A program made the position numbers and the translations under genes. A stretch of 64,000 nucleotides of DNA from NCBI RefSeq assembly GCF_013004645.1, contig NZ_JABEME010000009.1, positions 1-64,000 on the forward strand, in the 5' to 3' direction. The notes beneath the pieces were generated by a model. That model saw only the letters and a list, made by a program, of their open reading frames with translations. It was not told the origin of the DNA and searched no databases. Shown here piece after piece: positions 1 to 64,000 of the stretch; position 1 is the first letter of the stretch; each line of letters begins with the position of its first letter. This stretch comes from Stenotrophomonas africana (GTDB taxonomy: Bacteria > Pseudomonadota > Gammaproteobacteria > Xanthomonadales > Xanthomonadaceae).

Positions 1-160
1 GTTGCGGGGGCGTGAGCCGCATGGATGCGGCGACCGAGCTTACATGGACGTACTTGCAGCGGCCCCCGCAACCGGACCCACCCCGCCATCCCACAGGAAA
101 CCCGCTTTTGCTGTTGCTGTTGCTCTAGCCTCTGCGGGTGCAGGGCGCCGCCCTGCCGAA
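1..160. repeat. Composite intergenic hairpin element, copy 1 (cut by window edge)
   Basis: Arms at 1-11 and 62-72 are perfectly complementary (GTTGCGGGGGC / GCCCCCGCAAC). The sequence after 72 (ACCGGACCCACCCCGCC) equals the outer arm of copy 2 at 39 kb, so the left arm probably continues before base 1. Inside is a version of the shared core (GCATGGATGC, then CGAGCTTACATGGACG). It is followed by a TGCTGT microsatellite (110-125) and a short hairpin GCAGGGC-GCC-GCCCTGC at 140-156, the same order as copy 3. It lies upstream of folP. Confidence 0.7.
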
Positions 161-195
161 CTAAACTACCCGCCGTTGTCCCAACAGGATTACCG

Positions 196-1092
196 ATGTT
201 CGATACCTCGCCCCAGCTCGATTGCGCCGGTCGCATCCTGCGCCTCGACCGTGCCCGGGTCATGGGCATCGTCAACGTCACTCCGGACTCGTTCTCCGAT
301 GGTGGCGCGCACGACACCACCGAGGCCGCGGTCGCTCATGGCCTCAAGCTGGTCGAGGAAGGCGCCGATCTGCTGGATATCGGCGGCGAATCGACCCGCC
401 CGGGCGCTGCGCCGGTATCGGTGGAGGAGGAGCTGCGCCGGGTGATTCCGGTGATCGAGCAGCTGGCGGCCCGTACCCAGGTGCCGATCAGCATCGACAC
501 CTTCAAGCCGGAAGTGATGCGCGCGGCCGTGGCGGCTGGCGCCGGCATGATCAATGACATCTACGGCCTGCGTCAGGAAGGGGCGCTGGACGCCGCCGCT
601 GCAACCGGCGTGCCGGTGGTGCTGATGCACATGCAGGGCGAGCCAGGCCACATGCAGGCCGATCCACATTACGACGACGTGGTCGCCGAGGTGCACGGCT
701 TCCTGGTCCAGCGCCTGTTCGCTGCCGAGATGGCGGGCATTGCGAAGAAGAACCTGCTGATCGATCTCGGTTTCGGTTTCGGCAAAACCACTGCCCACAA
801 CATGACCCTGCTGGCACGCTCCGAGCGCTTCCTGGAGCTGGGCGTGCCGATGCTGGCTGGCCTGTCGCGCAAGCGCAGCCTGGGCGAACTGACCGGTCGC
901 GACACACCGTCCCAGCGCGTGGCCGCGTCGGTGGCCGCGCACCTGATCGCGGTGCAGCGCGGCGCACGCATCGTACGCGTGCATGACGTAGCCGCCACCG
1001 TCGATGCGCTGAAGATCTGGCAGGCGGTCGAGGCCGTGCCGACGCCGCGTGCCGATGCCACGCCGACGATCCGCTGGCCGGACGAAGACTGA
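196..1092 (+). CDS. folP: Dihydropteroate synthase
   Basis: Condenses 4-aminobenzoate with dihydropterin pyrophosphate in folate synthesis; cytoplasmic. The 298-residue product is of normal family length. Pterin-binding TIM-barrel signatures are visible: [11 protein letters not shown] at residues 27-37, [11 protein letters not shown] near 60-70, and the C-terminal SRK substrate-binding segment near 228 followed by a conserved RVHD end. The reading frame is open further upstream, but the ATG at 196 has an AGGA ribosome binding site and matches the family N-terminus; upstream sequence belongs to the hairpin element. The TGA overlaps the ATG of miaA by one base, implying co-translation. Confidence 0.96.
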
Positions 1093-2045
1093 TGGGCATC
1101 GACCGGCGGCCACTGGCGATCGCCGTGATGGGGCCGACCGCCAGTGGCAAGACCGCCACCGCGATCGCTCTGGCACAGCAGCTGGATGGCGAAATCGTCA
1201 GCGTCGATTCGGCGCTGGTATACCGCCACCTGGATATCGGCTCGGCCAAGCCGGATGCGGCCGAGCGTGCGCAGGCGCCGCACCATCTGCTGGACCTGCG
1301 CGATCCGTGGCAGACCTACTCGGCAGCCGAATTCGCCGCCGATGCCGGCCGGGTCGTTGCCGACATCGTGGCGCGCGGCAAGATGCCGATCCTGGCCGGC
1401 GGCACGGGTCTTTATTTCCGGGCGCTGCTGCAGGGTCTGTCGCCGATGCCGGAGGCCGATCCGGCGACGCGCGAAGCGCTCAGCGCCGAGGCGGCCGAAC
1501 GCGGCTGGGCAGCACTGCACGCTGAGCTGGCCAAGGTCGACCCGGCCGCCGCCGCACGCATCCATGCCACCGACCCCCAGCGCATCCAGCGGGCGCTGGA
1601 GGTCTATCGCCTGACCGGTACCCCCATCACTGAATGGCAGCGTCGACCGGGCGTGGCGCCGTTGCCGGTACGCACGCTCAAGCTGATCCTGGCGCCGCGT
1701 GACCGCGCGGTGCTTCACCAGCGTATCGAGGCGCGCTTCGACGCCATGCTGGCACAGGGCTTTCTGGATGAGGTGCGGGCATTGCGCGCGATGCCGGAAA
1801 TGGCCGCCGTGGAGGCGCCGCTGGACCTGCCGGCGGTGCGCGCGGTCGGCTATCGCCAGGCCTGGGAGTACCTGGATGGGGAGGGCGATGCCGCCCGCTT
1901 CCGGGACAAGGCGATCTTCGCCACCCGGCAGCTGGCCAAGCGCCAGCTGACCTGGCTGCGCGGCGAACTTGATGCGCGCTGGTTCGACCCCCATATCGAC
2001 CGCGAGCGCCTTGCCGGCGCGGTGTCGACCTTCGTCGCACGCTGA
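1092..2045 (+). CDS. miaA: tRNA dimethylallyltransferase
   Basis: Transfers the dimethylallyl group from DMAPP to A37 of tRNAs reading UNN codons. Product 317 residues. The P-loop GPTASGKT is at residues 14-21, followed by [18 protein letters not shown], the typical MiaA DSxQ-like segment (here DSALVY), and the insertion domain with [15 protein letters not shown]. Start overlaps the folP stop (TGATG). It precedes hfq, the classical miaA-hfq-hflX arrangement of gammaproteobacteria. Confidence 0.96.
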
Positions 2046-2141
2046 ACCCCCGCCAGCCGTGTAACATCATCGGTCGGCGGGCGGCTCGGGGGCCGTGGCA
2101 ACCGTCGGCAACCCAATAAGAACAATAATCAGGAGTGTGCA

Positions 2142-2417
2142 ATGTCCAAGGGGCAATCGCTGCAGGATCCTTTCTTGAACGCACTGCGGCGCGAGCGCGT
2201 GCCGGTTTCGGTGTACCTGGTCAACGGCATCAAGCTGCAGGGCACGATCGAGTCGTTCGACCAGTTCGTCGTCCTGCTGCGCAATACGGTCAGTCAGATG
2301 GTCTACAAGCACGCCATTTCCACGGTCGTTCCGGCACGCAACGTGAAGGTCGGTCCGGGCGGTGGTTACGTGCAGTCGGGTGAAGGTGGTCAGGCAGGTG
2401 ATGAAGCAGACGAGTAA
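2142..2417 (+). CDS. hfq: RNA chaperone Hfq
   Basis: Hexameric Sm-like protein that pairs small RNAs with mRNAs. The 91-residue product begins [34 protein letters not shown]; the Sm1 motif and the Sm2 segment ([10 protein letters not shown]) are intact, followed by a short Gly-rich acidic tail. AGGAG lies 7 bases before the ATG. A 96-base gap separates it from miaA and 14 bases from hflX. Confidence 0.97.
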
Positions 2418-2431
2418 TACCGGAGCGGTGA

Positions 2432-3742
2432 ATGTTTGACCGCTCGAAAAAGGGTGAACACGCCCTGTTGATCCAGCCCCATTTCGGCAAGCTGGAAGAC
2501 GATGTGCTGGAAGAATTCGGTGATCTGGCCCGCTCGGCTGGGGCCAGCATCGCCGCGACGATCACCGCACGCCTGGACCGTCCGAATCCGTCGACCCTGA
2601 TCGGCAGCGGCAAGCTGGACGAGATCAAGGCTGCGGCCGACGCCAGCGGTGCCGACCTGATCCTGGTCAACCATGCGTTGAGCCCGGGCCAGGAACGCAA
2701 CCTGGAACGCTTCCTCGAGCGCCGGGTGATCGACCGTACCGGCCTGATCCTGGACATCTTCGCCCAGCGTGCGCACAGCCACGAGGGCAAGCTGCAGGTC
2801 GAGCTGGCGCAGCTGCGCCACCTGGCCACGCGGCTGGTGCGCGGCTGGACCCATCTGGAGCGCCAGCGCGGTGGTTCCATCGGCCTGCGTGGCCCGGGTG
2901 AAACCCAGCTGGAAACCGACCGCCGCCTGCTGCAGAAGCGGGTCGAGCAGCTGCAGAAGCGCCTGGAAAAGGTGGAGGTGCAGCGCACCCAGATGCGGCG
3001 CGCGCGCGTGCGCAGCGAACTGCCGCGCGTGGCCCTGGTGGGCTACACCAACGCCGGCAAGTCGACCCTGTTCAATGCCATGACCGGGGCCGAGGCGTAT
3101 GCCGCCGACCAGCTGTTCGCAACGCTGGACCCGACCGTGCGACGCATTGCGGTGCCCGGGGGCAACGTGGTGCTGGCCGATACCGTCGGCTTTGTTCGCG
3201 ATCTGCCGCATGATCTGGTCGCCGCGTTCCGCTCGACCCTGTCCGAGGCGCGCGAGGCTGACTTCCTGCTGCACGTGGTCGACGCTGCTGATCCGCACCG
3301 CGAGGAGCGCATCGCCCAGGTGGACGAGGTACTGACCGCGGTCGGTGCCGGTGACCTGCCGCAGCTGCTGGTGTTCAACAAGATCGACCGCATCGACGGT
3401 GCCGACGTCCGCCACGATGGCCAGGACGGTATCCCGGATGAGTCGCGTCGCGAGCGGGTGTGGATTTCCGCGCGTGACGGGCAGGGCCTGGAGCTGCTGC
3501 AGGCGGTGCTGGGCAAACGCCTGGGCCTGCAGCATGTCACCGGCGAACTTCGACTGCCGCCGGATGCCGGTCGCCTGCGTGCGCGCCTGCACCAGCTGGA
3601 GGTGATCCGCAGCGAGCAGGCCGATGAAGACGGCTGGCTGCTGCAGGTCGACCTGCCGATCGCCGAAGCCGAAAAGCTGGCCGCCAGTGCCGACGGCGCG
3701 CCGATCCGGGCGCTGCTGCCGGAGAAGCTGCCGGAGTGGTGA
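2432..3742 (+). CDS. hflX: Ribosome-associated GTPase HflX
   Basis: Splits stalled or heat-damaged 70S ribosomes. The 436-residue product has the N-terminal HflX nucleotide-binding domain (GSGKLDEIK near 54), a central helical hairpin (QRGGSIGLRGPGETQLETDRR) and a G domain with GYTNAGKS, DTVGF and NKID motifs. CGGAG precedes the ATG. It follows hfq closely and probably shares its transcript. Confidence 0.95.
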   Translation: MFDRSKKGEHALLIQPHFGKLEDDVLEEFGDLARSAGASIAATITARLDRPNPSTLIGSGKLDEIKAAADASGADLILVNHALSPGQERNLERFLERRVIDRTGLILDIFAQRAHSHEGKLQVELAQLRHLATRLVRGWTHLERQRGGSIGLRGPGETQLETDRRLLQKRVEQLQKRLEKVEVQRTQMRRARVRSELPRVALVGYTNAGKSTLFNAMTGAEAYAADQLFATLDPTVRRIAVPGGNVVLADTVGFVRDLPHDLVAAFRSTLSEAREADFLLHVVDAADPHREERIAQVDEVLTAVGAGDLPQLLVFNKIDRIDGADVRHDGQDGIPDESRRERVWISARDGQGLELLQAVLGKRLGLQHVTGELRLPPDAGRLRARLHQLEVIRSEQADEDGWLLQVDLPIAEAEKLAASADGAPIRALLPEKLPEW

Positions 3743-3760
3743 GCTAGCGGCCGATACCGG

Positions 3761-3783
3761 GTAGTGCCGGCCGCTGGCCGGCA
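3761..3783. repeat. GTAG-bounded palindrome (SMAG-like monomer)
   Basis: GTAG at 3761 is followed by the perfect stem TGCCGGCC-GCT-GGCCGGCA. It sits 18 bases after the hflX stop and may end or stabilise that transcript. There is no T run, so Rho-independent termination is doubtful. Confidence 0.6.
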
Positions 3784-3858
3784 GCGCAGCCGCGCCGGAG
3801 GGCCGCGACATCCGCCTGTCATCTGCGGTACAACGTGCAGGTTCTTCACCCCACCGTC

Positions 3859-4359
3859 ATGCCGATGTCCATTCCCACCGACGCTGAACTCAATGCCCAG
3901 TCCGCCGCGCTCGGGCGGCGCCTGCAGCAGGTCTCGCTGCAGCTGGTGACCGCTGAAAGCTGCAGTGGTGGCTGGATCGCCAAGTGCATGACCGATATCG
4001 CCGGTTCCTCGGCGTTCTTCGACTGCGGCATGGTGGTGTACAGCTACGAGGCCAAGCAGCGCCTGCTGGGTGTGCGCGCGCAGACCCTGGAGCAGTTCGG
4101 TGCGGTCAGCCGCGAAACCGTGCTGGAGATGGTGTCCGGCGCACTGGTCAATTCCGGTGCCGGCATCGCCGTGGCGGTGACCGGCATCGCCGGTCCTGGC
4201 GGTGGCAGCCCGGACAAGCCGGTCGGCAGTGTCTGGATCGGCTGGAAGCGGCGCGGCGGCTACGCCCGCGCCGAGCTGTTCCAGTTCGATGGCGACCGCG
4301 AAGCCATCCGCCGGCAAACCGTGGCGGCGGCATTGCGCGGTATCGACGCCCAGCTGTGA
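3859..4359 (+). CDS. pncC: Nicotinamide-nucleotide amidohydrolase (CinA C-terminal family)
   Basis: Deamidates NMN to nicotinate mononucleotide in pyridine nucleotide salvage. The 166-residue product is the stand-alone CinA C-terminal domain: TAESCSGGWIAKCMTDIAGSS, YSYEAKQRLLGV, VSRETVLEM and AVTGIAGPGGGSPDKPVG. Starts at 3859 or 3865 (both ATG, no clear ribosome binding site) are equally possible, and a GTG at 3835 is open in frame. It lies upstream of ubiB and the lexA-recA block, as is usual in xanthomonads. Confidence 0.9.
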   Translation: MPMSIPTDAELNAQSAALGRRLQQVSLQLVTAESCSGGWIAKCMTDIAGSSAFFDCGMVVYSYEAKQRLLGVRAQTLEQFGAVSRETVLEMVSGALVNSGAGIAVAVTGIAGPGGGSPDKPVGSVWIGWKRRGGYARAELFQFDGDREAIRRQTVAAALRGIDAQL

Positions 4360-4390
4360 CATGCTGCTCCGGTAATCGTCCGGAGCACGC

Positions 4391-6076
4391 ATGATGTGGG
4401 AAACGCTGGGCACGGTCCGTGACCTGGGCCGACTGCAGGAAATCGCTGTCGTCCTGATCCGCTATGGCTTCGGCGATGTGGTGCGGCGCATCGGCCTGGC
4501 CAGCACGCTGGAGCGGGCAGGGCGCCTGCTGCACTGGAACGAGGAGCGGCAGGAACTGCTGCGGATGACCGCGCCGGTGCGTGTGCGCAGCGCGATGCAG
4601 GATCTTGGCCCAACCTTCGTCAAGCTTGGGCAGGTGCTGGCAACGCGTGTCGACCTGTTGCCGCCGGAATGGATCGCCGAGCTTTCTGAACTTCAGAACG
4701 CGGTGCCGGCGCTGCCGTATGCGGATATCCGCGAGCAGCTCGAGGCCGACCTTGGCGCACCGCCTGCAGAGGTGTTCGCCTTCCTCGATGAAACCCCGAT
4801 GGCTGCCGCATCGCTAGCGCAGGCCCATCGCGCGCGCCTGCATGATGGTCGCGAGGTGGTGCTGAAGGTGCGGCGCCCCGGCATCCGCGATGTGGTCGAG
4901 GCCGACCTGCGTCTGCTGGCCCGCCTGGCCGAGATCGTTGAAGCGCGACTGCCGGACCTGCGTCGTTACCGCCCGGCCGAAGTCGTGCAGCAGTTCACCG
5001 TGTCGCTGCGCCGCGAGCTGGATTTCGCTGCCGAATGCCGCAATGCCGAGCGCATCGCGCGCAACTTCAGCGGCCGTGACGACATACTGATTCCGAAGGT
5101 GCACTGGCAGTGGACCTGCGAAAGCCTGAACGTGCAGGACTTCGTCGACGGCATTCCCGGGCGCGACCTGGCTGGCGTCGACGCGGCAGGACTGGACCGG
5201 CGCGAACTGGCGCGGTGCGGTGCGGACATCGTGTTGAAGATGGTGCTGGAGGACGGCAGCTTCCATGCCGACCCGCATCCGGGCAACATCATCTACCTGC
5301 GCGACGGCCGCATCGGCGTGATTGATTTCGGCATGGTCGGTGCCTTGTCGGAAGTCCGGCGTTTCCAGGTGGCGCAGCTGCTGCACGGGCTGGTCGAGCA
5401 GGACCCGCAGGGCGTGGCCGACGTGCTGCTGGACTGGGCCGGCGGTGTTGAGGTGGACGAGAACCGGCTGCAGCACGACATCAGCCAGTTCGTCGACCAG
5501 TACCGTGGCGTGCCGCTGAAGGACCTGCGCATCGGCCTGATGCTGGGCGACATCACCCAGCTGCTGCGCAGCTACAGCCTGACCCTGCCGGCTGACCTGG
5601 CGCTGATGATCAAGGCGTTCCTGACCCTGGAAGGCATGGGCCGGCAGCTGGACCCGGATTTCGACATGGCCAGTGCCGCGCGCCCGTTCCTGGAGCGGGT
5701 GGTGCTGCAGCGCTATGCGCCCAAGGCGCTGCTCAAGCGCGGCCGCCGCAGCCTGCTGGGCCTGGTCGACTTCGCCGGTGAGCTTCCCCGCGACCTACGC
5801 AAGCTGGTGCAGGCGGCGCGCCGGGGACGCCTGCAGTTGAAGGTGGAAACCACGGCGCTGCAGGGCTTTGGCGAACAGGTGAACCGCGCAGCGAACCGGT
5901 TGGTGATGGGCATCGTCACTGCTGCGCTGATCATCGGTTCCTCGATCGTGATGCACAGCGTCGGCGGCGTCTCCAGCCGCTGGCTGCTGGCGCTGGGCGT
6001 CTGCGGCTTCATCGGCGCCGGCTTCTGCGGCGTGTGGATCCTGTTCTCGATATGGAGAAGTGGCAAACACACGTGA
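4391..6076 (+). CDS. ubiB: UbiB/ABC1-family atypical kinase
   Basis: Family members support ubiquinone biosynthesis as atypical ATPases or kinases at the membrane. The 561-residue product has the family KxGQ motif (FVKLGQVLATR), an Ala-rich loop in place of a P-loop (AAASLAQAH), VVLKVRRPGI with the conserved Lys, EDGSFHADPHPGN and VIDFGMVG metal-binding Asp. Two C-terminal membrane helices follow (near residues 502-522 and 530-552). GGAG is 5 bases before the first ATG. The ubiB name is by family resemblance; a second paralogue in the genome could hold the main role. Confidence 0.82.
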   Translation: MMWETLGTVRDLGRLQEIAVVLIRYGFGDVVRRIGLASTLERAGRLLHWNEERQELLRMTAPVRVRSAMQDLGPTFVKLGQVLATRVDLLPPEWIAELSELQNAVPALPYADIREQLEADLGAPPAEVFAFLDETPMAAASLAQAHRARLHDGREVVLKVRRPGIRDVVEADLRLLARLAEIVEARLPDLRRYRPAEVVQQFTVSLRRELDFAAECRNAERIARNFSGRDDILIPKVHWQWTCESLNVQDFVDGIPGRDLAGVDAAGLDRRELARCGADIVLKMVLEDGSFHADPHPGNIIYLRDGRIGVIDFGMVGALSEVRRFQVAQLLHGLVEQDPQGVADVLLDWAGGVEVDENRLQHDISQFVDQYRGVPLKDLRIGLMLGDITQLLRSYSLTLPADLALMIKAFLTLEGMGRQLDPDFDMASAARPFLERVVLQRYAPKALLKRGRRSLLGLVDFAGELPRDLRKLVQAARRGRLQLKVETTALQGFGEQVNRAANRLVMGIVTAALIIGSSIVMHSVGGVSSRWLLALGVCGFIGAGFCGVWILFSIWRSGKHT

Positions 6077-6089
6077 ATGCGTTTACCGC

Positions 6090-6153
6090 GGAATCGCGCA
6101 GCGATTCCTGCAGAGCCGACTGTTGGTCGGCTGCGGCTGCGGCTGCGGCCGCG
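6090..6153. repeat. Hairpins and GCTGCG microsatellite after ubiB
   Basis: Perfect hairpin GGAATCGC-GCA-GCGATTCC at 6090-6108, then AGCCGAC-TGTTG-GTCGGCT at 6114-6132, then a run of GGCTGC units. They separate ubiB from the lexA promoter. The second hairpin resembles the GTAG palindromes but lacks a clean GTAG end. Probable transcript end of ubiB. Confidence 0.5.
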
Positions 6154-6255
6154 GTTGCATTTGCTTTTGCTTTGCCGACCGGCCGGGCGTTAGTGCGCTT
6201 GCCGAGCATGCCTCGGCCCAACAGGGCCCGCATCATCCCCTGTCGTCCCCGGCAC

Positions 6256-6283
6256 TTGCAGTCTCGTCGGTTAGTAGTAATAC
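6256..6283 (+). promoter_or_regulatory. lexA promoter, predicted leaderless start
   Basis: TTGCAG (6256-6261), a 16-base spacer and TAATAC (6278-6283) fit a sigma-70 promoter. A start site 7-9 bases downstream falls on 6290-6292, the lexA ATG itself. The -10 element lies inside the LexA operator, so LexA would block its own promoter. Confidence 0.55.
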
Positions 6284-6289
6284 TACTAA
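6271..6289. promoter_or_regulatory. LexA operator of lexA
   Basis: TTAGTAGTAATACTACTAA is a perfect 19-base palindrome identical to the LexA box described for Xanthomonas. It ends two bases before the lexA start codon and covers the -10 element. Confidence 0.92.
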
Positions 6290-6291
6290 CC

Positions 6292-6927
6292 ATGGACCTG
6301 ACCGACACCCAGCAGGCGATCCTGCAGTTGATCGCCGAGCGTATCGAGAGCGAAGGCGCACCGCCGTCGCAGACTGAAATCGCACGTGCGTTCGGCTTCA
6401 AGGGCGTGCGCGCGGCCCAGTACCACCTGGAAGCCCTGGAGCAGGCCGGTGCGATCCGTCGCATCCCTGGCCAGGCCCGCGGTATCCGCCTGGTGCAGGC
6501 GCCGCCCGTCGAAAAGCTGGCCGAGCCGGGCCTGGCGGACAGCGTGTTGCGCCTGCCGGTTCTCGGCCGGGTTGCGGCCGGCCTGCCGATCGGCGCCGAC
6601 ATCGGCTCGGACGATTTCGTGGTGCTGGACCGGGTGTTCTTCTCGCCGGCGCCGGACTACCTGCTGAAGGTGCAGGGCGATTCGATGATCGATGAGGGCA
6701 TCTTCGACGGTGACCTGATCGGCGTCCATCGCACCCGCGACGCCCATTCCGGCCAGATCGTGGTGGCGCGCATCGATGACGAGATCACCGTCAAGCTGCT
6801 GAAGATCGCCAAGGATCGTATCCGCCTGCTGCCGCGTAATCCCGACTACAAGCCGATCGAAGTGCTGCCGGATCAGGATTTCGCGATCGAAGGCCTCTAT
6901 TGCGGCCTGCTGCGACCCAATCGTTGA
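6292..6927 (+). CDS. lexA: SOS repressor LexA
   Basis: Represses DNA-damage genes and cleaves itself when stimulated by RecA filaments. The 211-residue product, the usual length in xanthomonads, has an N-terminal winged helix (MDLTDTQQAILQLIAERI...) and a C-terminal peptidase S24 domain with VAAG cleavage-site context (GRVAAGLPIG), GDSMIDEGIFDGD (catalytic Ser) and ITVKLLK (catalytic Lys). The ATG has no ribosome binding site because the operator abuts it. Upstream in-frame starts would read through the operator and are rejected. recA follows. Confidence 0.96.
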   Translation: MDLTDTQQAILQLIAERIESEGAPPSQTEIARAFGFKGVRAAQYHLEALEQAGAIRRIPGQARGIRLVQAPPVEKLAEPGLADSVLRLPVLGRVAAGLPIGADIGSDDFVVLDRVFFSPAPDYLLKVQGDSMIDEGIFDGDLIGVHRTRDAHSGQIVVARIDDEITVKLLKIAKDRIRLLPRNPDYKPIEVLPDQDFAIEGLYCGLLRPNR

Positions 6928-7131
6928 CCCGTTCCATAGCGCATTACCCCGCGGTCTTTTGTGGCGATTCTCTGGTTCCACTGAGGTTGGTACGGATGTC
7001 CGATAATTCTTTTCAGAGCGCCGGGCAGAATCTCAGCCTGTGCGATACATCCGACTTAAAGTGAGCCCATGGCAAAGAAGACCCCCAAAGACAGCACTTC
7101 CAACGACACGACCTCTGCAAGGACCAATCCG

Positions 7132-8169
7132 ATGGACGAGAACAAGAAGCGCGCCCTCGCTGCAGCTCTGGGCCAGATCGAAAAGCAGTTCGGCAAGGGC
7201 TCGGTGATGCGCATGGGCGACCGCGTGGTTGAGCCCGTCGAGGCTATCCCGACCGGTTCGCTGATGCTCGACATCGCACTGGGCATTGGTGGTCTGCCGA
7301 AGGGCCGTGTCGTTGAAATCTACGGGCCGGAATCCTCGGGCAAGACCACGCTGACCCTGCAGGCCATCGCCGAATGCCAGAAGATGGGCGGCACTGCGGC
7401 CTTCATCGATGCCGAGCACGCGCTGGACCCGATCTACGCCGCCAAGCTGGGCGTGAACGTGGACGACCTGCTGCTGTCGCAGCCGGATACCGGTGAGCAG
7501 GCGCTGGAAATCGCCGACATGCTGGTCCGTTCGGGTTCGGTCGACATCCTGGTGATCGACTCGGTCGCCGCGCTGACCCCGAAGGCTGAAATCGAAGGCG
7601 AGATGGGCGATCAGCTGCCGGGCCTGCAGGCCCGCCTGATGAGCCAGGCGCTGCGCAAGCTGACCGGCAACATCAAGCGCTCCAACACCCTGGTGGTCTT
7701 CATCAACCAGCTGCGCATGAAGATCGGCGTGATGATGCCGGGCCAGAGCCCGGAAACCACCACCGGTGGCAACGCGCTGAAGTTCTACGCCTCGGTGCGC
7801 CTGGACATCCGCCGTATCGGCGCGATCAAGAAGGGCGACGAGATCATCGGCAACCAGACCAAGATCAAGGTCGTCAAGAACAAGCTGGCGCCTCCGTTCA
7901 AGCAGGTCATCACCGAGATCCTGTACGGCGAAGGCATCAGCCGCGAGGGCGAGCTGATCGACATGGGTGTGGATGCCAAGCTGGTCGAGAAGGCCGGCGC
8001 CTGGTACAGCTACGGTGAGGAGCGCATCGGCCAGGGCAAGGACAACGCCCGCGGCTACCTGCGCGACAACCCGACGGTTGCCGCGAAGCTCGAAGCCGAG
8101 CTGCGCGAGAAGTTCCAGCCGACCGAAGCCACCCGTGAGGAAGGCGACGACGAAGGCGACGACGAATAA
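7132..8169 (+). CDS. recA: Recombinase RecA
   Basis: Catalyses strand exchange and activates LexA self-cleavage. From the ATG at 7132 the product is 345 residues, the normal length, starting [13 protein letters not shown]. Walker A GPESSGKT, the L1/L2 DNA-binding loops ([19 protein letters not shown]) and an acidic C-terminal tail rich in Asp and Glu are present. An in-frame ATG at 7069 would add 21 polar residues; AAGGA 8 bases before 7132 is the better ribosome binding site. No LexA palindrome is seen between lexA and recA, so SOS control may come from the lexA promoter or a diverged site. Confidence 0.96.
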
Positions 8170-8246
8170 GGCTTGCTGTGGGGCAGGGTGGCGCCGTCAG
8201 TGACGTCGCCCTGTCCCGCAGGTTCGAATCGCCCAGGGATGGGCAG

Positions 8247-8264
8247 GGCGCCACGGACGGCGCC
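8247..8264. terminator. recA-recX intercistronic hairpin
   Basis: GGCGCC-ACGGAC-GGCGCC just upstream of the recX ribosome binding site, without a T run. In E. coli a leaky terminator lowers recX expression relative to recA; this hairpin could play that part, but that is inference. Confidence 0.3.
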
Positions 8265-8279
8265 ACCCTTGGAGCACCG

Positions 8280-8771
8280 ATGTCCGACGCCGACGACATT
8301 CCCACCGGCCGCAAACGCCGGTCGCGCGAGCAGACGCCCGTGCAACGAGCGCTGGGCCTGCTGGTCCGCCGCGAGCACTCGCGCAAGGAACTCACCCGCA
8401 AGCTGACCGCTCGTGGCATCGAAGACGAGGCTGCGCAGGCGGCTGTCGCCAAGCTGACCGAGGCCGGCTGGCAGGACGACACCCGTTTTGCCGAAAACCT
8501 GGTGCGGATGCGCGCCAACACCGGCTATGGGCCGATCCATGTCCGCGCCGAGCTGGGGACCCACGGCCTGGACAGCGCCGCGATTGCCGCGGCGATGGAC
8601 AGCTACGAAGGCGACTGGCAGGAAAACGCCCGTGATCTGGTCCGCCGACGCTTTGGCGAGGCCGGCCCGCAGGACCTGACACAGCGGCGCAAGGCCGCCG
8701 ATCTGCTGGCCCGACGGGGCTTCGACGGCGACAGCATCCGCCGCGCGACCCGCTACGACCCGGATGACTGA
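8280..8771 (+). CDS. recX: RecA regulator RecX
   Basis: Binds RecA filaments and limits their activity. The 163-residue product contains the three-helix repeats of the family: [63 protein letters not shown] and [25 protein letters not shown] lies 6 bases before the ATG at 8280; the longer open frame upstream has no coding character. It stands between recA and alaS as in related genomes. Confidence 0.94.
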
Positions 8772-8880
8772 GACTGGCGGCGCCGGGCCTGATACCCTTT
8801 AGGTTTTCGGCGGTCCCTCGCGACCCTGGCCAACGCGGCCGGTGGTCCGGGCCCGCCGGCCCGCAGACTGCCAGCCCCCA

Positions 8881-11529
8881 ATGAACGCATCCGCCAAATT
8901 CACGACTTCCCAGATCCGCAGCGACTTCCTTGAGTTCTTCAAGGGTAAAGGCCACACCATCGTGCCGTCGGCGCCGCTGGTGCCGGGCAATGATCCGACC
9001 CTGCTGTTCACCAACTCCGGCATGGTGCAGTTCAAGGACGTGTTCCTTGGCGCGGAAAAGCGCAGCTACGTGCGCGCGGCCGACGTCCAGCGCTGCCTGC
9101 GCGCGGGCGGCAAGCACAACGACCTCGACCAGGTCGGCTACACCGCGCGCCACCACACTTTCTTCGAAATGCTGGGCAACTGGTCGTTCGGCGACTACTT
9201 CAAGAAGGACGCGATCGCCTGGGCCTGGGAACTGCTGACCCAGGTCTGGAAGCTGCCGGCCGAACGCCTGCTGGTCACCGTCTACCAGACCGATGACGAA
9301 GCCTACGAACTGTGGCGCGACATGGTCGGCGTGCCGGAAGCGCGCATCGTGCGCATCGGCGACAACAAGGGCGCACCGTTCGCCTCGGACAACTTCTGGC
9401 AGATGGCCGACACCGGCCCGTGCGGCCCGTGCACCGAGATCTTCTACGACCACGGTGACCATATCGCCGGCGGCCCCCCGGGTTCTCCGGATGAAGACGG
9501 CGACCGCTTCATCGAAATCTGGAACCTGGTGTTCATGCAGTTCGACCGCCAGCCGGATGGCACCCTGGTGCCGCTGCCGGCACCGTGCGTGGATACCGGC
9601 ATGGGCCTGGAGCGCCTGGCGGCGATCCTGCAGCACGTGCACACCAACTACGAGATCGACCTGTTCCAGGCCCTGATCCGCAAGGCCAGCGAACTGACCG
9701 GCACTGCCGATCTGGAAAACAAGTCGCTGCGCGTGATCGCCGACCACATCCGGGCCTGTTCGTTCCTGATCGTCGATGGCGTGCTGCCGTCCAACGAAGG
9801 CCGCGGCTACGTGCTGCGCCGTATCATTCGTCGCGCACTGCGCCACGGCTGGATGCTGGGCGTGCGCCAGCCGTTCTTCAGCAAGCTGGTGCCCACCCTG
9901 GTCGAGCAGATGGGCGAGGCCTATCCGGAACTGCCGGCAGCGGTGGACACCGTCACCCGTGCGCTGCAGGCCGAAGAAGAGCGTTTCGCCGAAACCCTCG
10001 ACGCCGGCATGAAGATCTTCGAAGACGTCGCGGGCAAGGCCAGTAATGGCGTGATCCCGGGCGTTGACGCGTTCCGCCTGTACGACACCTATGGCTTCCC
10101 GCTCGACCTGACCCAGGACATCGCCCGCGAGCGCGACCTGACCGTTGACATTGCCGGCTTCGATGCCGCGATGGAGCAGCAGCGCGAGACCGCGCGTGCG
10201 GCCGGCAAGTTCGGTGGTGGCGTGACCCTGCCGGCCGAGCTGGTGGCGACCCTGAGCCCGACCCGGTTCCTCGGTTACGACCGCCTGCAGGCCGACGGCC
10301 TGACCGTGCTGGCCCTGCTCAAGGACGGTCGTCCGGTGCAGTCGGTCGAAGCCGGTGACGCAGTCATCGTCATCACCAACCAGACTCCGTTCTACGCCGA
10401 GTCCGGCGGCCAGGTCGGCGACACCGGCGTGCTGACCGGCAGCGGTGTGCGCCTGGCGGTGGAAGACACCCAGAAGTTTGCCGGCCAGTTCCACGGCCAT
10501 GTCGGTATCCTGTCCGAAGGCGGCCTGAAGGTCGGTGATGTGCTGTCTGGCCAGGTCGATGGCGAGCGCCGTGGCGCCACCATCCTCAACCACTCGGCCA
10601 CCCACCTGTTGCACGCCGCCCTGCGCGAAGTGCTCGGCACCCACGTGCAGCAGAAGGGCTCGCTGGTCGCTCCGGACCGCCTGCGTTTCGACTTCTCGCA
10701 CTTCCAGCCGATCAGCGCGGATGAACTGGCCGTGATCGAGCGCAAGGTCAATCAGCAGGTGCGCGCCAACAACGCCGCCGAAGTGCACAACATGGGCATG
10801 CAGGAAGCGCTGGACTTCGGCGCGATGGCCCTGTTCGGCGAAAAGTACGGCGAGCATGTGCGCGTGCTGAAGATGGGTGACTACTCCACCGAGCTGTGCG
10901 GCGGTACCCACGTCAACCGTACCGGCGACATCGGCCTGTTCAAGATCACCTCCGAGGGCGGCGTCTCCGCCGGCGTGCGCCGCATCGAGGCTGTTACCGG
11001 CCAGGGTGCGCTGGATTACGTGGACGCCGAAGAGGCCCGCCTGGTCGAGGCCGCTGAACTGCTCGGCGGCAGCGCCGCCGACGTGGTCGAGAAGATCCGT
11101 GCCCTCGGCCAGCGCCAGAAGCAGCTGGAACGCGAACTGGAAGCCGTGAAGGCCAAGGTTGCCGCGGGTGCCACGGCCGACCTGTCCGGCCAGGCCGTCG
11201 AGGTTGCTGGCGTGAAAGTACTGGCTGCCCGCCTGGAGGGCTTCGACGCCAAGGCCTTGCGTGACGCCATGGACCGCCTCAAGCAGCAGTTGGGCGACGC
11301 TGTGATCGTGCTGGCCGGCGCCCAGGACGGCAAGGCCGCCCTGGTCGCGGGTGTGAACGGCAGCGCAATGGGCAAGGTCAAGGCTGGGGAACTGTTGTCC
11401 CATATCGCCAGTCAGATCGGGGGCAAGGGCGGCGGACGCCCGGACCTCGCCCAGGGTGGTGGCGAGGACGGGCCCGCCCTTGCCACTGCGCTGGCTGCAG
11501 TCGTCGAATGGGTCAGCCCCCGCCTGTGA
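8881..11529 (+). CDS. alaS: Alanyl-tRNA synthetase
   Basis: Charges tRNA-Ala. The 882-residue product has the class II catalytic core ([35 protein letters not shown]), the editing domain with [11 protein letters not shown] and the CGGTH zinc/editing motif ([10 protein letters not shown]), and the C-terminal C-Ala domain with [15 protein letters not shown]. The ATG at 8881 matches the family N-terminus; no strong ribosome binding site precedes it. csrA follows after 147 bases. Confidence 0.97.
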
Positions 11530-11613
11530 TGAACCTGGCCGTCCCCCTCCTTGTAGGAGCGGGACGGCTGACGGTACCATTGCGAATCTTTTCCCTTTGT
11601 CGTGGTAGCGCTT

Positions 11614-11630
11614 CTTGACGGAGCGTCAAG
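11614..11630. promoter_or_regulatory. Inverted repeat upstream of csrA
   Basis: CTTGACG-GAG-CGTCAAG, a perfect 7-bp dyad 47 bases before the csrA ATG. It contains a TTGACG hexamer that could be a -35 element, but no good -10 is found at normal spacing. Function unknown. Confidence 0.35.
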
Positions 11631-11676
11631 CCGGTGGGGGATACCCTTCCACACGGTTCCATGGAGACTTACAAAA

Positions 11677-11880
11677 ATGTTGATCCTGACTCGCCGCGTC
11701 GGCGAAACCCTGATGATCGGAGACTCGGTGAGCGTCACCGTGCTTGGCGTCAAGGGTAACCAGGTGCGTATCGGCATCACCGCGCCGAAGGACGTCGCTG
11801 TGCATCGCGAAGAGATCTATCAGCGCATCCAGCGTGGTGATGAAGCCGGTGGCACCGGTAGCGAAAATTCTGCCGAATAA
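11677..11880 (+). CDS. csrA: Carbon storage regulator CsrA
   Basis: Small dimeric RNA-binding protein that controls translation by binding GGA motifs in mRNA leaders. The 67-residue product [16 protein letters not shown]... is full length with conserved RRVGE and the IYQRIQ helix; the tail is Gly/Ser rich. A GGAG stands 10 bases before the ATG. It lies between alaS and tRNA-Ser, the common gammaproteobacterial order. Confidence 0.97.
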
Positions 11881-11958
11881 CGCTTTACCTTCGCACTCGA
11901 TTAACGTTATGATTCACGCCCCGCTGAGGTGCAACGCACCAGACGCGGAGAAAACCCC

Positions 11959-12051
11959 GGAGTGATGCCCGAGTGGCCGAAGGGGCTCCCCTGCTAAGGG
12001 AGTATAGGGTCAAAAGCTCTATCGAGGGTTCGAATCCCTCTCACTCCGCCA
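11959..12051 (+). tRNA. tRNA-Ser (GCT)
   Basis: A 93-base class II tRNA with acceptor pair GGAGTGA/TCACTCC, anticodon loop CTGCTAA (anticodon GCT, reading AGC/AGU), a long variable arm, T loop GTTCGAATC and an encoded CCA. Confidence 0.95.
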
Positions 12052-12063
12052 GATACAAAGAAG

Positions 12064-12096
12064 CGCCTGCAGATCCTCGATCTGCAGGCGTTTTTC
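12064..12096 (+). terminator. Rho-independent terminator after tRNA-Ser
   Basis: A perfect 12-bp stem CGCCTGCAGATC / GATCTGCAGGCG with a 3-base loop, followed by TTTTTCTTT. Confidence 0.9.
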
Positions 12097-12122
12097 TTTG
12101 CGCGGATGGAGGGGCCCGGCAT

Positions 12123-12153
12123 GCCATCCAGCGATCATTGATCGTTGGATGGC
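12123..12153. repeat. Near-perfect 31-base palindrome between convergent genes
   Basis: GCCATCCAGCGATCA and TGATCGTTGGATGGC are complementary except for one G/T pair and are separated by a single base. It lies between tRNA-Ser and the end of the convergent receptor gene, where it could end transcription from the right. Confidence 0.55.
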
Positions 12154-12171
12154 GACCGAATCACGCTCTCC

Positions 12172-14502
12172 TCAGAGCTTCACCGTCACACCCACCTGGA
12201 AACCACGCCCCGGCAACGGCGCGATGTACTTCAGCGGCGAGTTGTGCGGCCGTGCTTCTTCATTGAGCAGGTTGCTGCCGTTGACGAAAATTTCCATGCC
12301 GGCGATATAGCTGTTGCGTACCGGCAGCTCATGACTGACCTGCAGGTCGACCAGGTTGAAGGCATCCAGCGGCACTTCCTCGCTCACGTTGCGGCCGAGG
12401 TACTTCTGCGTGTCGTAGTAGGTGCTGGACAGCTGCGCCTTCCAGCCTTCGCGCTGCCACTGCAGATTGGCACCGTAGCGGTTGGTCGGCATGTTCGGCA
12501 GGTACTCGCCGTCATTGTGGGCACGCAGCGAATCGGGGCGGTCGGCCTTGTTCTTCACCAGGTCGGCGAAGGCGGACACGTTCAACGTGCCGTAGCGGCC
12601 CAGGTCCAATGCCTGCGAGGCATCGATCTCGTAGCCCTTCACCGTGGTGTCGGTCTGCTTCCAGTACTTCAGCGGCAGGCGATTGGCGGTCTGCACGCCC
12701 GAGTAACCCAGGTACAGATAGTTCTCGTACTTCATCCGGTACGCGGTGGCCGACAGTTCGAAATCGCCTACGTGGAACAGGCCGGTCAACTCCAGGTTCT
12801 TCGCGCGTTCCGGCTCGAGGTTCTGGTTGCCTTCTTCCTGGGTCATCACCGAATAGTGAGCATTGCTCGCATACAGCTCGTTGATTTCCGGTGCGCGCTG
12901 CGAGGACGAGTAGCGCACCTTGGCGGCGAACAACGGACCGAGCTCGACATACGATCCCAGGCTGTAGCTGTTGAGTCGGTAGTCGCGGTCCTGCAGTTTC
13001 GTGTTGGCGGCATTGCGCGCTGTCTTGAAGCGGCTTGGTTGCAGGTCATGGTCAACGCGCTCGTGGCGCACGCCAGCGTCGAAACTGGCCCAGCCGACGT
13101 CCAGCGTCTCCTTCAGGAACACCGCGTTGCTGCGGGTGTCGACGTCAGGCAGGTAGCGCAGCGAACCGCTGCCGGTGACATCACGCGACTGGTGGCTGTA
13201 GCCGAGCAGGCCGCTGAGCGGACCGACGCGCTGATGGCTGAGCAGCAGCTCGGCCTGGGTGCTCTCGAAATCGTAGTCGTTGGCCCGGGTGGCACCCAGC
13301 CGTTCGCCTGAGGTGTTGTCCAGCTTCGAAACACGCAGTTCGGCGCGCTCGAACCACGGCAGCGGATCGCGCAACAGGGCTTCCAGTGCGTAGCGTTCCT
13401 GCTTGATCACCACGCCCACCGGCAATGCGTTGGCGTAGTTGGAACCGAACGACAGATTCTGCATCGAGAACCCCGGCACGCCGTATTCGCTGTCCTTGGC
13501 ATCGATGCTGACGCCGACGTAGCCACGGTCGAAGAACAGGGTCGACCCGAACGCCACCTGCGAATTGCGCGCGTAGCTGTTGCCCAGCCGGTGGTGATAG
13601 TCGGGGGTCACATCATTGTTGATCTGCTTCTGTACGTATGACGGCGTACCGGCGACATAGGCCGGATTGACCGGATTGATATAGGTACGGCGCTGCCAGA
13701 CCGAAGTCGGGTTGTTGGTGTAGAAGGAGAAATCGCCATCGGCCCAGTCCGGGTTCTCGGTCATGAACTGGTCGATGTAGGGCTGCGAGGCCTTGTTGTA
13801 GATCTGCTGCACGCGCGCTTCCTTCTGGCAGCTGTCGGCCAGCGCCGAGTTGACGCCGCCGGTCGGCGGGAACAGTCGGGTGTTGCAGACACTGGCCTTG
13901 CTCTTGCCGGGGATGTCGTAGTGCGAGATACGCTGGCGCGAGACCTGCAGGTTGGTCGAGAGGTTGCGCTGGTTGTTGAAGTTCATGCGGAAGCCCTGCG
14001 CGTCGGCGGCATTGAAGCCCTTGCGCAGGACCAGTTCCATCGACTGGTCCTTGTCTTCCATGCTGCGCGAGATCAGGCCCGGATCGATCTCCACGCTGCC
14101 GCCGATCGCATTGCCGCCGTAGCGCACGGTGTCGGAGGACTTGTTGACGGTGACGCTGCGTACGAACAGCGGATCGAACGGAATGTTGATGTCGCCGCTG
14201 ATCGCGTTCATGCCGAGGATGGACTGGCCGTCCTGCAGGATCTGCACGCGGTTGCCGCTGAGGCTGCGGATGACCGGAGCGCCCGCGTTCGGCCCGAAGG
14301 CACTGCTTTGCACACCGGAGACATGTTCGAGCAGGTTGCCGAGGGTGCGGTTCTGGGCTTGTGGATTGTCGACAGTGGCCCGGCTGTCGATGCGCGAGGG
14401 CTGGGAGGCCTGGACCTGGAGGGTGGGGAGGGTGGGTTCGTCCGCGGCCTGGGCGGTGTGGACGGCGAACAGAATGGCAGCAGCAAGCAGGTGGCGACGC
14501 AT
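12172..14502 (-). CDS. TonB-dependent outer-membrane receptor, ZnuD-like
   Basis: Energised outer-membrane transporter, probably for zinc. The 776-residue product has a signal peptide (MRRHLLAAAILFAVHTAQAA), a plug domain with GNLLEHVSGVQ and IRSLSGNRVQILQDGQSILGMNAISGD, and a beta barrel ending in an aromatic strand (FQVGVTVKL). The extended loop with HYDIPGK, two cysteines (CNTRLF and SCQKEA) and DYHHRLGN, and the EYGVPGFS segment, resemble ZnuD receptors. A Zur-box-like sequence lies 24-46 bases upstream. Start at 14502 is chosen for the signal peptide; the open frame continues upstream without coding sense. Substrate is inferred. Confidence 0.8.
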   Translation of the reverse strand: MRRHLLAAAILFAVHTAQAADEPTLPTLQVQASQPSRIDSRATVDNPQAQNRTLGNLLEHVSGVQSSAFGPNAGAPVIRSLSGNRVQILQDGQSILGMNAISGDINIPFDPLFVRSVTVNKSSDTVRYGGNAIGGSVEIDPGLISRSMEDKDQSMELVLRKGFNAADAQGFRMNFNNQRNLSTNLQVSRQRISHYDIPGKSKASVCNTRLFPPTGGVNSALADSCQKEARVQQIYNKASQPYIDQFMTENPDWADGDFSFYTNNPTSVWQRRTYINPVNPAYVAGTPSYVQKQINNDVTPDYHHRLGNSYARNSQVAFGSTLFFDRGYVGVSIDAKDSEYGVPGFSMQNLSFGSNYANALPVGVVIKQERYALEALLRDPLPWFERAELRVSKLDNTSGERLGATRANDYDFESTQAELLLSHQRVGPLSGLLGYSHQSRDVTGSGSLRYLPDVDTRSNAVFLKETLDVGWASFDAGVRHERVDHDLQPSRFKTARNAANTKLQDRDYRLNSYSLGSYVELGPLFAAKVRYSSSQRAPEINELYASNAHYSVMTQEEGNQNLEPERAKNLELTGLFHVGDFELSATAYRMKYENYLYLGYSGVQTANRLPLKYWKQTDTTVKGYEIDASQALDLGRYGTLNVSAFADLVKNKADRPDSLRAHNDGEYLPNMPTNRYGANLQWQREGWKAQLSSTYYDTQKYLGRNVSEEVPLDAFNLVDLQVSHELPVRNSYIAGMEIFVNGSNLLNEEARPHNSPLKYIAPLPGRGFQVGVTVKL

Positions 14503-14525
14503 GGCACGATCCGTGAAAAAGACGT

Positions 14526-14548
14526 GAAATGTTATAACGTAACTATTT
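14526..14548 (-). promoter_or_regulatory. Zur-box-like operator
   Basis: The left half GAAATGTTATA matches the proteobacterial Zur consensus half-site exactly; the right half CGTAACTATTT keeps TAAC and TTT. It is 24 bases upstream of the receptor start, where a bound repressor would block transcription under zinc sufficiency. Confidence 0.6.
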
Positions 14549-14722
14549 GTATCGACAAGGGTGGAACGGGCCTTGCGGCAGGGGCAACGCGCGCGGTGGA
14601 GCGAACGCGGTCGCCGCCCGTTCAACGCTTGGTCTTGTGCTGGGCTGCCAATGCCGCGCACGATTCGGGCGCTGCCCCCGATCGCGTCACGCAGCGCTTT
14701 CTTCACTGGAACGGAGCAACGT

Positions 14723-15205
14723 ATGAAACTGTTGTCCGCTGTGTTGTTGTCTGCGCTTTCGCTACCCGCCGTTCCGGCGCTGGCAGTGGACGCGTCGCCT
14801 TCCCCGCTGCTGGGGCGCTGGTCGCTGGATATCGCCACGTCTGCGCTTCCCGAAGCACAGCGCCCGAAGCACGTGGTGCTCGAGTTCAAGGACGCCGGTG
14901 CGGGCCGTTGGAGTTCACACGTGGACATCGTCCTGCACGACGGCAAGACCATGAAATCCGACGGCACGCTGGCGCTCGATGGTACGCCGGGGCCCTTGTC
15001 CGGCACCTACGGCGCGGACAAGGCCAACCTGAAACTGCCGGCGCCGAACACCCTGGTGATGCAGCTGGTGGACCATGGCACGCCGGCCTCCACCCGCATC
15101 TATACCGTGGCGGCCGACCGTACGACGATGACCGAGACCAAGGCGTTCTACGGTCACGACGGTACGCCGATCCTGCAGACCAACCTGTTCAAGCGGATAC
15201 CGTAG
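14723..15205 (+). CDS. Exported protein of unknown function
   Basis: The 160-residue product has a clear signal peptide (MKLLSAVLLSALSLPAVPALA, cleavage near residue 21-23) and a beta-rich remainder (LLGRWSLDIATSALPEAQRPKHVVLEFKD..., then MTETKAFYGHDG near the end) that looks like a small lipocalin-style barrel. CGGAG stands 6 bases before the ATG at 14723. It is divergent from the receptor at 14502. I do not recognise a named family; a periplasmic small-ligand binder is one possibility. Confidence 0.75.
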   Translation: MKLLSAVLLSALSLPAVPALAVDASPSPLLGRWSLDIATSALPEAQRPKHVVLEFKDAGAGRWSSHVDIVLHDGKTMKSDGTLALDGTPGPLSGTYGADKANLKLPAPNTLVMQLVDHGTPASTRIYTVAADRTTMTETKAFYGHDGTPILQTNLFKRIP

Positions 15206-15262
15206 CGGCGCCGCCGGTGCCATGCCCACGGGGAGGAACTCCGCGGGCATGGCACCGGCACC

Positions 15263-17935
15263 TTACACCGTCGCCGGGTCGCGCTTGCCGGTGTCGATGC
15301 CATACGTGTCGATGGCCTCCTGCATCCGCGCGCGCTCGATGCGGCCTTCGTCGGCCAGCGACTTCAGGGCGGCCAGCACGATGAAGTGGCGATCCACTTC
15401 GAAGAACGTGCGCAGCGACTCACGCGTGTCGGAACGGCCGAAGCCATCGGTGCCGAGTGCAGTGAAGCGTCGGTCGTTGATGAACGGCCGGATCTGGTCG
15501 CCGACGATCTTCATGTAGTCGGTGGCCACCACCACCGGGCCTTCATGGCCCTGCAGGCACTGCTGCACAAAGGGTACGCGCGGTTCCTCGGCCGGGTGCA
15601 GCAGGTTCCAGCGTTCGGCGGCCAGGCCGTCGCGGCGCAGTTCGGTCAGGCTGGTGGCGCTCCACACGTCGCTGGCGACGCCGAAGTCCTGCTGCAGCAG
15701 TTCTGCCGCGGCTTCCACTTCGCGCAGGATCGAGCCGCTGCCCATCAGCTGCACGCGTGGCTGCGAGGCGGCATCGGCGGCTGCCGGACGCAGCAGGTAG
15801 AGGCCCTTCAGGATGCAGGCCTCGGCGCCTTCGGGCAGTGCCGGCTGCGGGTAGTTCTCGTTGAGCACGGTGATGTAGTAGTAGATGTCTTCCTGGTCGA
15901 CATACATGCGACGCAGGCCGTCATGGATGATCACCGCCAGCTCGTAGTTGTAGGTCGGGTCGTAGGACACGCAGCTCGGAATCACCGACGACAGCACGTG
16001 GCTGTGGCCATCATCGTGCTGCAGGCCTTCGCCCATCAGCGTGGTGCGGCCCGACGTGGCACCGAGCAGGAAGCCGCGGGTACGCGCATCGGCAGCGGCC
16101 CAGGCCAGGTCGCCGACGCGCTGCAGGCCGAACATCGAATAGAAGATGTAGAACGGAATCGTCGCCAGGCCGTGGTTGCTGTAGGCGGTACCGGCCGCGA
16201 TCCATGAACAGATCGCACCGGATTCGTTGATGCCTTCCTGCAGGATCTGACCGTCCTTGGCTTCCTTGTAATAGCTCAGCTGGCCGGCATCCTGCGGGGT
16301 GTACAGCTGGCCCAGGTAGGAGTGGATGCCTATCTGGCGGAACAGGCCTTCCATGCCGAAGGTGCGCGATTCATCGGGCACGATCGGAATCACCAGCTTG
16401 CCCAGTTCCGGGTCCTTCAGCAGGCTGGTGAGGATGCGCACGAAGCCCATGGTGGTGGACTGGCCGCGATCACCGCTGCCCTGCAGCTGGGTGTTGAAGA
16501 TCGACAGCGGCGGCAGCGGCAGCGGATCCACCTTGGCCAGGCGCGCTGGCAGCTGCCCACCCTGGATGCGGCGGCGTTCGGCGAAGTAGGCGGCCTCGGC
16601 GCTGCCGGGTTCCGGGCGCAGATAGGGCATCTCCTCCAACTGGTCGTCGCTGACCGGCAGGTTGAAGCGGTCACGGAAGGCGCGCACCGCATCGGCGCTC
16701 ATCTTCTTCAGCTGGTGGTTGATGTTCTGGCCTTCGCCGGCTTCGCCCATGCCGAAGCCCTTGACCGTCTTGGCCAGGATCACCGTCGGCCGGCCGCGGG
16801 TGTTCACCGCCTGCTGGTAGGCGGCGTACACCTTCTGCGGATCGTGGCCACCACGTGCCAGCGCCCAGATGTCGTCGTCGCTCATGTGCGCGACCAGCGC
16901 CAGCAGCTCGGGGTAACGGCCGAAGAAGTGTTCGCGCACGTAGGCGCCGCTCTGCGACTTGAAGGTCTGGTAGTCGCCGTCCACGCACTCCATCATGCGC
17001 TGGCGCAGCAGGCCGCTGTGGTCGCGGACCAGCAGATCGTCCCAGCCACTGCCCCAGATCAGCTTGATCACGTTCCAGCCAGCCGCGCGGAAGGTGCCTT
17101 CCAGTTCCTGGATGACCTTGGCGTTGCCGCGTACCGGTCCATCGAGGCGCTGCAGGTTGCAGTTGACCACGAACACGATGTTGTCCAGCCGCTCGCGGCC
17201 GGCCAGGGAAATTGCCGCCAGCGATTCGGGCTGATCCATCTCGCCGTCGCCGAGGAAGGCCCAGACTTTGCGGCCCTGGTGTTGTTTCAGGCCGCGGTAT
17301 TCCAGGTAACGCATGTAGCGCGCCTGGTAGGCGGCGGTCAGCGGGCCCAGCCCCATCGACACGGTGGGGAACTGCCAGAACTCCGGCATCAGGCGCGGGT
17401 GCGGATACGAGGACAGGCCTTCGCGGCCGGCTTCGCGGCGGAAGTTGTCCATCCGTGCCGGATCGATGCGGCCTTCCACGTATGCGCGGCCGTAGATGCC
17501 AGGCGCGGAGTGGCCCTGGATGTAGATCATGTCGCCGTCGAAGGTGTCGGTGCGGCCACGGAAGAAGTGGTCGAAGCCCACGTCGTACAGCACCGCTGCG
17601 GACTGGTAGGTGGCGATGTGGCCGCCGACGTTGGAATGCTTGCCGGCACGCAGCACCATCACCATCGCGTTCCAGCGGATCATCGCGTTCAGGCGGCGCT
17701 CGATGGCCAGGTCACCCGGGTAGGCCGGCTGGCGCTCGGGCGGGATGGTGTTGACGTAGGCGGTCCAGGCACGGGTATGCAGGTCGCCGTGCTGCTCGGC
17801 GTCCAGATCGCTCAGCTGGTCGATGAGGTAGTGCGCGCGCGGCCGGCCGCCGGCCTGCATCACCGCCTCCAGCGATTCACGCCACTCCCGCGTTTCCAGC
17901 GGGTCGGTATCGAAGGGGATCAGGGCTTGGTTCAT
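15263..17935 (-). CDS. aceE: Pyruvate dehydrogenase E1 component, homodimeric type
   Basis: Thiamine-diphosphate-dependent decarboxylation of pyruvate in the pyruvate dehydrogenase complex. The 890-residue product is the normal AceE length. Seen: HSNVGGHIATYQSAA, WAFLGDGEMDQPES (ThDP/Mg site GDG), NCNLQRLDGPV, GINESGAICSWIAAGT and the C-terminal GFGRSDTRESLR. GGAG is 6 bases before the ATG at 17935. aceF and lpd are not adjacent in this window. Confidence 0.97.
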   Translation of the reverse strand: MNQALIPFDTDPLETREWRESLEAVMQAGGRPRAHYLIDQLSDLDAEQHGDLHTRAWTAYVNTIPPERQPAYPGDLAIERRLNAMIRWNAMVMVLRAGKHSNVGGHIATYQSAAVLYDVGFDHFFRGRTDTFDGDMIYIQGHSAPGIYGRAYVEGRIDPARMDNFRREAGREGLSSYPHPRLMPEFWQFPTVSMGLGPLTAAYQARYMRYLEYRGLKQHQGRKVWAFLGDGEMDQPESLAAISLAGRERLDNIVFVVNCNLQRLDGPVRGNAKVIQELEGTFRAAGWNVIKLIWGSGWDDLLVRDHSGLLRQRMMECVDGDYQTFKSQSGAYVREHFFGRYPELLALVAHMSDDDIWALARGGHDPQKVYAAYQQAVNTRGRPTVILAKTVKGFGMGEAGEGQNINHQLKKMSADAVRAFRDRFNLPVSDDQLEEMPYLRPEPGSAEAAYFAERRRIQGGQLPARLAKVDPLPLPPLSIFNTQLQGSGDRGQSTTMGFVRILTSLLKDPELGKLVIPIVPDESRTFGMEGLFRQIGIHSYLGQLYTPQDAGQLSYYKEAKDGQILQEGINESGAICSWIAAGTAYSNHGLATIPFYIFYSMFGLQRVGDLAWAAADARTRGFLLGATSGRTTLMGEGLQHDDGHSHVLSSVIPSCVSYDPTYNYELAVIIHDGLRRMYVDQEDIYYYITVLNENYPQPALPEGAEACILKGLYLLRPAAADAASQPRVQLMGSGSILREVEAAAELLQQDFGVASDVWSATSLTELRRDGLAAERWNLLHPAEEPRVPFVQQCLQGHEGPVVVATDYMKIVGDQIRPFINDRRFTALGTDGFGRSDTRESLRTFFEVDRHFIVLAALKSLADEGRIERARMQEAIDTYGIDTGKRDPATV

Positions 17936-18180
17936 GGCTTTCTCCAGAGGGCGCCGGTCGGACGTCTGCCTGGGCGACAACACCGGCAGGGCGCACAGCA
18001 CTGGAGCGGGGTCGCAACGGCGGGGGCCGTGACGCGAAGGGCGACCGTGGCGGCCACCGAGAAGACAAGCGTAGGCCTGCCCCCCAGGCTTCGGTAGGCG
18101 GGCGGGGCTTGGGTCTCTGGCAAGCAAGGGTTGGTGCCGCGCGCCGTATCATGGGCCGATGCGCTGGGCGCGGCCGCTGA

Positions 18181-18366
18181 TCAGGCCGGGGACAGCCCCG
18201 GCAGGAACACCGGGATGATCGCCACGCCGACGCCCAGCAGGCACCAGGCGACGATGGGCAACCAGCGCGCCAGGCGTTGGGCGGGTTCCGGTGCACGACG
18301 GCCACCGATCCAAAGCAGCGCGGGGCACTCCTTGTGCCGGCTGCCGGGACATTGCAGGGGCGGCAT
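18181..18366 (-). CDS. Possible small single-span membrane protein
   Basis: A 61-residue frame whose second half is one strong hydrophobic helix (WLPIVAWCLLGVGVAIIPVF, about residues 35-54) preceded by basic residues. An AAGGAG occurs inside the frame before a CTG codon, so the true start is uncertain. It occupies the 522-base gap between aceE and the sigma-factor gene, in which I see no other gene. No family recognised; could be chance. Confidence 0.35.
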   Translation of the reverse strand: MPPLQCPGSRHKECPALLWIGGRRAPEPAQRLARWLPIVAWCLLGVGVAIIPVFLPGLSPA

Positions 18367-18399
18367 TCTAGCGGCTGCCCGCCGGTCGTTGAAACGCCC

Positions 18400-18406
18400 C
18401 TGTCAT
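18400..18406 (+). promoter_or_regulatory. CTGTCAT, single Pho-box half-site upstream of the sigma-factor gene
   Basis: CTGTCAT is identical to a PhoB recognition unit, but no second unit lies at the required 11-base period. It stands 51 bases before the sigma-factor start. Weak on its own; listed because the operon encodes a phosphatase. Confidence 0.2.
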
Positions 18407-18457
18407 CGATGGCGGTCACCCTGCGGGGCTTTCCAGCCTCGGGGTGGTTGGCCGGCC

Positions 18458-18973
18458 GTGAACAGCGTGAGGATCTGGGAGAAGAGCTACGCGCTGCGGC
18501 GCCGGCTGCTGCGTGGCTTCTTCCTGCGTCGCGGTTCGGCCAGCGAGGATGCCGAAGACCTGGCGCAGGAGGTCTATCTTCGCCTGCTGCGCAGCACCGG
18601 CGAAGATGCCGGTGCGGTCGAGAACCCGGAAGCCTACCTGTTCACCGTGGCGGCCAACCTCGCGCGCGAGCATGCGCGTGCGCGGTCGTTGCTGCCGCCG
18701 CTGGAAGACGTCGATCTGCTGGCCGAAGTGCTGAAAAGCGAAGAAGACATCGAAGGTGAATTCGAGCGTGCGCAGCGCTGGAATGACATCCGCAGCACCA
18801 TCGCACGACTGCCGGCAACCACGCGTCGGGTGATGGAGCTGCACTACCGCGACGGGCTGGATTGCCCGGCCATCAGTCAGCAGCTGCAGGTGTCGGTGCA
18901 CATGGTGCGCAAGCACATCGGCAAGGGGCTGGAGGCCTGCAGGAAGGCGCTGGGCGCCAGGGAGCACACATGA
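18458..18973 (+). CDS. ECF RNA polymerase sigma factor, FecI type
   Basis: Directs transcription of the linked receptor on a signal relayed by FecR. The 171-residue product has region 2 (RGFFLRRGSASEDAEDLAQEVYLRLL, ENPEAYLFTVAANLAREHARAR) and region 4 (LPATTRRVMELHYRDGLDCPAISQQLQVSVHMVRKHIGKGLEACRKAL). Start is taken as GTG 18458; GTG 18467 is possible. The stop overlaps the ATG of the FecR gene (ATGA), so the two are translationally coupled. Confidence 0.92.
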   Translation: MNSVRIWEKSYALRRRLLRGFFLRRGSASEDAEDLAQEVYLRLLRSTGEDAGAVENPEAYLFTVAANLAREHARARSLLPPLEDVDLLAEVLKSEEDIEGEFERAQRWNDIRSTIARLPATTRRVMELHYRDGLDCPAISQQLQVSVHMVRKHIGKGLEACRKALGAREHT

Positions 18974-19992
18974 ACCGGACCTCATCGCCCGTAGTCGACG
19001 ACACGATCGCCTGCGAGGCCATGGACTGGTTCCTGCGCAATCGCGACGGAACACTGGGCGAGGCCGAGCGGGTTGCGTTCCTGGGCTGGATGAAGCACTC
19101 GCCGGAGCACGTGCGCGCCTACATGCACGCCCTCGCGTTGCACCGGCAGGTGGGTGAGGCGCTGCAATCACCGTTGCCTGAAGAGGCGCTGGTGCCGCCA
19201 CGGCAGGTCGCTGCCAAGGTGGTGCCGCTGTTCGCCAGCGTGCACGCACCGCCGCGCGCTGTGCCGCGTCGCGGTCGTGCGCGCTGGTGGGTGATGGCCG
19301 CCGCAGCCTGTATCGCCCTGCTCGGCGTGGGCCTGGTTCCGCAGGTGATGCCCACCGGGCAGCTCTACAGTGCCGGACAGGGTGAACTTCGCGACCTGGT
19401 GCTGCCCGACCAGACCCAGGTGCGGCTCAACGCGGACAGCCGCCTGCGGGTACGCATTGGCTGGTTCAGCCGCAAGGTGGAGTTGCTGCAGGGTGAGGCC
19501 ACGTTCGATATCGCCGGTGACCGACGGCCGTTCGAGGTGCAGGTGAACGGCTTGCAGATCCGCGATATCGGCACGGTGTTCGATGTGTCCCGACGGTTGC
19601 AGGGCACGCGCATCGGCGTGGTTTCCGGCGAGGTGGAGGTATGGAGCCAGGGCGCGGACGCCCGGCGCCTTGCGCAACTGGGCGAAGGCCGGGTGGTGCA
19701 GGTCGACGCGCGCAGCCATGCGGTGGAGTCGCTGGATGTACCGTTGTCGATGCTGCTGGACTGGCAGCGGCGCAAAGTGTCCTTCCTGGATGAGCGGCTG
19801 GACGAGGTGGCCGCTGCCTTCAACCGGCACAACCAGATGCAGGTGCGCGTGCTGGACGAAGGTGCGGCATCGGCACGGTTGTCGGGCAGCCTCGATGCGC
19901 ATCGCATCGGTGCGCTGCAGGCCTTCCTCGAACGCGACCCGCGCTTCGTGGTGAGGCGCGAAGGCGACACCGTGCGGGTTGGCAGCCGCTGA
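18970..19992 (+). CDS. FecR-type anti-sigma factor/signal transducer
   Basis: Inner-membrane protein carrying a signal from the outer-membrane receptor to the sigma factor. In the 340-residue product, the cytoplasmic N-terminal domain (DUF4880-like: EAMDWFLRNRDG...FLGWMKHSPEHVRAY) is followed by a membrane span at about 106-125 and a periplasmic FecR domain (YSAGQGELRDLVLPDQTQVRLNADSRLRV). Then comes a C-terminal STN-like segment (FNRHNQMQVRVLDEGAASARLSGSL). It overlaps the sigma gene by 4 bases. Confidence 0.92.
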   Translation: MNRTSSPVVDDTIACEAMDWFLRNRDGTLGEAERVAFLGWMKHSPEHVRAYMHALALHRQVGEALQSPLPEEALVPPRQVAAKVVPLFASVHAPPRAVPRRGRARWWVMAAAACIALLGVGLVPQVMPTGQLYSAGQGELRDLVLPDQTQVRLNADSRLRVRIGWFSRKVELLQGEATFDIAGDRRPFEVQVNGLQIRDIGTVFDVSRRLQGTRIGVVSGEVEVWSQGADARRLAQLGEGRVVQVDARSHAVESLDVPLSMLLDWQRRKVSFLDERLDEVAAAFNRHNQMQVRVLDEGAASARLSGSLDAHRIGALQAFLERDPRFVVRREGDTVRVGSR

Positions 19993-20010
19993 GGCCCGTG
20001 TGGTCGTGGA

Positions 20011-20042
20011 CTGTCAGAAAAAATTCATCGAATCCGCGTTCT
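20011..20042 (+). promoter_or_regulatory. Candidate ECF promoter or Pho-box-like site for the STN receptor
   Basis: CTGTCAG-AAAA-AATTCAT (20011-20028) has the 11-base period of a Pho box, with 6/7 and 4/7 matches to CTGTCAT. TGTCAG (20012-20017), 19 bases, then CGTTCT (20037-20042) could instead be an ECF -35/-10 pair. It lies in the gap between the FecR gene and its receptor. The two readings cannot be separated by eye. Confidence 0.35.
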
Positions 20043-20133
20043 CCACTTCGGTGGATGCGGGCTCTTACTTGGGAGAAGCCGCTGCCGATCCGCGCAGCGG
20101 CACCTGCTGCCTTCTCTCTTCCAAGGACCCGTG

Positions 20134-23067
20134 ATGCGCAACACGCTCTACCTGTCGATCATCCTCGCCCTGTCTCCCTGCAGCGTGCCGTCGGCGGCTG
20201 CGGCCACTACCGATGGTCTCGAGGCCCGCGTTTCGGCGCCGATCGAGGCGCAGCCGTTGGCGCGTGCGCTGGAGCAGTTGTCGCGCAGTTCCGGGGTGCA
20301 GTTCCTGTACTCGGCCGGCGGTGATGCCCGCATGGCCGGTGCGGTGCCGCGCGGTGCCACCGTCAAGCAGGCGCTGGATGCACTGCTGGCCGGTACCGGC
20401 CTGGGCTACACCGTGGTGGATGGCAATGTCATCGCAATCGATCCGGCACCCGTACGCAACGCGCCGAAGCCGGCCCCGCCGAAGCCGCGCGAGGCCGAGG
20501 CGATGGCGGCGCCGACCCTGGACACGGTGAAGGTGATTGCCGCACATGAGGTCATCGACCAGAAGAAGTCGTCGCCGGTGATCAAGGATTCGGTGGTGTA
20601 TGACGAGATGGACAGCTACGGCGACGAGACCCTGGCCGAAAGCCTGATGGCCGCGCCAGGCCTGAGTGCGGTGGAGGATGCCGGTGAGCCACGTTACGTG
20701 ACCGTGCGCGGCGTACAGGCCAACCTCAACTACACCACCATCGATGGCATCGCGATTGCCAGCGTGGGAGGCAGTGGCTCCGGCGAGCGCATGAACAACC
20801 TGCAGCTGATTCCCAGCGACATCGGCACCCGTACCGACATCTACAAGAGTTTCAGTGCCGAGCAGGCTCCGGATGCGATCGGCGGCGTGATCGACATCAT
20901 CAGCCGCAGCGCCTTCGATCGGTCCGGCAAGTACGTGTTTGCCGATGTGGCAGGCATCTATTCCACCGCCGAGACCAACGTCGAGCGCAGCGCTGGCGGC
21001 AACCACGAGACCCTGGGCCACTTCGGCAAGAGCGCCAAGATGGTGTTCTCCAACCAGTTCGGCGTCGACCAGTCGTTCGGCATCGTTGCGGTGGCACGCT
21101 ATGAGCAGCGTTCGCGCAACAGCGTCAAGCGCTGGGTGGAGTCGAACTACTACTACAACGACGCTGGCAAATACCTCACCGACGGTACCACGGGTCCGGA
21201 CGAGGCCAAGGGCTGGAACGGGTTGCGTGCGCCTGGCAACTTCAGCACCGGCACCTATACCAACTTCATCACCAACTTCGGTGGCTCCGCCAAGCTTGAG
21301 TGGAAGCCCTCGGATGATCCGTTCTACGCATCGCTGCTGCTGTACTCGTACCGGTTCTACGAGAACTCGACGATGAACAAGACCGATCTGTACGGCAACG
21401 CCAAGTTTCCGATCCGCAACCAGACCGAAGACAGCGGCACCACCCAGATCAACAGCATCTACATCAAGAACCGGCACGACCGTTGGGACCGCAACAACCG
21501 CGGTGCCATCGCCAGCTTCAACTGGGATATCGGTGATCGATCGCAGCTGACCCTGCGCGGTGGCCATACCGAAGAGACCTTCCACAACAACCAGGTTTAC
21601 TGGGGGGTGCGCGCCTACCCAAGCAATCTGTTCGTCGATTACGAGAATGACAGCCACGGCTTCCCCAACGCGGTGGCCGTTTCCGATTCCAGCCTGCTGA
21701 CCAGTTCCGCATTCAAGCTCAATCCGGCGCAGGCCTACGTCTCCCCGCGCGATGCCAAGGAGAGCATCGACAACCTGCGCGCCGACTTCAGCTACAACAT
21801 CGATGCCGATGCGAGAGGTTTCGGCCTGGCCGCCGGTGCCGAGTACCGCCATCTGAAGATCTGGCAGGACATCGACTTCGACTATTTCAAGAGCAGTGCC
21901 ACGCTCAACGATTACCTGTACCCGGGTTCGACGCTGCTGGGCAGCGTGCCGGGCTTTCCGCTGATCGACAACCGCAAGTGGAACGAGGAACTGCTGCCAA
22001 AACTGGGCAACAACAATGCGGCGTATCCGAATGCCAACGTCACCAGTGACTACAAGTATGTGGAGGACATCACCAATGCCTATGTATCCGCGCACTACGC
22101 CTGGGACCGGCTGCTGCTGATCGGCGGCCTGCGTTACGACCACACCCGCTTCGATGCCTACAGCCCGTTCAGCGATGATGGCGGCACTACCTATACCTCC
22201 GCCTTCCGCAACACGAGCGGTGGCTACAACAATCTGCTGCCCTCCTTGAATGCAACCTTCAAGCTTACCGAGAACCAGCGCCTGCGCTTCTCCGCCAGCC
22301 GAACGCTGGGCCGGCCGACGCCGAGCAACATCGCCCAGGCCACCAGCACCAGTTGCGGCGATGACGAGGAGGGCAGGGGCTTCTGCAGCATCAAGCAGGG
22401 CAATGCCAACCTGCAGCCGCGCCGTTCCAACAACATCGACCTGGCGTGGGACCTGTATTTCAACGGCAACAACGGCCTGGTCTCGGTGGCGCTGTTCGAC
22501 AAGGTGATCAAGGACGACATCTACACCCTGACCACCTTCGAGAACGTGGGTGATACCCGCTACCGGGTGACCCAGCCGATGAACACCGATGAGTCCACGC
22601 TGCGCGGTGTCGAGTTCGCGGTGGCCAACCGCAACCTGCAGTGGGGCCGCCAGCGTTTCGACATGTACTTCAACGCCACGCGGCTGGAAGGGCAGACCAA
22701 CTACCGCATCAGTGATGGCACCGAGCGCCGCCTGGACCGGCTGCTGTACCAGCCGGACTGGTCGCTAAACGGTTCGGTGATCTGGCGCATGCCGTGGAAG
22801 AGCGCGCAGCTGCGCCTGTCCGGCACCTACCGCAGCCGCATGCTGGTCGACTTCGGCGACACCCAGTGGCTGGATTCGTACTACGACCCGTACATGACCT
22901 TCAACATGGGCTTCAGCCACAAGGTCAGCAGGCACGTGACGCTGAAGTACGAGGCCAAGAACCTGTTCAACACCCAGCCGACCTACAGCACCGGCCCGAA
23001 GGGGCGCTTCCGTACCGAGATCGACGACTACGGCCGCTTCTTCTACTTCCACATCATCTACAACTGA
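20134..23067 (+). CDS. TonB-dependent transducer with N-terminal STN domain
   Basis: Outer-membrane receptor that both imports a ligand and signals to FecR. The 977-residue product has a signal peptide, then the STN domain (PIEAQPLARALEQLSRSSGVQFLYS...GATVKQALDALLAGTGLGYTVVDGNVIAI, about residues 35-108), a plug (LAESLMAAPGLSAVEDAG, VTVRGVQANLNYTTIDGIAI) and a barrel ending FFYFHIIYN. AAGGA lies 6 bases before ATG 20134. The STN domain fits the preceding sigma/FecR genes. The following phosphatase gene suggests a phosphate-containing ligand, which is inference. Confidence 0.92.
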   Translation: MRNTLYLSIILALSPCSVPSAAAATTDGLEARVSAPIEAQPLARALEQLSRSSGVQFLYSAGGDARMAGAVPRGATVKQALDALLAGTGLGYTVVDGNVIAIDPAPVRNAPKPAPPKPREAEAMAAPTLDTVKVIAAHEVIDQKKSSPVIKDSVVYDEMDSYGDETLAESLMAAPGLSAVEDAGEPRYVTVRGVQANLNYTTIDGIAIASVGGSGSGERMNNLQLIPSDIGTRTDIYKSFSAEQAPDAIGGVIDIISRSAFDRSGKYVFADVAGIYSTAETNVERSAGGNHETLGHFGKSAKMVFSNQFGVDQSFGIVAVARYEQRSRNSVKRWVESNYYYNDAGKYLTDGTTGPDEAKGWNGLRAPGNFSTGTYTNFITNFGGSAKLEWKPSDDPFYASLLLYSYRFYENSTMNKTDLYGNAKFPIRNQTEDSGTTQINSIYIKNRHDRWDRNNRGAIASFNWDIGDRSQLTLRGGHTEETFHNNQVYWGVRAYPSNLFVDYENDSHGFPNAVAVSDSSLLTSSAFKLNPAQAYVSPRDAKESIDNLRADFSYNIDADARGFGLAAGAEYRHLKIWQDIDFDYFKSSATLNDYLYPGSTLLGSVPGFPLIDNRKWNEELLPKLGNNNAAYPNANVTSDYKYVEDITNAYVSAHYAWDRLLLIGGLRYDHTRFDAYSPFSDDGGTTYTSAFRNTSGGYNNLLPSLNATFKLTENQRLRFSASRTLGRPTPSNIAQATSTSCGDDEEGRGFCSIKQGNANLQPRRSNNIDLAWDLYFNGNNGLVSVALFDKVIKDDIYTLTTFENVGDTRYRVTQPMNTDESTLRGVEFAVANRNLQWGRQRFDMYFNATRLEGQTNYRISDGTERRLDRLLYQPDWSLNGSVIWRMPWKSAQLRLSGTYRSRMLVDFGDTQWLDSYYDPYMTFNMGFSHKVSRHVTLKYEAKNLFNTQPTYSTGPKGRFRTEIDDYGRFFYFHIIYN

Positions 23068-23077
23068 GGGCGCAGCC

Positions 23078-24673
23078 GTGGATACGATCAATCGCAGGCG
23101 ATTCCTGGCCCTGGCCGGCCTCTCTGCCGCCGGCGCCTGGATGGGCACCGCACACGCGCTGGCCGCGCAGGCCGATGCCACCGCGCTGAACCCGCGCAAC
23201 CTGCTGGTCAAGCCGCGCTTCGCCAGCACACCCTTCACCCTGGGCGTGGCCTCGGGTGATCCCTCGGCCGATGGCATGGTGCTGTGGACACGGCTGGCAA
23301 CTGAGCCACTGGTGTTCGGCGGCGGTATGCCAAACCGGCCGATGGTGGTCGAGTGGCAACTGGCAGCAGACGATGGCATGCGCAAGGTGGTGCGTCAGGG
23401 CTCGGCAATGGCGCATCCCGAACTCGGCCACGCCGTGCACGTGGAGCTGGATGGATTGGCGCCCGGACGGCCCTACTGGTACCGCTTCACCATCGGCGGC
23501 CACGCCAGTGCGGTCGGTTGCACCCGCACGCTGCCCGCAGCCACGGCCGTGGTGGATCGCGTGCGTTTTGCGGTGGCCGGTTGCCAGCACTACGAAGAAG
23601 GCCACTACACCGCGTGGCGGCGTATTGCCGAGGAGCCGCTGGATTTCGTCTTCCACTACGGTGATTACATCTACGAAGGCGAAAGCCAGCCGGGCCTGCG
23701 GAAGATGAACGGCCAGCCGTTCACCAACCTGCGGAATCATGTCGGGCCGCAGACCTACACGCTGGACGATTACCGCCGCCGCTACGCCCAGTACAAGAGC
23801 GATGCCGACCTGCAGGCCGCGCATGCGTCGGCACCCTGGTTCGTCACCTTCGATGACCATGAAGTGGACAACAACTGGGCTGGTGCCGAAGACCAGGACG
23901 ATACGCCCAGCGAAGTGTTCCTGCTGCGCCGCGCACAGGCGTTCCAGGCCTACTACGAGAACATGCCACTGCGCCGTTCGGCATTCCCTCGCAATGGCCA
24001 CATGCAGATGTACGGGCGCGCACGCTACGGCACGCTGATGGATCTGCACCTGCTCGATACCCGCCAATACCGGAGCAAGCAGGTGAACATGGCGCTGCGT
24101 GAGGAGGTGGAATCGCCGGAGCGCAGCATCGTGGGGGCGAAGCAGGAGCGCTGGCTGTTCGACGGCCTGGCCGATGCCGCACCGCGCTGGCACACCATCG
24201 CCCAACAGGTGGCGCTGGGCAACTACATGCGCGAGAAGGACGGCGTGGTGCAGTCGTCCGATGACCAGTGGTCGGGCTACCTGGACAGCCGCCGGCGCCT
24301 GCTTGACCACATCCAGAAGGTGGGCTTCGGCAACGTGGTGACCGCCTGCGGCGACGCGCATCGCCACTATGCCAGCGATCTGGTGCAGGACTACCGTGAC
24401 TCGGGTGTGGTCTCCAGCGAGTTCCTCGCCACGTCGATCACTTCGGGGGCGGATGGTCAGGGCGTGGATGCGTACGCCAGGAATCAGCTCGCGCACAGCC
24501 CTTATCTGAGGGCGACCACCGACAAGCGTGGCTATGTGCTGTGCGATGTCACCCGTGATGCGTGGATCGGCGACATGAAAACGCTGGATACCGTGATGCA
24601 GCCAGATGGCGCACTGCAGAGCTGGAAGCGCTATGCGGTGGAGCACGGCCGGCCGGGATTGCAGGAGGCCTGA
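23078..24673 (+). CDS. Tat-exported PhoD-like alkaline phosphatase
   Basis: Metal-dependent phosphomonoesterase or phosphodiesterase acting outside the cytoplasm. The 531-residue product begins with a twin-arginine signal (NRRRFLALAGLSAAGAWMG). It has the PhoD N-terminal domain (FTLGVASGDPSADGMVLWTRL) and the metallophosphatase core: VAGCQHYEEGHYTAW, DFVFHYGDYIYEGE, FDDHEVDNNWAG and TACGDAHRHYASDL. GTG start at 23078 after GAGGG. It follows the receptor by 10 bases and is likely in the same operon. Confidence 0.92.
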   Translation: MDTINRRRFLALAGLSAAGAWMGTAHALAAQADATALNPRNLLVKPRFASTPFTLGVASGDPSADGMVLWTRLATEPLVFGGGMPNRPMVVEWQLAADDGMRKVVRQGSAMAHPELGHAVHVELDGLAPGRPYWYRFTIGGHASAVGCTRTLPAATAVVDRVRFAVAGCQHYEEGHYTAWRRIAEEPLDFVFHYGDYIYEGESQPGLRKMNGQPFTNLRNHVGPQTYTLDDYRRRYAQYKSDADLQAAHASAPWFVTFDDHEVDNNWAGAEDQDDTPSEVFLLRRAQAFQAYYENMPLRRSAFPRNGHMQMYGRARYGTLMDLHLLDTRQYRSKQVNMALREEVESPERSIVGAKQERWLFDGLADAAPRWHTIAQQVALGNYMREKDGVVQSSDDQWSGYLDSRRRLLDHIQKVGFGNVVTACGDAHRHYASDLVQDYRDSGVVSSEFLATSITSGADGQGVDAYARNQLAHSPYLRATTDKRGYVLCDVTRDAWIGDMKTLDTVMQPDGALQSWKRYAVEHGRPGLQEA

Positions 24674-24690
24674 GGCTACCGGTCCAGCCT

Positions 24691-24764
24691 GTAGAGCCGA
24701 GCCCATGCTCGGTTGCTTTTCCGGTCAGTTATCGAAGAGCAGCCGAGCATGGGCTCGGCTCTAC
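24691..24764. repeat. SMAG-like inverted dimer
   Basis: Starts GTAGAGCCGAGCCCATGCTC and ends with its complement, closing on CTAC. Arms of about 24 bases with one mismatch flank a 26-base loop. It lies between convergent phosphatase genes and shares arm sequence with 37424-37485. It may form a bidirectional transcript end. Confidence 0.8.
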
Positions 24765-24773
24765 AGAGATCCT

Positions 24774-26894
24774 TCAATCGTGTTCGAACCGCAATGGCTC
24801 GCTGCCCATCGCCGGGTCACTGGTGCCGGGGCGCCCATCCTCGGCGCGGCCGGCCAGGCGCAGGGTACTGTCGCCCGCACCGATGTGCAGGTCGTACCAG
24901 CCTGCGGTGGGCGTTGCGTCCCACGCCAACGTGGTCTCCGCGCGCGCCGGCAGGGCCACCGTCTGCTCGGGCATGTGGCCGGCATAGGCGCCCGCCTGCA
25001 CACGCACCTGCTGTGCGCTGTCATCCAGGTTGCGCAGGTGCAGCCGCAATTGGCCATCCGCGCGATCGATTGAAGCCTGCAGGGCAGGATCCTTGGCCGC
25101 CCCCTGGAAGTGGCGGTGGAAGCCGTTCGGGCCCAGCAGCCACAGGTCATAGCGGCCCTGGGCATCGAGCGGCCAGCGCTCGCGCAGCGGTATGCCCGGC
25201 AGCAGCGTGTAGCGGCGTGGCACCGCATCCAGCCGCAGCCGGTCGTAGACATGCAGCACCGCCGCTGCACCTTCGCAGGCCAGCGCCAGATCCACACCCG
25301 AGGCGTCCACCGCAGCGATCGATGCCTGTGGTCGATAGGGCAGGGCGCGCGCCGGGCGTACGCCGATTTCCTGCTTTGCTGGTTTCAGCCCCTCCGGCAG
25401 CGCCGGCACGGTACGCCCTGGCAAGGCAGCGGCACGTGCGGCCACCGCGCTCACATCGGGCAGGCTGCGGACGAACGGGCGGGTATCGCGCTGGGCGAAG
25501 TCGAAGGCACCCGTCAGGTCACCGCAGACCGCGCGGCGCCACGGCGAGATGTCCGGTGCGGCCACGCCAAAGCGTTGTTCGATCAGCCGCATGACCGAGG
25601 TGTGGTCGTACACCTGCGAATCGACCCAGCCACCCCGGCTCCACGGCGAGATCACATACAGCGGCACGCGCGGGCCCAGTCCATACGGGCGGCCGCGCAG
25701 TTCGGCGAGGTCGTACTTCTCATCACCCGGCGCAGGATGGCGGTGGTACTCGCCTTCGGTACTGACCGAAGACGCACCCGCCCAGCCAGTGCCCACTGGT
25801 GAAGGAGGAGCCGGCGGAGGCATGTGGTCGAAGAAGCCGTCGTTCTCGTCGAACATCAGCAACAGCGCGGTGCGGCTCCAGACTTCCGGAACGGCAGTCA
25901 GCGCATCCAGCACGCGCGCGGTATAGGCCGCGCCCTGCGCCGGGCTGGAGGGCCCGGGGTGCTCGCTGCCGGCCGCGTCGGCGATGATGAAGCTGACCTG
26001 CGGCAGGCGCCCGTCGAGTACGTCCTGGCGCAGCTGTGCCAGGCCACGCGTGCTGACACCGCGTGCGCGCAGCTGCGGATCATGCCCGGGTGCAGCGCTG
26101 TACGCCCGACGGAACGCCTCGAAGCCGGCCAGCGGGTTGTCGGTGAAGTTGTCGGCCATGTCCTGGTAGATCTGCCAGGACACGCCGGCCTTCTGCAGGC
26201 GCTCGACATGGCTGGTCCAGCGGTACGACGCCGGATGCCCGCCGTGTTCGGGGAAGTTGTCATGCGAATTGGCGATCACCGGGCCGCCGGCGCGGGCCTG
26301 TGCATCGTTGTGGCCGGTCCACAGGAACACCCGGTTCGGGTTGGTGCCTGCCTGCATCGCGCAGTGGTAGGCGTCGCAGATCGTGAAGGCATCGGCCAGG
26401 GCGAACTGGAAGGGCAGGTCGCTGCGCTGGAAGTAGCCCATCGAGTGGTTCTGCTTGGCCTTCGGCCATTGCCCCATGCGGCCGTGGTCCCAGGCACGCT
26501 GCGCGTCGGGCCAGGTGTGCGGCGTGCCTTCCACGCGCATGTAGCCGAAGTGCGCGGCGGTATCCAGCGGGAACGGTGCGATTGCGCGCGTGCCGCTCGC
26601 GTCGGGCTGCAGCCACAGACTGCGGGTGCGGCCACCGGCCTGCAGCGCCGGCGCCGGGGCCACGAAGCGGTCGCCGAAACCACGTACCCCCGGCAGCGTG
26701 CCGAAGTAGTGGTCGAACGAGCGGTTCTCCTGCATGAACACCACGATGTGCTGCAGGTCTTCCAGGCTGCGCGCCTGCGCCGCAGGGGCGATCGCTGCGG
26801 CCCGGGCGATGCTGGGCAGCAGCGGTGAAAGGCCGGCGGTAACGCCGGCCTGCAACAACCGGCGTCGGCCGATATCGGTCACGGGCTCACTCAC
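24774..26894 (-). CDS. Tat-exported phospholipase C (acid phosphatase/PLC superfamily)
   Basis: Hydrolyses phospholipid headgroups outside the cytoplasm. The 706-residue product matches the size of non-haemolytic PLCs. It has a twin-arginine signal (GRRRLLQAGVTAGL), the signature VVFMQENRSFDHYFGTLPGVRGF, CDAYHCAMQAGTNPNRVFLWTG, LMFDENDGFFDHM and two C-terminal beta domains. GTG start at 26894 overlaps the stop of the upstream receptor (GTGA), so the pair is coupled. Headgroup specificity cannot be told. Confidence 0.92.
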   Translation of the reverse strand: MSEPVTDIGRRRLLQAGVTAGLSPLLPSIARAAAIAPAAQARSLEDLQHIVVFMQENRSFDHYFGTLPGVRGFGDRFVAPAPALQAGGRTRSLWLQPDASGTRAIAPFPLDTAAHFGYMRVEGTPHTWPDAQRAWDHGRMGQWPKAKQNHSMGYFQRSDLPFQFALADAFTICDAYHCAMQAGTNPNRVFLWTGHNDAQARAGGPVIANSHDNFPEHGGHPASYRWTSHVERLQKAGVSWQIYQDMADNFTDNPLAGFEAFRRAYSAAPGHDPQLRARGVSTRGLAQLRQDVLDGRLPQVSFIIADAAGSEHPGPSSPAQGAAYTARVLDALTAVPEVWSRTALLLMFDENDGFFDHMPPPAPPSPVGTGWAGASSVSTEGEYHRHPAPGDEKYDLAELRGRPYGLGPRVPLYVISPWSRGGWVDSQVYDHTSVMRLIEQRFGVAAPDISPWRRAVCGDLTGAFDFAQRDTRPFVRSLPDVSAVAARAAALPGRTVPALPEGLKPAKQEIGVRPARALPYRPQASIAAVDASGVDLALACEGAAAVLHVYDRLRLDAVPRRYTLLPGIPLRERWPLDAQGRYDLWLLGPNGFHRHFQGAAKDPALQASIDRADGQLRLHLRNLDDSAQQVRVQAGAYAGHMPEQTVALPARAETTLAWDATPTAGWYDLHIGAGDSTLRLAGRAEDGRPGTSDPAMGSEPLRFEHD

Positions 26895-29269
26895 AGGTCC
26901 ACGCGGAAGGAGATGCCGACGGTGCGCGGAGCGCCGATGAAGGCGTTGTCGCGGCCGTCCACCCCCGCAAGATACCGCTTGTCGGTGAGGTTGCTCACCA
27001 CCAGGTTGGCACCCATGCCCTTCAGACGCGGCGACAGGCCCTGCAGGTCGAAGCCGATGTTGGCGTTGAACACGGTGGCCGAGGGCAGCTTGTTGACGTT
27101 GGCGGCGTCGAGATAACGCGTGCCCAGGTAACGGCCGGACAGGCCGAAATTCCAGTTCTCGCCCTCCCAGTCGGCCGACAGCACCAGGGTCTGTTCGGGC
27201 TGGCCGATCACCTTGGCGCCATCGACGATGCCCAGCTGGGTATCGCGCGCGGCATCGCCACTGCCCAGGTACTTGGAGCGGTTGTAGGTATAGGCGGCGT
27301 TGAGGCGCCAGCCGTTGTCCCAGCCGTAGCCGAACGCGGCTTCCAGGCCGTTGCTTTCCACACCGCCGAAATTCTCGTAGACGCCGTCGGTCTCGCCGAG
27401 ATAGTCGATGCCACTGACGAAACCTGCCGGCAGGTAGACGATGCGGTTGTCGAACTTGATGTTGTAAAGGGTCACCGAGGCGGTCAGCGGCCAGCGGCTG
27501 ATGCGCATGCCCACTTCGATGTTGTCGGCGGTCTCCGGCTCGACGTTGCGGAAGCGTTGCGGATCAGTCTCGCCAAGCACGCCGGAGGGAATGGCGGCGA
27601 AGTTCTGCGAGAAGCCGGCGAACAGCTCCATGCCTTCCACGCCCGGCGCCCAGGTGAAGCCGGTGGAGAGCAGCGGATCGGACTTGGAATCGGACGTCAC
27701 GTGTTCGCTGGCGCCGATCACGCGGCGACGCGACTGGTCGACGAAGAACTGCTTCACGCCCAGGCGTGCACTGAACGGCCCGAAGCGGGCCACGTCCTCG
27801 ACGTAGTACATCTGCTCGTCGACCTTGTACTTGTCCTCGAACTGTACCCAGTACGGCTGGTGGTCGAAGGCGATGTCCTGGCCGACGTTGAGCAGGCGGT
27901 GCCAGTCGCGGCGCGCCGAGCGGTCCAGCTTCTCCACCCACAGGCCGCCGCGGATCGTGTTGTCGACTGCGCCGAAGGTCTGGCGCCATTCGACGTCGGT
28001 GGTCACGCCCATGCGGTCGTTGTCGTAGTGGGTGTGGCGGTAGGACTGCGCGCCCAGCACGTTGCCCGCATAGCAGTTCGGATCGTACTCGGCGGTGAAG
28101 CCCTGGCGCGGGGTGCAGCTGGCCAGGCGCTGGGCGGCACTGCCATCGGGATTGACGAAGAAGATCTGGCCGCGGTTGCTACCGCCATACACGGTCTTGC
28201 CACCGAGGTATTCCGATTCGGGGCGGCCCGCACCCTCATCGCTGACCTGTGCCAGGTAGGGGGGCAGCCAATCGCCACGACCTTGCATGCGGTGCCCGTA
28301 GGCGGCCACCGAGGCCTTGAAGCCGTTGCCGCCGTCGAAGGCCGCGCGCAGGTACCCGAAGGTGTTCTCGCGCAGTGCACGCGAGCCGGAGCGGTAGTTC
28401 TGGTCCAGATAGGGAATGCCGGTGAGGGTCCCCACCAGGTTGTCACGATCCGGATTGGTGGCGAAGCCCTTCGGTGAGACGCTGGTGTATTCCGGCTCGT
28501 CGGCATCGTTGTAGGACAGGTAGCCGGTCAGCGTCCAGCGGTCCAGTTCGGTGATGAACTTGCCGGCGACGTGGTCGTTGCTGGTCTTGCCGCTGCCATC
28601 GATCCAGTCATGCACGCGCGCCGACGAGGCGCTGACCCAGGCACGGGTGTGGCCGCCGAGCAGGCCGGTGTCGTAGCGCACGTAGTACTTGCGCGCCTCG
28701 TTGTCACCGGCGCCGACCACGAAGCGCAGACGGCTGTCCTGCAGCGGATCGCTGGTGAGGAAGTTCAGAGTGCCGCCGAGGGCCTCGTTCGAGCGCGAGG
28801 AGATATCAGCGGTGCCCTGGCTGACTTCCACCGTTTCCAGGTCCAGGGTGTCGATGTAGCGGTTGGCCAGCGAGCCGCCGCCGTAACCTGAGCCGCCATT
28901 GGGCAGGCCGTCGATGGTAGTGCCGATCTGCTGGGTGTCGCGGTTGGTGACGAAGCCACGCATGCTGATCTGCGTAGCCCACACCGACGAGCCGGTGGCA
29001 TCGGCCTCGCTGACCACCACGCCGGGCACTTCATTGAGCGCGTCGTTGACGCTGCTCATCACCGTCTGGCGGTTCAGCGTTTCCGCGCGCACCGAGGTCT
29101 TGGCGTAGCTGGTGGCCTGGCCGATCACCTGCACCTGGTCGAGGGTGCGGGCCTCACTGCTGCGCGCTTCAGCGGCATCGCCCTGCGGTGCTTCGGCCAG
29201 GGCGTCCAGTGCGGGGGCGATCAGCAGGGCAAGCAGCGAGACACGGGGAAAGCGCGCAGACGTTCGCAT
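26891..29269 (-). CDS. TonB-dependent outer-membrane receptor
   Basis: The 792-residue product has a signal peptide (MRTSARFPRVSLLALLIAPALDALA), a TonB-box-like region, a plug (VNDALNEVPGVVVSEADATG, ISMRGFVTNRDTQQIGTTIDGLPNG) and a barrel ending GISFRVDL. It lacks an STN domain. It is first in a two-gene operon with phospholipase C. A Pho-box-like site lies 50 bases upstream, suggesting uptake of a phosphate ester or a PLC product. Start at 29269 is chosen for the signal peptide. Confidence 0.9.
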   Translation of the reverse strand: MRTSARFPRVSLLALLIAPALDALAEAPQGDAAEARSSEARTLDQVQVIGQATSYAKTSVRAETLNRQTVMSSVNDALNEVPGVVVSEADATGSSVWATQISMRGFVTNRDTQQIGTTIDGLPNGGSGYGGGSLANRYIDTLDLETVEVSQGTADISSRSNEALGGTLNFLTSDPLQDSRLRFVVGAGDNEARKYYVRYDTGLLGGHTRAWVSASSARVHDWIDGSGKTSNDHVAGKFITELDRWTLTGYLSYNDADEPEYTSVSPKGFATNPDRDNLVGTLTGIPYLDQNYRSGSRALRENTFGYLRAAFDGGNGFKASVAAYGHRMQGRGDWLPPYLAQVSDEGAGRPESEYLGGKTVYGGSNRGQIFFVNPDGSAAQRLASCTPRQGFTAEYDPNCYAGNVLGAQSYRHTHYDNDRMGVTTDVEWRQTFGAVDNTIRGGLWVEKLDRSARRDWHRLLNVGQDIAFDHQPYWVQFEDKYKVDEQMYYVEDVARFGPFSARLGVKQFFVDQSRRRVIGASEHVTSDSKSDPLLSTGFTWAPGVEGMELFAGFSQNFAAIPSGVLGETDPQRFRNVEPETADNIEVGMRISRWPLTASVTLYNIKFDNRIVYLPAGFVSGIDYLGETDGVYENFGGVESNGLEAAFGYGWDNGWRLNAAYTYNRSKYLGSGDAARDTQLGIVDGAKVIGQPEQTLVLSADWEGENWNFGLSGRYLGTRYLDAANVNKLPSATVFNANIGFDLQGLSPRLKGMGANLVVSNLTDKRYLAGVDGRDNAFIGAPRTVGISFRVDL

Positions 29270-29318
29270 CGAGACCGGACCTTCAGAGGAGGGAAGCCCC
29301 GGAGTGTCGGCAGCGCCA

Positions 29319-29336
29319 ATGACATCGGCATGACGT
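29319..29336 (-). promoter_or_regulatory. Pho-box-like site of the receptor-phospholipase operon
   Basis: On the minus strand: ACGTCAT-GCCG-ATGTCAT. Units match CTGTCAT at 5/7 and 6/7 positions with the exact 11-base period used by PhoB dimers; the spacer is GC-rich rather than AT-rich. It lies 50 bases upstream of the receptor start. Confidence 0.5.
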
Positions 29337-29388
29337 GGCGATGCAGGAACCGTGTTGTGTGACGGCCGTGCCCCCGGCCGCCTGCCTG

Positions 29389-30315
29389 TCAGTACCGCGC
29401 GTCCTTGGGTTTCGGGTCGCGCGGCCAGTCCTTGGCCTTGTTGGCGAAGTCCGGTCGGGGCTGATTGATGAAGTAGCTGGCGATGTCCACCGCGTCCTGG
29501 TCGGGCATCACCTGCTGCCCCAGTGGCGGCTCGCGGGTCACCGCCGGTGGCATGTTGTGCTTGACGAAGCCGGCGGCCTTGTACAGCCGCGCCATGCCGG
29601 CGCCGATGTTGAAGCTGTGGTCGCCCCACAGCGGCGGGAAGGCGATGTCACCGCTGGCGTCGCGCCGTCCTTCGCCGTTGTCGCCATGGCACGCGGCGCA
29701 CTGCACGGCGTACAGCGCCTGGCCGCGGACCGGGTCCGGCGTCAGCGTGCTGTCGATGGGCCCCTCACTGGGGGCGGCCACCTTTGCACCCTCTGGCACA
29801 GGACTGCTCAACCACGCCATGTAATCGAGCATGGCGCGCATCTGCGGCGAGTCCTTCGGCAGCGGCTTGCCGTTCATCGAACGCTGCAGGCAACCGTTGA
29901 TGCGCTCGGTCAGCCCGATCACCTTGCCCGGGCGCGGCATGTAACGCGGATAGGCGCCGCCGCCGGTGTTGAAATAGTGATTGCCGAAAGGCCGCTTGCC
30001 CTCGGCCATGTGGCACGAGTTGCAGTTCAGATCGTTGCCGACATTGTCCGGCAGCAGCCGTGCGGTCTCGTTGAGGATACGGCGGCCGAGCATCACCGAT
30101 TCGGCATTGCCGAGCCCGGCGATTTCTTCGGCGCTGGGCGCATGGTAGTGCCCGACCACCTTGCCCTGCGCATCGAGGATATCGATCGTGCTGGCCACGG
30201 CGGCATCCAGGTCCGGATACAGATGACGGTAAGCGAGGGTACCGGCCCCGGCGAGCATCACGAGGGTGATCGCACTGCCGATCAGCAGGCGGGAGCGTTT
30301 GCGCGAACGTTTCAT
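29389..30315 (-). CDS. Dihaem cytochrome c, TsdA-like
   Basis: The 308-residue product has an N-terminal membrane/signal segment (LIGSAITLVMLAGAGTLAYRHLYP) and two haem motifs, CNSCH at 98-102 and CAACH near 208. The middle region (FNTGGGAYPRYMPRPGKVIGLTERINGC, then QRSMNG) is like thiosulfate dehydrogenase TsdA, whose active-site haem uses a cysteine ligand; Cys142 is the candidate here. Function is therefore possibly thiosulfate/tetrathionate redox chemistry. It overlaps the preceding cytochrome gene by ATGA. Confidence 0.82.
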   Translation of the reverse strand: MKRSRKRSRLLIGSAITLVMLAGAGTLAYRHLYPDLDAAVASTIDILDAQGKVVGHYHAPSAEEIAGLGNAESVMLGRRILNETARLLPDNVGNDLNCNSCHMAEGKRPFGNHYFNTGGGAYPRYMPRPGKVIGLTERINGCLQRSMNGKPLPKDSPQMRAMLDYMAWLSSPVPEGAKVAAPSEGPIDSTLTPDPVRGQALYAVQCAACHGDNGEGRRDASGDIAFPPLWGDHSFNIGAGMARLYKAAGFVKHNMPPAVTREPPLGQQVMPDQDAVDIASYFINQPRPDFANKAKDWPRDPKPKDARY

Positions 30316-31658
30316 CGTGCGGCCTCCTGCGGAACGTAGTGCACCGGCTTGTCGCGCACCACCCGGCGCATGCGCGCCACGTCGACCTCGCTCACGGCAC
30401 TGGCCTGGTTGCCCCAGCTGCTGCGGATGAAAGTCAGGATCTGCGCCAGCTGCGCGTTCGGCAGCTGTTCGAAGCCGGGCATGGTGAAGGCCATCCGGTC
30501 GTGCGGGGTGTGCGGCGTGCGGCCACCGATCAGGGTTACCTGCACCAGCGAGCTGGGGTCATCGGCGAACACGATCGAGTTGCCGGCCAGCGCCGGATAG
30601 ACGCGGGGCATGCCGCGCCCGTCGGCACGGTGGCAGGCCTGGCAGTGCTCGGCATAGGCCAGCGAACCGGCAACACGGTAGTCGCCGCTGCGCAGTGCGG
30701 CGGAGGTGGTGTCGGCACCGGGCGACCACTGTGCGCTACGCCCTTCGCGGGCCGGCAGTTGTTTCAGGTAACGGGCCATGGCCAGCAGGTCGGCGTCGGA
30801 CAGGTACTGCGTGCTGTGCTCGACCACGTCGGCCATGCCACCGAAGGCTGCCGATCGATCGGTGCGGCCGGTGCGCAGGAAGTCGACGATCTCGCCCTCG
30901 CTCCAGCTGGCCAGGCCGGTCGATTCGTTGCGCAGGTTCTTCGCGTACCAGCCTTCCAGTACCGAGCCGGACAGAAATTGGCGACCGCCATCGTCGGCCA
31001 TCGCCTTTTCCTGGAAGGCCAGCCCGCGTGGCGTGTGGCAGGCGCCGCAGTGGGCCAGGCCTTCCACCAGTTCGGCGCCGCGCTGCTGGCCGGCATCCAG
31101 CGACGGATCCGGGTTGAACGTGCGCGGGCGTGCGAACAGCAGCTGCCACCAGGCCAGGGGCCAGCGCATGTTGGCCGGCCATGGAATCGTGCTGTCGGCG
31201 TTGCTTTGCTTCACCGGCTGCACCGAGCCCATGAAATAGGCATACAGCGCCTTGATCTCGGCATCGCTGGCGATCACGTACGAGGCGTACGGCATGGCCG
31301 GATACAGCGGCTGGCCGTCGTGGCGGATGCCGCGGCGCACCGCGCGTTCGAAATCGGCGTAGTCATAGGCACCAATGCCGGTGTCCGGATCGGGCGTGAT
31401 GTTGGTCGAGTAGATCGTGCCCATCGGCGTCTGCATGCCGAGGCCACCGGCGAACGGCCTGCCGCCCGGCGCGGTGTGGCAGGCCGCGCAGTCGGCGGCG
31501 CGCGACAGGTACTGTCCCTGCGCGATCAGGGTCGGATCGCGGATGTCGACCTGCGCCGTCTGTCGTGGTGCGAACCAGTAGGGCGTGGTGCGGGCGATGC
31601 CGTAGGCGGCGGCCAGCGTGGCGGCCAGGGCAATGGCGAGCTTGAACGAGGTGCGCAT
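30312..31658 (-). CDS. Trihaem membrane-bound cytochrome c
   Basis: The 448-residue product has one N-terminal hydrophobic segment and three haem motifs: CAACH at 57-61, CGACH near 205 and CQACH near 340. This is the arrangement of the cytochrome subunits of alcohol and gluconate-type dehydrogenases. No dehydrogenase subunit is adjacent; instead it is coupled to the dihaem cytochrome, so it may pass that protein's electrons to the quinone pool or an oxidase. ATG 31658 gives a proper signal; 24 more residues are open upstream across an FNR-type site. Confidence 0.85.
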   Translation of the reverse strand: MRTSFKLAIALAATLAAAYGIARTTPYWFAPRQTAQVDIRDPTLIAQGQYLSRAADCAACHTAPGGRPFAGGLGMQTPMGTIYSTNITPDPDTGIGAYDYADFERAVRRGIRHDGQPLYPAMPYASYVIASDAEIKALYAYFMGSVQPVKQSNADSTIPWPANMRWPLAWWQLLFARPRTFNPDPSLDAGQQRGAELVEGLAHCGACHTPRGLAFQEKAMADDGGRQFLSGSVLEGWYAKNLRNESTGLASWSEGEIVDFLRTGRTDRSAAFGGMADVVEHSTQYLSDADLLAMARYLKQLPAREGRSAQWSPGADTTSAALRSGDYRVAGSLAYAEHCQACHRADGRGMPRVYPALAGNSIVFADDPSSLVQVTLIGGRTPHTPHDRMAFTMPGFEQLPNAQLAQILTFIRSSWGNQASAVSEVDVARMRRVVRDKPVHYVPQEAAR

Positions 31659-31692
31659 GGCGGCACTGTGGGCAATGCTGCGCGCGTGTTCA

Positions 31693-31706
31693 TTGATCCG
31701 GATCAA
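31693..31706 (-). promoter_or_regulatory. FNR/Anr-type operator
   Basis: TTGATCCGGATCAA is a perfect match to TTGAT-N4-ATCAA. Its centre is 41.5 bases from the A of the cytochrome start codon, the classical activating distance if transcription begins at that base. Confidence 0.72.
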
Positions 31707-31841
31707 TGACTGAACGGATACAGCGTTCACACCAAGCTGAATCGTTCCTGCGTTGTCATCAAGCCGTCATCCGCGCGCGATAGATGGCCTACGCCCGCAT
31801 CGCTAACCTGCCACGCTGTCGCACCTTTTCCCTGATTGCCC

Positions 31842-32960
31842 ATGAAGCGCCTGCTGCTGTTGTTGCTGGCGTGCGCCGGCCTGTGGCTGGCTGCATGCTC
31901 GTCCTCGATCAATGCCTCGTCCACCTCGCTCGCCGATCGGCTGATCGCGCCGGGTGGCGTATCGACCCTGCTCGATCGCCCGCGCATTGCTGCGGCCATC
32001 GCTGAGCTGCCCAACCGCCACGGTTTTGCGCCCGGCCGCGATGGCGTGCCGATCTTCTGGCGTGTGTTCGATCCTGGCGATTACGGCGCGCGTTACCACT
32101 ACCTGCCGCAGCGCCACGAGAACGGCCTGCCGCTGGATACCGGCCTGAGCCTGGCAGTACCGCAGCCGTTCCGCGCGCAGGCACCGCGCGGCACCGTGGT
32201 GCTGCTGCACGGCTGGATGATGAACGGTGATTCGATGCTGCCATGGTCGCTGCAGTTGGCCGAATCCGGCTACCGCGTGGTCACGCTCGACCTACGCAAC
32301 CATGGACAGTCCGGTACCGGGCCGTCGGGCTATGGCACCTATGAATCGGATGACGTGGTCGATGTGATCGGCGAGCTGCGTGCACGTGGTGAAGTGACCG
32401 GCCCGCTGTACCTGTTTGGCGTGTCCTATGGTGCGGCCACGGCGGTGTTCACCGCCGACAAGCTCGGTGACCAGGTGGAAGGCGTGGTGGCGATGGAATC
32501 GTTCGCCAATGCCGGCGTAGCGATCCGCACGATGATCCCGCACCTGATGGGACTGCAGCCGGAAGGCCTGAAGGCGCAGGCGGTGGCGTCGTACGCGCGT
32601 TGGCGCTATGGCGGCCAGGACATCAACCAGGTGATCGCCGCCGCCAGCCGCCGCATCGACGTCGATCTGGACCGCGTGGATGTAGCGCGCGCGCTGGCCG
32701 ATACCCGCGCCTGTGTGCTGCTGCTGCACGGGCAGGGCGACCAGCACATTCCGGTCAGCCAGGGCCGCGAACTGGCCCAGGCCAACCCGCGCGCGCACTA
32801 CATCGAGATGCGCGGCGAGGACCACATCACCCTGCCGCTGCGGCTGGACCTGCTGGCTGGAGTGGTCGACGACTGGATGGCGCGCGACGAGCATCATCCG
32901 CAGAGCGTGTGCCCCGCACCGCAGCTGCCGGCCCAGGCCGAGTGGCTGACGCGCAGCTGA
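31842..32960 (+). CDS. Alpha/beta hydrolase lipoprotein
   Basis: The 372-residue product begins with a lipoprotein signal (MKRLLLLLLACAGLWLAAC, lipobox LAAC). It then has an alpha/beta hydrolase fold: VVLLHGWMMNGDSM, LDLRNHGQSG, nucleophile elbow LFGVSYGAATAV, CVLLLHGQGDQHIP and EDHITLP (catalytic His). Substrate unknown. ATG 31842 is preferred to an in-frame TTG at 31836. Divergent from the cytochrome operon. Confidence 0.88.
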   Translation: MKRLLLLLLACAGLWLAACSSSINASSTSLADRLIAPGGVSTLLDRPRIAAAIAELPNRHGFAPGRDGVPIFWRVFDPGDYGARYHYLPQRHENGLPLDTGLSLAVPQPFRAQAPRGTVVLLHGWMMNGDSMLPWSLQLAESGYRVVTLDLRNHGQSGTGPSGYGTYESDDVVDVIGELRARGEVTGPLYLFGVSYGAATAVFTADKLGDQVEGVVAMESFANAGVAIRTMIPHLMGLQPEGLKAQAVASYARWRYGGQDINQVIAAASRRIDVDLDRVDVARALADTRACVLLLHGQGDQHIPVSQGRELAQANPRAHYIEMRGEDHITLPLRLDLLAGVVDDWMARDEHHPQSVCPAPQLPAQAEWLTRS

Positions 32961-32961
32961 G

Positions 32962-33037
32962 AAAAGGGGACGGAGGGGATTAAGTCGTTTCCCGCACTCC
33001 TGGGTTGGAAACGACTTAATCCCCTCCGTCCCCTTTT
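32962..33037. terminator. 31-bp perfect inverted repeat, bidirectional terminator
   Basis: Arms 32962-32992 and 33007-33037 are perfectly complementary over 31 bases around a 14-base loop. The left arm begins AAAAGGGGACGGAGGGGATT and the right ends in CCCCTTTT, so each strand has a U-run. It lies exactly between two convergent genes. Confidence 0.85.
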
Positions 33038-33041
33038 TCTG

Positions 33042-34181
33042 TCAGGCCACCCGTCGTGCCAGCGAGCGGGCAGACGCCGCGACGCCCAGCAGCAATGCGG
33101 CCACGCACAGGAAGGCGAAGCCGAGGCTGGTGCCGTGTGCCAGCGCACCGATCGCTGCCGGGCCGGCGAGAATGCCGGCGTAACCCAGCGTGGTCACCGC
33201 GGTGATGGCGATGCTCTCCGGCATCACCCGCTGCTGGCCGGCCATCGAGAACAGTGCCGGCACGATATTGGCGCAGCCCAGCCCGACCAGCACATAGCCC
33301 GCCAGCGCCACCGGGAACGACGGTATCAGCGTGGCCAACGTGAAACCGGCTGCGGCGGTGATGCCGCCGAAGACCAGGGTGCGGGTGCGGCCGAGGCGCT
33401 CGACGATGCCGTCGCCGAACAGGCGCATCGCGGTCATCGCCAGGGTGAACAGCGCGAAGCCGGCGCCGGCCTGGTCACGCGGCACCTGCCGCACTTCGGC
33501 CAGGAACACCGCGCTCCAGTCCAGCATCGAGCCCTCGGCGAGGAACACCACGAAGGCCAGCATGCCGATGAACAGCACCACGCCGTGCGGCAGCGCCAGC
33601 AACGGTCCTTCGTGCAGGATCCGTTGCGGACGCCAGTGCGGCGCCGACAGCACCGCGACCAGCAGCAGCGCCGCCACCGAAACCAGCGCGGCCAGCCACA
33701 GCGGCGTGCCGAGGATCAGCAGGCCGGTCATGCAGCCGGCACCGACAAAGCCACCGATGCTGTAGAAGGCATGGAAGCCGGACATCATCGCGCGCCCGGC
33801 GTCGCGCTCGACCGCCACCGCCTGCATGTTCATCGCACAATCCAGCGCACCGACGCCTGCGCCGAACACGAACAGCGCCGCGCCCAGTGCCACTGGCGAG
33901 GGTGCCAGCACCAGCAAGGGCAGGGCGCACAGCATCATCGCGCAGGTGATCACCATCACCCGGCGGCAGCCCAGTCGCCCGGTCAGCGCACCCGCCAACG
34001 GCATCGCCAGCAGCGAGCCGAGCCCGAGGCACAGCAGCACGGCGCCGAGACTGGCGTCGGACAGCCCGGCCTTGGCCTTGGCGTAGGGCACCATCGGCGC
34101 CCATGCGGCGGTGGCGAATCCGGGAATGAAGAAGGCGGCGCGGGTGGCGTGCTGCTGGGCACGTGGGGATGAAGGCGTCAT
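33042..34181 (-). CDS. MFS transporter, YbjJ-like
   Basis: The 379-residue product has twelve predicted spans. The family loop is GALTGRLGCRRVMV after the second helix, with FHAFYSIGGFVGAG in helix 5 and a typical cytoplasmic loop DGIVERLGRTRTLV. ATG at 34181. Substrate unknown; YbjJ-type carriers are putative exporters. A LacI-family-style palindrome lies 30 bases upstream. Confidence 0.85.
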   Translation of the reverse strand: MTPSSPRAQQHATRAAFFIPGFATAAWAPMVPYAKAKAGLSDASLGAVLLCLGLGSLLAMPLAGALTGRLGCRRVMVITCAMMLCALPLLVLAPSPVALGAALFVFGAGVGALDCAMNMQAVAVERDAGRAMMSGFHAFYSIGGFVGAGCMTGLLILGTPLWLAALVSVAALLLVAVLSAPHWRPQRILHEGPLLALPHGVVLFIGMLAFVVFLAEGSMLDWSAVFLAEVRQVPRDQAGAGFALFTLAMTAMRLFGDGIVERLGRTRTLVFGGITAAAGFTLATLIPSFPVALAGYVLVGLGCANIVPALFSMAGQQRVMPESIAITAVTTLGYAGILAGPAAIGALAHGTSLGFAFLCVAALLLGVAASARSLARRVA

Positions 34182-34210
34182 GCGCGATGCGAAGCTCCAG
34201 GGGACGTTTA

Positions 34211-34224
34211 TGGAAACGTTTTCA
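34211..34224. promoter_or_regulatory. LacI/GalR-family-like operator
   Basis: TGGAAACGTTTTCA is palindromic at 6 of 7 base pairs around the AACGTT centre typical of LacI-family sites. It lies 30 bases upstream of the MFS gene. Confidence 0.35.
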
Positions 34225-34274
34225 GGTCGGCTCGGCAAGTGCCATGCGTGACATCGGGCGACGCATACGATTGC

Positions 34275-34294
34275 AGTGACCCGATCGCGTCACT
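34275..34294. promoter_or_regulatory. Dyad upstream of hydrolase gene
   Basis: AGTGAC-CCGATCGC-GTCACT with an inner CGATCG palindrome, 72 bases before the hydrolase ATG. The spacing does not fit CRP/Clp (N6). Possible operator of an unknown regulator. Confidence 0.25.
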
Positions 34295-34365
34295 GGCGAT
34301 TAACGTCGCCCACGGACAGTGGCTGCACGGTCGGCATCCCGCCGGCCACTGCCGGAGATCCGTAC

Positions 34366-35061
34366 ATGAGCACGACACCGACCATCCTCCTCGTCCATGG
34401 ATTCTGGGGCGGGGCCGCACACTGGGCCAAGGTGATCCTGGAACTGCATCGCAATGGCCACGACCGTGTGCAGGCGGTGGAACTGCCGCTGACCTCGCTG
34501 GCCGACGACGCAGGGCGAACCCGGAAAATGATCCGGCAGATCGACGGGCCGGTACTGCTGGTCGGCCACTCGTATGGCGGCGCGGTGATCAGCCAGGCCG
34601 GCAACGAGCCCAACGTGAAGGGCCTGGTCTACATCGCCGCGTTCGCGCCTGATGCCGGCGAGAGTCCCGGTGGCATCACCCAGCAGCACCTGCCGGAGGC
34701 GGCGCCGAACCTGGCACCGGACAGCGATGGCTACCTGTGGCTGCGTGCGGACAAGTTCCATGAGAGCTTCTGCCAGGATCTGAGCGAGGACGAGGGCCGG
34801 GTGATGGCGGTGACCCAGAAGGCGCCGCTGGCCAGTACCTTCGGTGATGCGGTCAGCGATCCGGCGTGGAAGCACGCGCCGAGCTGGTACCAGCTGTCCC
34901 GCCACGACCGCATGATCGCGCCGGAAAACCAGAAGGCCATGGCCGCGAGGATGCAGCCCAAGCGCGTGCTGGAGCTGGATGCCAGCCATGCCTCATTGGC
35001 CTCGCAGCCGAAGGAAGTGACGGCGTTGATCCTGGAGGCGTGCGCTGCCATCGGCGGCTGA
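34366..35061 (+). CDS. Alpha/beta hydrolase
   Basis: The 231-residue product has an oxyanion-hole region LLVHGFWGGAAHW (8-20), nucleophile elbow VGHSYGG with Ser69, and candidate catalytic His208 in LDASHASL. It belongs with small esterase-type hydrolases of the plant methyl-esterase-like group. GGAG stands 8 bases before ATG 34366. It is divergent from the MFS gene. Substrate unknown. Confidence 0.9.
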   Translation: MSTTPTILLVHGFWGGAAHWAKVILELHRNGHDRVQAVELPLTSLADDAGRTRKMIRQIDGPVLLVGHSYGGAVISQAGNEPNVKGLVYIAAFAPDAGESPGGITQQHLPEAAPNLAPDSDGYLWLRADKFHESFCQDLSEDEGRVMAVTQKAPLASTFGDAVSDPAWKHAPSWYQLSRHDRMIAPENQKAMAARMQPKRVLELDASHASLASQPKEVTALILEACAAIGG

Positions 35062-35208
35062 CCCCGCGGCAGCACACCGCACGACAGCACGCCGCACGAC
35101 AGCCGGGGCGCAGGGGAGTACACTCCTGCGCCTGCGGCTTTCCGGCCGCGTCCCTCTCTTCCCTCCAGCCGCCGCCAGAGGATCCCACCCAATCGTGGAG
35201 GTCCCGCC

Positions 35209-37413
35209 GTGCTGTCTGCGCCTGTTGCACACGCTCCGTTTCCCTTGCCGCGTCGCCGCGCGTTGCCGCAGGCGCTCGCGCAGGGCCTGCTGATCGCTGC
35301 ACTGGCCAGCAGCAGTATTGCTGCTGCGCAGTCCAGTACGGATCCAGCCAAGGATTCGCAGGCGCCTGCATCGCAGACCCTGCAGACGGTACAGGTCACC
35401 GCCAACCTGCTCGGTACCATCACCGAGGGCAGCGGCGCCTATACGCCCGGCACCATTGCCACCGCGACCCGCCTGGTGCTGACGCCACGGCAGACCCCGC
35501 AGACCATCAGCGTGATCACCCGCGCACAGATGGATGACTTCGGCCTGCACGGCATCGACGACGTGATGCGGGTGACCCCCGGCATCAGCATCGTCACCTA
35601 CGACAGCGAACGCACCGAGTACTACGCGCGTGGTTTCGCGATCCAGAACTTCCAGTACGACGGCATTCCGATGTCGCGCAATTCGGCGTACTCCGCCGGT
35701 AACACGCTCAGCGATACCGCCATCTACGACCGCATCGAGGTTCTCAAGGGCGCGACCGGCCTGTTGACCGGCATGGGCGATCCGGGTGCGACCATCAACC
35801 TGGTGCGCAAGAAGCCGGGCAAGGACTTCGCCGGCAGCGCCTCACTGGGTGTCGGCCGCTGGGACGACTACCGCGCCGAGCTCGATGTCGGTGGTCCGCT
35901 GACTGCCGATGGCCGCCTGCGTGGCCGTGCCGTGGGGGCCTGGGAAGACAAGCACTCCAACCTGGACCACTACCAGCGCACCAGCATGGTCGGCTATGCC
36001 GTGCTGGAAGCCGATCTGGGCGAGCGCACGCTGTTGTCGATCGGTGGCGACGTGATGGACAGCGACCCGAAGGGCTCCACGTGGGGCGGCATTCCGCTGC
36101 TGGACAGCGCCGGCAACTTCAACCGCATGCCTCGCTCGTTCAACAATGGTGCGCAATGGGCCGGCTGGCGCCAGTACGTGCGTACCGGTTTCGCCACGTT
36201 GGAGCACACGTTCGCCAACGATTGGATTGCCAAGCTGCAGCTCAACCATCAGGTCAACGGCTATGACGCCGCACTGGCCGGTGCCGCCGCCGGCAATCCC
36301 GATCCGTTGACCGGCGAGGGCGTCAGCCTGTGGCTCGGCAAGTACGTCGGCAAGACCGTCAGCAATGCCGCCGACTTCTATGTGAGTGGGCATTTCGGCC
36401 TGTTCGGCCGCGAGCATGAACTGGTGGTGGGTGGCAGTGCCTCGCGCAAGCGCTGGACCAATACCGGCTACGGCCCTCAGGCGGGTTTCCCGGATACCGT
36501 GCCGGACTACCGCAGCTGGAATGGCGACATTGCCGAACCGCAGTGGCAGCGCACCTATGACAACAATGAAGTGACCCGTGAGAACGGGCTGTACGTGGTC
36601 GGCCGTTTCGACGTGGCCGATCCGTTGAAGCTGATCGTCGGCAGCCGGCTGGCCAGCTACCGCTCGCCGGATACACGCGAGACCGGCGTCTATGTGCCGT
36701 ATGCCGGCGTGGTCTACGACCTCGGTGAGCACTACTCGGTGTATGCCAGCTACAGCACCATCTTCAAGCCGCAGGGCGAGCGTGACGAGCAGGGCAAGGC
36801 ACTGGATCCGCTGGAAGGCCGCAGCTACGAGATGGGGCTGAAGGCCGAGTTCTTCGATGGACGCCTCAATGCCAGTGCGGCGCTGTTCCAGCTTGATCAG
36901 GACAACTTCGCCCAAGCCACCAGTGGTCGCACGCCGTCCGGTGACATCGCCTACCGCGCCTTGATGGGCGTGCGCACCAAGGGTTACGAGCTTGAGATGT
37001 CGGGCCAGTTGGCCGAGGGCTGGCAGGTGCAGGGTGGGTTCTCCCACAAGATCGCCCGCCAGGCGGGGACCAAGGTGACCACGCTGGAACCGGAGAACCA
37101 GTTCAGCCTGCATACCCGCCATCGCCTGCGCGGTGCCTGGCAGGCGCTGACGCTGGGTGGTGGGGCGCGCTGGCAGGATTCGACCTTCGGCGAGATCACC
37201 AATCCGGCCACGCAGGCCAAGGTGGTGCATCGCACGCAGCCTTACTGGTTGCTCGACGCGATGGCGCGCTACCAGTTCAACGATCGCCTGTCGGCCACGG
37301 TCAACGTCAACAACCTGCTCGACAAGCGGTACTACACGATCTTCAACTGGTACAGCACCTACACCTGGGGTGAGCCGCGCAATGTACGACTCACCTTGAA
37401 CTACAGGTTCTGA
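35209..37413 (+). CDS. TonB-dependent siderophore-type receptor
   Basis: The 734-residue product resembles FhuE/FoxA-type receptors: QTPQTISVITRAQMDDFGLHGIDDVMRVTPGISI, then RGFAIQNFQYDGIPM, VLKGATGLLTGMGDPGATINLVRKKP, and a barrel ending in RNVRLTLNYRF. Signal peptide at about residues 18-40 after a basic N-terminus. GTG 35209 after GGAGGT at proper spacing. No Fur box was found by eye in the 147-base upstream gap. Confidence 0.9.
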   Translation: MLSAPVAHAPFPLPRRRALPQALAQGLLIAALASSSIAAAQSSTDPAKDSQAPASQTLQTVQVTANLLGTITEGSGAYTPGTIATATRLVLTPRQTPQTISVITRAQMDDFGLHGIDDVMRVTPGISIVTYDSERTEYYARGFAIQNFQYDGIPMSRNSAYSAGNTLSDTAIYDRIEVLKGATGLLTGMGDPGATINLVRKKPGKDFAGSASLGVGRWDDYRAELDVGGPLTADGRLRGRAVGAWEDKHSNLDHYQRTSMVGYAVLEADLGERTLLSIGGDVMDSDPKGSTWGGIPLLDSAGNFNRMPRSFNNGAQWAGWRQYVRTGFATLEHTFANDWIAKLQLNHQVNGYDAALAGAAAGNPDPLTGEGVSLWLGKYVGKTVSNAADFYVSGHFGLFGREHELVVGGSASRKRWTNTGYGPQAGFPDTVPDYRSWNGDIAEPQWQRTYDNNEVTRENGLYVVGRFDVADPLKLIVGSRLASYRSPDTRETGVYVPYAGVVYDLGEHYSVYASYSTIFKPQGERDEQGKALDPLEGRSYEMGLKAEFFDGRLNASAALFQLDQDNFAQATSGRTPSGDIAYRALMGVRTKGYELEMSGQLAEGWQVQGGFSHKIARQAGTKVTTLEPENQFSLHTRHRLRGAWQALTLGGGARWQDSTFGEITNPATQAKVVHRTQPYWLLDAMARYQFNDRLSATVNVNNLLDKRYYTIFNWYSTYTWGEPRNVRLTLNYRF

Positions 37414-37423
37414 CGCAGGTCCT

Positions 37424-37485
37424 GTAGAGCCGAGCCCATGCTCGGCTGGCTGTCACACCGCAGCCGAGCATGGGCTCGGCTCTAC
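37424..37485. repeat. SMAG-like inverted dimer
   Basis: Same arm as at 24691 (GTAGAGCCGAGCCCATGCTC) with its perfect complement and a shorter, unrelated loop. It lies between the convergent receptor and pirin genes. Confidence 0.8.
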
Positions 37486-37494
37486 ACGTTGTCG

Positions 37495-38196
37495 TTACAG
37501 CGGCAGGTCGAACACCAGCACTTCAGCGTCGTTGCCGTTTTCCAGGGTCAACTGCGCTTCGTCGCTGACCTGCAGCGCATCACCGGCTTCCAGGGTGATG
37601 CCGTTGACCTGCAGCTGGCCACGCGCCACCTGCACATAGGCGCCACGACCGTTGCCAAGCGCATGGTGCAGCTTCTGGCCGCCATCGAGGATGGTGGCGA
37701 AGATGCGGGCATCCTGGTGGATGCGCAGCGAACCGTCGGCACCGTCCGGCGAGGCGATCAGGCGCAGCTGGCCGCGCTTGGTCTCCGGCGCGAAATGGGT
37801 CTCCTCGTACGACGGCGTGACGTTCTCGGTGTCCGGGAAGATCCAGATCTGCAGGAAGTGCACGGTCTCGTCGGTCGAGTGGTTGAACTCGCTGTGGCTG
37901 ACGCCGCTGCCGGCGCTCATGCGCTGCACGTCGCCGTAGCGCAGCACCGAACCGGTGCCCATCGAGTCCTTGTGCTCCAGCGCGCCACCCAGCACGTAGG
38001 AAATGATTTCCATGTTGCTGTGGCTGTGGGTGCCGAAGCCCTGGCCGCCGATCACCTTGTCTTCGTTGATCACCCGCAGCGGGCCGAAGCTGACGTAGCG
38101 CGGGTCGTAGTAGTTGGCGAAGGAGAAGGTGTGGCGCGAGGACAGCCAGCCATGCTCGGCCAGGCCACGGGTAGCGCTCTTGCGGATCTGCAGCAT
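37495..38196 (-). CDS. Pirin-family protein
   Basis: The 233-residue bicupin (YhhW-like) has the metal site in the N-terminal cupin: FGTHSHSNMEIISYVLGG and GSGVSHSEFNHS. Family members bind iron and some are quercetinases. ATG 38196 with GGAG upstream. Divergent from a LysR-type gene, its likely regulator. Confidence 0.92.
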   Translation of the reverse strand: MLQIRKSATRGLAEHGWLSSRHTFSFANYYDPRYVSFGPLRVINEDKVIGGQGFGTHSHSNMEIISYVLGGALEHKDSMGTGSVLRYGDVQRMSAGSGVSHSEFNHSTDETVHFLQIWIFPDTENVTPSYEETHFAPETKRGQLRLIASPDGADGSLRIHQDARIFATILDGGQKLHHALGNGRGAYVQVARGQLQVNGITLEAGDALQVSDEAQLTLENGNDAEVLVFDLPL

Positions 38197-38336
38197 GATG
38201 GAATCTCCTTGTTCGATGGTTTCGATGGGGCGGGGTGGGCCGGTAGCCGCTGTGTTTCCCCGTTGCAGAGAAGTATCCGCTTGCGCCCGGGGTTTGAAAA
38301 ACGGATAGTTTTGACAGCCATCATCGAAAAATTCGA

Positions 38337-39257
38337 ATGCTCAAGCTCAGCCTCGATGCCCTGCAGATCCTGGATGCCATCGACCGCCGCGGCTCGTTCG
38401 CCGGCGCCGGCAAGGCCCTGCACAAGGTGCCCTCGACCATCTCGTACACCGTGGCCAAGCTGGAGGAGGACCTGGGCGTACAGCTGTTCGACCGGATCGG
38501 CCCGCGTGCCGAGCCGACCGAGGCCGGACGCGCGCTGCTGGACGAGGGGCGGCACCTGCTGCGCGCCGCCCGGGAGCTGGAACTGCGGGTGCGCCGGGTG
38601 GCGTCGGGCTGGGAGACCGAACTGACGCTGGCGGTGGACTCGGTGTTCCCGACCTGGTTGCTCGGCCCGGACATCGCCGCGTTTCGTGAGGCGGAGGCGC
38701 CGACGCGGCTGCGGCTGATCGGAGAGGCTCTGTCCGGCACCTGGGAGGCCCTGCTGGACCGCCGTGCCGACCTGCTGGTCGGCGCGCCCGGCGAGGGGCC
38801 CAGCGGCGGCGGTTATGTGGTCGAGCCGTTGGGCACGGTGGAGTTCGTGTTCGCGGTCGCGCCCGATCATCCGTTGGCCACAGTGCCGGGCGTGCTGGGT
38901 CGAGAGCAGCTGGTCGAGCACTGCGCGATCGCGGTCTCTGATTCCGCACGCAGGTTGCTGCCGCGCACGGTCGGCTTGTTGATGGGGCAGGAGATGCTGA
39001 CGGTGCCGGACATGGCCAGCAAGCTGAAGCTGCAGTGCGAAGGCGTGGGCTTCGGCTTCCTGCCCGAACCGTGCGCGCGCGCTGCGGTGGCGCGTGGCCA
39101 GCTGGTGATCCGTGAGGTGGAGGAACACAAACCGGAAGAGACCTTCTGGCTGGCCTGGCGCACCGGCGAGGATGGCGCTGCACTGCGCTGGTGGCGCGAG
39201 CGCCTGCGCAGGCCGGAGCTGCTGTCGCAATGGTGGCAGGCAATGGCCAGGGGGTAG
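38337..39257 (+). CDS. LysR-family transcriptional regulator
   Basis: The 306-residue product has an N-terminal winged helix (LQILDAIDRRGSFAGAGKALHKVPSTISYTVAKLEEDLGVQLFDR) and a periplasmic-binding-protein-like effector domain. Divergent from pirin with a 140-base shared region, the standard layout for LysR control of a neighbour. Confidence 0.92.
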   Translation: MLKLSLDALQILDAIDRRGSFAGAGKALHKVPSTISYTVAKLEEDLGVQLFDRIGPRAEPTEAGRALLDEGRHLLRAARELELRVRRVASGWETELTLAVDSVFPTWLLGPDIAAFREAEAPTRLRLIGEALSGTWEALLDRRADLLVGAPGEGPSGGGYVVEPLGTVEFVFAVAPDHPLATVPGVLGREQLVEHCAIAVSDSARRLLPRTVGLLMGQEMLTVPDMASKLKLQCEGVGFGFLPEPCARAAVARGQLVIREVEEHKPEETFWLAWRTGEDGAALRWWRERLRRPELLSQWWQAMARG

Positions 39258-39264
39258 GGGTTTG

Positions 39265-39521
39265 GCAGGGCTGCGCCCTGCACCCGCCGAAGCAACAGCT
39301 ATGGCCGAAGCAACAGCAACAGCAACAGCTGGTTTCCTGAGGGATGGCGGGGTGGGTCCGGTTGCGGGAGACGCCGTAAACCCCCAGGCCGGCCCAGCCG
39401 CTGGCGGCTGTGCGTTCGGGCGCTTGCGAAGCAGTGCTTCGCAAGCAAAGCGCCCTCACCCATGGGGGCTTGGCCGCGGCATCCATGCCGCGGACACTCC
39501 CGCAACCGGACCCACCCCGCC
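39265..39521. repeat. Composite intergenic hairpin element, copy 2 (reverse orientation)
   Basis: Order from left: hairpin GCAGGGC-TGC-GCCCTGC (39265-39281, also a plausible end for the LysR transcript), GCAACA microsatellite (39298-39330), then a long hairpin. Its 24-base perfect arms are at 39346-39369 and 39498-39521 (starting GGCGGGGTGGGTCCGG). The shared core is on the minus strand (TTTACGGCGT ... CATGGATGC). Inserted hairpins GCTTGCGAAGCA-G-TGCTTCGCAAGC and CCGCGGCAT-CC-ATGCCGCGG lie inside. Confidence 0.85.
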
Positions 39522-39545
39522 TTCGACAGAGTCCCGCTGCTGTTG

Positions 39546-39657
39546 GTAGGTGTCGACCTTGGTCGACACGGTAGATCCACGCCATGCGTGGATGCTCTTC
39601 GATCAATTATCGAAATACTCGAACTCGATGGAGATTCATCCACGCATGGCGTGGATC
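39546..39657. repeat. SMAG-like cluster
   Basis: A GTAG monomer with stem GTGTCGACC/GGTCGACAC at 39546-39569 is followed by a dimer. The dimer starts at GTAGATCCACGCCATGCGTG (39571) and is answered by ATCCACGCATGGCGTGGATC at 39638-39657. A smaller CGAT-rich dyad lies between them. Confidence 0.75.
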
Positions 39658-39685
39658 CATCAGATCGCGGAAATCTGTCAGAGGT

Positions 39686-39868
39686 GGGGCGGCATGGGCA
39701 GGCAGGACCGTTGGCGGCATGGATGCCGCCATCGAGCCCCCATGGATGGGTTTACGGCGTGTCCTGCCTGTCCATGCCGCCCCGCCAACCCACGGAATAC
39801 CAGCTGTTGCTGTTGCTGTTGCCGTTGCCTTGACTTGAAGCATCTGCAGGTGCAGGGCGCAGCCCTGC
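39686..39868. repeat. Composite intergenic hairpin element, copy 3
   Basis: Arms 39686-39708 and 39761-39783 (starting GGGGCGGCATGGGCAGGC) pair with one G/T. The core CGAGCCCCCATGGATGGG then TTTACGGCGTGTCC lies between. It is followed by TGTTGC microsatellite (39804-39830) and hairpin GCAGGGC-GCA-GCCCTGC (39852-39868). Downstream on the minus strand come the tRNA-Arg genes. Confidence 0.85.
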
Positions 39869-39920
39869 CGAAAAACACACATAAAAAAACAGCAGGCCGA
39901 GGCCTGCTGTTTCGGTGTAA

Positions 39921-39997
39921 TGGTGCGCCCGGAGAGATTCGAACTCCCGACCGCCTGGTTCGTAGCCAGGTACTCTATCCAACTGAGCTACGGGCGC
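39921..39997 (-). tRNA. tRNA-Arg (ACG), copy 3 of the transcript
   Basis: A 77-base tRNA on the minus strand: acceptor GCGCCCG/CGGGCGC, anticodon loop CTACGAA (ACG), T loop GTTCGAATC, CCA encoded. Identical to the two copies upstream. Confidence 0.95.
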
Positions 39998-40030
39998 CAA
40001 TTACATAAACTTGTTTGTGCTGACTGTGTA

Positions 40031-40107
40031 TGGTGCGCCCGGAGAGATTCGAACTCCCGACCGCCTGGTTCGTAGCCAGGTACTCTATCCAACTGAGCTA
40101 CGGGCGC
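40031..40107 (-). tRNA. tRNA-Arg (ACG), middle copy
   Basis: Same 77-base sequence as its neighbours, separated by 33 bases from the next copy. The spacers differ in sequence. Confidence 0.95.
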
Positions 40108-40165
40108 GCGGTACACAATCAAATTTTACTGCATTTCCAGCGGCGGATGCTGGAAACCTGTCGAG

Positions 40166-40242
40166 TGGTGCGCCCGGAGAGATTCGAACTCCCGACCGCC
40201 TGGTTCGTAGCCAGGTACTCTATCCAACTGAGCTACGGGCGC
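40166..40242 (-). tRNA. tRNA-Arg (ACG), first copy
   Basis: Same 77-base sequence. Its first ten bases are also the last codons and stop of the upstream hydrolase gene on the same strand. Confidence 0.95.
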
Positions 40243-41159
40243 CCTGCGACAGGAGCGGAATTATGCGGATGTCGGCGCGTACCGTCAACAGTTTTGTGAA
40301 AATTTTCATCCAACTGAATGAAAAAGCTGTCAGCCACGGCATCAGGGGCCTTCAGCCACGCGAAATGATCGGCGCGGGTGCCCAGTTCCTGCGCGGACAG
40401 CACGCGCAGCTGCGCGTCCACATTCGGCAGCTTCGCCAGCAGCGTCTGCATCGATCCGGTGGGTGCCAACCAGTCGTGCTCCATCAGCACCGCCTGTGCG
40501 CTGCCATGCACGCGTGCCATCTGCGCGTCGAGGTCTTCATCCATGCCGGCCGCGGCGTAGTGGTTGTTCAGGCCCACGCGTGCCCAGTCGGCAATCAGTC
40601 CACGCGCTTCGGTGCCACCAAAGCCGAGGCGACGGCCATGCAGCACGCCCTGGCGCTGCGCGATCCACGGCAGGAAGCGGTAGACCAATGGCAGCAGCCA
40701 GCCACGCGGTGGCGGGAACCCGCGCCAGAACGGTGAGCCACTGGCGGCCAGCCACAGCCGGTTGAAGTCGTGCGGGTTGCGGCCGGCGTGTACACAGGCC
40801 AGCTGCCCACCGAGGCTGTGTCCACCGATGACCCAGGGCAGGGCGCCGGCGTCGTCATCTGCTGCGGCCAGTACCGCCTGGCTGGTCGGCAGATCCTGTT
40901 CGAGTACCTCGCGATAGCCCCAATCCTGCGTGCGTGACGGACGCAGCGAACTGCTGCCATTGCCTCGCCACTCATGCAGGTAGACCGCCACCCCCTTCGC
41001 CGCCAGCGCCAACGCCAGTGGCAGGTAGTGACGTGCGGCCACGCCCAGCGCAGGCAACCACAGCAGGCGCGCGATGGGCTGTGCAGGCACGCAGGCGATC
41101 ACTTCGTAGCGATGGCCATCAGCGCACTGCATGGCGAGGACGTCCGGTGTGAGGCTCAT
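40233..41159 (-). CDS. Alpha/beta hydrolase, coupled to thiD
   Basis: The 308-residue product has an alpha/beta fold with LLWLPALGVAARHYLPLALALAAKGVAVYLHEWRGNG, nucleophile elbow VIGGHSLGGQLA, GHDWLAPT-like acid loop (MEHDWLAPTGS) and catalytic His in RADHFAWL. The ATG overlaps the thiD stop (ATGA). The TAG stop lies within the first tRNA-Arg, so the last three residues and stop are tRNA sequence. Substrate unknown. Confidence 0.85.
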   Translation of the reverse strand: MSLTPDVLAMQCADGHRYEVIACVPAQPIARLLWLPALGVAARHYLPLALALAAKGVAVYLHEWRGNGSSSLRPSRTQDWGYREVLEQDLPTSQAVLAAADDDAGALPWVIGGHSLGGQLACVHAGRNPHDFNRLWLAASGSPFWRGFPPPRGWLLPLVYRFLPWIAQRQGVLHGRRLGFGGTEARGLIADWARVGLNNHYAAAGMDEDLDAQMARVHGSAQAVLMEHDWLAPTGSMQTLLAKLPNVDAQLRVLSAQELGTRADHFAWLKAPDAVADSFFIQLDENFHKTVDGTRRHPHNSAPVAGRP

Positions 41160-41965
41160 GCGTGTGGTGCCGCGCCGAAGTGATCCAGCACCAGCACCTC
41201 GCTGCGGCCGGGGGCATAGCCCTGCTGCAGGCCGCGTGCAACGTAGTCGATACCGGCTTCGCAGGCGTTGGCCAGGCTCAGGCCATTGCACAACTGCGCG
41301 GCGATGGCCGAGGCCAGCGTGCAGCCGGTGCCATGTGCGTCCAGCGGCAGGCGGGCATGGATGAACTCTTCGCTGCTCACGCCGTCGAAATAACGATCGA
41401 TCACGCGGTTGCCCTCATGCAGGTGGCCACCTTTCAGCAGCACCGCACCGGCCCCCAGGTCGAGCAGGGCGGAGGCGGCCTGTTCTGCGTCTTCACCGTT
41501 GCTGATCTTCCGGCCGACCAGCAGTTCCGCTTCCGGCGTATTGGGGGTGATCAGCGTGGCCAGCGGGATCAGGCGCTCACGCATGGCCTTGAGCGCACTT
41601 TCCTCCAGCAGGCGTGCGCCGCTGGTGGCGACCATCACCGGGTCCAGTACCACGTGCGGCGGGCGATGCTTTTCCAGTGCATCGGCGACGGCATGGATCA
41701 CTTCGGCGTTGGCCAGCATGCCGAGTTTCACCGCATGGATGTCGAAGTCGTCGAAGCAGGCATCCAGCTGCGCGCGGAGGAACTCGATGGGGGGCACGTG
41801 CACGGCAATGACGCCGCGGGTGTTCTGCGCGGTCAGTGCAGCAATCGCCGAGAGGCCGTGCACACGGTGCGCGGCGAAGGCCTTCAGGTCGGCCTGGATG
41901 CCGGCGCCACCGCCGGAGTCGGAGCCGGCGATGGTGAGGGCGGAAACGGGAGTGGTCGGGCTCAT
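41156..41965 (-). CDS. thiD: Hydroxymethylpyrimidine/phosphomethylpyrimidine kinase
   Basis: Phosphorylates HMP and HMP-P in thiamine synthesis. The 269-residue product has the ribokinase fold: [20 protein letters not shown] at the N-terminus, [35 protein letters not shown], and anion hole [18 protein letters not shown]. No TPP riboswitch-like sequence is seen upstream. Start ATG 41965. Confidence 0.95.
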
Positions 41966-41997
41966 CAGTTGATTGTGCCGTGGTCCCGGAGGGGAAG

Positions 41998-42020
41998 GTA
42001 GATCCACGCCATGCGTGGAT
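41998..42020. repeat. SMAG-like monomer
   Basis: GTAG then ATCCACGC-CAT-GCGTGGAT, the same stem sequence as at 39571. It lies between the DUF1275 gene end and thiD. Confidence 0.7.
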
Positions 42021-42029
42021 GTCCTTGAT

Positions 42030-42698
42030 TCAATGCCGCCAACGCGCCCACTGCTGGTACAGCACATAACCCAGCCCGGTCAGGCCGGTCAGCAGGGCCG
42101 GGGCGAGCAGGGCGTCGTACTGCCAGCGCATGAACAACCAGGCGCCGATGATGCCGCCGGCGAGGAAGCCGCTGATGATCAGGCCGCTGAGGGTCAGCCG
42201 TCGTACCTGCAGCGGCAACCCGCGCAGCAGGTGGCCCAGGCCGATGCCGAGGTCGGTGAACATGCCGCTGAGGTGTGTGGTGCGCACCACCGCGCCACTG
42301 AAGGTGGTGGCCATCGCGTTCTGCAGGCCGCAGGCCATGGCGGCGGCCAGCGCGCCCCAGATCTGGTGTTGTTCGAACAGTGGAATGGCGACCAGCAGCA
42401 GCGCCGATTCCAGTGCCAGCGCCACGCCGTAGCGCCGGCCCAGCTGCAGGGTGCTGTCCTGGATCAGCAGGCCGCTGAGCATCGCGCCCAGCGAGAACGC
42501 GATCAGCAGCCCCCACAGGTGGCCGACCGCGCGCCAGTCACCCTGGGCCAGTGCCATGCCGAGCTGGCTGGTGCTGCCGGTCATGTGGCTGACCGCCTGG
42601 TGTTCGAAACCGAGGAAGCCGACCACGTTGACCATACCGGCTACGCACGAGAGCGCGACCGCGCCGATCCAGACCCAGGTGGGCAGGCGTATTCCCAT
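42030..42698 (-). CDS. DUF1275 (YoaK-family) membrane protein
   Basis: The 222-residue product has about six membrane spans. Family signatures: VAGMVNVVGFLGFEHQAVSHMTGSTSQLG at the N-terminus and CGLQNAMATTFSGAVVRTTHLSGMFTDLGI in the middle. Function of the family is not established. ATG 42698; it follows the lipoprotein gene on the same strand by 12 bases. Confidence 0.88.
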   Translation of the reverse strand: MGIRLPTWVWIGAVALSCVAGMVNVVGFLGFEHQAVSHMTGSTSQLGMALAQGDWRAVGHLWGLLIAFSLGAMLSGLLIQDSTLQLGRRYGVALALESALLLVAIPLFEQHQIWGALAAAMACGLQNAMATTFSGAVVRTTHLSGMFTDLGIGLGHLLRGLPLQVRRLTLSGLIISGFLAGGIIGAWLFMRWQYDALLAPALLTGLTGLGYVLYQQWARWRH

Positions 42699-42710
42699 CG
42701 GCGGGGCCCC

Positions 42711-43217
42711 TCAGGGCCCGCCGAAGCCGCCGTTGAACTGCAGCTCGCTGAAGGTGTTGCTGGCCGGGTCGAACACCGCGCCCCAGAACTGCGTGCCACC
42801 GTCACAGACGCGGATCGCTTCCCGTGCCGGATTGATGCCGCTGTCGTCGGGCAGGTGGAAGGCGTTGATGTAGATCAGCCGCTTGCCGGCGCTTTCAATG
42901 CCGACGTACTGGCGGTCGAAGTCCAGCACTTTCGGCACCTGGGCCTCCAGCGACGACAGCTGCGCTTCCAGCTGGTCGATCTGCTGCCGGCTGGGCGCCC
43001 AGTAGCCGCTGACCCGCCCGGCCTCGCGGCCGGGGCTGGCGCGCGAGCAGGTGTCGAGCACCTGTGCGGCGATGATCGGGCGGGTGACCACCCAGGACTG
43101 GCCGGTACGCTCGGCGGTCGGCACGCTGGCCGGGCCGCGCGTGGTGGTGCAGGCGCCGAGCACGGCTGCGAGGGTGATCGCAGCCGTGGGCAGCAGCAGG
43201 CGGGTGCGGCGGTTCAC
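42711..43217 (-). CDS. Predicted lipoprotein of unknown function
   Basis: The 168-residue product has a lipoprotein signal (LLLPTAAITLAAVLGAC, lipobox LGAC at about 19-22). A short coiled-coil-like segment follows (QQIDQLEAQLSSLEAQVPKVL), then YVGIESAGKRLIYINAFHLP. GTG start at 43217 overlaps the PhoH stop (GTGA) and has GGAGG just upstream. No family recognised. Confidence 0.78.
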   Translation of the reverse strand: MNRRTRLLLPTAAITLAAVLGACTTTRGPASVPTAERTGQSWVVTRPIIAAQVLDTCSRASPGREAGRVSGYWAPSRQQIDQLEAQLSSLEAQVPKVLDFDRQYVGIESAGKRLIYINAFHLPDDSGINPAREAIRVCDGGTQFWGAVFDPASNTFSELQFNGGFGGP

Positions 43218-44614
43218 AACACCTCCGAAGCGTAGTCGGCCAGGCGCGAGCGCTCGCCACGGCGCAGGGTGATGTGTGCGCTGTGCGGCCAGTTCTTGAA
43301 GCGATCCACCGCGTAGGTCAGGCCCGAGGTGGTCTCGGTCAGGTAGGGCGTGTCGATCTGTTCGACGTTGCCCAGGCAGACGATCTTGGTGCCGGGGCCG
43401 GCACGGGTGATCAGCGTCTTCATCTGCTTGGGGGTGAGGTTCTGCGCCTCGTCCAGGATCAGGTAGCGTGACAGGAAGGTGCGGCCGCGCATGAAGTTCA
43501 TCGAGCGGATCTTGATGCGGCTGGCCAGCAGGTCATTGGTGGCCTGGCGGCCCCAGGTGCCGCCTTCCTGATTGTGCGTGAGCACTTCCAGGTTGTCGGT
43601 CAGCGCGCCCATCCACGGCGTCATCTTCTCTTCCTCGGTGCCGGGCAGGAAACCGATGTCCTCGCCGACGCTGACCGTGGCGCGGGTCATGATGATCTCG
43701 CGGTAGCGCTGCTGGTCCATCGTCTGCGCCAGGCCGGCAGCCAGCGCCAGCAGGGTCTTGCCGGTGCCCGCGGTGCCCAGCAGCGTCACGAAGTCGATCT
43801 CCGGGTCCATCAGTGCATTGAGCGCGAAGTTCTGCTCGCGGTTGCGGGCGCTGATGCCCCACACGGCGTGGCTGCCGTGGCGGAAATCATCGACCAGCGA
43901 CAGCACCACCTTGCCGTCGCCGACCACGCGGCTGACGCGTAGCTCGACCTCGTCTTCGCCCGGCAGGTAGACGTACTGGTTCGGGTACCACTCCTCGCCA
44001 TCCTGCGCGAGGATTTCGTAATGCGTGCGGCCCTTGTCGCTCCAGCTGCGCAGGTCGTCGCCGTGGCGCTTCCAGAAGTCTTCCGGCAGCTCGGTGGCGC
44101 CGGTGTAGAGCAGGCTGAAATCGTCCAGCGCGCGGTCGTTCTCGTAGTCCTCGGACACGATGCCGGCGATGGCGGCCTTGATCCGCAGGTTGATGTCCTT
44201 GGAAACGAACACCACCGGCAGGTCCGGGGTTTCTTCCTTCAGCGCCAGGATCGCGCCGAGGATGGCATTGTCGGGAATGACCTTGCCAAAGCTCTTGCCC
44301 GCGTCGAAATGGCTGGTCTGGAAGCGCAGCTTGCCGGCGCTCTGCTTGCCGCGCAGCTGCAGGCCATTGGGGCGCTGCAGCGGAATGCCGTCGGCCAGGT
44401 TGTCCAGGCCGGATTCCTGCACCAGCTCATTGAGGAAGCGGCTCACCTGGCGGGCGTTGCGGCTCGCCTCGGAGGTGCCCTTCTTGCCGTTGTCCAGCTC
44501 CTCGATCACCTGCATGGGCAGGTAAACGTCGTGCTCCTCGAATTTGAACAGCGCGGTGGGATCGTGCATCAGCACGTTGGTATCCAGCACGTAGATGCGC
44601 TTGCCTCGGGTCAT
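43214..44614 (-). CDS. PIN domain-PhoH ATPase fusion
   Basis: The 466-residue product has an N-terminal PIN nuclease domain (IYVLDTNVLMHDPTALFKF, PMQVIEELD, FVSKDINLRIKA with conserved acids). A C-terminal PhoH P-loop domain follows (LLGTAGTGKTLLALAAGL, LILDEAQNLTPKQMKTLI). This is the PhoH2/YlaK architecture, reported as an RNA helicase-RNase. ATG 44614; shorter than the open frame. Confidence 0.92.
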   Translation of the reverse strand: MTRGKRIYVLDTNVLMHDPTALFKFEEHDVYLPMQVIEELDNGKKGTSEASRNARQVSRFLNELVQESGLDNLADGIPLQRPNGLQLRGKQSAGKLRFQTSHFDAGKSFGKVIPDNAILGAILALKEETPDLPVVFVSKDINLRIKAAIAGIVSEDYENDRALDDFSLLYTGATELPEDFWKRHGDDLRSWSDKGRTHYEILAQDGEEWYPNQYVYLPGEDEVELRVSRVVGDGKVVLSLVDDFRHGSHAVWGISARNREQNFALNALMDPEIDFVTLLGTAGTGKTLLALAAGLAQTMDQQRYREIIMTRATVSVGEDIGFLPGTEEEKMTPWMGALTDNLEVLTHNQEGGTWGRQATNDLLASRIKIRSMNFMRGRTFLSRYLILDEAQNLTPKQMKTLITRAGPGTKIVCLGNVEQIDTPYLTETTSGLTYAVDRFKNWPHSAHITLRRGERSRLADYASEVL

Positions 44615-44698
44615 CGTCGATTCCTGGTTACGGACAGGGAAAAACCACCACGGCCTGCTGCGGGGCAGGGTGATGGCAGACACAGTAGGCAGTGGGAC

Positions 44699-45178
44699 TC
44701 ACTTGGACTGGGAGGCCTTCAGTTCGGCGAGAACGGCATCGGCATGGCCGGCAACCTTGACCTTGCGCCAGGACTGCACGATGCGGCTGTCGGGGGAAAT
44801 CAGGAAGGTGCTGCGTTCGATGCCACGTACCTGCTTGCCGTACATGTTCTTCATCTTGATCACGTCGAAGGCGCTGCACAGCGCTTCGTCGCCATCGCTG
44901 ACCAGCGGGAAGTTGAAGCCCTGCTTGGCACAGAAGTTGTCGTGCGACTTCACCGAGTCGCGCGAGACACCGAGTACCACCGCGCCTGCCTTCTTGAACT
45001 TCGGCAGCAGTGCGTTGAAGTCGATGCCTTCGGTGGTGCAGCCGGGGGTGCTGTCCTTGGGATAGAAGTACAGCACCAGCCAGTGGCCGGCGTAGTCGCC
45101 GAGAGTGGCCTGTTCGCCACCGGACAGTGCCAGCGGCAGGGAGAGGGTGGTGCTGTCCAGGGTATCGCCGTTGTTCAT
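44699..45178 (-). CDS. bcp: Peroxiredoxin Q/BCP
   Basis: Thiol peroxidase. In the 159-residue product, the peroxidatic Cys47 is in DSTPGCTTEG. The usual resolving Cys five residues later is replaced (GIDF), but Cys83 in DNFCAKQG matches the Cys47-Cys83 pairing known for Xylella PrxQ. AAGGA lies before ATG 45178. Confidence 0.93.
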   Translation of the reverse strand: MNNGDTLDSTTLSLPLALSGGEQATLGDYAGHWLVLYFYPKDSTPGCTTEGIDFNALLPKFKKAGAVVLGVSRDSVKSHDNFCAKQGFNFPLVSDGDEALCSAFDVIKMKNMYGKQVRGIERSTFLISPDSRIVQSWRKVKVAGHADAVLAELKASQSK

Positions 45179-45257
45179 GAGGTCCTTCTGTCGAGCCTGG
45201 GTTCTTTCTACGACAATTGCATGAAACGCCACGCGCCCGTGAGAGGCGCGCGAAGAA

Positions 45258-45818
45258 TCAGAATTTCATCGGGTCCATGATCGCGTCCAGGTTCAGGTGG
45301 TCGCAGAATTCAAGGAAGTCGTCGCGCAGCGCGGCGATGTGCATGTTGGCCGGCACGCCGATGGTGACCTGCGCGCTGAACATCTCCGCACCGGTCTGCA
45401 TGGCGCGGTAGCGCGTGCTCTGCAGGTTCTCGATGGTGATGCCCTGGCGATCGAAGAAATCGGCCAGCTGGAACAGGATGCCCGGCTTGTCGGCGGCGAT
45501 CACCTCGACGATGTACGGCAGCAGGTTGGACTGCGCCTGCTTGGCGGCGGTGCGGTACCAGACCAGCTTCAGGCCTTCCTCGCGCTCCAGCCGGGTCAGC
45601 ATCGCCTCCAGCTTGGCCACCGAGTCCCACGAGCCGGTGGCCAGGGCGGTGACCGACACATCGCGGCCGACCGTGGCCAGGCGTGCGTCCACCAGATTGC
45701 AGCCGCTGTCGGCGATGCGGCGGGTGACGGACAGCAGGGGGGACTCCGGATGCGTCGTGTAGGCGTTGATCAGGAGGTGGTTTTCGCTCGGCGCGGGGCG
45801 CGGGGTGGTGTCGGTCAA
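45258..45818 (-). CDS. gcvR: ACT-domain protein, GcvR-like
   Basis: The 186-residue product has two ACT domains: LINAYTTHPESPLLSVTRRIADSGCNLVDAR, then VEVIAADKPGILFQLADFFDRQGITIENLQ. This is the layout of the glycine cleavage repressor GcvR. TTG 45818 is chosen because no ATG or GTG fits; the start is uncertain. Divergent from dapA. Confidence 0.82.
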   Translation of the reverse strand: MTDTTPRPAPSENHLLINAYTTHPESPLLSVTRRIADSGCNLVDARLATVGRDVSVTALATGSWDSVAKLEAMLTRLEREEGLKLVWYRTAAKQAQSNLLPYIVEVIAADKPGILFQLADFFDRQGITIENLQSTRYRAMQTGAEMFSAQVTIGVPANMHIAALRDDFLEFCDHLNLDAIMDPMKF

Positions 45819-45982
45819 GGCGATTCCGGGTAATGCATGCGTTAGTCTGAATGCCCGCCAGAGGCGGGGATCCACCGGTGTCCAGCATACTTGCCCGTGC
45901 TTTCGCGCCGCAAGTAACATTCAGGTCACCCCCGGCCTTTCGTGGCGGGCGTTTTCCCTTCCCAGCCAAGAGCAGCACGTCC

Positions 45983-46876
45983 TTGTCCCTTTCCGGCCTC
46001 ATCACCGCGCTGGCGACCCCGTTCCGGGCCGACGGCGCCCTCGATCCCGACGGTTGGCAGCGCCTGCTGCACCTGCAACTGGAAGGTGGCGTCCATGGCG
46101 TTGTCGTTGCCGGCTCGACCGGCGAAGCGGCAACCCTCACCGATGCCGAGTACGACCTGCTGCTGGCCAGCGCGGTCGAGCGCATCGGCGGCCGCATCCC
46201 GGTCATGGCCGGCACCGGCCTGTCCGGTACCGCCAAAACCATTGAACAGACCCGCCGTGCCGCTGCGCTCGGCGCCAGCCATGCGCTGGTGGTCACCCCG
46301 CCGTACGTGCGGCCGACCCAGGCCGGCCTGATCGCCCACTACCGCGCGGTCGCCGACCAGGGCGGGTTGCCGGTCGTGCTGTACAACGTGCCAGGCCGTA
46401 CTGGTTGCGACATGCAGCCGGACACCGTGGCCGAACTGGCCAGCCACCCCAACATCGTCGGCATCAAGGAGGCGGTGGGCGACACCGGCCGGGTGCAGGC
46501 GCTGCTCGCCCTGCGCAGCCCGCAGTTCGCCGTGCTCAGCGGCGACGACGGTACGGCCGCGCGTTCGATCCGGGCCGGTATCGACGGCCTGATCTCGGTC
46601 GGCTCCAACGTGCTGCCCGGCGCCTACCGCCGGATGTGCGAGCTTGCCGCCGCCCACGATCACGAGGCCACCGAGTCCTGGGATGCGCGCCTGCAGCCGT
46701 TCCATGAATTCTGCGGCGTTGAACCGAACCCGATCCCGGTCAAGGCGCTGCTGCGCCGTATCGGCATCGGCCACGATCTGCGCCTGCCGCTGCTGCCACT
46801 GTCGGCGCCGCACCACGCGGCCGCCGACCACCTTGCCGGCGACATCGCCGCCCTCGAAGCCCTTTCCAGCCACTGA
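45983..46876 (+). CDS. dapA: 4-hydroxy-tetrahydrodipicolinate synthase
   Basis: Condenses pyruvate and aspartate semialdehyde in lysine and peptidoglycan synthesis. The 297-residue product has [15 protein letters not shown], catalytic Tyr in [11 protein letters not shown], Schiff-base Lys in [11 protein letters not shown] and [15 protein letters not shown] 45983 gives the family N-terminus ([13 protein letters not shown]); longer frames add unrelated residues. Confidence 0.95.
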
Positions 46877-46908
46877 CCTCTCGTCTTGGTCTGACCCAGG
46901 AGATTCAC

Positions 46909-47424
46909 ATGCGTCAATCCGTTTCCACTGTCCGCGTGCTGTCCTACGCCCTGCTTGCGGTGGCCGTTGCCGCCGGCACCACCGGCTGCTTCAAGCGTGG
47001 CGTCAAGGGCGACTACGCCCTGGCCCCGGAAATGCGTCCGCTGGAAGTGCCGCCGGACCTGAACCTGCCGACCACCACCGGTGACAACAAGGTGCCGACG
47101 CTGGCGTCGGCGACCAAGCCGGCAGCCCCGGTGGCCGCGGCCCCGGCCGTGGGCAACACCGGTTTCACCATCGCCGGTGGCAAAGATGAAGCTTTCGCCA
47201 AGGTTGGTACCGCGCTGGAAGGCGTGGAAGGCGTGACCATCGCCAGCCGCGCGCAGCTGCTGGGCTCGTACGATGTGGCCTACGAAGGCAGCAACTTCCT
47301 GGTCCGCGTGGTCGCCGTCGATGCTGGCGCCTACATCTCCGCGGTCGATCCGCGTGGCCTGCCGGCCACCGCCGAAGCGCCGGTGAAGCTGATCGCCGCG
47401 CTGAAGGCGAAGCTGGCCCAGTAA
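46909..47424 (+). CDS. Short BamC-like lipoprotein
   Basis: The 171-residue product has a lipoprotein signal with TTGC lipobox (residues 24-27). It then has YALAPEMRPLEVPPDLNLP, the N-terminal lasso motif of BamC, a Pro/Ala linker and one globular domain (EAFAKVGTALEGVEGVTIASRAQLLGSYDVAYEG). E. coli bamC also follows dapA but has about 340 residues and two globular domains; here one is present. AGGAG before ATG 46909. Confidence 0.8.
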   Translation: MRQSVSTVRVLSYALLAVAVAAGTTGCFKRGVKGDYALAPEMRPLEVPPDLNLPTTTGDNKVPTLASATKPAAPVAAAPAVGNTGFTIAGGKDEAFAKVGTALEGVEGVTIASRAQLLGSYDVAYEGSNFLVRVVAVDAGAYISAVDPRGLPATAEAPVKLIAALKAKLAQ

Positions 47425-47466
47425 GAGCCGGTCGGGTGGGTGCGGCCCAGGTCCGCACCTGCCCGG

Positions 47467-47586
47467 GTAGAGGCCGATCTTGGTCGGCGCTTCTGTGCCA
47501 ACCAAGGTTGGCACCTACCGGATCGAAAGGTTGGCACCTACCGGATCGCAAGGTTGGCATACCGGATCTTGCGGTTGGCGTTTACC
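47467..47586. repeat. GTAG palindrome with degenerate tandem repeats
   Basis: GTAG with stem GCCGA/TCGGC at 47467, then TGCCAACC-AA-GGTTGGCA. After that come three head-to-tail units of about 23 bases of the form CGGATCG.AAGGTTGGCA..TAC, the last two decayed. It looks like local duplication of one half of a SMAG-like element. Confidence 0.7.
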
Positions 47587-47594
47587 GGAAAACA

Positions 47595-47622
47595 GAAAAG
47601 GGCGCCCGTGGGCGCCCTTTTC
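47595..47622. terminator. Bidirectional Rho-independent terminator
   Basis: GAAAAGGGCGCC-CGTG-GGCGCCCTTTTC, a perfect 12-bp stem with A and T tracts. It serves the bamC-like gene and the convergent fdxA. Confidence 0.9.
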
Positions 47623-47642
47623 GTTACCGCCGCGGGCGCTTC

Positions 47643-47966
47643 TCAGCGCTCCAGCAGCTTCAGCTTGTCCGGCTTGCCGTCCCATTCGCCGGCGTCGGCG
47701 GGTGGGTCCTTGCGCACGGTCAGCACCGGCCACTCCTTCGCCAGCTCGGCGTTGAGGGCGACGAAGCTTTCCTGGCCGGCAGGAACATCGTCCTCCGGGA
47801 AGATCGCGTTGACCGGGCACTCCGGTTCGCAGAGGGTGCAGTCGATGCACTCATCCGGGTCGATCACCAGGAAGTTCGGGCCTTCGTGGAAGCAATCCAC
47901 GGGGCACACTTCCACGCAATCGGTGTGTTTGCACTTGATGCAGTTTTCGGTGACGACAAAGGGCAT
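47643..47966 (-). CDS. fdxA: 7Fe ferredoxin FdxA
   Basis: Electron carrier. The 107-residue product has cysteine motifs [14 protein letters not shown] at 9-22 and [12 protein letters not shown] at 40-51, typical of the [3Fe-4S][4Fe-4S] FdxA group with its long C-terminal extension ([13 protein letters not shown]...). ATG 47966. Confidence 0.95.
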
Positions 47967-48158
47967 GGGCTGGGGGTGGATCGATTCCTGAACCCGCCAA
48001 TTCTAGAACAGGTTGGCCCCCGGTGTCGGCGCGGGACGGAAATCGGGCGTCTGGCAGGCGCGGCCGTGGCGGCCATTGGCGGCGGGGTGAGGCCTGTGCG
48101 ACGCTGCGGGTCAGCCGGCTGCGTCGGATGGCCGGACCTCTTCCCAGCAGGATCGTCC

Positions 48159-49583
48159 ATGTCCCAAGCCCAGCCCGGTACCGCCTCCCGCAGCGGTGAG
48201 AACACGGCGTTCATCGTCCTGATCAGCTGCGTGGCCACCCTGGGTGGGTTCCTGTTCGGCTTCGACAGTGGTGTCATCAATGGCACGGTCGATGGCCTTC
48301 GCCAAGCCTTCAACTCCAGTGAGGCGGCGCTCGGTTTCGAAGTCGCCTCGATGCTGCTGGGCTGCGCGATCGGTGCCTTCCTGGCCGGTTGGCTGGGAGA
48401 TCGTCTGGGCCGTCGTGGCGTGCTGATCGCCTCGGCACTGATGTTCCTGGTCTCGGCGCTGGGTGCCGGTGCCGCTCACGCCTCCTGGCTGTTCATTGCC
48501 GCACGCGTGCTCGGCGGCTTCGCGGTGGGCGCGGCCAGTGTGATGTCGCCGGCCTACATTGCCGAAGTGGCCTCGGCGCGCTATCGCGGGCGCTTGGCCA
48601 CGGTGCAGCAGATGGCGATCATCTGCGGCCTGTTCGCAGCTTTCCTCAGCAATTACCTGCTGGCCCGTGCCGCCGGCGCGTCGACCGAGCCGCTATGGCT
48701 GGGCCATGAGGCCTGGCGCTGGATGTTCTGGATGCAGGCACTGCCGTCGGGGCTGTTCCTGCTGTTGTTGCTGGTGATTCCGGAAAGCCCACGCTTCCTG
48801 GTCCTGAAGGGGCGTCAGCAGCAGGCGAGGGCGGTACTGTCGCGGCTGTACGGCGAGGCCTCAGCGGCGGCCAAGCAGGCCGAGATCGAAGCCAGTCTGG
48901 CCCAGGACCAGCACAAGCCGCGCTTCGGCGACCTGCTCAACAAGGCCACCGGCAGGCTGCGTCCGATCCTGTGGGTGGGCATCGGTCTGGCCATGTTCCA
49001 GCAGCTGGTCGGCATCAATGTGGTGTTCTACTACGGCGCAGTGCTGTGGCAGGCGGTGGGCTTCTCGGAAAGCGACGCACTGCTGATCAACGTGCTGTCC
49101 GGCGCGCTGAGCATCGGTGCCTGCCTGCTGACGGTGCTGCTGATCGACCGCATCGGGCGCAAGCCGTTGCTGTGGATCGGCTCGGTCGGCATGTCGGTGG
49201 CGCTGGTGTTGATGGTGGTTGCCTTCGCCAGTGGCAGCCTGGCCGACGGCCGACTGCAGTTGTCCGACGGTATGGGTCGACTGGCGCTGGTCGCGGCCAA
49301 TGTCTACGTGGTGTTCTTCAACATGTCCTGGGGCCCGGTGATGTGGGTGATGCTGGGCGAGATGTTCCCCAACCAGATCCGCGGCCCGGCGTTGGCCGTT
49401 GCCGGCGCGGCGCAGTGGACATCGAATTTCGCGATCACCGTGACCTTCCCGATGCTGCTGGCCGGCATTGGCCTGGCCGGCGCCTATGGCATCTACGCGG
49501 TCGCGGCGATCCTCTCGATCGTCTTCGTGGTCCGCTGCGTGCGCGAGACCAAGGGCAAGGAGCTGGAGCAGATGGAAGGCTGA
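48159..49583 (+). CDS. Sugar porter, MFS
   Basis: The 474-residue, 12-span carrier has sugar-porter signatures: GGFLFGFDSGVINGT in helix 1, LGDRLGRRGVL after helix 2, PESPRFLVLKGR at the end of the first half, FQQLVGINVVFYYG in helix 7, DRIGRKPLL, and a C-terminal ETKGKELEQ. ATG 48159. Likely a sugar/H+ symporter; the sugar is unknown. Confidence 0.92.
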   Translation: MSQAQPGTASRSGENTAFIVLISCVATLGGFLFGFDSGVINGTVDGLRQAFNSSEAALGFEVASMLLGCAIGAFLAGWLGDRLGRRGVLIASALMFLVSALGAGAAHASWLFIAARVLGGFAVGAASVMSPAYIAEVASARYRGRLATVQQMAIICGLFAAFLSNYLLARAAGASTEPLWLGHEAWRWMFWMQALPSGLFLLLLLVIPESPRFLVLKGRQQQARAVLSRLYGEASAAAKQAEIEASLAQDQHKPRFGDLLNKATGRLRPILWVGIGLAMFQQLVGINVVFYYGAVLWQAVGFSESDALLINVLSGALSIGACLLTVLLIDRIGRKPLLWIGSVGMSVALVLMVVAFASGSLADGRLQLSDGMGRLALVAANVYVVFFNMSWGPVMWVMLGEMFPNQIRGPALAVAGAAQWTSNFAITVTFPMLLAGIGLAGAYGIYAVAAILSIVFVVRCVRETKGKELEQMEG

Positions 49584-49633
49584 CGGCGACTGGCTTCGGT
49601 TGCGTTCCGTTGGCGCCTGCTTGTCCAGAGTGT

Positions 49634-49815
49634 GAGGGGGCAGGCCGCCCTCTCCAGGACACGCAAGAGCCCATCCATGGTGCTCGATGGCGCCTTGCTC
49701 GCGTGCGCTGTCCTGCGCACTCGGCAAGACCAGGCTTGGGCTCCTGCCCAACCCGTCGGGCGCATGCGCCCAACCCATGGCGCCAACGGTCCTGGAGAGG
49801 GCGGCCTGCCCCCTC
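49634..49815. repeat. Intergenic hairpin element, copy A (reverse orientation)
   Basis: Perfect 27-base arms at 49634-49660 and 49789-49815 (starting GAGGGGGCAGGCCGCCCTCT). The core is on the minus strand (GGCGCCATCGAGCACCATGG, then ATGGG). An extra segment with its own small dyads lies between the core and the far arm. Confidence 0.85.
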
Positions 49816-49898
49816 CTGACAGTTTCATGGTGCGTGCGGATGCGGCGAAGCGATGGTCGGTTGTTGCCGCAGCTGGCGGGAAACCGTCCAGAGTCGGT

Positions 49899-49990
49899 GG
49901 GGTCACCCAGGGCAGGACCGTTGGCGCCAAGGAAGGCGCCATCGAGCCCCCATGGATGGGTTCACGGCGTGTCCTGCCCTGGGTGACCCC
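49899..49990. repeat. Intergenic hairpin element, copy B
   Basis: Perfect 20-base arms 49899-49918 (GGGGTCACCCAGGGCAGGAC) and 49971-49990 flank the core, GGCGCCATCGAGCCCCCATG then GATGGGTTCACGGCGT. With copy A it fills the 527-base gap between the sugar porter and tRNA-Glu; no gene is seen there. Confidence 0.85.
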
Positions 49991-50065
49991 CCCCGGCTCG
50001 AGCCGATTGCAGGGAGGCGCCAAAGCGACCAACCCGACCGCAATCACTGCAATCCCGGAAAACAG

Positions 50066-50091
50066 AAAAGCCCGCACAAGGCGGGCTTTTT
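50066..50091. terminator. Rho-independent terminator of tRNA-Glu
   Basis: AAAAGCCCGC-ACAAG-GCGGGCTTTT(T), a perfect 10-bp stem usable on either strand, 20 bases from the 3' end of tRNA-Glu. Confidence 0.85.
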
Positions 50092-50110
50092 CGGTTCCTG
50101 CTGCGGCGAC

Positions 50111-50185
50111 TGGCGCTCCCTAGGGGACTCGAACCCCTGTTTTAGCCTTGAGAGGGCCACGTCCTAACCACTAGACGAAGGGAGC
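50111..50185 (-). tRNA. tRNA-Glu (CTC)
   Basis: A 75-base tRNA on the minus strand: acceptor GCTCCCT/AGGGAGC, anticodon loop CTCTCAA (CTC), T arm GGGGTTCGAGTCCCC, CCA encoded. Confidence 0.94.
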
Positions 50186-50231
50186 GTAACTGTGTCGCTG
50201 CCGAGGCAGGAGCGCTAGTATATGCACCTCG

Positions 50232-51617
50232 ATGCCATTGGGCAATCCCGAAACTTCAACCGGAAGCGCCAACATCATTTCCTCTGCTACATCACCGTTC
50301 AGCCTGCGCGTCATCCCGCGCGACCAGCACACGATCTCCCGCAAGGACATCAGCCCGAACGCCCTGCGCGTGCTTTATCGCCTGCGCGATGCAGGCTTCG
50401 GCGCCTATCTTGTCGGCGGCGCGGTGCGCGACCTGCTGGTCAATGGCCAACCCAAGGATTTCGACGTGGCTACCGACGCCACGCCCGAACAGGTCAAGCA
50501 GCTGTTCCGCAACTGCCGCCTGATCGGCCGCCGCTTCCGCCTCGCCCACGTTGTGTTCGGCCGCGAGATCATCGAAGTCGCCACCTTCCGCGCCAACAGC
50601 GATGACGGCAGCGGTGACCGCGAGATGGAAAACGGCATGCTCGTGCGCGACAACGTGTACGGCACCATCGAAGACGACGCCATCCGCCGCGATTTCACCT
50701 GCAACGCCCTGTACTACGCCATCGAGGACTTCTCGGTACGTGACTACACCGGCGGCTTCGAAGACGTGCAGGCGCGCCTGATGAAGCTCATCGGCGACCC
50801 GGTGCAGCGCTACCAGGAAGACCCGGTGCGCATGCTGCGTGCGGTGCGCCTGGCGGCCAAGCTCGGCTTCCAGATCGAAGAGGGCACCGCCGCGCCGATC
50901 CCGCACCTGGCCGGCCTGCTCAACGAAGCGGCGCCGGCACGCCTGTTCGAGGAAGTGCTGAAGCTGTTCCTGTCCGGGCACGGCGTGGCCAGCTTCGAAG
51001 GCCTGGAGCGCTACGGCCTGCTCGACGTGCTGTTCCCGGAAAGCGCCAAGGCGCTGAAGTCCAACCGCACTGGCGCGCTGCGCCGCATGCTGGTCGAGGG
51101 TCTGGCCAACACCGATGCGCGCGTGGCCAACGACGAGCCGGTCTCGCCGGCGTTCCTGTTCGCGCTGCTGCTGTGGCCGGCGTTCTGCCGCGCGCAGGCG
51201 ACCCTGCTCAAGCAGGGCGTGGCACCGGAGGAAGCGCAGCGCCGTGCCGCCGACCGCGTCACCGTGCAGCAGCTGAGCACCATCGCGCTGCCGCGCCGTT
51301 TCTCGCTGCCGATGCAGGAGATCTGGCTGCTGCAGTCGCGTTTCGGCTCACGCCAGCGCAAGCGCGTATTCCGCACCCTGACCCATCCGCGTTTCCGTGC
51401 TGCATTCGACTTCCTCAGCCTGCGTCAGGTGGCCTCGGCCGAGCACGCCGCCGATGTCGAGTTCTGGCGCGAGGCACAGGCGCAGTCCGGCCGCGAGCTG
51501 GAATCGTCGCTGGACGTGATGCACAGCGAAGAGGGTGATGACGAGAGCGGGGCACCGCGCAAGCGCCGCCGTCGCCGCCGTCGTCCGGGCGCCCCGGCCG
51601 GTGCGGCTGGCGAGTAA
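50232..51617 (+). CDS. pcnB: Poly(A) polymerase I
   Basis: Adds poly(A) tails that mark RNAs for decay. The 461-residue product has a nucleotidyltransferase head (AYLVGGAVRDLLVNGQPKDFDVATDATPEQ, catalytic Asp pair), RRDFTCNALYY, EDPVRMLRAVRLAAKLGF and a strongly basic C-terminus ([10 protein letters not shown]). First gene of a folate/pantothenate run. ATG 50232 lacks a clear ribosome binding site; start could be further in. Confidence 0.94.
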   Translation: MPLGNPETSTGSANIISSATSPFSLRVIPRDQHTISRKDISPNALRVLYRLRDAGFGAYLVGGAVRDLLVNGQPKDFDVATDATPEQVKQLFRNCRLIGRRFRLAHVVFGREIIEVATFRANSDDGSGDREMENGMLVRDNVYGTIEDDAIRRDFTCNALYYAIEDFSVRDYTGGFEDVQARLMKLIGDPVQRYQEDPVRMLRAVRLAAKLGFQIEEGTAAPIPHLAGLLNEAAPARLFEEVLKLFLSGHGVASFEGLERYGLLDVLFPESAKALKSNRTGALRRMLVEGLANTDARVANDEPVSPAFLFALLLWPAFCRAQATLLKQGVAPEEAQRRAADRVTVQQLSTIALPRRFSLPMQEIWLLQSRFGSRQRKRVFRTLTHPRFRAAFDFLSLRQVASAEHAADVEFWREAQAQSGRELESSLDVMHSEEGDDESGAPRKRRRRRRRPGAPAGAAGE

Positions 51618-51620
51618 ACG

Positions 51621-52106
51621 ATGACCCTTGCCTGGATCGGCCTCGGCGCCAACCTTGGCGACGCGGCCGCCACCGTCGGCGCGGCGATTGCCGCGCTCGA
51701 CGGGCTGCCCGGTACCCGCCTGCGCCAGGCCTCGAGGCTGTACGCCACGCCGGCCTGGGGCAATGAAGACCAGCCGCCGTTCGTCAACGCGGTGGCTGCG
51801 GTCGACACCACGTTGCCGGCCGACACGCTGCTGCAGGCGATGCTGGCGCTGGAGCAGCGCTTTGGTCGCGTGCGCGACCCGGCGGTGCACTGGGGCCCGC
51901 GCGCGCTGGACCTGGACCTGCTGCTGTATGGCGCGCAGGTGCTCGACCAGCCCGGTCTGCAGGTGCCGCATCCTTACCTGCACGAGCGTGCCTTCGTGTT
52001 GGTGCCGCTGGCCGAAATCGCGCCGGATCTGGCCATTCCCGGCCATGGTCGCGTGCGGGATGCAGTGGTGCGGGTGGATGCCTGCGGGATCGCGCCGATA
52101 GGGTGA
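51621..52106 (+). CDS. folK: HPPK, 2-amino-4-hydroxy-6-hydroxymethyldihydropteridine pyrophosphokinase
   Basis: Activates the pterin for FolP. The 161-residue product has [54 protein letters not shown] (catalytic Asp pair) and [19 protein letters not shown]. Starts 4 bases after the pcnB stop. Confidence 0.95.
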
Positions 52107-52140
52107 TAATGCCCGGGTTATCTCCCCCGGTTATCAGCAC

Positions 52141-52956
52141 ATGAGCACCCACGCAGACAGCAAGCCCTGGACCGTTCCCGCCCTGGCCGAGGCCAAGCGC
52201 AATGGCCAGAAGCTGGTCATGTTGACCGCCTACGACGCTGGCTTCGCCCGCACTTTCGACGCAAATGGCGTTGACCTGATCCTGATTGGCGATTCGCTGG
52301 GCATGGTCGTGCAGGGCCATGATTCGACCCTGCCGGTGACCGTGGCCGACATGGTCTACCACACCCGCGCCGTGGCCCGTGTGCTGCAGCGCGCGCTGCT
52401 GGTGGCCGACCTGCCGTTCGGCGCCGATGCCACCCCGGAGCGCGCGCTGGATGCATCGCTGCAGCTGCTGCAGGCCGGTGCCGAGATGGTCAAGATCGAA
52501 GGTGCCGGCTTCAAGGTCGACATCATCCGTTACCTGGTCGAGCGTGAGATTCCGGTCTGCTCGCACCTGGGCCTGACCCCGCAGTCGGTGCTGCGCCTGG
52601 GCGGCTTCAAGATCCAGGGCCGTGGCGATGCCGCACGCCAGCTGGTGGAAGATGCCAGGGCCGTGGCTGCTGCGGGCGCCAGCCTGCTGGTGCTGGAGTG
52701 CATGCCGAGCCCGGTCGCCGCCGACGTCACTGCCGCTGTGGAAGTGCCGACCATCGGCATCGGTGCCGGCCCGCAGTGCGATGGCCAGGTGCTGGTGCTG
52801 CACGATTTCCTTGGCCTGGACAGTGGCCATCGCCGTCCCAAGTTCGTCAAGGACTTCCTTGCCGAAGGCGGTTCGGTGGCGGGTGCCACCCGCGCCTATG
52901 CCGACGCCGTGCGCGACGGCAGCTTCCCCGACGAACAGCACGCTTACGCCTCATGA
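52141..52956 (+). CDS. panB: Ketopantoate hydroxymethyltransferase
   Basis: First step of pantothenate synthesis. The 271-residue product has [48 protein letters not shown] (catalytic/metal site region), HLGLTPQSV and [17 protein letters not shown]. Its stop overlaps the panC ATG. Confidence 0.96.
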
Positions 52957-53792
52957 TCCAGACCTTCAACGAGCTCGGCGCATTGCGCGAGCAGATCGCC
53001 CAGTGGAAGCGCGAGGGCCTGCGCGTGGCGCTGGTGCCGACCATGGGCAACCTTCACGGTGGCCATCATTCGCTGGTGACCCTGGCCCGCCAGTACGCCG
53101 ACAAGGTGGTGGCAAGCATCTTCGTCAACCCGACCCAGTTCGGGCCGAACGAGGATTTCAGTCGCTATCCGCGTACGCCCGAGGCCGACGTGGCCGGGCT
53201 GGAGCAGGCCGGCTGCGATGCGGTGTGGCTGCCCAGCGTCGAGGCGATGTATCCGCTGGGCGTGGACAAGACCACGCAGATGCACGCGCCCGGCGTCAGT
53301 GAAGTGCTGGAAGGCGCCAGCCGTCCGGGACACTTTGATGGCGTGTGCACGGTGGTCGCGCGCCTGTTCCTGCAGGTGCAGCCGGACGTGGCCGTGTTCG
53401 GCCGAAAGGACTACCAGCAGCTGGCTGTGATCAAGCAGATGGTGGCCGAGCTGTCGTTCCCGATCCAGATCGTCGGCGCGGACATCGTGCGCGACGAGGA
53501 TGGTCTGGCCAAGAGCTCGCGCAACCAGTATCTGAGCGCCGAACAGCGCCCGGTTGCGACCAGTATCCACCGCACCCTGCTGGGCATGCGCGAAGGCTAT
53601 GTAGCCGGGCTGGCACGTGACCGCATCGAGGCCGACGCCACGGCGGCATTGCAGGCAGCCGGTTTCCAGGTCGACTATGCGGTGCTGCGCACGCCCGATT
53701 TGGCCGAGCCGACCTTCGACGGCGGCGGCCGCGTAGCGCTGATCGCCGCACGTCTGGGCACCACCCGCTTGATCGACAACCTGGAATTCTGA
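52953..53792 (+). CDS. panC: Pantothenate synthetase
   Basis: Ligates pantoate and beta-alanine with ATP. The 279-residue product has [13 protein letters not shown] (HIGH-like), [28 protein letters not shown] and KSSRNQYLS (KMSKS-like). ATGA overlap with panB. Confidence 0.96.
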
Positions 53793-53810
53793 GCCGCATG
53801 CGGCTTGGGG

Positions 53811-53829
53811 GGCGCCCGCAACGGGCGCC
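53811..53829. repeat. Hairpin after panC
   Basis: GGCGCCCG-CAA-CGGGCGCC, 19 bases after the panC stop, no T run. It may lower read-through into the next gene or protect the panBC mRNA end. Confidence 0.4.
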
Positions 53830-53859
53830 TCTCCACTTCCCACGGACGGGAGACCTGAA

Positions 53860-54357
53860 ATGAAAACCCCCGGCACTGATACCGGCCGTCTTGCCCAGGC
53901 CTCTATCCTGGCGGTGTTGGCGGCAGGCATGCTGCCGGCCCAACTGTTTGGCGGCCTGATGTTCGCACTTGAATTCAGGCGCACGCCGATGCCCGCGCTC
54001 ACCGGCGGTGGACTGATGTTCGGGCTGGGCGTCTGCATCGCCATCGCGGTGTTCCTGCCGATGGCGATGCTCCCGCGATCTCGGCAGCCCCTGCGCCGGA
54101 TCAGCTTCGTGCTTGCAGGGTCTGCCCTGGGCGCGCTGGCCATGGCCATCCATGAATGGCCGGGCGCGATCCATGGGCCGCTGCTGCAGCGCCTGCGCTA
54201 TGTGGATACATTCGATGTGATCAGCTATGGGCTGACAGTGTTGGCTGCAGGGGGCCTGGGCCTGGCCTCCGGGCTGGCCTTCCATACGGTGTTCAGGCTG
54301 TCACCGCAGGGCGGTGCCGTCCATGCCACGGCGCCGCCGCCGGGCAAGGGCACCTGA
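53860..54357 (+). CDS. Unknown four-span membrane protein
   Basis: The 165-residue product has about four hydrophobic helices (near 12-35, 48-70, 82-97, 122-145) and a Pro/Gly tail. GGGAG stands 7 bases before the ATG. It separates panC from panD, which are usually adjacent. No family recognised and no residue pattern points to a function. Confidence 0.75.
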   Translation: MKTPGTDTGRLAQASILAVLAAGMLPAQLFGGLMFALEFRRTPMPALTGGGLMFGLGVCIAIAVFLPMAMLPRSRQPLRRISFVLAGSALGALAMAIHEWPGAIHGPLLQRLRYVDTFDVISYGLTVLAAGGLGLASGLAFHTVFRLSPQGGAVHATAPPPGKGT

Positions 54358-54444
54358 ACGGCCTTCAGCGTCCTGCCGCCGCCCCCTGGCGATGGCCAAG
54401 CGGGTGCTAGAATCCGCTCTTTCCTTTGCCGTTGCAGCGCCCCC

Positions 54445-54825
54445 ATGCACCTGTCCCTGCTCAAGACCAAGATCCACCGCGCCACCGTCACCCATTCCGA
54501 GCTGAACTACGAAGGCTCGATCGCCATTGATGACAACCTGCTGGCTGCCACCGGCATCCGCGAGTTCGAGCAGGTGCACATCTGGGACGTGACCAACGGT
54601 GCGCGCTTCTCGACCTACGCCATCCGCGCCGAAGCCGGCAGCGGCGTTGTCTCGCTCAACGGTGGCGCCGCGCGCCACGTGCAGGTCGGTGACATCATCA
54701 TCATCGCAGCGTTCGCCAGCATGACCGAGCAGGAAGCTGACAGCTTCAAGCCGAAGCTGGTGTACGTTGATGGCAAGAACCAGATCACCCACACCAACGA
54801 CACGATCCCGACCCAGGCCGCATGA
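54445..54825 (+). CDS. panD: Aspartate 1-decarboxylase
   Basis: Makes beta-alanine for PanC; pyruvoyl enzyme made by self-cleavage. The 126-residue product has the cleavage site Gly24-Ser25 in NYEGSIAID, with [18 protein letters not shown] before it and GARFSTYAI and [19 protein letters not shown] after. Overlaps the pgi ATG by 4 bases. Confidence 0.96.
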
Positions 54826-56336
54826 CAACGAACAACGGATTCGACTCGCTGCACTCCCACGCCCAGCGCCTGAAGGGCGCAAGCATTCCCAGCCTGCTCG
54901 CCGCCGAACCCGGGCGCGTGCAGGATCTGGCGCTGCGGGTCGGTCCGTTGTACGTCAACTTCGCGCGGCAGAAATACGATGCTGCGGCGCTGCAGGCGTT
55001 GCTGGCGCTGGCTGCCGAGCGTGATGTCGGTGGCGCCATCACCCGCCTGTTCCGTGGCGAGCAGGTCAACCTGACCGAAGGTCGCGCGGCGCTGCACACC
55101 GCGCTGCGTGGCGATGTGGTCGATGCGCCGGTGGCGGCTGAGGCCTATGCCACCGCGCGCGAGATCCGCCAGCGCATGGGCGTGCTGGTGCGCGCGCTGG
55201 AAGACAGTGGCGTGACCGATGTGGTCAGTGTCGGCATCGGTGGTTCCGACCTTGGCCCGCGCCTGGTTGCCGACGCGCTGCGCCCAGTCAGCGGTGCGCG
55301 CCTGCGGGTGCATTTCGTCTCGAACGTGGACGGCGCCGCCATGCAGCGTACGCTGGCCACGCTGGATCCGGCGAAGACCGCCGGCATCCTGATCTCCAAG
55401 ACCTTCGGTACGCAGGAAACCCTGCTCAACGGCCAGATCCTGCACGACTGGCTGGGTGGCAGCGAACGCCTGTATGCAGTCAGTGCCAATCCGGAACGCG
55501 CCGCCAAGGCCTTTGCCATCGCCGCCGATCGCGTGCTGCCGATGTGGGACTGGGTGGGTGGCCGTTATTCACTGTGGTCGGCGGTCGGTTTCCCGATCGC
55601 GCTGGCAGTCGGCTTCGATCGCTTCGAGCAGTTGCTGGAAGGCGCGGCGCAGATGGATGCGCATGCGCTGGATGCACCGCTGGAGCGCAACCTGCCGGTG
55701 CTGCACGGCCTGACCGACATCTGGAACCGCAACCTGCTGGGCCATGCCACGCACGCGGTGATGACCTACGACCAGCGCCTGGCGCTGCTGCCGGCCTACC
55801 TGCAGCAGCTGGTGATGGAAAGCCTGGGCAAGCGCGTGCAGCGTGACGGGCAACCTGTCACCACCGACACCGTGCCGGTGTGGTGGGGCGGCGCGGGCAC
55901 CGATGTGCAGCACAGCTTCTTCCAGGCACTGCACCAGGGCACCAGCATCGTTCCGGCAGATTTCATCGGCTGCGTGCACAACGACGATCCCTACACGATC
56001 AATCATCAGGCCCTGCTGGCCAATCTGCTGGCGCAGACTGAAGCACTGGCCAATGGCCAGAGCAGCGACGACCCGCACCGTGATTACCCGGGCGGCCGCC
56101 CGAGCACGCTGATCCTGCTCGACGCGCTGACCCCGCAGGCGCTGGGTGCACTGATCGCCATGTACGAACACGCTGTGTACGTGCAGTCGGTGATCTGGAA
56201 CATCAATGCCTTCGACCAGTTCGGTGTCGAGCTTGGCAAGCAGCTGGCCAGTGGCCTGTTGCCGGCGCTGCAGGGTGAGGATGTTGCGATTGCCGACCCG
56301 ATGACCCGCGAAATCCTGGCGCAGCTGAAGCGCTGA
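54822..56336 (+). CDS. pgi: Glucose-6-phosphate isomerase
   Basis: Interconverts glucose-6-P and fructose-6-P. The 504-residue product has [68 protein letters not shown] (catalytic His region) and [17 protein letters not shown] (catalytic Lys). Coupled to panD by ATGA. It is the last gene before the lanthipeptide locus. Confidence 0.96.
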
Positions 56337-56651
56337 CCCGGCCTGCGGATGTGCCGGCGCCGGCCGGCCATCCCATGTCTCTCCGCTTGCCTTCGATCCG
56401 GTCGCGCATGAATGGTGCGCGGCCACGCATTCCGTGTCGTTTGCGTGCTGCACATGCAGCGCATCCGCGTGCCTGCCGCAGCGCAGCTTGACTGCGCATC
56501 GCCTGCCATTGCAGTGTGCACGGGCGGCTGTACCTGTCATCCAGTATCGCTCGCAGCATGATGTTGATGCCAGGGACTGGCCGTATCCGAAGGGACGTGG
56601 AATCGATCCATGTCCTCAACGCCTCATGTTGTGAATGACAGGAGATTGCGA
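56337..56651 (+). other. Upstream region of the lanthipeptide locus
   Basis: A 315-base gap between pgi and the precursor gene. It has GC-rich dyads just after pgi (GCCGGCGCCGGC near 56352). A TTGACT hexamer at 56488 lacks a good -10 at 17 bases. A short frame at 56434-56634 is not convincing. The precursor promoter presumably lies here, but I cannot place it. Confidence 0.5.
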
Positions 56652-56858
56652 ATGGATCTGAATGACGATGTTGTGTCCGGCTGGCTCAATGGCTCGGACG
56701 ATGTGGATGGGTGCGCCAACCCTGCGGGTTCGCTGTTCATCTATGGCGCTGCGGCTACCGAGTCCGCACTCACGTCGGCCTCCGACACCCTGATCACCGG
56801 TGGTGGCACCGAGTGCACCACCACGATGTCCGTGGTCAATCACTGCCTGTGTTGCTGA
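56652..56858 (+). CDS. Class II lanthipeptide precursor (LanA)
   Basis: The 68-residue peptide has an acidic leader (MDLNDDVVSGWLNGSDDVDG...) ending DTLITGGG at residues 45-52, the Gly-rich cleavage motif of class II leaders. The predicted core is TECTTTMSVVNHCLCC (53-68), with four Cys and five Ser/Thr in 16 residues. AGGAG lies 7 bases before ATG 56652; an in-frame ATG at 56610 has no such site. The gene is about 61% GC by my count, lower than its neighbours appear. It is 82 bases upstream of LanM, its expected modifier. Leader Cys21 is unusual. Identity rests on context plus leader/core pattern, not on a known family member. Confidence 0.8.
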   Translation: MDLNDDVVSGWLNGSDDVDGCANPAGSLFIYGAAATESALTSASDTLITGGGTECTTTMSVVNHCLCC

Positions 56859-56940
56859 TGTAGCCCGAGCCGGCACGCAGCGCCTTGCGGCTGCGTGCCG
56901 GCAACTGGAACAGACTTCCCGATACCTTGCAGGGGGCGTA

Positions 56941-59838
56941 ATGACCGCTTCTCCGGCTGCGGCCGCGTTTGCGCGCATCACCGAACATTTCCTTGCCCAT
57001 GCGCGCGCCGCGTTGGCGGCCGGCCTGCATGACCCTGCCATTGCGCTGCAGCCCGGTGAGCGCGAACTGCTGCACGCGCAGGGCGACGCGGCGCTGCGTG
57101 AGCATGCCCAGCTCAAGCTCAACCGTGTGCTGTTGCTGGAACTACACGCAGCTGCGCGCGGCGGTGACATCGGCCCGCTTGACAGCGCCGGCACGCTGGA
57201 CGAATTCGTAGCCCTCGCCACCAGCGAGGGTTTCCGTGAACATCTGCAGCGACGCTACCCGGTGCTGTTGCCGCGGCTGTCGCGCATGCTTGAAGGACAA
57301 TGCGCGGCCGTGGTGGAGCTGGCCGCGCGCATCGGCAGTGATCGTGCGCTGCTGACGGACCTGCTCGACGCTCCGGCCGGAGTGCTGCGTGCGATCGCGT
57401 TGGGGCGGGGTGACCTGCACGGCGGCGGCCGGACCGTGGCACGGCTGCAGTTCGACGGCGGCGTGCTGATGTACAAACCGCGCTCGCTGCGCATCGATGC
57501 GGCGCTCGATGGCCTGCTCGCTGCGGTCTTCGGCGAGGGCCCGGGCCGGGTGCGTGTGCCGCGTGTGGTAGACCGTGGCAGCCATGGCTGGGCCGCGTTT
57601 GCCGCGCACCGTCATTGCGCCGATGACGAAGAGCTGCGTGCCTACTACCGCGGTCTTGGCCATTGGCTGGCGATCCTGCGCCTGGTCGGTGGTACCGACA
57701 TCCATCTGGAGAACCTCATCGCTGTCGGGCCGGTGCCGGTGGTGATCGATGCAGAAAGTGTGTTCTCGCAGGTGATCGACGTCGAGCCGTCGGGCCTGGG
57801 CGACGCCTACGATACGGCCATCAAACTGATGCGCAATTCCGTGCTGCGCACCGGCATCGTGCCGTTCCGCACCACCGGCCTCGGTATGGAGGGTGTGGAC
57901 CTGTCGGCTGCCGGCGCATTGCCAGGCGAGCAGCCGCGGGTACAGGTGCCGGTGATTGTCGAGGATGGGACGGGGCCGGCCCGGCTTGGCATGGTCGAGG
58001 CCGAAGTCGCCATCGCACAGAACCACCCCAGTCCACAGCCGGATGTTTCGTTGTACTGGGACCACATCAGCGAAGGCTTCATCGACGCCAGCGGGCGCCT
58101 GCGCGCACTCGATGCCAAGGGCGAACTGATGCCACTCCTGGCGGCTTTCGAAGGCTGCCAGGTGCGGGATGTGCGGCGGCCGACAATGGCCTACGCCGAG
58201 CTCGGGCGGATGCTCTGGCATCCAGCCTCGCTGCACAAGGAAGCCCAGGCGGTTGAGCGCGCGATCGATCTGCTGGTGCGCAATGCAGCGGTGTCACCGG
58301 CTGCGCCATCGGATCTGGAAACCGTACGTGGAGAAGTGGACGACCTGCGCCACGGTGACATTCCGATCTTCACTTCGCGGCTGGACGCGACCCGCATCCG
58401 CTCCATCGCCGACAACTGGCGTGCGATGCGCATCGACCTGGAAGACGTGACCATCCGCAGCACGCTGGTGGCCACCGACCTGAACCAGCATGCGCTGGCC
58501 CGCGCCGAGGCTCGCTCCGGCTACAGCTATGCCGCGCAGCAGCCGCGCGCGGACGATCTGGACCTGCGCCGACGAACGCTTGCGGCACGCGCGGTGGAGA
58601 ATCTTCTGCGTCTGGCCGTGCATGGTGAAGATGGTTCGATGACGTGGATCACGCCCGAGGTGACCCGCACAGGATGGACCGTCCAGCCGGTGCAGCCCGA
58701 CCTGTATTTCGGGCTGGGGGGCATTGCGTTCGCACTGGCGGCCTACCGCCGGGAAGTGGAGCAGGGACGTGCCGACCCGGTGGCCGGGCTGGATCCGGCC
58801 ATCGAAGGCGCCATTGCGGTGTTCCAGACCATGTGCGAGCGCCATCCCGCCGGGATCGATGGTGGATTCGTCGGCACAGGCTCGCAGATCTGGACCCTGC
58901 TGGCGTTGCACGATCTTCTGCAGCGCCCCGCACTGCTTGCGCTGGCCGAGCGCTGTGCGGAGGGCGTGGAACGTCGTGGCTTCCAGGGGCCGGTGAAATT
59001 TGAACTGATTGATGGCGTGTCCGGCATGATCCTGCCGTTGTTGGCGCTGGCCGAGGCCACCGGCAGAACGCGCTGGCTGGAGTTGGCGGCTGCGGCCGGG
59101 CGCCGCATGCAGGAAGCGGCGATCGTCGATGCCGACGGCGCACGCTGGCCGACGCCACAGTTCCGCGAGCCGATCGGTGGCTTTGGCCATGGCGCGATGG
59201 GCATGGGCTGGGCGCTGGCACGGCTGGCGCGGTCGGACGCCGGCAGCGTGCCTGAGCGCGCCGCCTGGCGGCAGTTGGCCGAAGGAGCGTTTGCGTTCCA
59301 GGCGGCGTTGTTCGAACCGCATACCGGGCACTGGCGCGACATCCACCTGCAGGATGGGCAGAAGAACTTCCCGACCTGGTGCCATGGCAGTGTTGGCATC
59401 GGTCTGGCGGCGGCGGATCTGTATGCCCGCACTGGCGATCCCACGCAGTTGCGTGACATGCGGCGGGCTGTGGCCGACGCGCGCGGCAAATGGGGGTTCA
59501 GCCACACCCTGTGCCATGGCGACCTGTCCACGCGGGAGCTGCTGGTGCTGGCGGCTGCGCTGGATCCGGAGGGATGCCCCTATCCGCAGGACGAGGCCGC
59601 CATCGAGATCGTTTCTTCGATCGAGGAGCACCAGGGCATGGTCGGCGGACTGACCCGCGCGGCCTTTACCCCGGGCTTGATGATCGGCCTGGCAGGTGCG
59701 ATCTATGGCTTCCTGCGCATGCATCCGGCCTGCGTGCTGCCGTCGCCGCTGCTGCAGGAGACGGCAGCGGCGCGGGTCGATGCCCCGGCATCGCGTTCCA
59801 GTGCCGCGCAGGACCGAGCGGCGCTGGCCGAGGTCTGA
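56941..59838 (+). CDS. Class II lanthipeptide synthetase LanM
   Basis: Bifunctional enzyme that phosphorylates and eliminates Ser/Thr, then cyclises Cys onto the dehydro residues. The 965-residue product has an N-terminal dehydratase (DUF4135) domain: DLHGGGRTVARLQFDGGVLMYKPRSL at about 159-184, GGTDIHLENLIAVG near 250-263, VIDAESVF and DLRHGDIPIFTSRLD. The C-terminal LanC-like cyclase has YFGLGGIAFAL, GFGHGAMGMGWAL (His750), TWCHGSVGIG (Cys814) and TLCHGDLS (Cys858-His859); Cys814, Cys858 and His859 are the zinc ligands. All key sites are intact, so it should be active. AGGGGG precedes ATG 56941. Confidence 0.94.
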   Translation: MTASPAAAAFARITEHFLAHARAALAAGLHDPAIALQPGERELLHAQGDAALREHAQLKLNRVLLLELHAAARGGDIGPLDSAGTLDEFVALATSEGFREHLQRRYPVLLPRLSRMLEGQCAAVVELAARIGSDRALLTDLLDAPAGVLRAIALGRGDLHGGGRTVARLQFDGGVLMYKPRSLRIDAALDGLLAAVFGEGPGRVRVPRVVDRGSHGWAAFAAHRHCADDEELRAYYRGLGHWLAILRLVGGTDIHLENLIAVGPVPVVIDAESVFSQVIDVEPSGLGDAYDTAIKLMRNSVLRTGIVPFRTTGLGMEGVDLSAAGALPGEQPRVQVPVIVEDGTGPARLGMVEAEVAIAQNHPSPQPDVSLYWDHISEGFIDASGRLRALDAKGELMPLLAAFEGCQVRDVRRPTMAYAELGRMLWHPASLHKEAQAVERAIDLLVRNAAVSPAAPSDLETVRGEVDDLRHGDIPIFTSRLDATRIRSIADNWRAMRIDLEDVTIRSTLVATDLNQHALARAEARSGYSYAAQQPRADDLDLRRRTLAARAVENLLRLAVHGEDGSMTWITPEVTRTGWTVQPVQPDLYFGLGGIAFALAAYRREVEQGRADPVAGLDPAIEGAIAVFQTMCERHPAGIDGGFVGTGSQIWTLLALHDLLQRPALLALAERCAEGVERRGFQGPVKFELIDGVSGMILPLLALAEATGRTRWLELAAAAGRRMQEAAIVDADGARWPTPQFREPIGGFGHGAMGMGWALARLARSDAGSVPERAAWRQLAEGAFAFQAALFEPHTGHWRDIHLQDGQKNFPTWCHGSVGIGLAAADLYARTGDPTQLRDMRRAVADARGKWGFSHTLCHGDLSTRELLVLAAALDPEGCPYPQDEAAIEIVSSIEEHQGMVGGLTRAAFTPGLMIGLAGAIYGFLRMHPACVLPSPLLQETAAARVDAPASRSSAAQDRAALAEV

Positions 59839-59859
59839 GCCGGACCGGTCCGGTTGCGA

Positions 59860-60423
59860 TCAGCGGCTGGGATCGCGTTCCGGGCTTGGCCGCTTGGCCA
59901 GCTTGCGCTGCAGCGAACGCCGGTGCATGCCGAGCAGGCGCGCGGCCGCGGACACGTTACCGCCGGTCTCGTGCATCGCCTGCTGGATGTGTTCCCACTG
60001 CAGGCGGCTGATCGGGGTCATCGCGTCGGGCACTTCCATTTCGCCATCGTCGGCCGGGCCGTCGTCTTCCTCACCGAGGGCGCGCAGGATCATCGGCACC
60101 GTGGCCGGCTTCGGCAGGTAGTCGTCGGCGCCGAGCTTGATCGCCTCCACCGCGGTGGCGATGCTGGCGTAGCCGGTCACCAGCAGGATGCGCATGTCCG
60201 CGCGCAACGCGCGCAGCGGCTGGATCAGGGCGAGGCCGGAATCGCTGCCCAGCTTCAGGTCGATCAGCGCGAACGCCGGCGGATGCTGGCGGGCCAGCGC
60301 CAGTGCACTGGCGGCATCCTGCGCGGTCTGCGTTTCAAGCCCCTTGCGGGCCAGGCTGCGCTGCAGGGTGCGCAGGTACAGTTCGTCGTCGTCGACCAGC
60401 AGGCCGAGGGTTGAGGTGCTCAT
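59860..60423 (-). CDS. Response regulator, RegA/PrrA/RoxR type
   Basis: The 187-residue product has a receiver domain with acidic pocket LLVDDDE, phospho-Asp in LIDLKLGSDSG, TGY and KP switch residues. A short linker leads to a Fis-type helix-turn-helix (GNVSAAARLLGMHRRSLQRKLAK). Overlaps the kinase stop by ATGA. This family controls respiratory and redox genes. It ends 21 bases from the convergent lanM stop. Confidence 0.92.
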   Translation of the reverse strand: MSTSTLGLLVDDDELYLRTLQRSLARKGLETQTAQDAASALALARQHPPAFALIDLKLGSDSGLALIQPLRALRADMRILLVTGYASIATAVEAIKLGADDYLPKPATVPMILRALGEEDDGPADDGEMEVPDAMTPISRLQWEHIQQAMHETGGNVSAAARLLGMHRRSLQRKLAKRPSPERDPSR

Positions 60424-61646
60424 GGGGTTTCCTCGCGTGGGGCCAGCGGCAGGCGGAAGCCGACGCGGCTGCCGGCGCCCTGGGCCGGGCGCATCCACAT
60501 CTCGCCGTCGAGGCGTTCGATGGTGGCATGGGACAGGGCCAGGCCGACGCCCATGCCCTCGCTTTTGCTGCTGCCGAACAGCTTGCCCGGCAGCACGGCA
60601 GCACGGGCGTCGAAGCCATGGCCATAGTCGCGTACTTCGCCGATCAGGTCGTCGCCTTCAATGCGCAGGTCCAGGTCCACGCGTGGCCGTCCGGCCTTCT
60701 CGCCGGCGTCGGCGGCATTGTTGAGAAGGACCATCAGCAGATGGCCCACGCCCGGGTCGAGTGGCAGCCGCAGCGGCGCATCGTCGTTGCGGTGCAGGTC
60801 GATGGTCGGCCGCACCAGGCGCCACTGTTCCAGTACCTGCTGTGCACTGGAGTGGCTGCGCCCCGGTGCATCGGCCGAGGCCGGTGCGGCCAGCGCCAGC
60901 ACGCGCTCACGGCACTGCACCAGCAGCTCGCGGAGGGTTTCCATGTCTTCGCGTACTTCGGGCTCTTCGCTGCGCTCGGCGACGTCATCGGCGAGCAGGG
61001 TCATGGTCGCCAGCGGCGTGTTCAGCTCATGCGCTACCGAGGCGGCATGGGTGGCCAGGGCGACGATGCCCTCGTTGCGGGCGAAGCGTTCGCGCAGGGC
61101 CGACAGTTCCAGCTCGCGCTGGCGCAGCGCCAGCGCCAGGCGGGTAGAGAACGTCAGCACGACCGCCGCGGAAATCAGGAAATTGGCGACCACGCCCCAG
61201 CGGTTGAGGTCCTGCGCGCGGAAATAGCCATCCGGCAGCGGCTGCCCGAAGATGCCGCTGGCGGCATAGCCGAGCAGGCAGGCCAGCGCGACCGCCAGCG
61301 CCCAGCGCAGGGGCAGGGCGAACGCGGCCAATGCGATCAGGATCAGGAACAGCGAACTGAACGGGTTGGCCATGCCACCGCTCCAGCCCACCATCCAGGT
61401 CAGGATGATCACGTCCACCAGGATATGGCCGAATGCGGTCAGCGGCGCGGTGTCGGCCGCCTCCGGGCGCAGCTGGGTGTAGATGTTGAACAGGGTCAGC
61501 ACGGCTACGCCGGCCCACAGCGGCAGCTGCGGCAATGGCAGGCCCAGCACCCAGGTGGCTACCAGGATGGTGGCGGCCTGGCCACCTACGGCAAGCCAGC
61601 GCAGGCTGCACAGGGTACGGAGAAACGGGGCGTCGGGACCGGTCAT
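60420..61646 (-). CDS. Redox-sensing histidine kinase, RegB/PrrB/RoxS type
   Basis: The 408-residue product has about six membrane spans. The quinone-linked heptapeptide GGxxNPF is present (GGMANPF, 90-96), as are the phospho-acceptor His206 in VAHELNTPLATM, the redox Cys245 in LVQCRERVL, and an ATP-binding domain with DYGHGFD and GMGVGLALS. All RegB sensing features are therefore seen. Partner of the regulator immediately downstream. Confidence 0.92.
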   Translation of the reverse strand: MTGPDAPFLRTLCSLRWLAVGGQAATILVATWVLGLPLPQLPLWAGVAVLTLFNIYTQLRPEAADTAPLTAFGHILVDVIILTWMVGWSGGMANPFSSLFLILIALAAFALPLRWALAVALACLLGYAASGIFGQPLPDGYFRAQDLNRWGVVANFLISAAVVLTFSTRLALALRQRELELSALRERFARNEGIVALATHAASVAHELNTPLATMTLLADDVAERSEEPEVREDMETLRELLVQCRERVLALAAPASADAPGRSHSSAQQVLEQWRLVRPTIDLHRNDDAPLRLPLDPGVGHLLMVLLNNAADAGEKAGRPRVDLDLRIEGDDLIGEVRDYGHGFDARAAVLPGKLFGSSKSEGMGVGLALSHATIERLDGEMWMRPAQGAGSRVGFRLPLAPREETP

Positions 61647-61760
61647 TCATGCTCATCGTATGCGTTCACGCGTGACCGTGCCTGCGACAATCGGCCGCAG
61701 CCGTGCCTCCGGCTGAATGCGAGTCACCCCGAATGCGGGGGCGGGCGGTAGAATGCGCCC

Positions 61761-63026
61761 ATGCACGACGCCGTCTCCCGCCCGACTCCCCCCTCCGATG
61801 CCACCTCCTGGCCCCGCCGCCAGACCCATGCCGTGCAGATCGGCGGGGTCACCGTAGGTGGAGGCAAGCCGGTCGTGGTGCAGTCGATGACCAACACGGA
61901 CACGTCCGACGTCGCCTCCAGCGTGAAGCAGGTGGCCGAGCTCTGGCGTGCGGGTTCGGAAATGGTGCGTTTGACCGTCAACACCGTTGAAGCCGCTGCG
62001 GCGATCCCGCGCATCGTCGACAAGCTGGCGATGATGGGCATCGACGTGCCACTGATCGGTGACTTCCATTACAACGGCCACCAGCTGCTCACCGCCGAAC
62101 CGGCGTGTGCCGAAGCGCTGGCCAAGTACCGCATCAACCCGGGCAACGTCGGCTTCGGCAAGAAGAAGGACCTGCAGTTCGCCCAGTTGATCGAGTTCGC
62201 GATCCGCTACAACAAGCCGGTGCGCATCGGCGCCAACTGGGGCTCGCTGGACCAGGCCCTGGCGGCGAAGCTGATGGACGAGAACAACCTGCGCGAGCAG
62301 CCCTGGGACGCCGGCCGCGTGCTGCGCGAGGCGCTGATCCGCTCGGCGCTGGACTCGGCCGAGCAGGCGGTGGAGCTCGGCCTGCCGCGCGATCGCATCG
62401 TGCTGTCGGCCAAGGTCAGTGGCGTGCAGGAGCTGATCGCGGTTTACCGCGACCTGGCCCAGCGCTCGGACTTCGCCCTGCACCTGGGCCTGACCGAAGC
62501 CGGTATCGGCAGCAAGGGCATCGTCGCCTCGTCCGCGGCGCTGAGCGTGCTGCTGCAGGAAGGCATCGGTGACACCATCCGGATCTCGCTGACCCCGGAA
62601 CCGGGTCAGTCGCGTACGCAGGAAGTGATCGTTGCCCAGGAACTGCTGCAGACCACCGGGCAGCGTGCCTTCACGCCGCTGGTCACGGCCTGCCCGGGCT
62701 GCGGCCGCACCACCTCCGAGTTCTTCCAGGAGCTGGCCAAGGTGGTGCAGAACCACGTGCGCGAGAAGATGCCGCTGTGGAAGATCCATCACCCGGGTGC
62801 GGAGAACATGACCCTGGCGGTGATGGGCTGCATCGTCAACGGACCGGGTGAGTCGCGCCATGCCAACATCGGCATCTCGCTGCCGGGCACGGGTGAAACG
62901 CCTGCGGCACCGGTGTTCGTCGATGGAGAGAAGAAGGTGACCCTGCGTGGCGACAACATCGCCCAGGAGTTCGTCGCCCTGATCGACGACTACGTCGAAC
63001 ACAAATATGTCCGAAGCGCCGGATAA
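61761..63026 (+). CDS. ispG: 4-hydroxy-3-methylbut-2-enyl-diphosphate synthase
   Basis: Iron-sulfur enzyme of the MEP isoprenoid pathway. The 421-residue product has [40 protein letters not shown], the cluster cysteines in [13 protein letters not shown] and [20 protein letters not shown]. It is the proteobacterial long form. ATG 61761. Confidence 0.96.
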
Positions 63027-63756
63027 GCCCGCGATCCTCGCTGCACCGGAGTCCGCCTCCGGCTTCCGCCACTGGATGGCGCGCAATGCCTGGCGCCTGG
63101 TCCTGCTGTTCGGTGGCGTGCTGCTGCCGCTGGCCGGCTTCGTCGCCCTGGCCGATGAGGTGCACGAGTTTGAATCGTTCCATTTCGACGCGCCGCTGCT
63201 GTGGCAGATGCATGGCCTGCATTCGCCGCTGCTGGACCGCTTCTTCGTGCTCATTTCCAGGCTGGGCTACGAATGGTTCCTGATCCCGGCCGATGTGCTG
63301 ATCATCGCAGTATTGCTGGGCTACCGGCGTTGGCGTGAAGCCACGTTCGTGGCGGTCAGCTTCGTCGGCTCGGCACTGCTGAACATGGGCAGCAAGCACT
63401 TCTTCCAGCGCCAGCGCCCCAGCCTGTGGGAATCGATCGCCCCGGAATCGACGTTCAGCTTCCCCAGTGGCCACGCGATGGGCTCGATGACCCTGGCGGT
63501 GACCCTGGTGCTGCTGGCCTGGAACACCCGCTGGCGCTGGCCGGTGCTGTTGCTGGCGCCGGCATTCAGCCTGCTGGTCAGCGTGTCCCGGGTCTATCTG
63601 GGGGTGCATTACCCCTCCGATATCCTGGCCGGATGGTGTGCCGCGCTGGTTTGGGTGGTAGGGTGCTATCTGGTCATGTTCAGTCGCCGGCACCCATGGC
63701 GACGTCATGGCTCGCCGCCAGCGAAGGCCAGCGAAGCATCATCACAGGGGGATTGA
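63007..63756 (+). CDS. PAP2-family membrane phosphatase
   Basis: The 249-residue, six-span protein has the three PAP2 motifs: [17 protein letters not shown] and [16 protein letters not shown]. It may dephosphorylate undecaprenyl diphosphate or phosphatidylglycerol phosphate. The ATG lies 20 bases inside ispG, so the genes are coupled. Confidence 0.9.
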
Positions 63757-63957
63757 CGTGGATGGCCTTTGAGGGACGTCTACGTGATAGATCAGTTGTT
63801 TCGTTGCAGCAGGTTCTGCAAGACAGGGGGCAAGCACAACGCGCGGTACTGTGATGCGCAAGGCAGATTGCCGGGGTCGCATTCCGAACGCGCTTGCAGG
63901 GGTATCGGCACCCCACCTAGCTTGACCTGCAATGGCCGCATTCGAAGAGGTACGTGG

Positions 63958-64000
63958 ATGACGATTCGAGTCTACCTGGTGGATGACCACGCGCTGGTCC
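63958..64000 (+). CDS. Start of a NarL/FixJ-type response regulator (partial)
   Basis: ATG preceded by GAAGAGG; the first residues MTIRVYLVDDHALV are the receiver-domain start with the VDDH acidic pocket typical of NarL/LuxR-type regulators. The gene runs off the window. Confidence 0.8.
   Translation, partial: MTIRVYLVDDHALV

Follow-up and report, generated by a model that had tools for sequence, protein, structure and literature searches.

A DUF6229 precursor and a single LanM as a probable class II lanthipeptide cassette in Stenotrophomonas

The peptide gene and its LanM

The window—the whole 64-kb stretch of DNA analysed here, one end of a 188-kb contig in a 4.57-Mb genome—carries on its forward strand a short peptide gene followed closely by a large enzyme gene. 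The precursor peptide gene (LanA, 68 aa; 56652..56858, stop codon included) begins with an ATG at 56652, preceded by an AGGAG ribosome-binding site read from the sequence (56640..56644) that is invariant in all 16 loci of the genus. Within the peptide are a Thr-Gly-Gly (TGG) stretch, which may be a leader cleavage site or the start of the core (56796..56804), and the conserved core CTTTMSVVNHCLCC, of the pattern CTTTxSxxxxCxCC (56814..56855). A gap of 82 bases separates the precursor stop from the ATG of the class II lanthipeptide synthetase LanM (965 aa; 56941..59838). Outside the cassette lie a phosphoglucose isomerase gene on the left (pgi, forward strand, 54822..56336; Pfam PGI, 503 bits) and, on the right, a reverse-strand gene for a response regulator with a Fis-type HTH (59860..60423; Pfam Response_reg and HTH_8).

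The sequence-only reading of this DNA had described a class II lanthipeptide locus of one precursor and one LanM in a Stenotrophomonas-like genome, with a ribosome-binding site before the peptide gene and 82 bases between the two genes; this layout stands, and both proteins match family models. The precursor matches Pfam DUF6229 (PF19740; 64.1 bits against a cut-off of 25, and 58.7 bits in the genome search), a family still labelled as of unknown function in the Pfam copy searched; the NCBIfam models gave no match to it. LanM scores 499.6 bits against NCBIfam TIGR03897 (cut-off 304) and combines in one protein a DUF4135 dehydratase domain (PF13575, 300 bits) and a LANC_like cyclase domain (PF05147, 117 bits).

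Relatives with solved structures are LicM2 (6st5, E 2e-46, 162 bits) and CylM (5dzt, E 4e-30, 108 bits), the LicM2 alignment spanning residues 61-932. Among 46 LanMs compared, that of the window being one, K179, D253, H255, D270, E272, R413, C814, C858, and H859 are present in every protein and N258 in 45, and T415 is kept in 40 but replaced by S in the other 6; their catalytic (kinase/lyase) and Cys-Cys-His zinc-ligand roles we take from the CylM and LanC literature. Thus the LicM2 alignment and the conservation among 46 LanMs confirm the earlier claim that the enzyme is complete, with zinc ligands and dehydratase motifs intact. The likeness to LicM2 and CylM lies in long homology and conserved catalytic motifs, at only 162 and 108 bits; their systems differ from this locus in their precursors. 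LicM2 and CylM systems also have dedicated exporter and immunity genes. The nearest named matches to the window LanM come from Stenotrophomonas sp. RAC2 (100%, rounded, over the whole length), an uncultured Stenotrophomonas (98%), S. geniculata ATCC 19374 (94%), and [Pseudomonas] hibiscicola ATCC 19867 (90%).

Distribution, genomic sites and the upstream element

Of the 91 genus genomes, 16 carry a full-length LanM relative at 65-100% identity (one further genome, G019, whose match is weak, at 27% over residues 670-835 and E 3e-9, is left out of this count), and DUF6229 is present in exactly the same 16 (Fisher p 4e-18, kinship ignored). In all 16 loci the DUF6229 frame precedes LanM, the LanM frame is open, and the precursor is intact—conservation of the small frame beside LanM in related strains, whose absence the sequence-only reading had named as one refutation, therefore holds in every LanM-bearing genome among the 91 mined. 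That the small frame is a chance open reading frame was considered and rejected, given its DUF6229 match and its place ahead of LanM in 16/16 genus loci.

The linkage extends beyond the genus. In overlapping samples, the genomes with DUF6229 number 23 of 297 in the family (5/54 genera), 28 of 299 in the order (12/85 genera), and 3 of 398 in the phylum, all three of the last belonging to Stenotrophomonas. LanM adjoins the DUF6229 frame in 46/46 loci (16 from the genus and 30 from the family, the latter being 30 of the 31 non-genus places of the family search, with G569:C17:231823 left out) and in 21/21 further loci of the order search (L148-L168; G976:C8, G817:C1:811126, and G964:C9 left out), or 67/67 loci examined within the order. 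On plasmids, 184 records carry LanM relatives, all below 60% identity; the top three are actinobacterial (two Embleya, one Nonomuraea; L182, L183, and L184), at 40-44% identity, and in these three records a purpose-built model finds a DUF6229-like frame upstream of LanM (E 6e-17, 8e-15, and 3e-14). The plasmid gene table, itself incomplete, lists no feature at those frames. Separately, JAHREJ010000066.1 (L006), titled Bacillus subtilis SK7B5, bears a Stenotrophomonas-type LanM locus and looks mislabelled or contaminated.

In eight genomes the cassette sits between the pgi and response regulator genes. The pgi gene is found in 90/91 genus genomes; among the best 30 of these 90 loci, 22 are LanM-negative, and in 21 of the 22 the two flanking genes lie 34-428 bp apart, the remaining locus stopping at a contig edge. 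Filled and empty sites share homology that on the left extends no more than about 40 bases beyond the end of pgi and on the right stops at the response regulator stop codon. The empty gaps (L120-L147) often contain short palindromic repeats (GTAGTGCCGGCC...), which we take to resemble the SMAG/REP elements of S. maltophilia and which are possibly recombination points for gain or loss of the cassette. In the other eight LanM genomes the cassette lies beside different genes—GTP cyclohydrolase, phytochrome kinase, an EAL/GAF protein, PAS kinase, short-chain dehydrogenase, SH3-like, and GNAT—with one nearest neighbour lacking a Pfam match.

One further feature accompanies the cassette at its several genomic sites: a GCCA-NGGAN-TGGC element (forward strand, 56569..56581 in the window), which begins 74-85 nt ahead of the precursor ATG in 16/16 genus loci and holds this position though much of the upstream DNA has diverged. 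It is the best-conserved 17-column upstream window, with 14 of 17 columns invariant (the next best separate window has 10), and was found in none of 49 upstream stretches of 260 nt from 46 other DUF6229 loci (L110, L116, L164, L165, and L167 gave no upstream and are outside this count). The GGA of the element is fixed but the base on either side of it varies, another GGA lies within the ribosome-binding site, and the element resembles the RsmA/CsrA consensus; a csrA/rsmA gene is present in the window at 11677-11832 (PF02599, 91 bits). The element may be an RsmA/CsrA-type hairpin or, equally possibly, a DNA operator, and because its stem never varies, no covariation backs the RNA reading. We keep the CsrA reading as a hypothesis only, since the pattern has 12 genome copies (against 2 for a reversed control), all of them, the precursor's included, overlap some open frame in this GC-rich DNA, and none of the non-genus upstream stretches searched has the element.

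Core patterns and described relatives

The CTTTxSxxxxCxCC core occurs in 16/16 genus peptides against 0/55 other DUF6229 peptides. Its Cys, Thr, and Ser residues are constant in all 16, with codons that differ at 6 of these 8 invariant positions; because the 16 loci are related, the number of independent lineages behind this conservation is small (about five deep branches of the LanM tree). Among the peptides compared here, the genus carries its own DUF6229 core pattern. A single LanM is preceded by two tandem DUF6229 precursors in L090, L091, and L092.

Enzyme and core follow one another closely. In a tree of 46 LanMs each of five core types corresponds to one clade with 100/100 support, and five changes, the fewest possible, account for the six core labels, of which one is a single row; the labels were assigned by eye from the peptide sequences, and the clustering is inflated by near-copies. 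The tree program issued a long-branch warning for L109, L110, L106, and L101. The Stenotrophomonas LanMs form one fully supported clade spanning the same 65-100% identity and several genomic sites.

DUF6229 peptides are no strangers to the literature. According to PMC9576775 (2022), a DUF6229 peptide of Dyella was modified by its own LanM in E. coli, with four dehydrations and three rings; rhodanocin, the LanII product of Dyella sp. 333MFSha, had its ring pattern determined by NMR, with a backward Cys8-Ser14 ring and a T6-C11 ring in which Thr stands five residues before Cys, and the family is said there to hold at least two ring-pattern groups. The genus locus resembles this system in its DUF6229 precursor with a LanM and its gammaproteobacterial host, and a backward Cys-to-Ser ring is possible in the genus peptide. 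It differs in spacing, however: the published rhodanocin arrangement (T6, C8, C11, T12, S14, T18, and C23) is found in 0/16 genus precursors, which places them outside the rhodanocin subgroup as published, and in 2/55 other DUF6229 peptides. Those of L166 and L168 have the full rhodanocin Thr/Cys/Ser spacing beside a LanM and are close relatives of the characterised product.

In Lysobacter, 21 of 27 unique class II precursors are DUF6229 peptides according to a preprint (PMC11451712), and these too pair DUF6229 precursors with class II synthetases. The family LanMs, from genomes that probably include Lysobacter, are 39-61% identical to the window LanM; the Lysobacter systems differ in having other cores (e.g., STCPxGRCxCC and CSSCSASxGGxCC) and LanMs outside the Stenotrophomonas clade. 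The expectation of a little-explored product was therefore overstated, DUF6229 being the family of the characterised rhodanocin (PMC9576775) and present also in Lysobacter (PMC11451712). Within Stenotrophomonas, genome papers report a predicted class II lanthipeptide cluster in S. rhizophila T3E (PMC12589107) and a predicted lantipeptide cluster, class not given, in S. oleivorans ASS1 (PMC13224943); one of the 16 genus loci may already be flagged as the latter. Class I and class III clusters are given as strain-specific examples in PMC11138164, and PMC4657364 provides lantipeptide counts for Lysobacter. Among the open-access papers listed by our searches, we found no description of a Stenotrophomonas DUF6229 precursor.

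Processing, export and the likely product

We consider it highly probable that the locus as a whole is best explained as a two-gene DUF6229 class II lanthipeptide cassette, with modification, processing, export, and activity as proposed below. Family membership, intact catalytic residues, strict two-gene linkage, the match of LanM clade to core type, and presence or absence at one site support this directly; dehydration, rings, processing, export, and activity we infer. The conserved leader would be bound by LanM, which would phosphorylate and dehydrate Ser and Thr of the CTTTxS block, and the LanC-like domain would then add Cys thiols to give up to four thioether rings. Since the first Cys stands ahead of the four conserved core Ser/Thr, it would form a backward ring with a Dha/Dhb further downstream, as Cys8 does with Ser14 in rhodanocin, react with a Thr that lies upstream (e.g., the one in TGG), or remain free. 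Machinery encoded elsewhere would remove the leader and export the product.

No exporter, protease, or immunity gene was recognised beside the genus loci, and a C39-ABC exporter query matched in none of the 16 within the available flanks; across all 46 loci ABC-type matches appear in the flanks of three (L093, L109, and L110), the flanks searched being short at contig ends (e.g., L084 and L089). A wider search for shared accessory genes, using a codon-usage gene finder and all-against-all BLAST, recovered LanM in 46/46 loci, and the other families were mostly tied to one site or were broad ones (response regulators, AMP-binding/NRPS proteins, and RND-type proteins, named by eye) at varying places. 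Small accessory genes can be missed in such a search, because the finder called the precursor itself in only 17/46 loci. In 5/30 non-genus loci (L096, L098, L102, L105, and L116, spanning two core types) LanM is followed, at a distance of no more than about 1.2 kb, by the gene for a 712-aa-type protein, which was not clustered at any of the 16 genus loci; it is a Peptidase M13 by Pfam in the L116 copy. Its presence counts against a strict two-gene rule, and in those five loci it might be a leader protease.

The sequence-only reading had placed a GGG leader end in the peptide: GGG is indeed there in the window peptide, only TGG being common to all 16, and its role as leader end is a putative one. 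Residues -8/-7 are S/D if the leader is taken to end with TGG and D/T if it is taken to end with GGG, and thus the (E/D)(L/M) motif frequent at these positions in class II leaders (PMC7268733) is absent although Gly-Gly itself is present, which makes Gly-Gly only a weak candidate cleavage site. That it is nonetheless a true double-glycine site, cut by a C39 peptidase (ABC-fused or free-standing) encoded elsewhere, seems to us rather unlikely. TGG is conserved in 16/16, Gly-Gly ahead of the first tail Cys is rarer in other DUF6229 peptides (11/55), a short-frame C39 domain (about 234-351 aa) that could make the cut is present in 15 of the 16 genomes with LanM and likewise in most of the genus, and in genome G000 a C39-ABC exporter is encoded about 61 kb away from LanM. 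That exporter, however, adjoins a small peptide of its own whose double-Gly leader is typical, ...LNELEIAEISGG; strong C39-ABC matches (at least 89 bits, in frames of at least 687 aa) occur in 8/16 LanM genomes against 28/75 without LanM (Fisher p 0.40), so that these exporters show no association with LanM; of the other LanM genomes, G052 and G056 have weak matches only, and G014, G016, G029, G036 (85% complete), G077, and G080 have none. Rhodanocin was left uncut by LahT150 despite a possible double-Gly (PMC9576775). As an observation apart, the G000 exporter lies outside the window (L087 7753-10980; G000:C29, about 120.7-124.0 kb) with a Rce1/CAAX-type membrane protein (Pfam) and the small double-Gly peptide, in what looks like a separate bacteriocin locus.

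Somewhat more likely, though still less likely than not, is that TGG belongs to the core, its Thr being dehydrated and taking the first core Cys, with leader cleavage further upstream. Thr-Gly-Gly and the 3-4 residues that lead to the first Cys are conserved in 16/16, and the T6-C11 ring of rhodanocin spans a distance of five where six or seven would be spanned here (PMC9576775); the Thr ahead of Gly-Gly could, however, equally be leader. We hold it very improbable that the cassette is a decaying relic or that its product is not made: its distribution is patchy (16/91 genomes) and G052 has, about 10 kb away from its intact locus, a short piece of a LanM C-terminus, but all 16 LanM frames are open, all 16 precursors are intact, and the core residues are unchanged despite codon changes. 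The G052 stretch (L086 8510-8632; 40 residues, 76% identity) is possibly the trace of a second copy.

The two-gene cassette reading thus leaves a peptide and a single LanM that very probably make a thioether-ringed product, from a conserved class II lanthipeptide cassette that is real, probably working, and a member of an already described precursor family. A more particular proposal appears unlikely when taken as a whole—a Stenotrophomonas-specific DUF6229 branch of undescribed topology, with a backward first-Cys ring, three consecutive Thr feeding CxCC, Gly-Gly inside the core, a bare two-gene cassette that lacks an exporter or immunity gene of its own, and RsmA/CsrA translational control through a GGA-loop hairpin that travels with the cassette from site to site. 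The product is most likely a narrow-range antibacterial, which we offer as a guess, since rhodanocin was reported to be weakly active (126 uM against K. pneumoniae), as measured on a fragment that is probably not native (PMC9576775).

The DUF6229-LanM loci offer a test set for the matching of LanM clade to core pattern, and they raise the question of how lanthipeptide processing and export proceed in a Gram-negative bacterium when neither an exporter nor an immunity gene is linked to the locus. DUF6229 adjoins LanM in all loci examined, which come from two families of the order and, among Actinomycetota, from three records that represent two genera. Soil and clinical strains of Stenotrophomonas are common, and for this reason the product may matter for competition.
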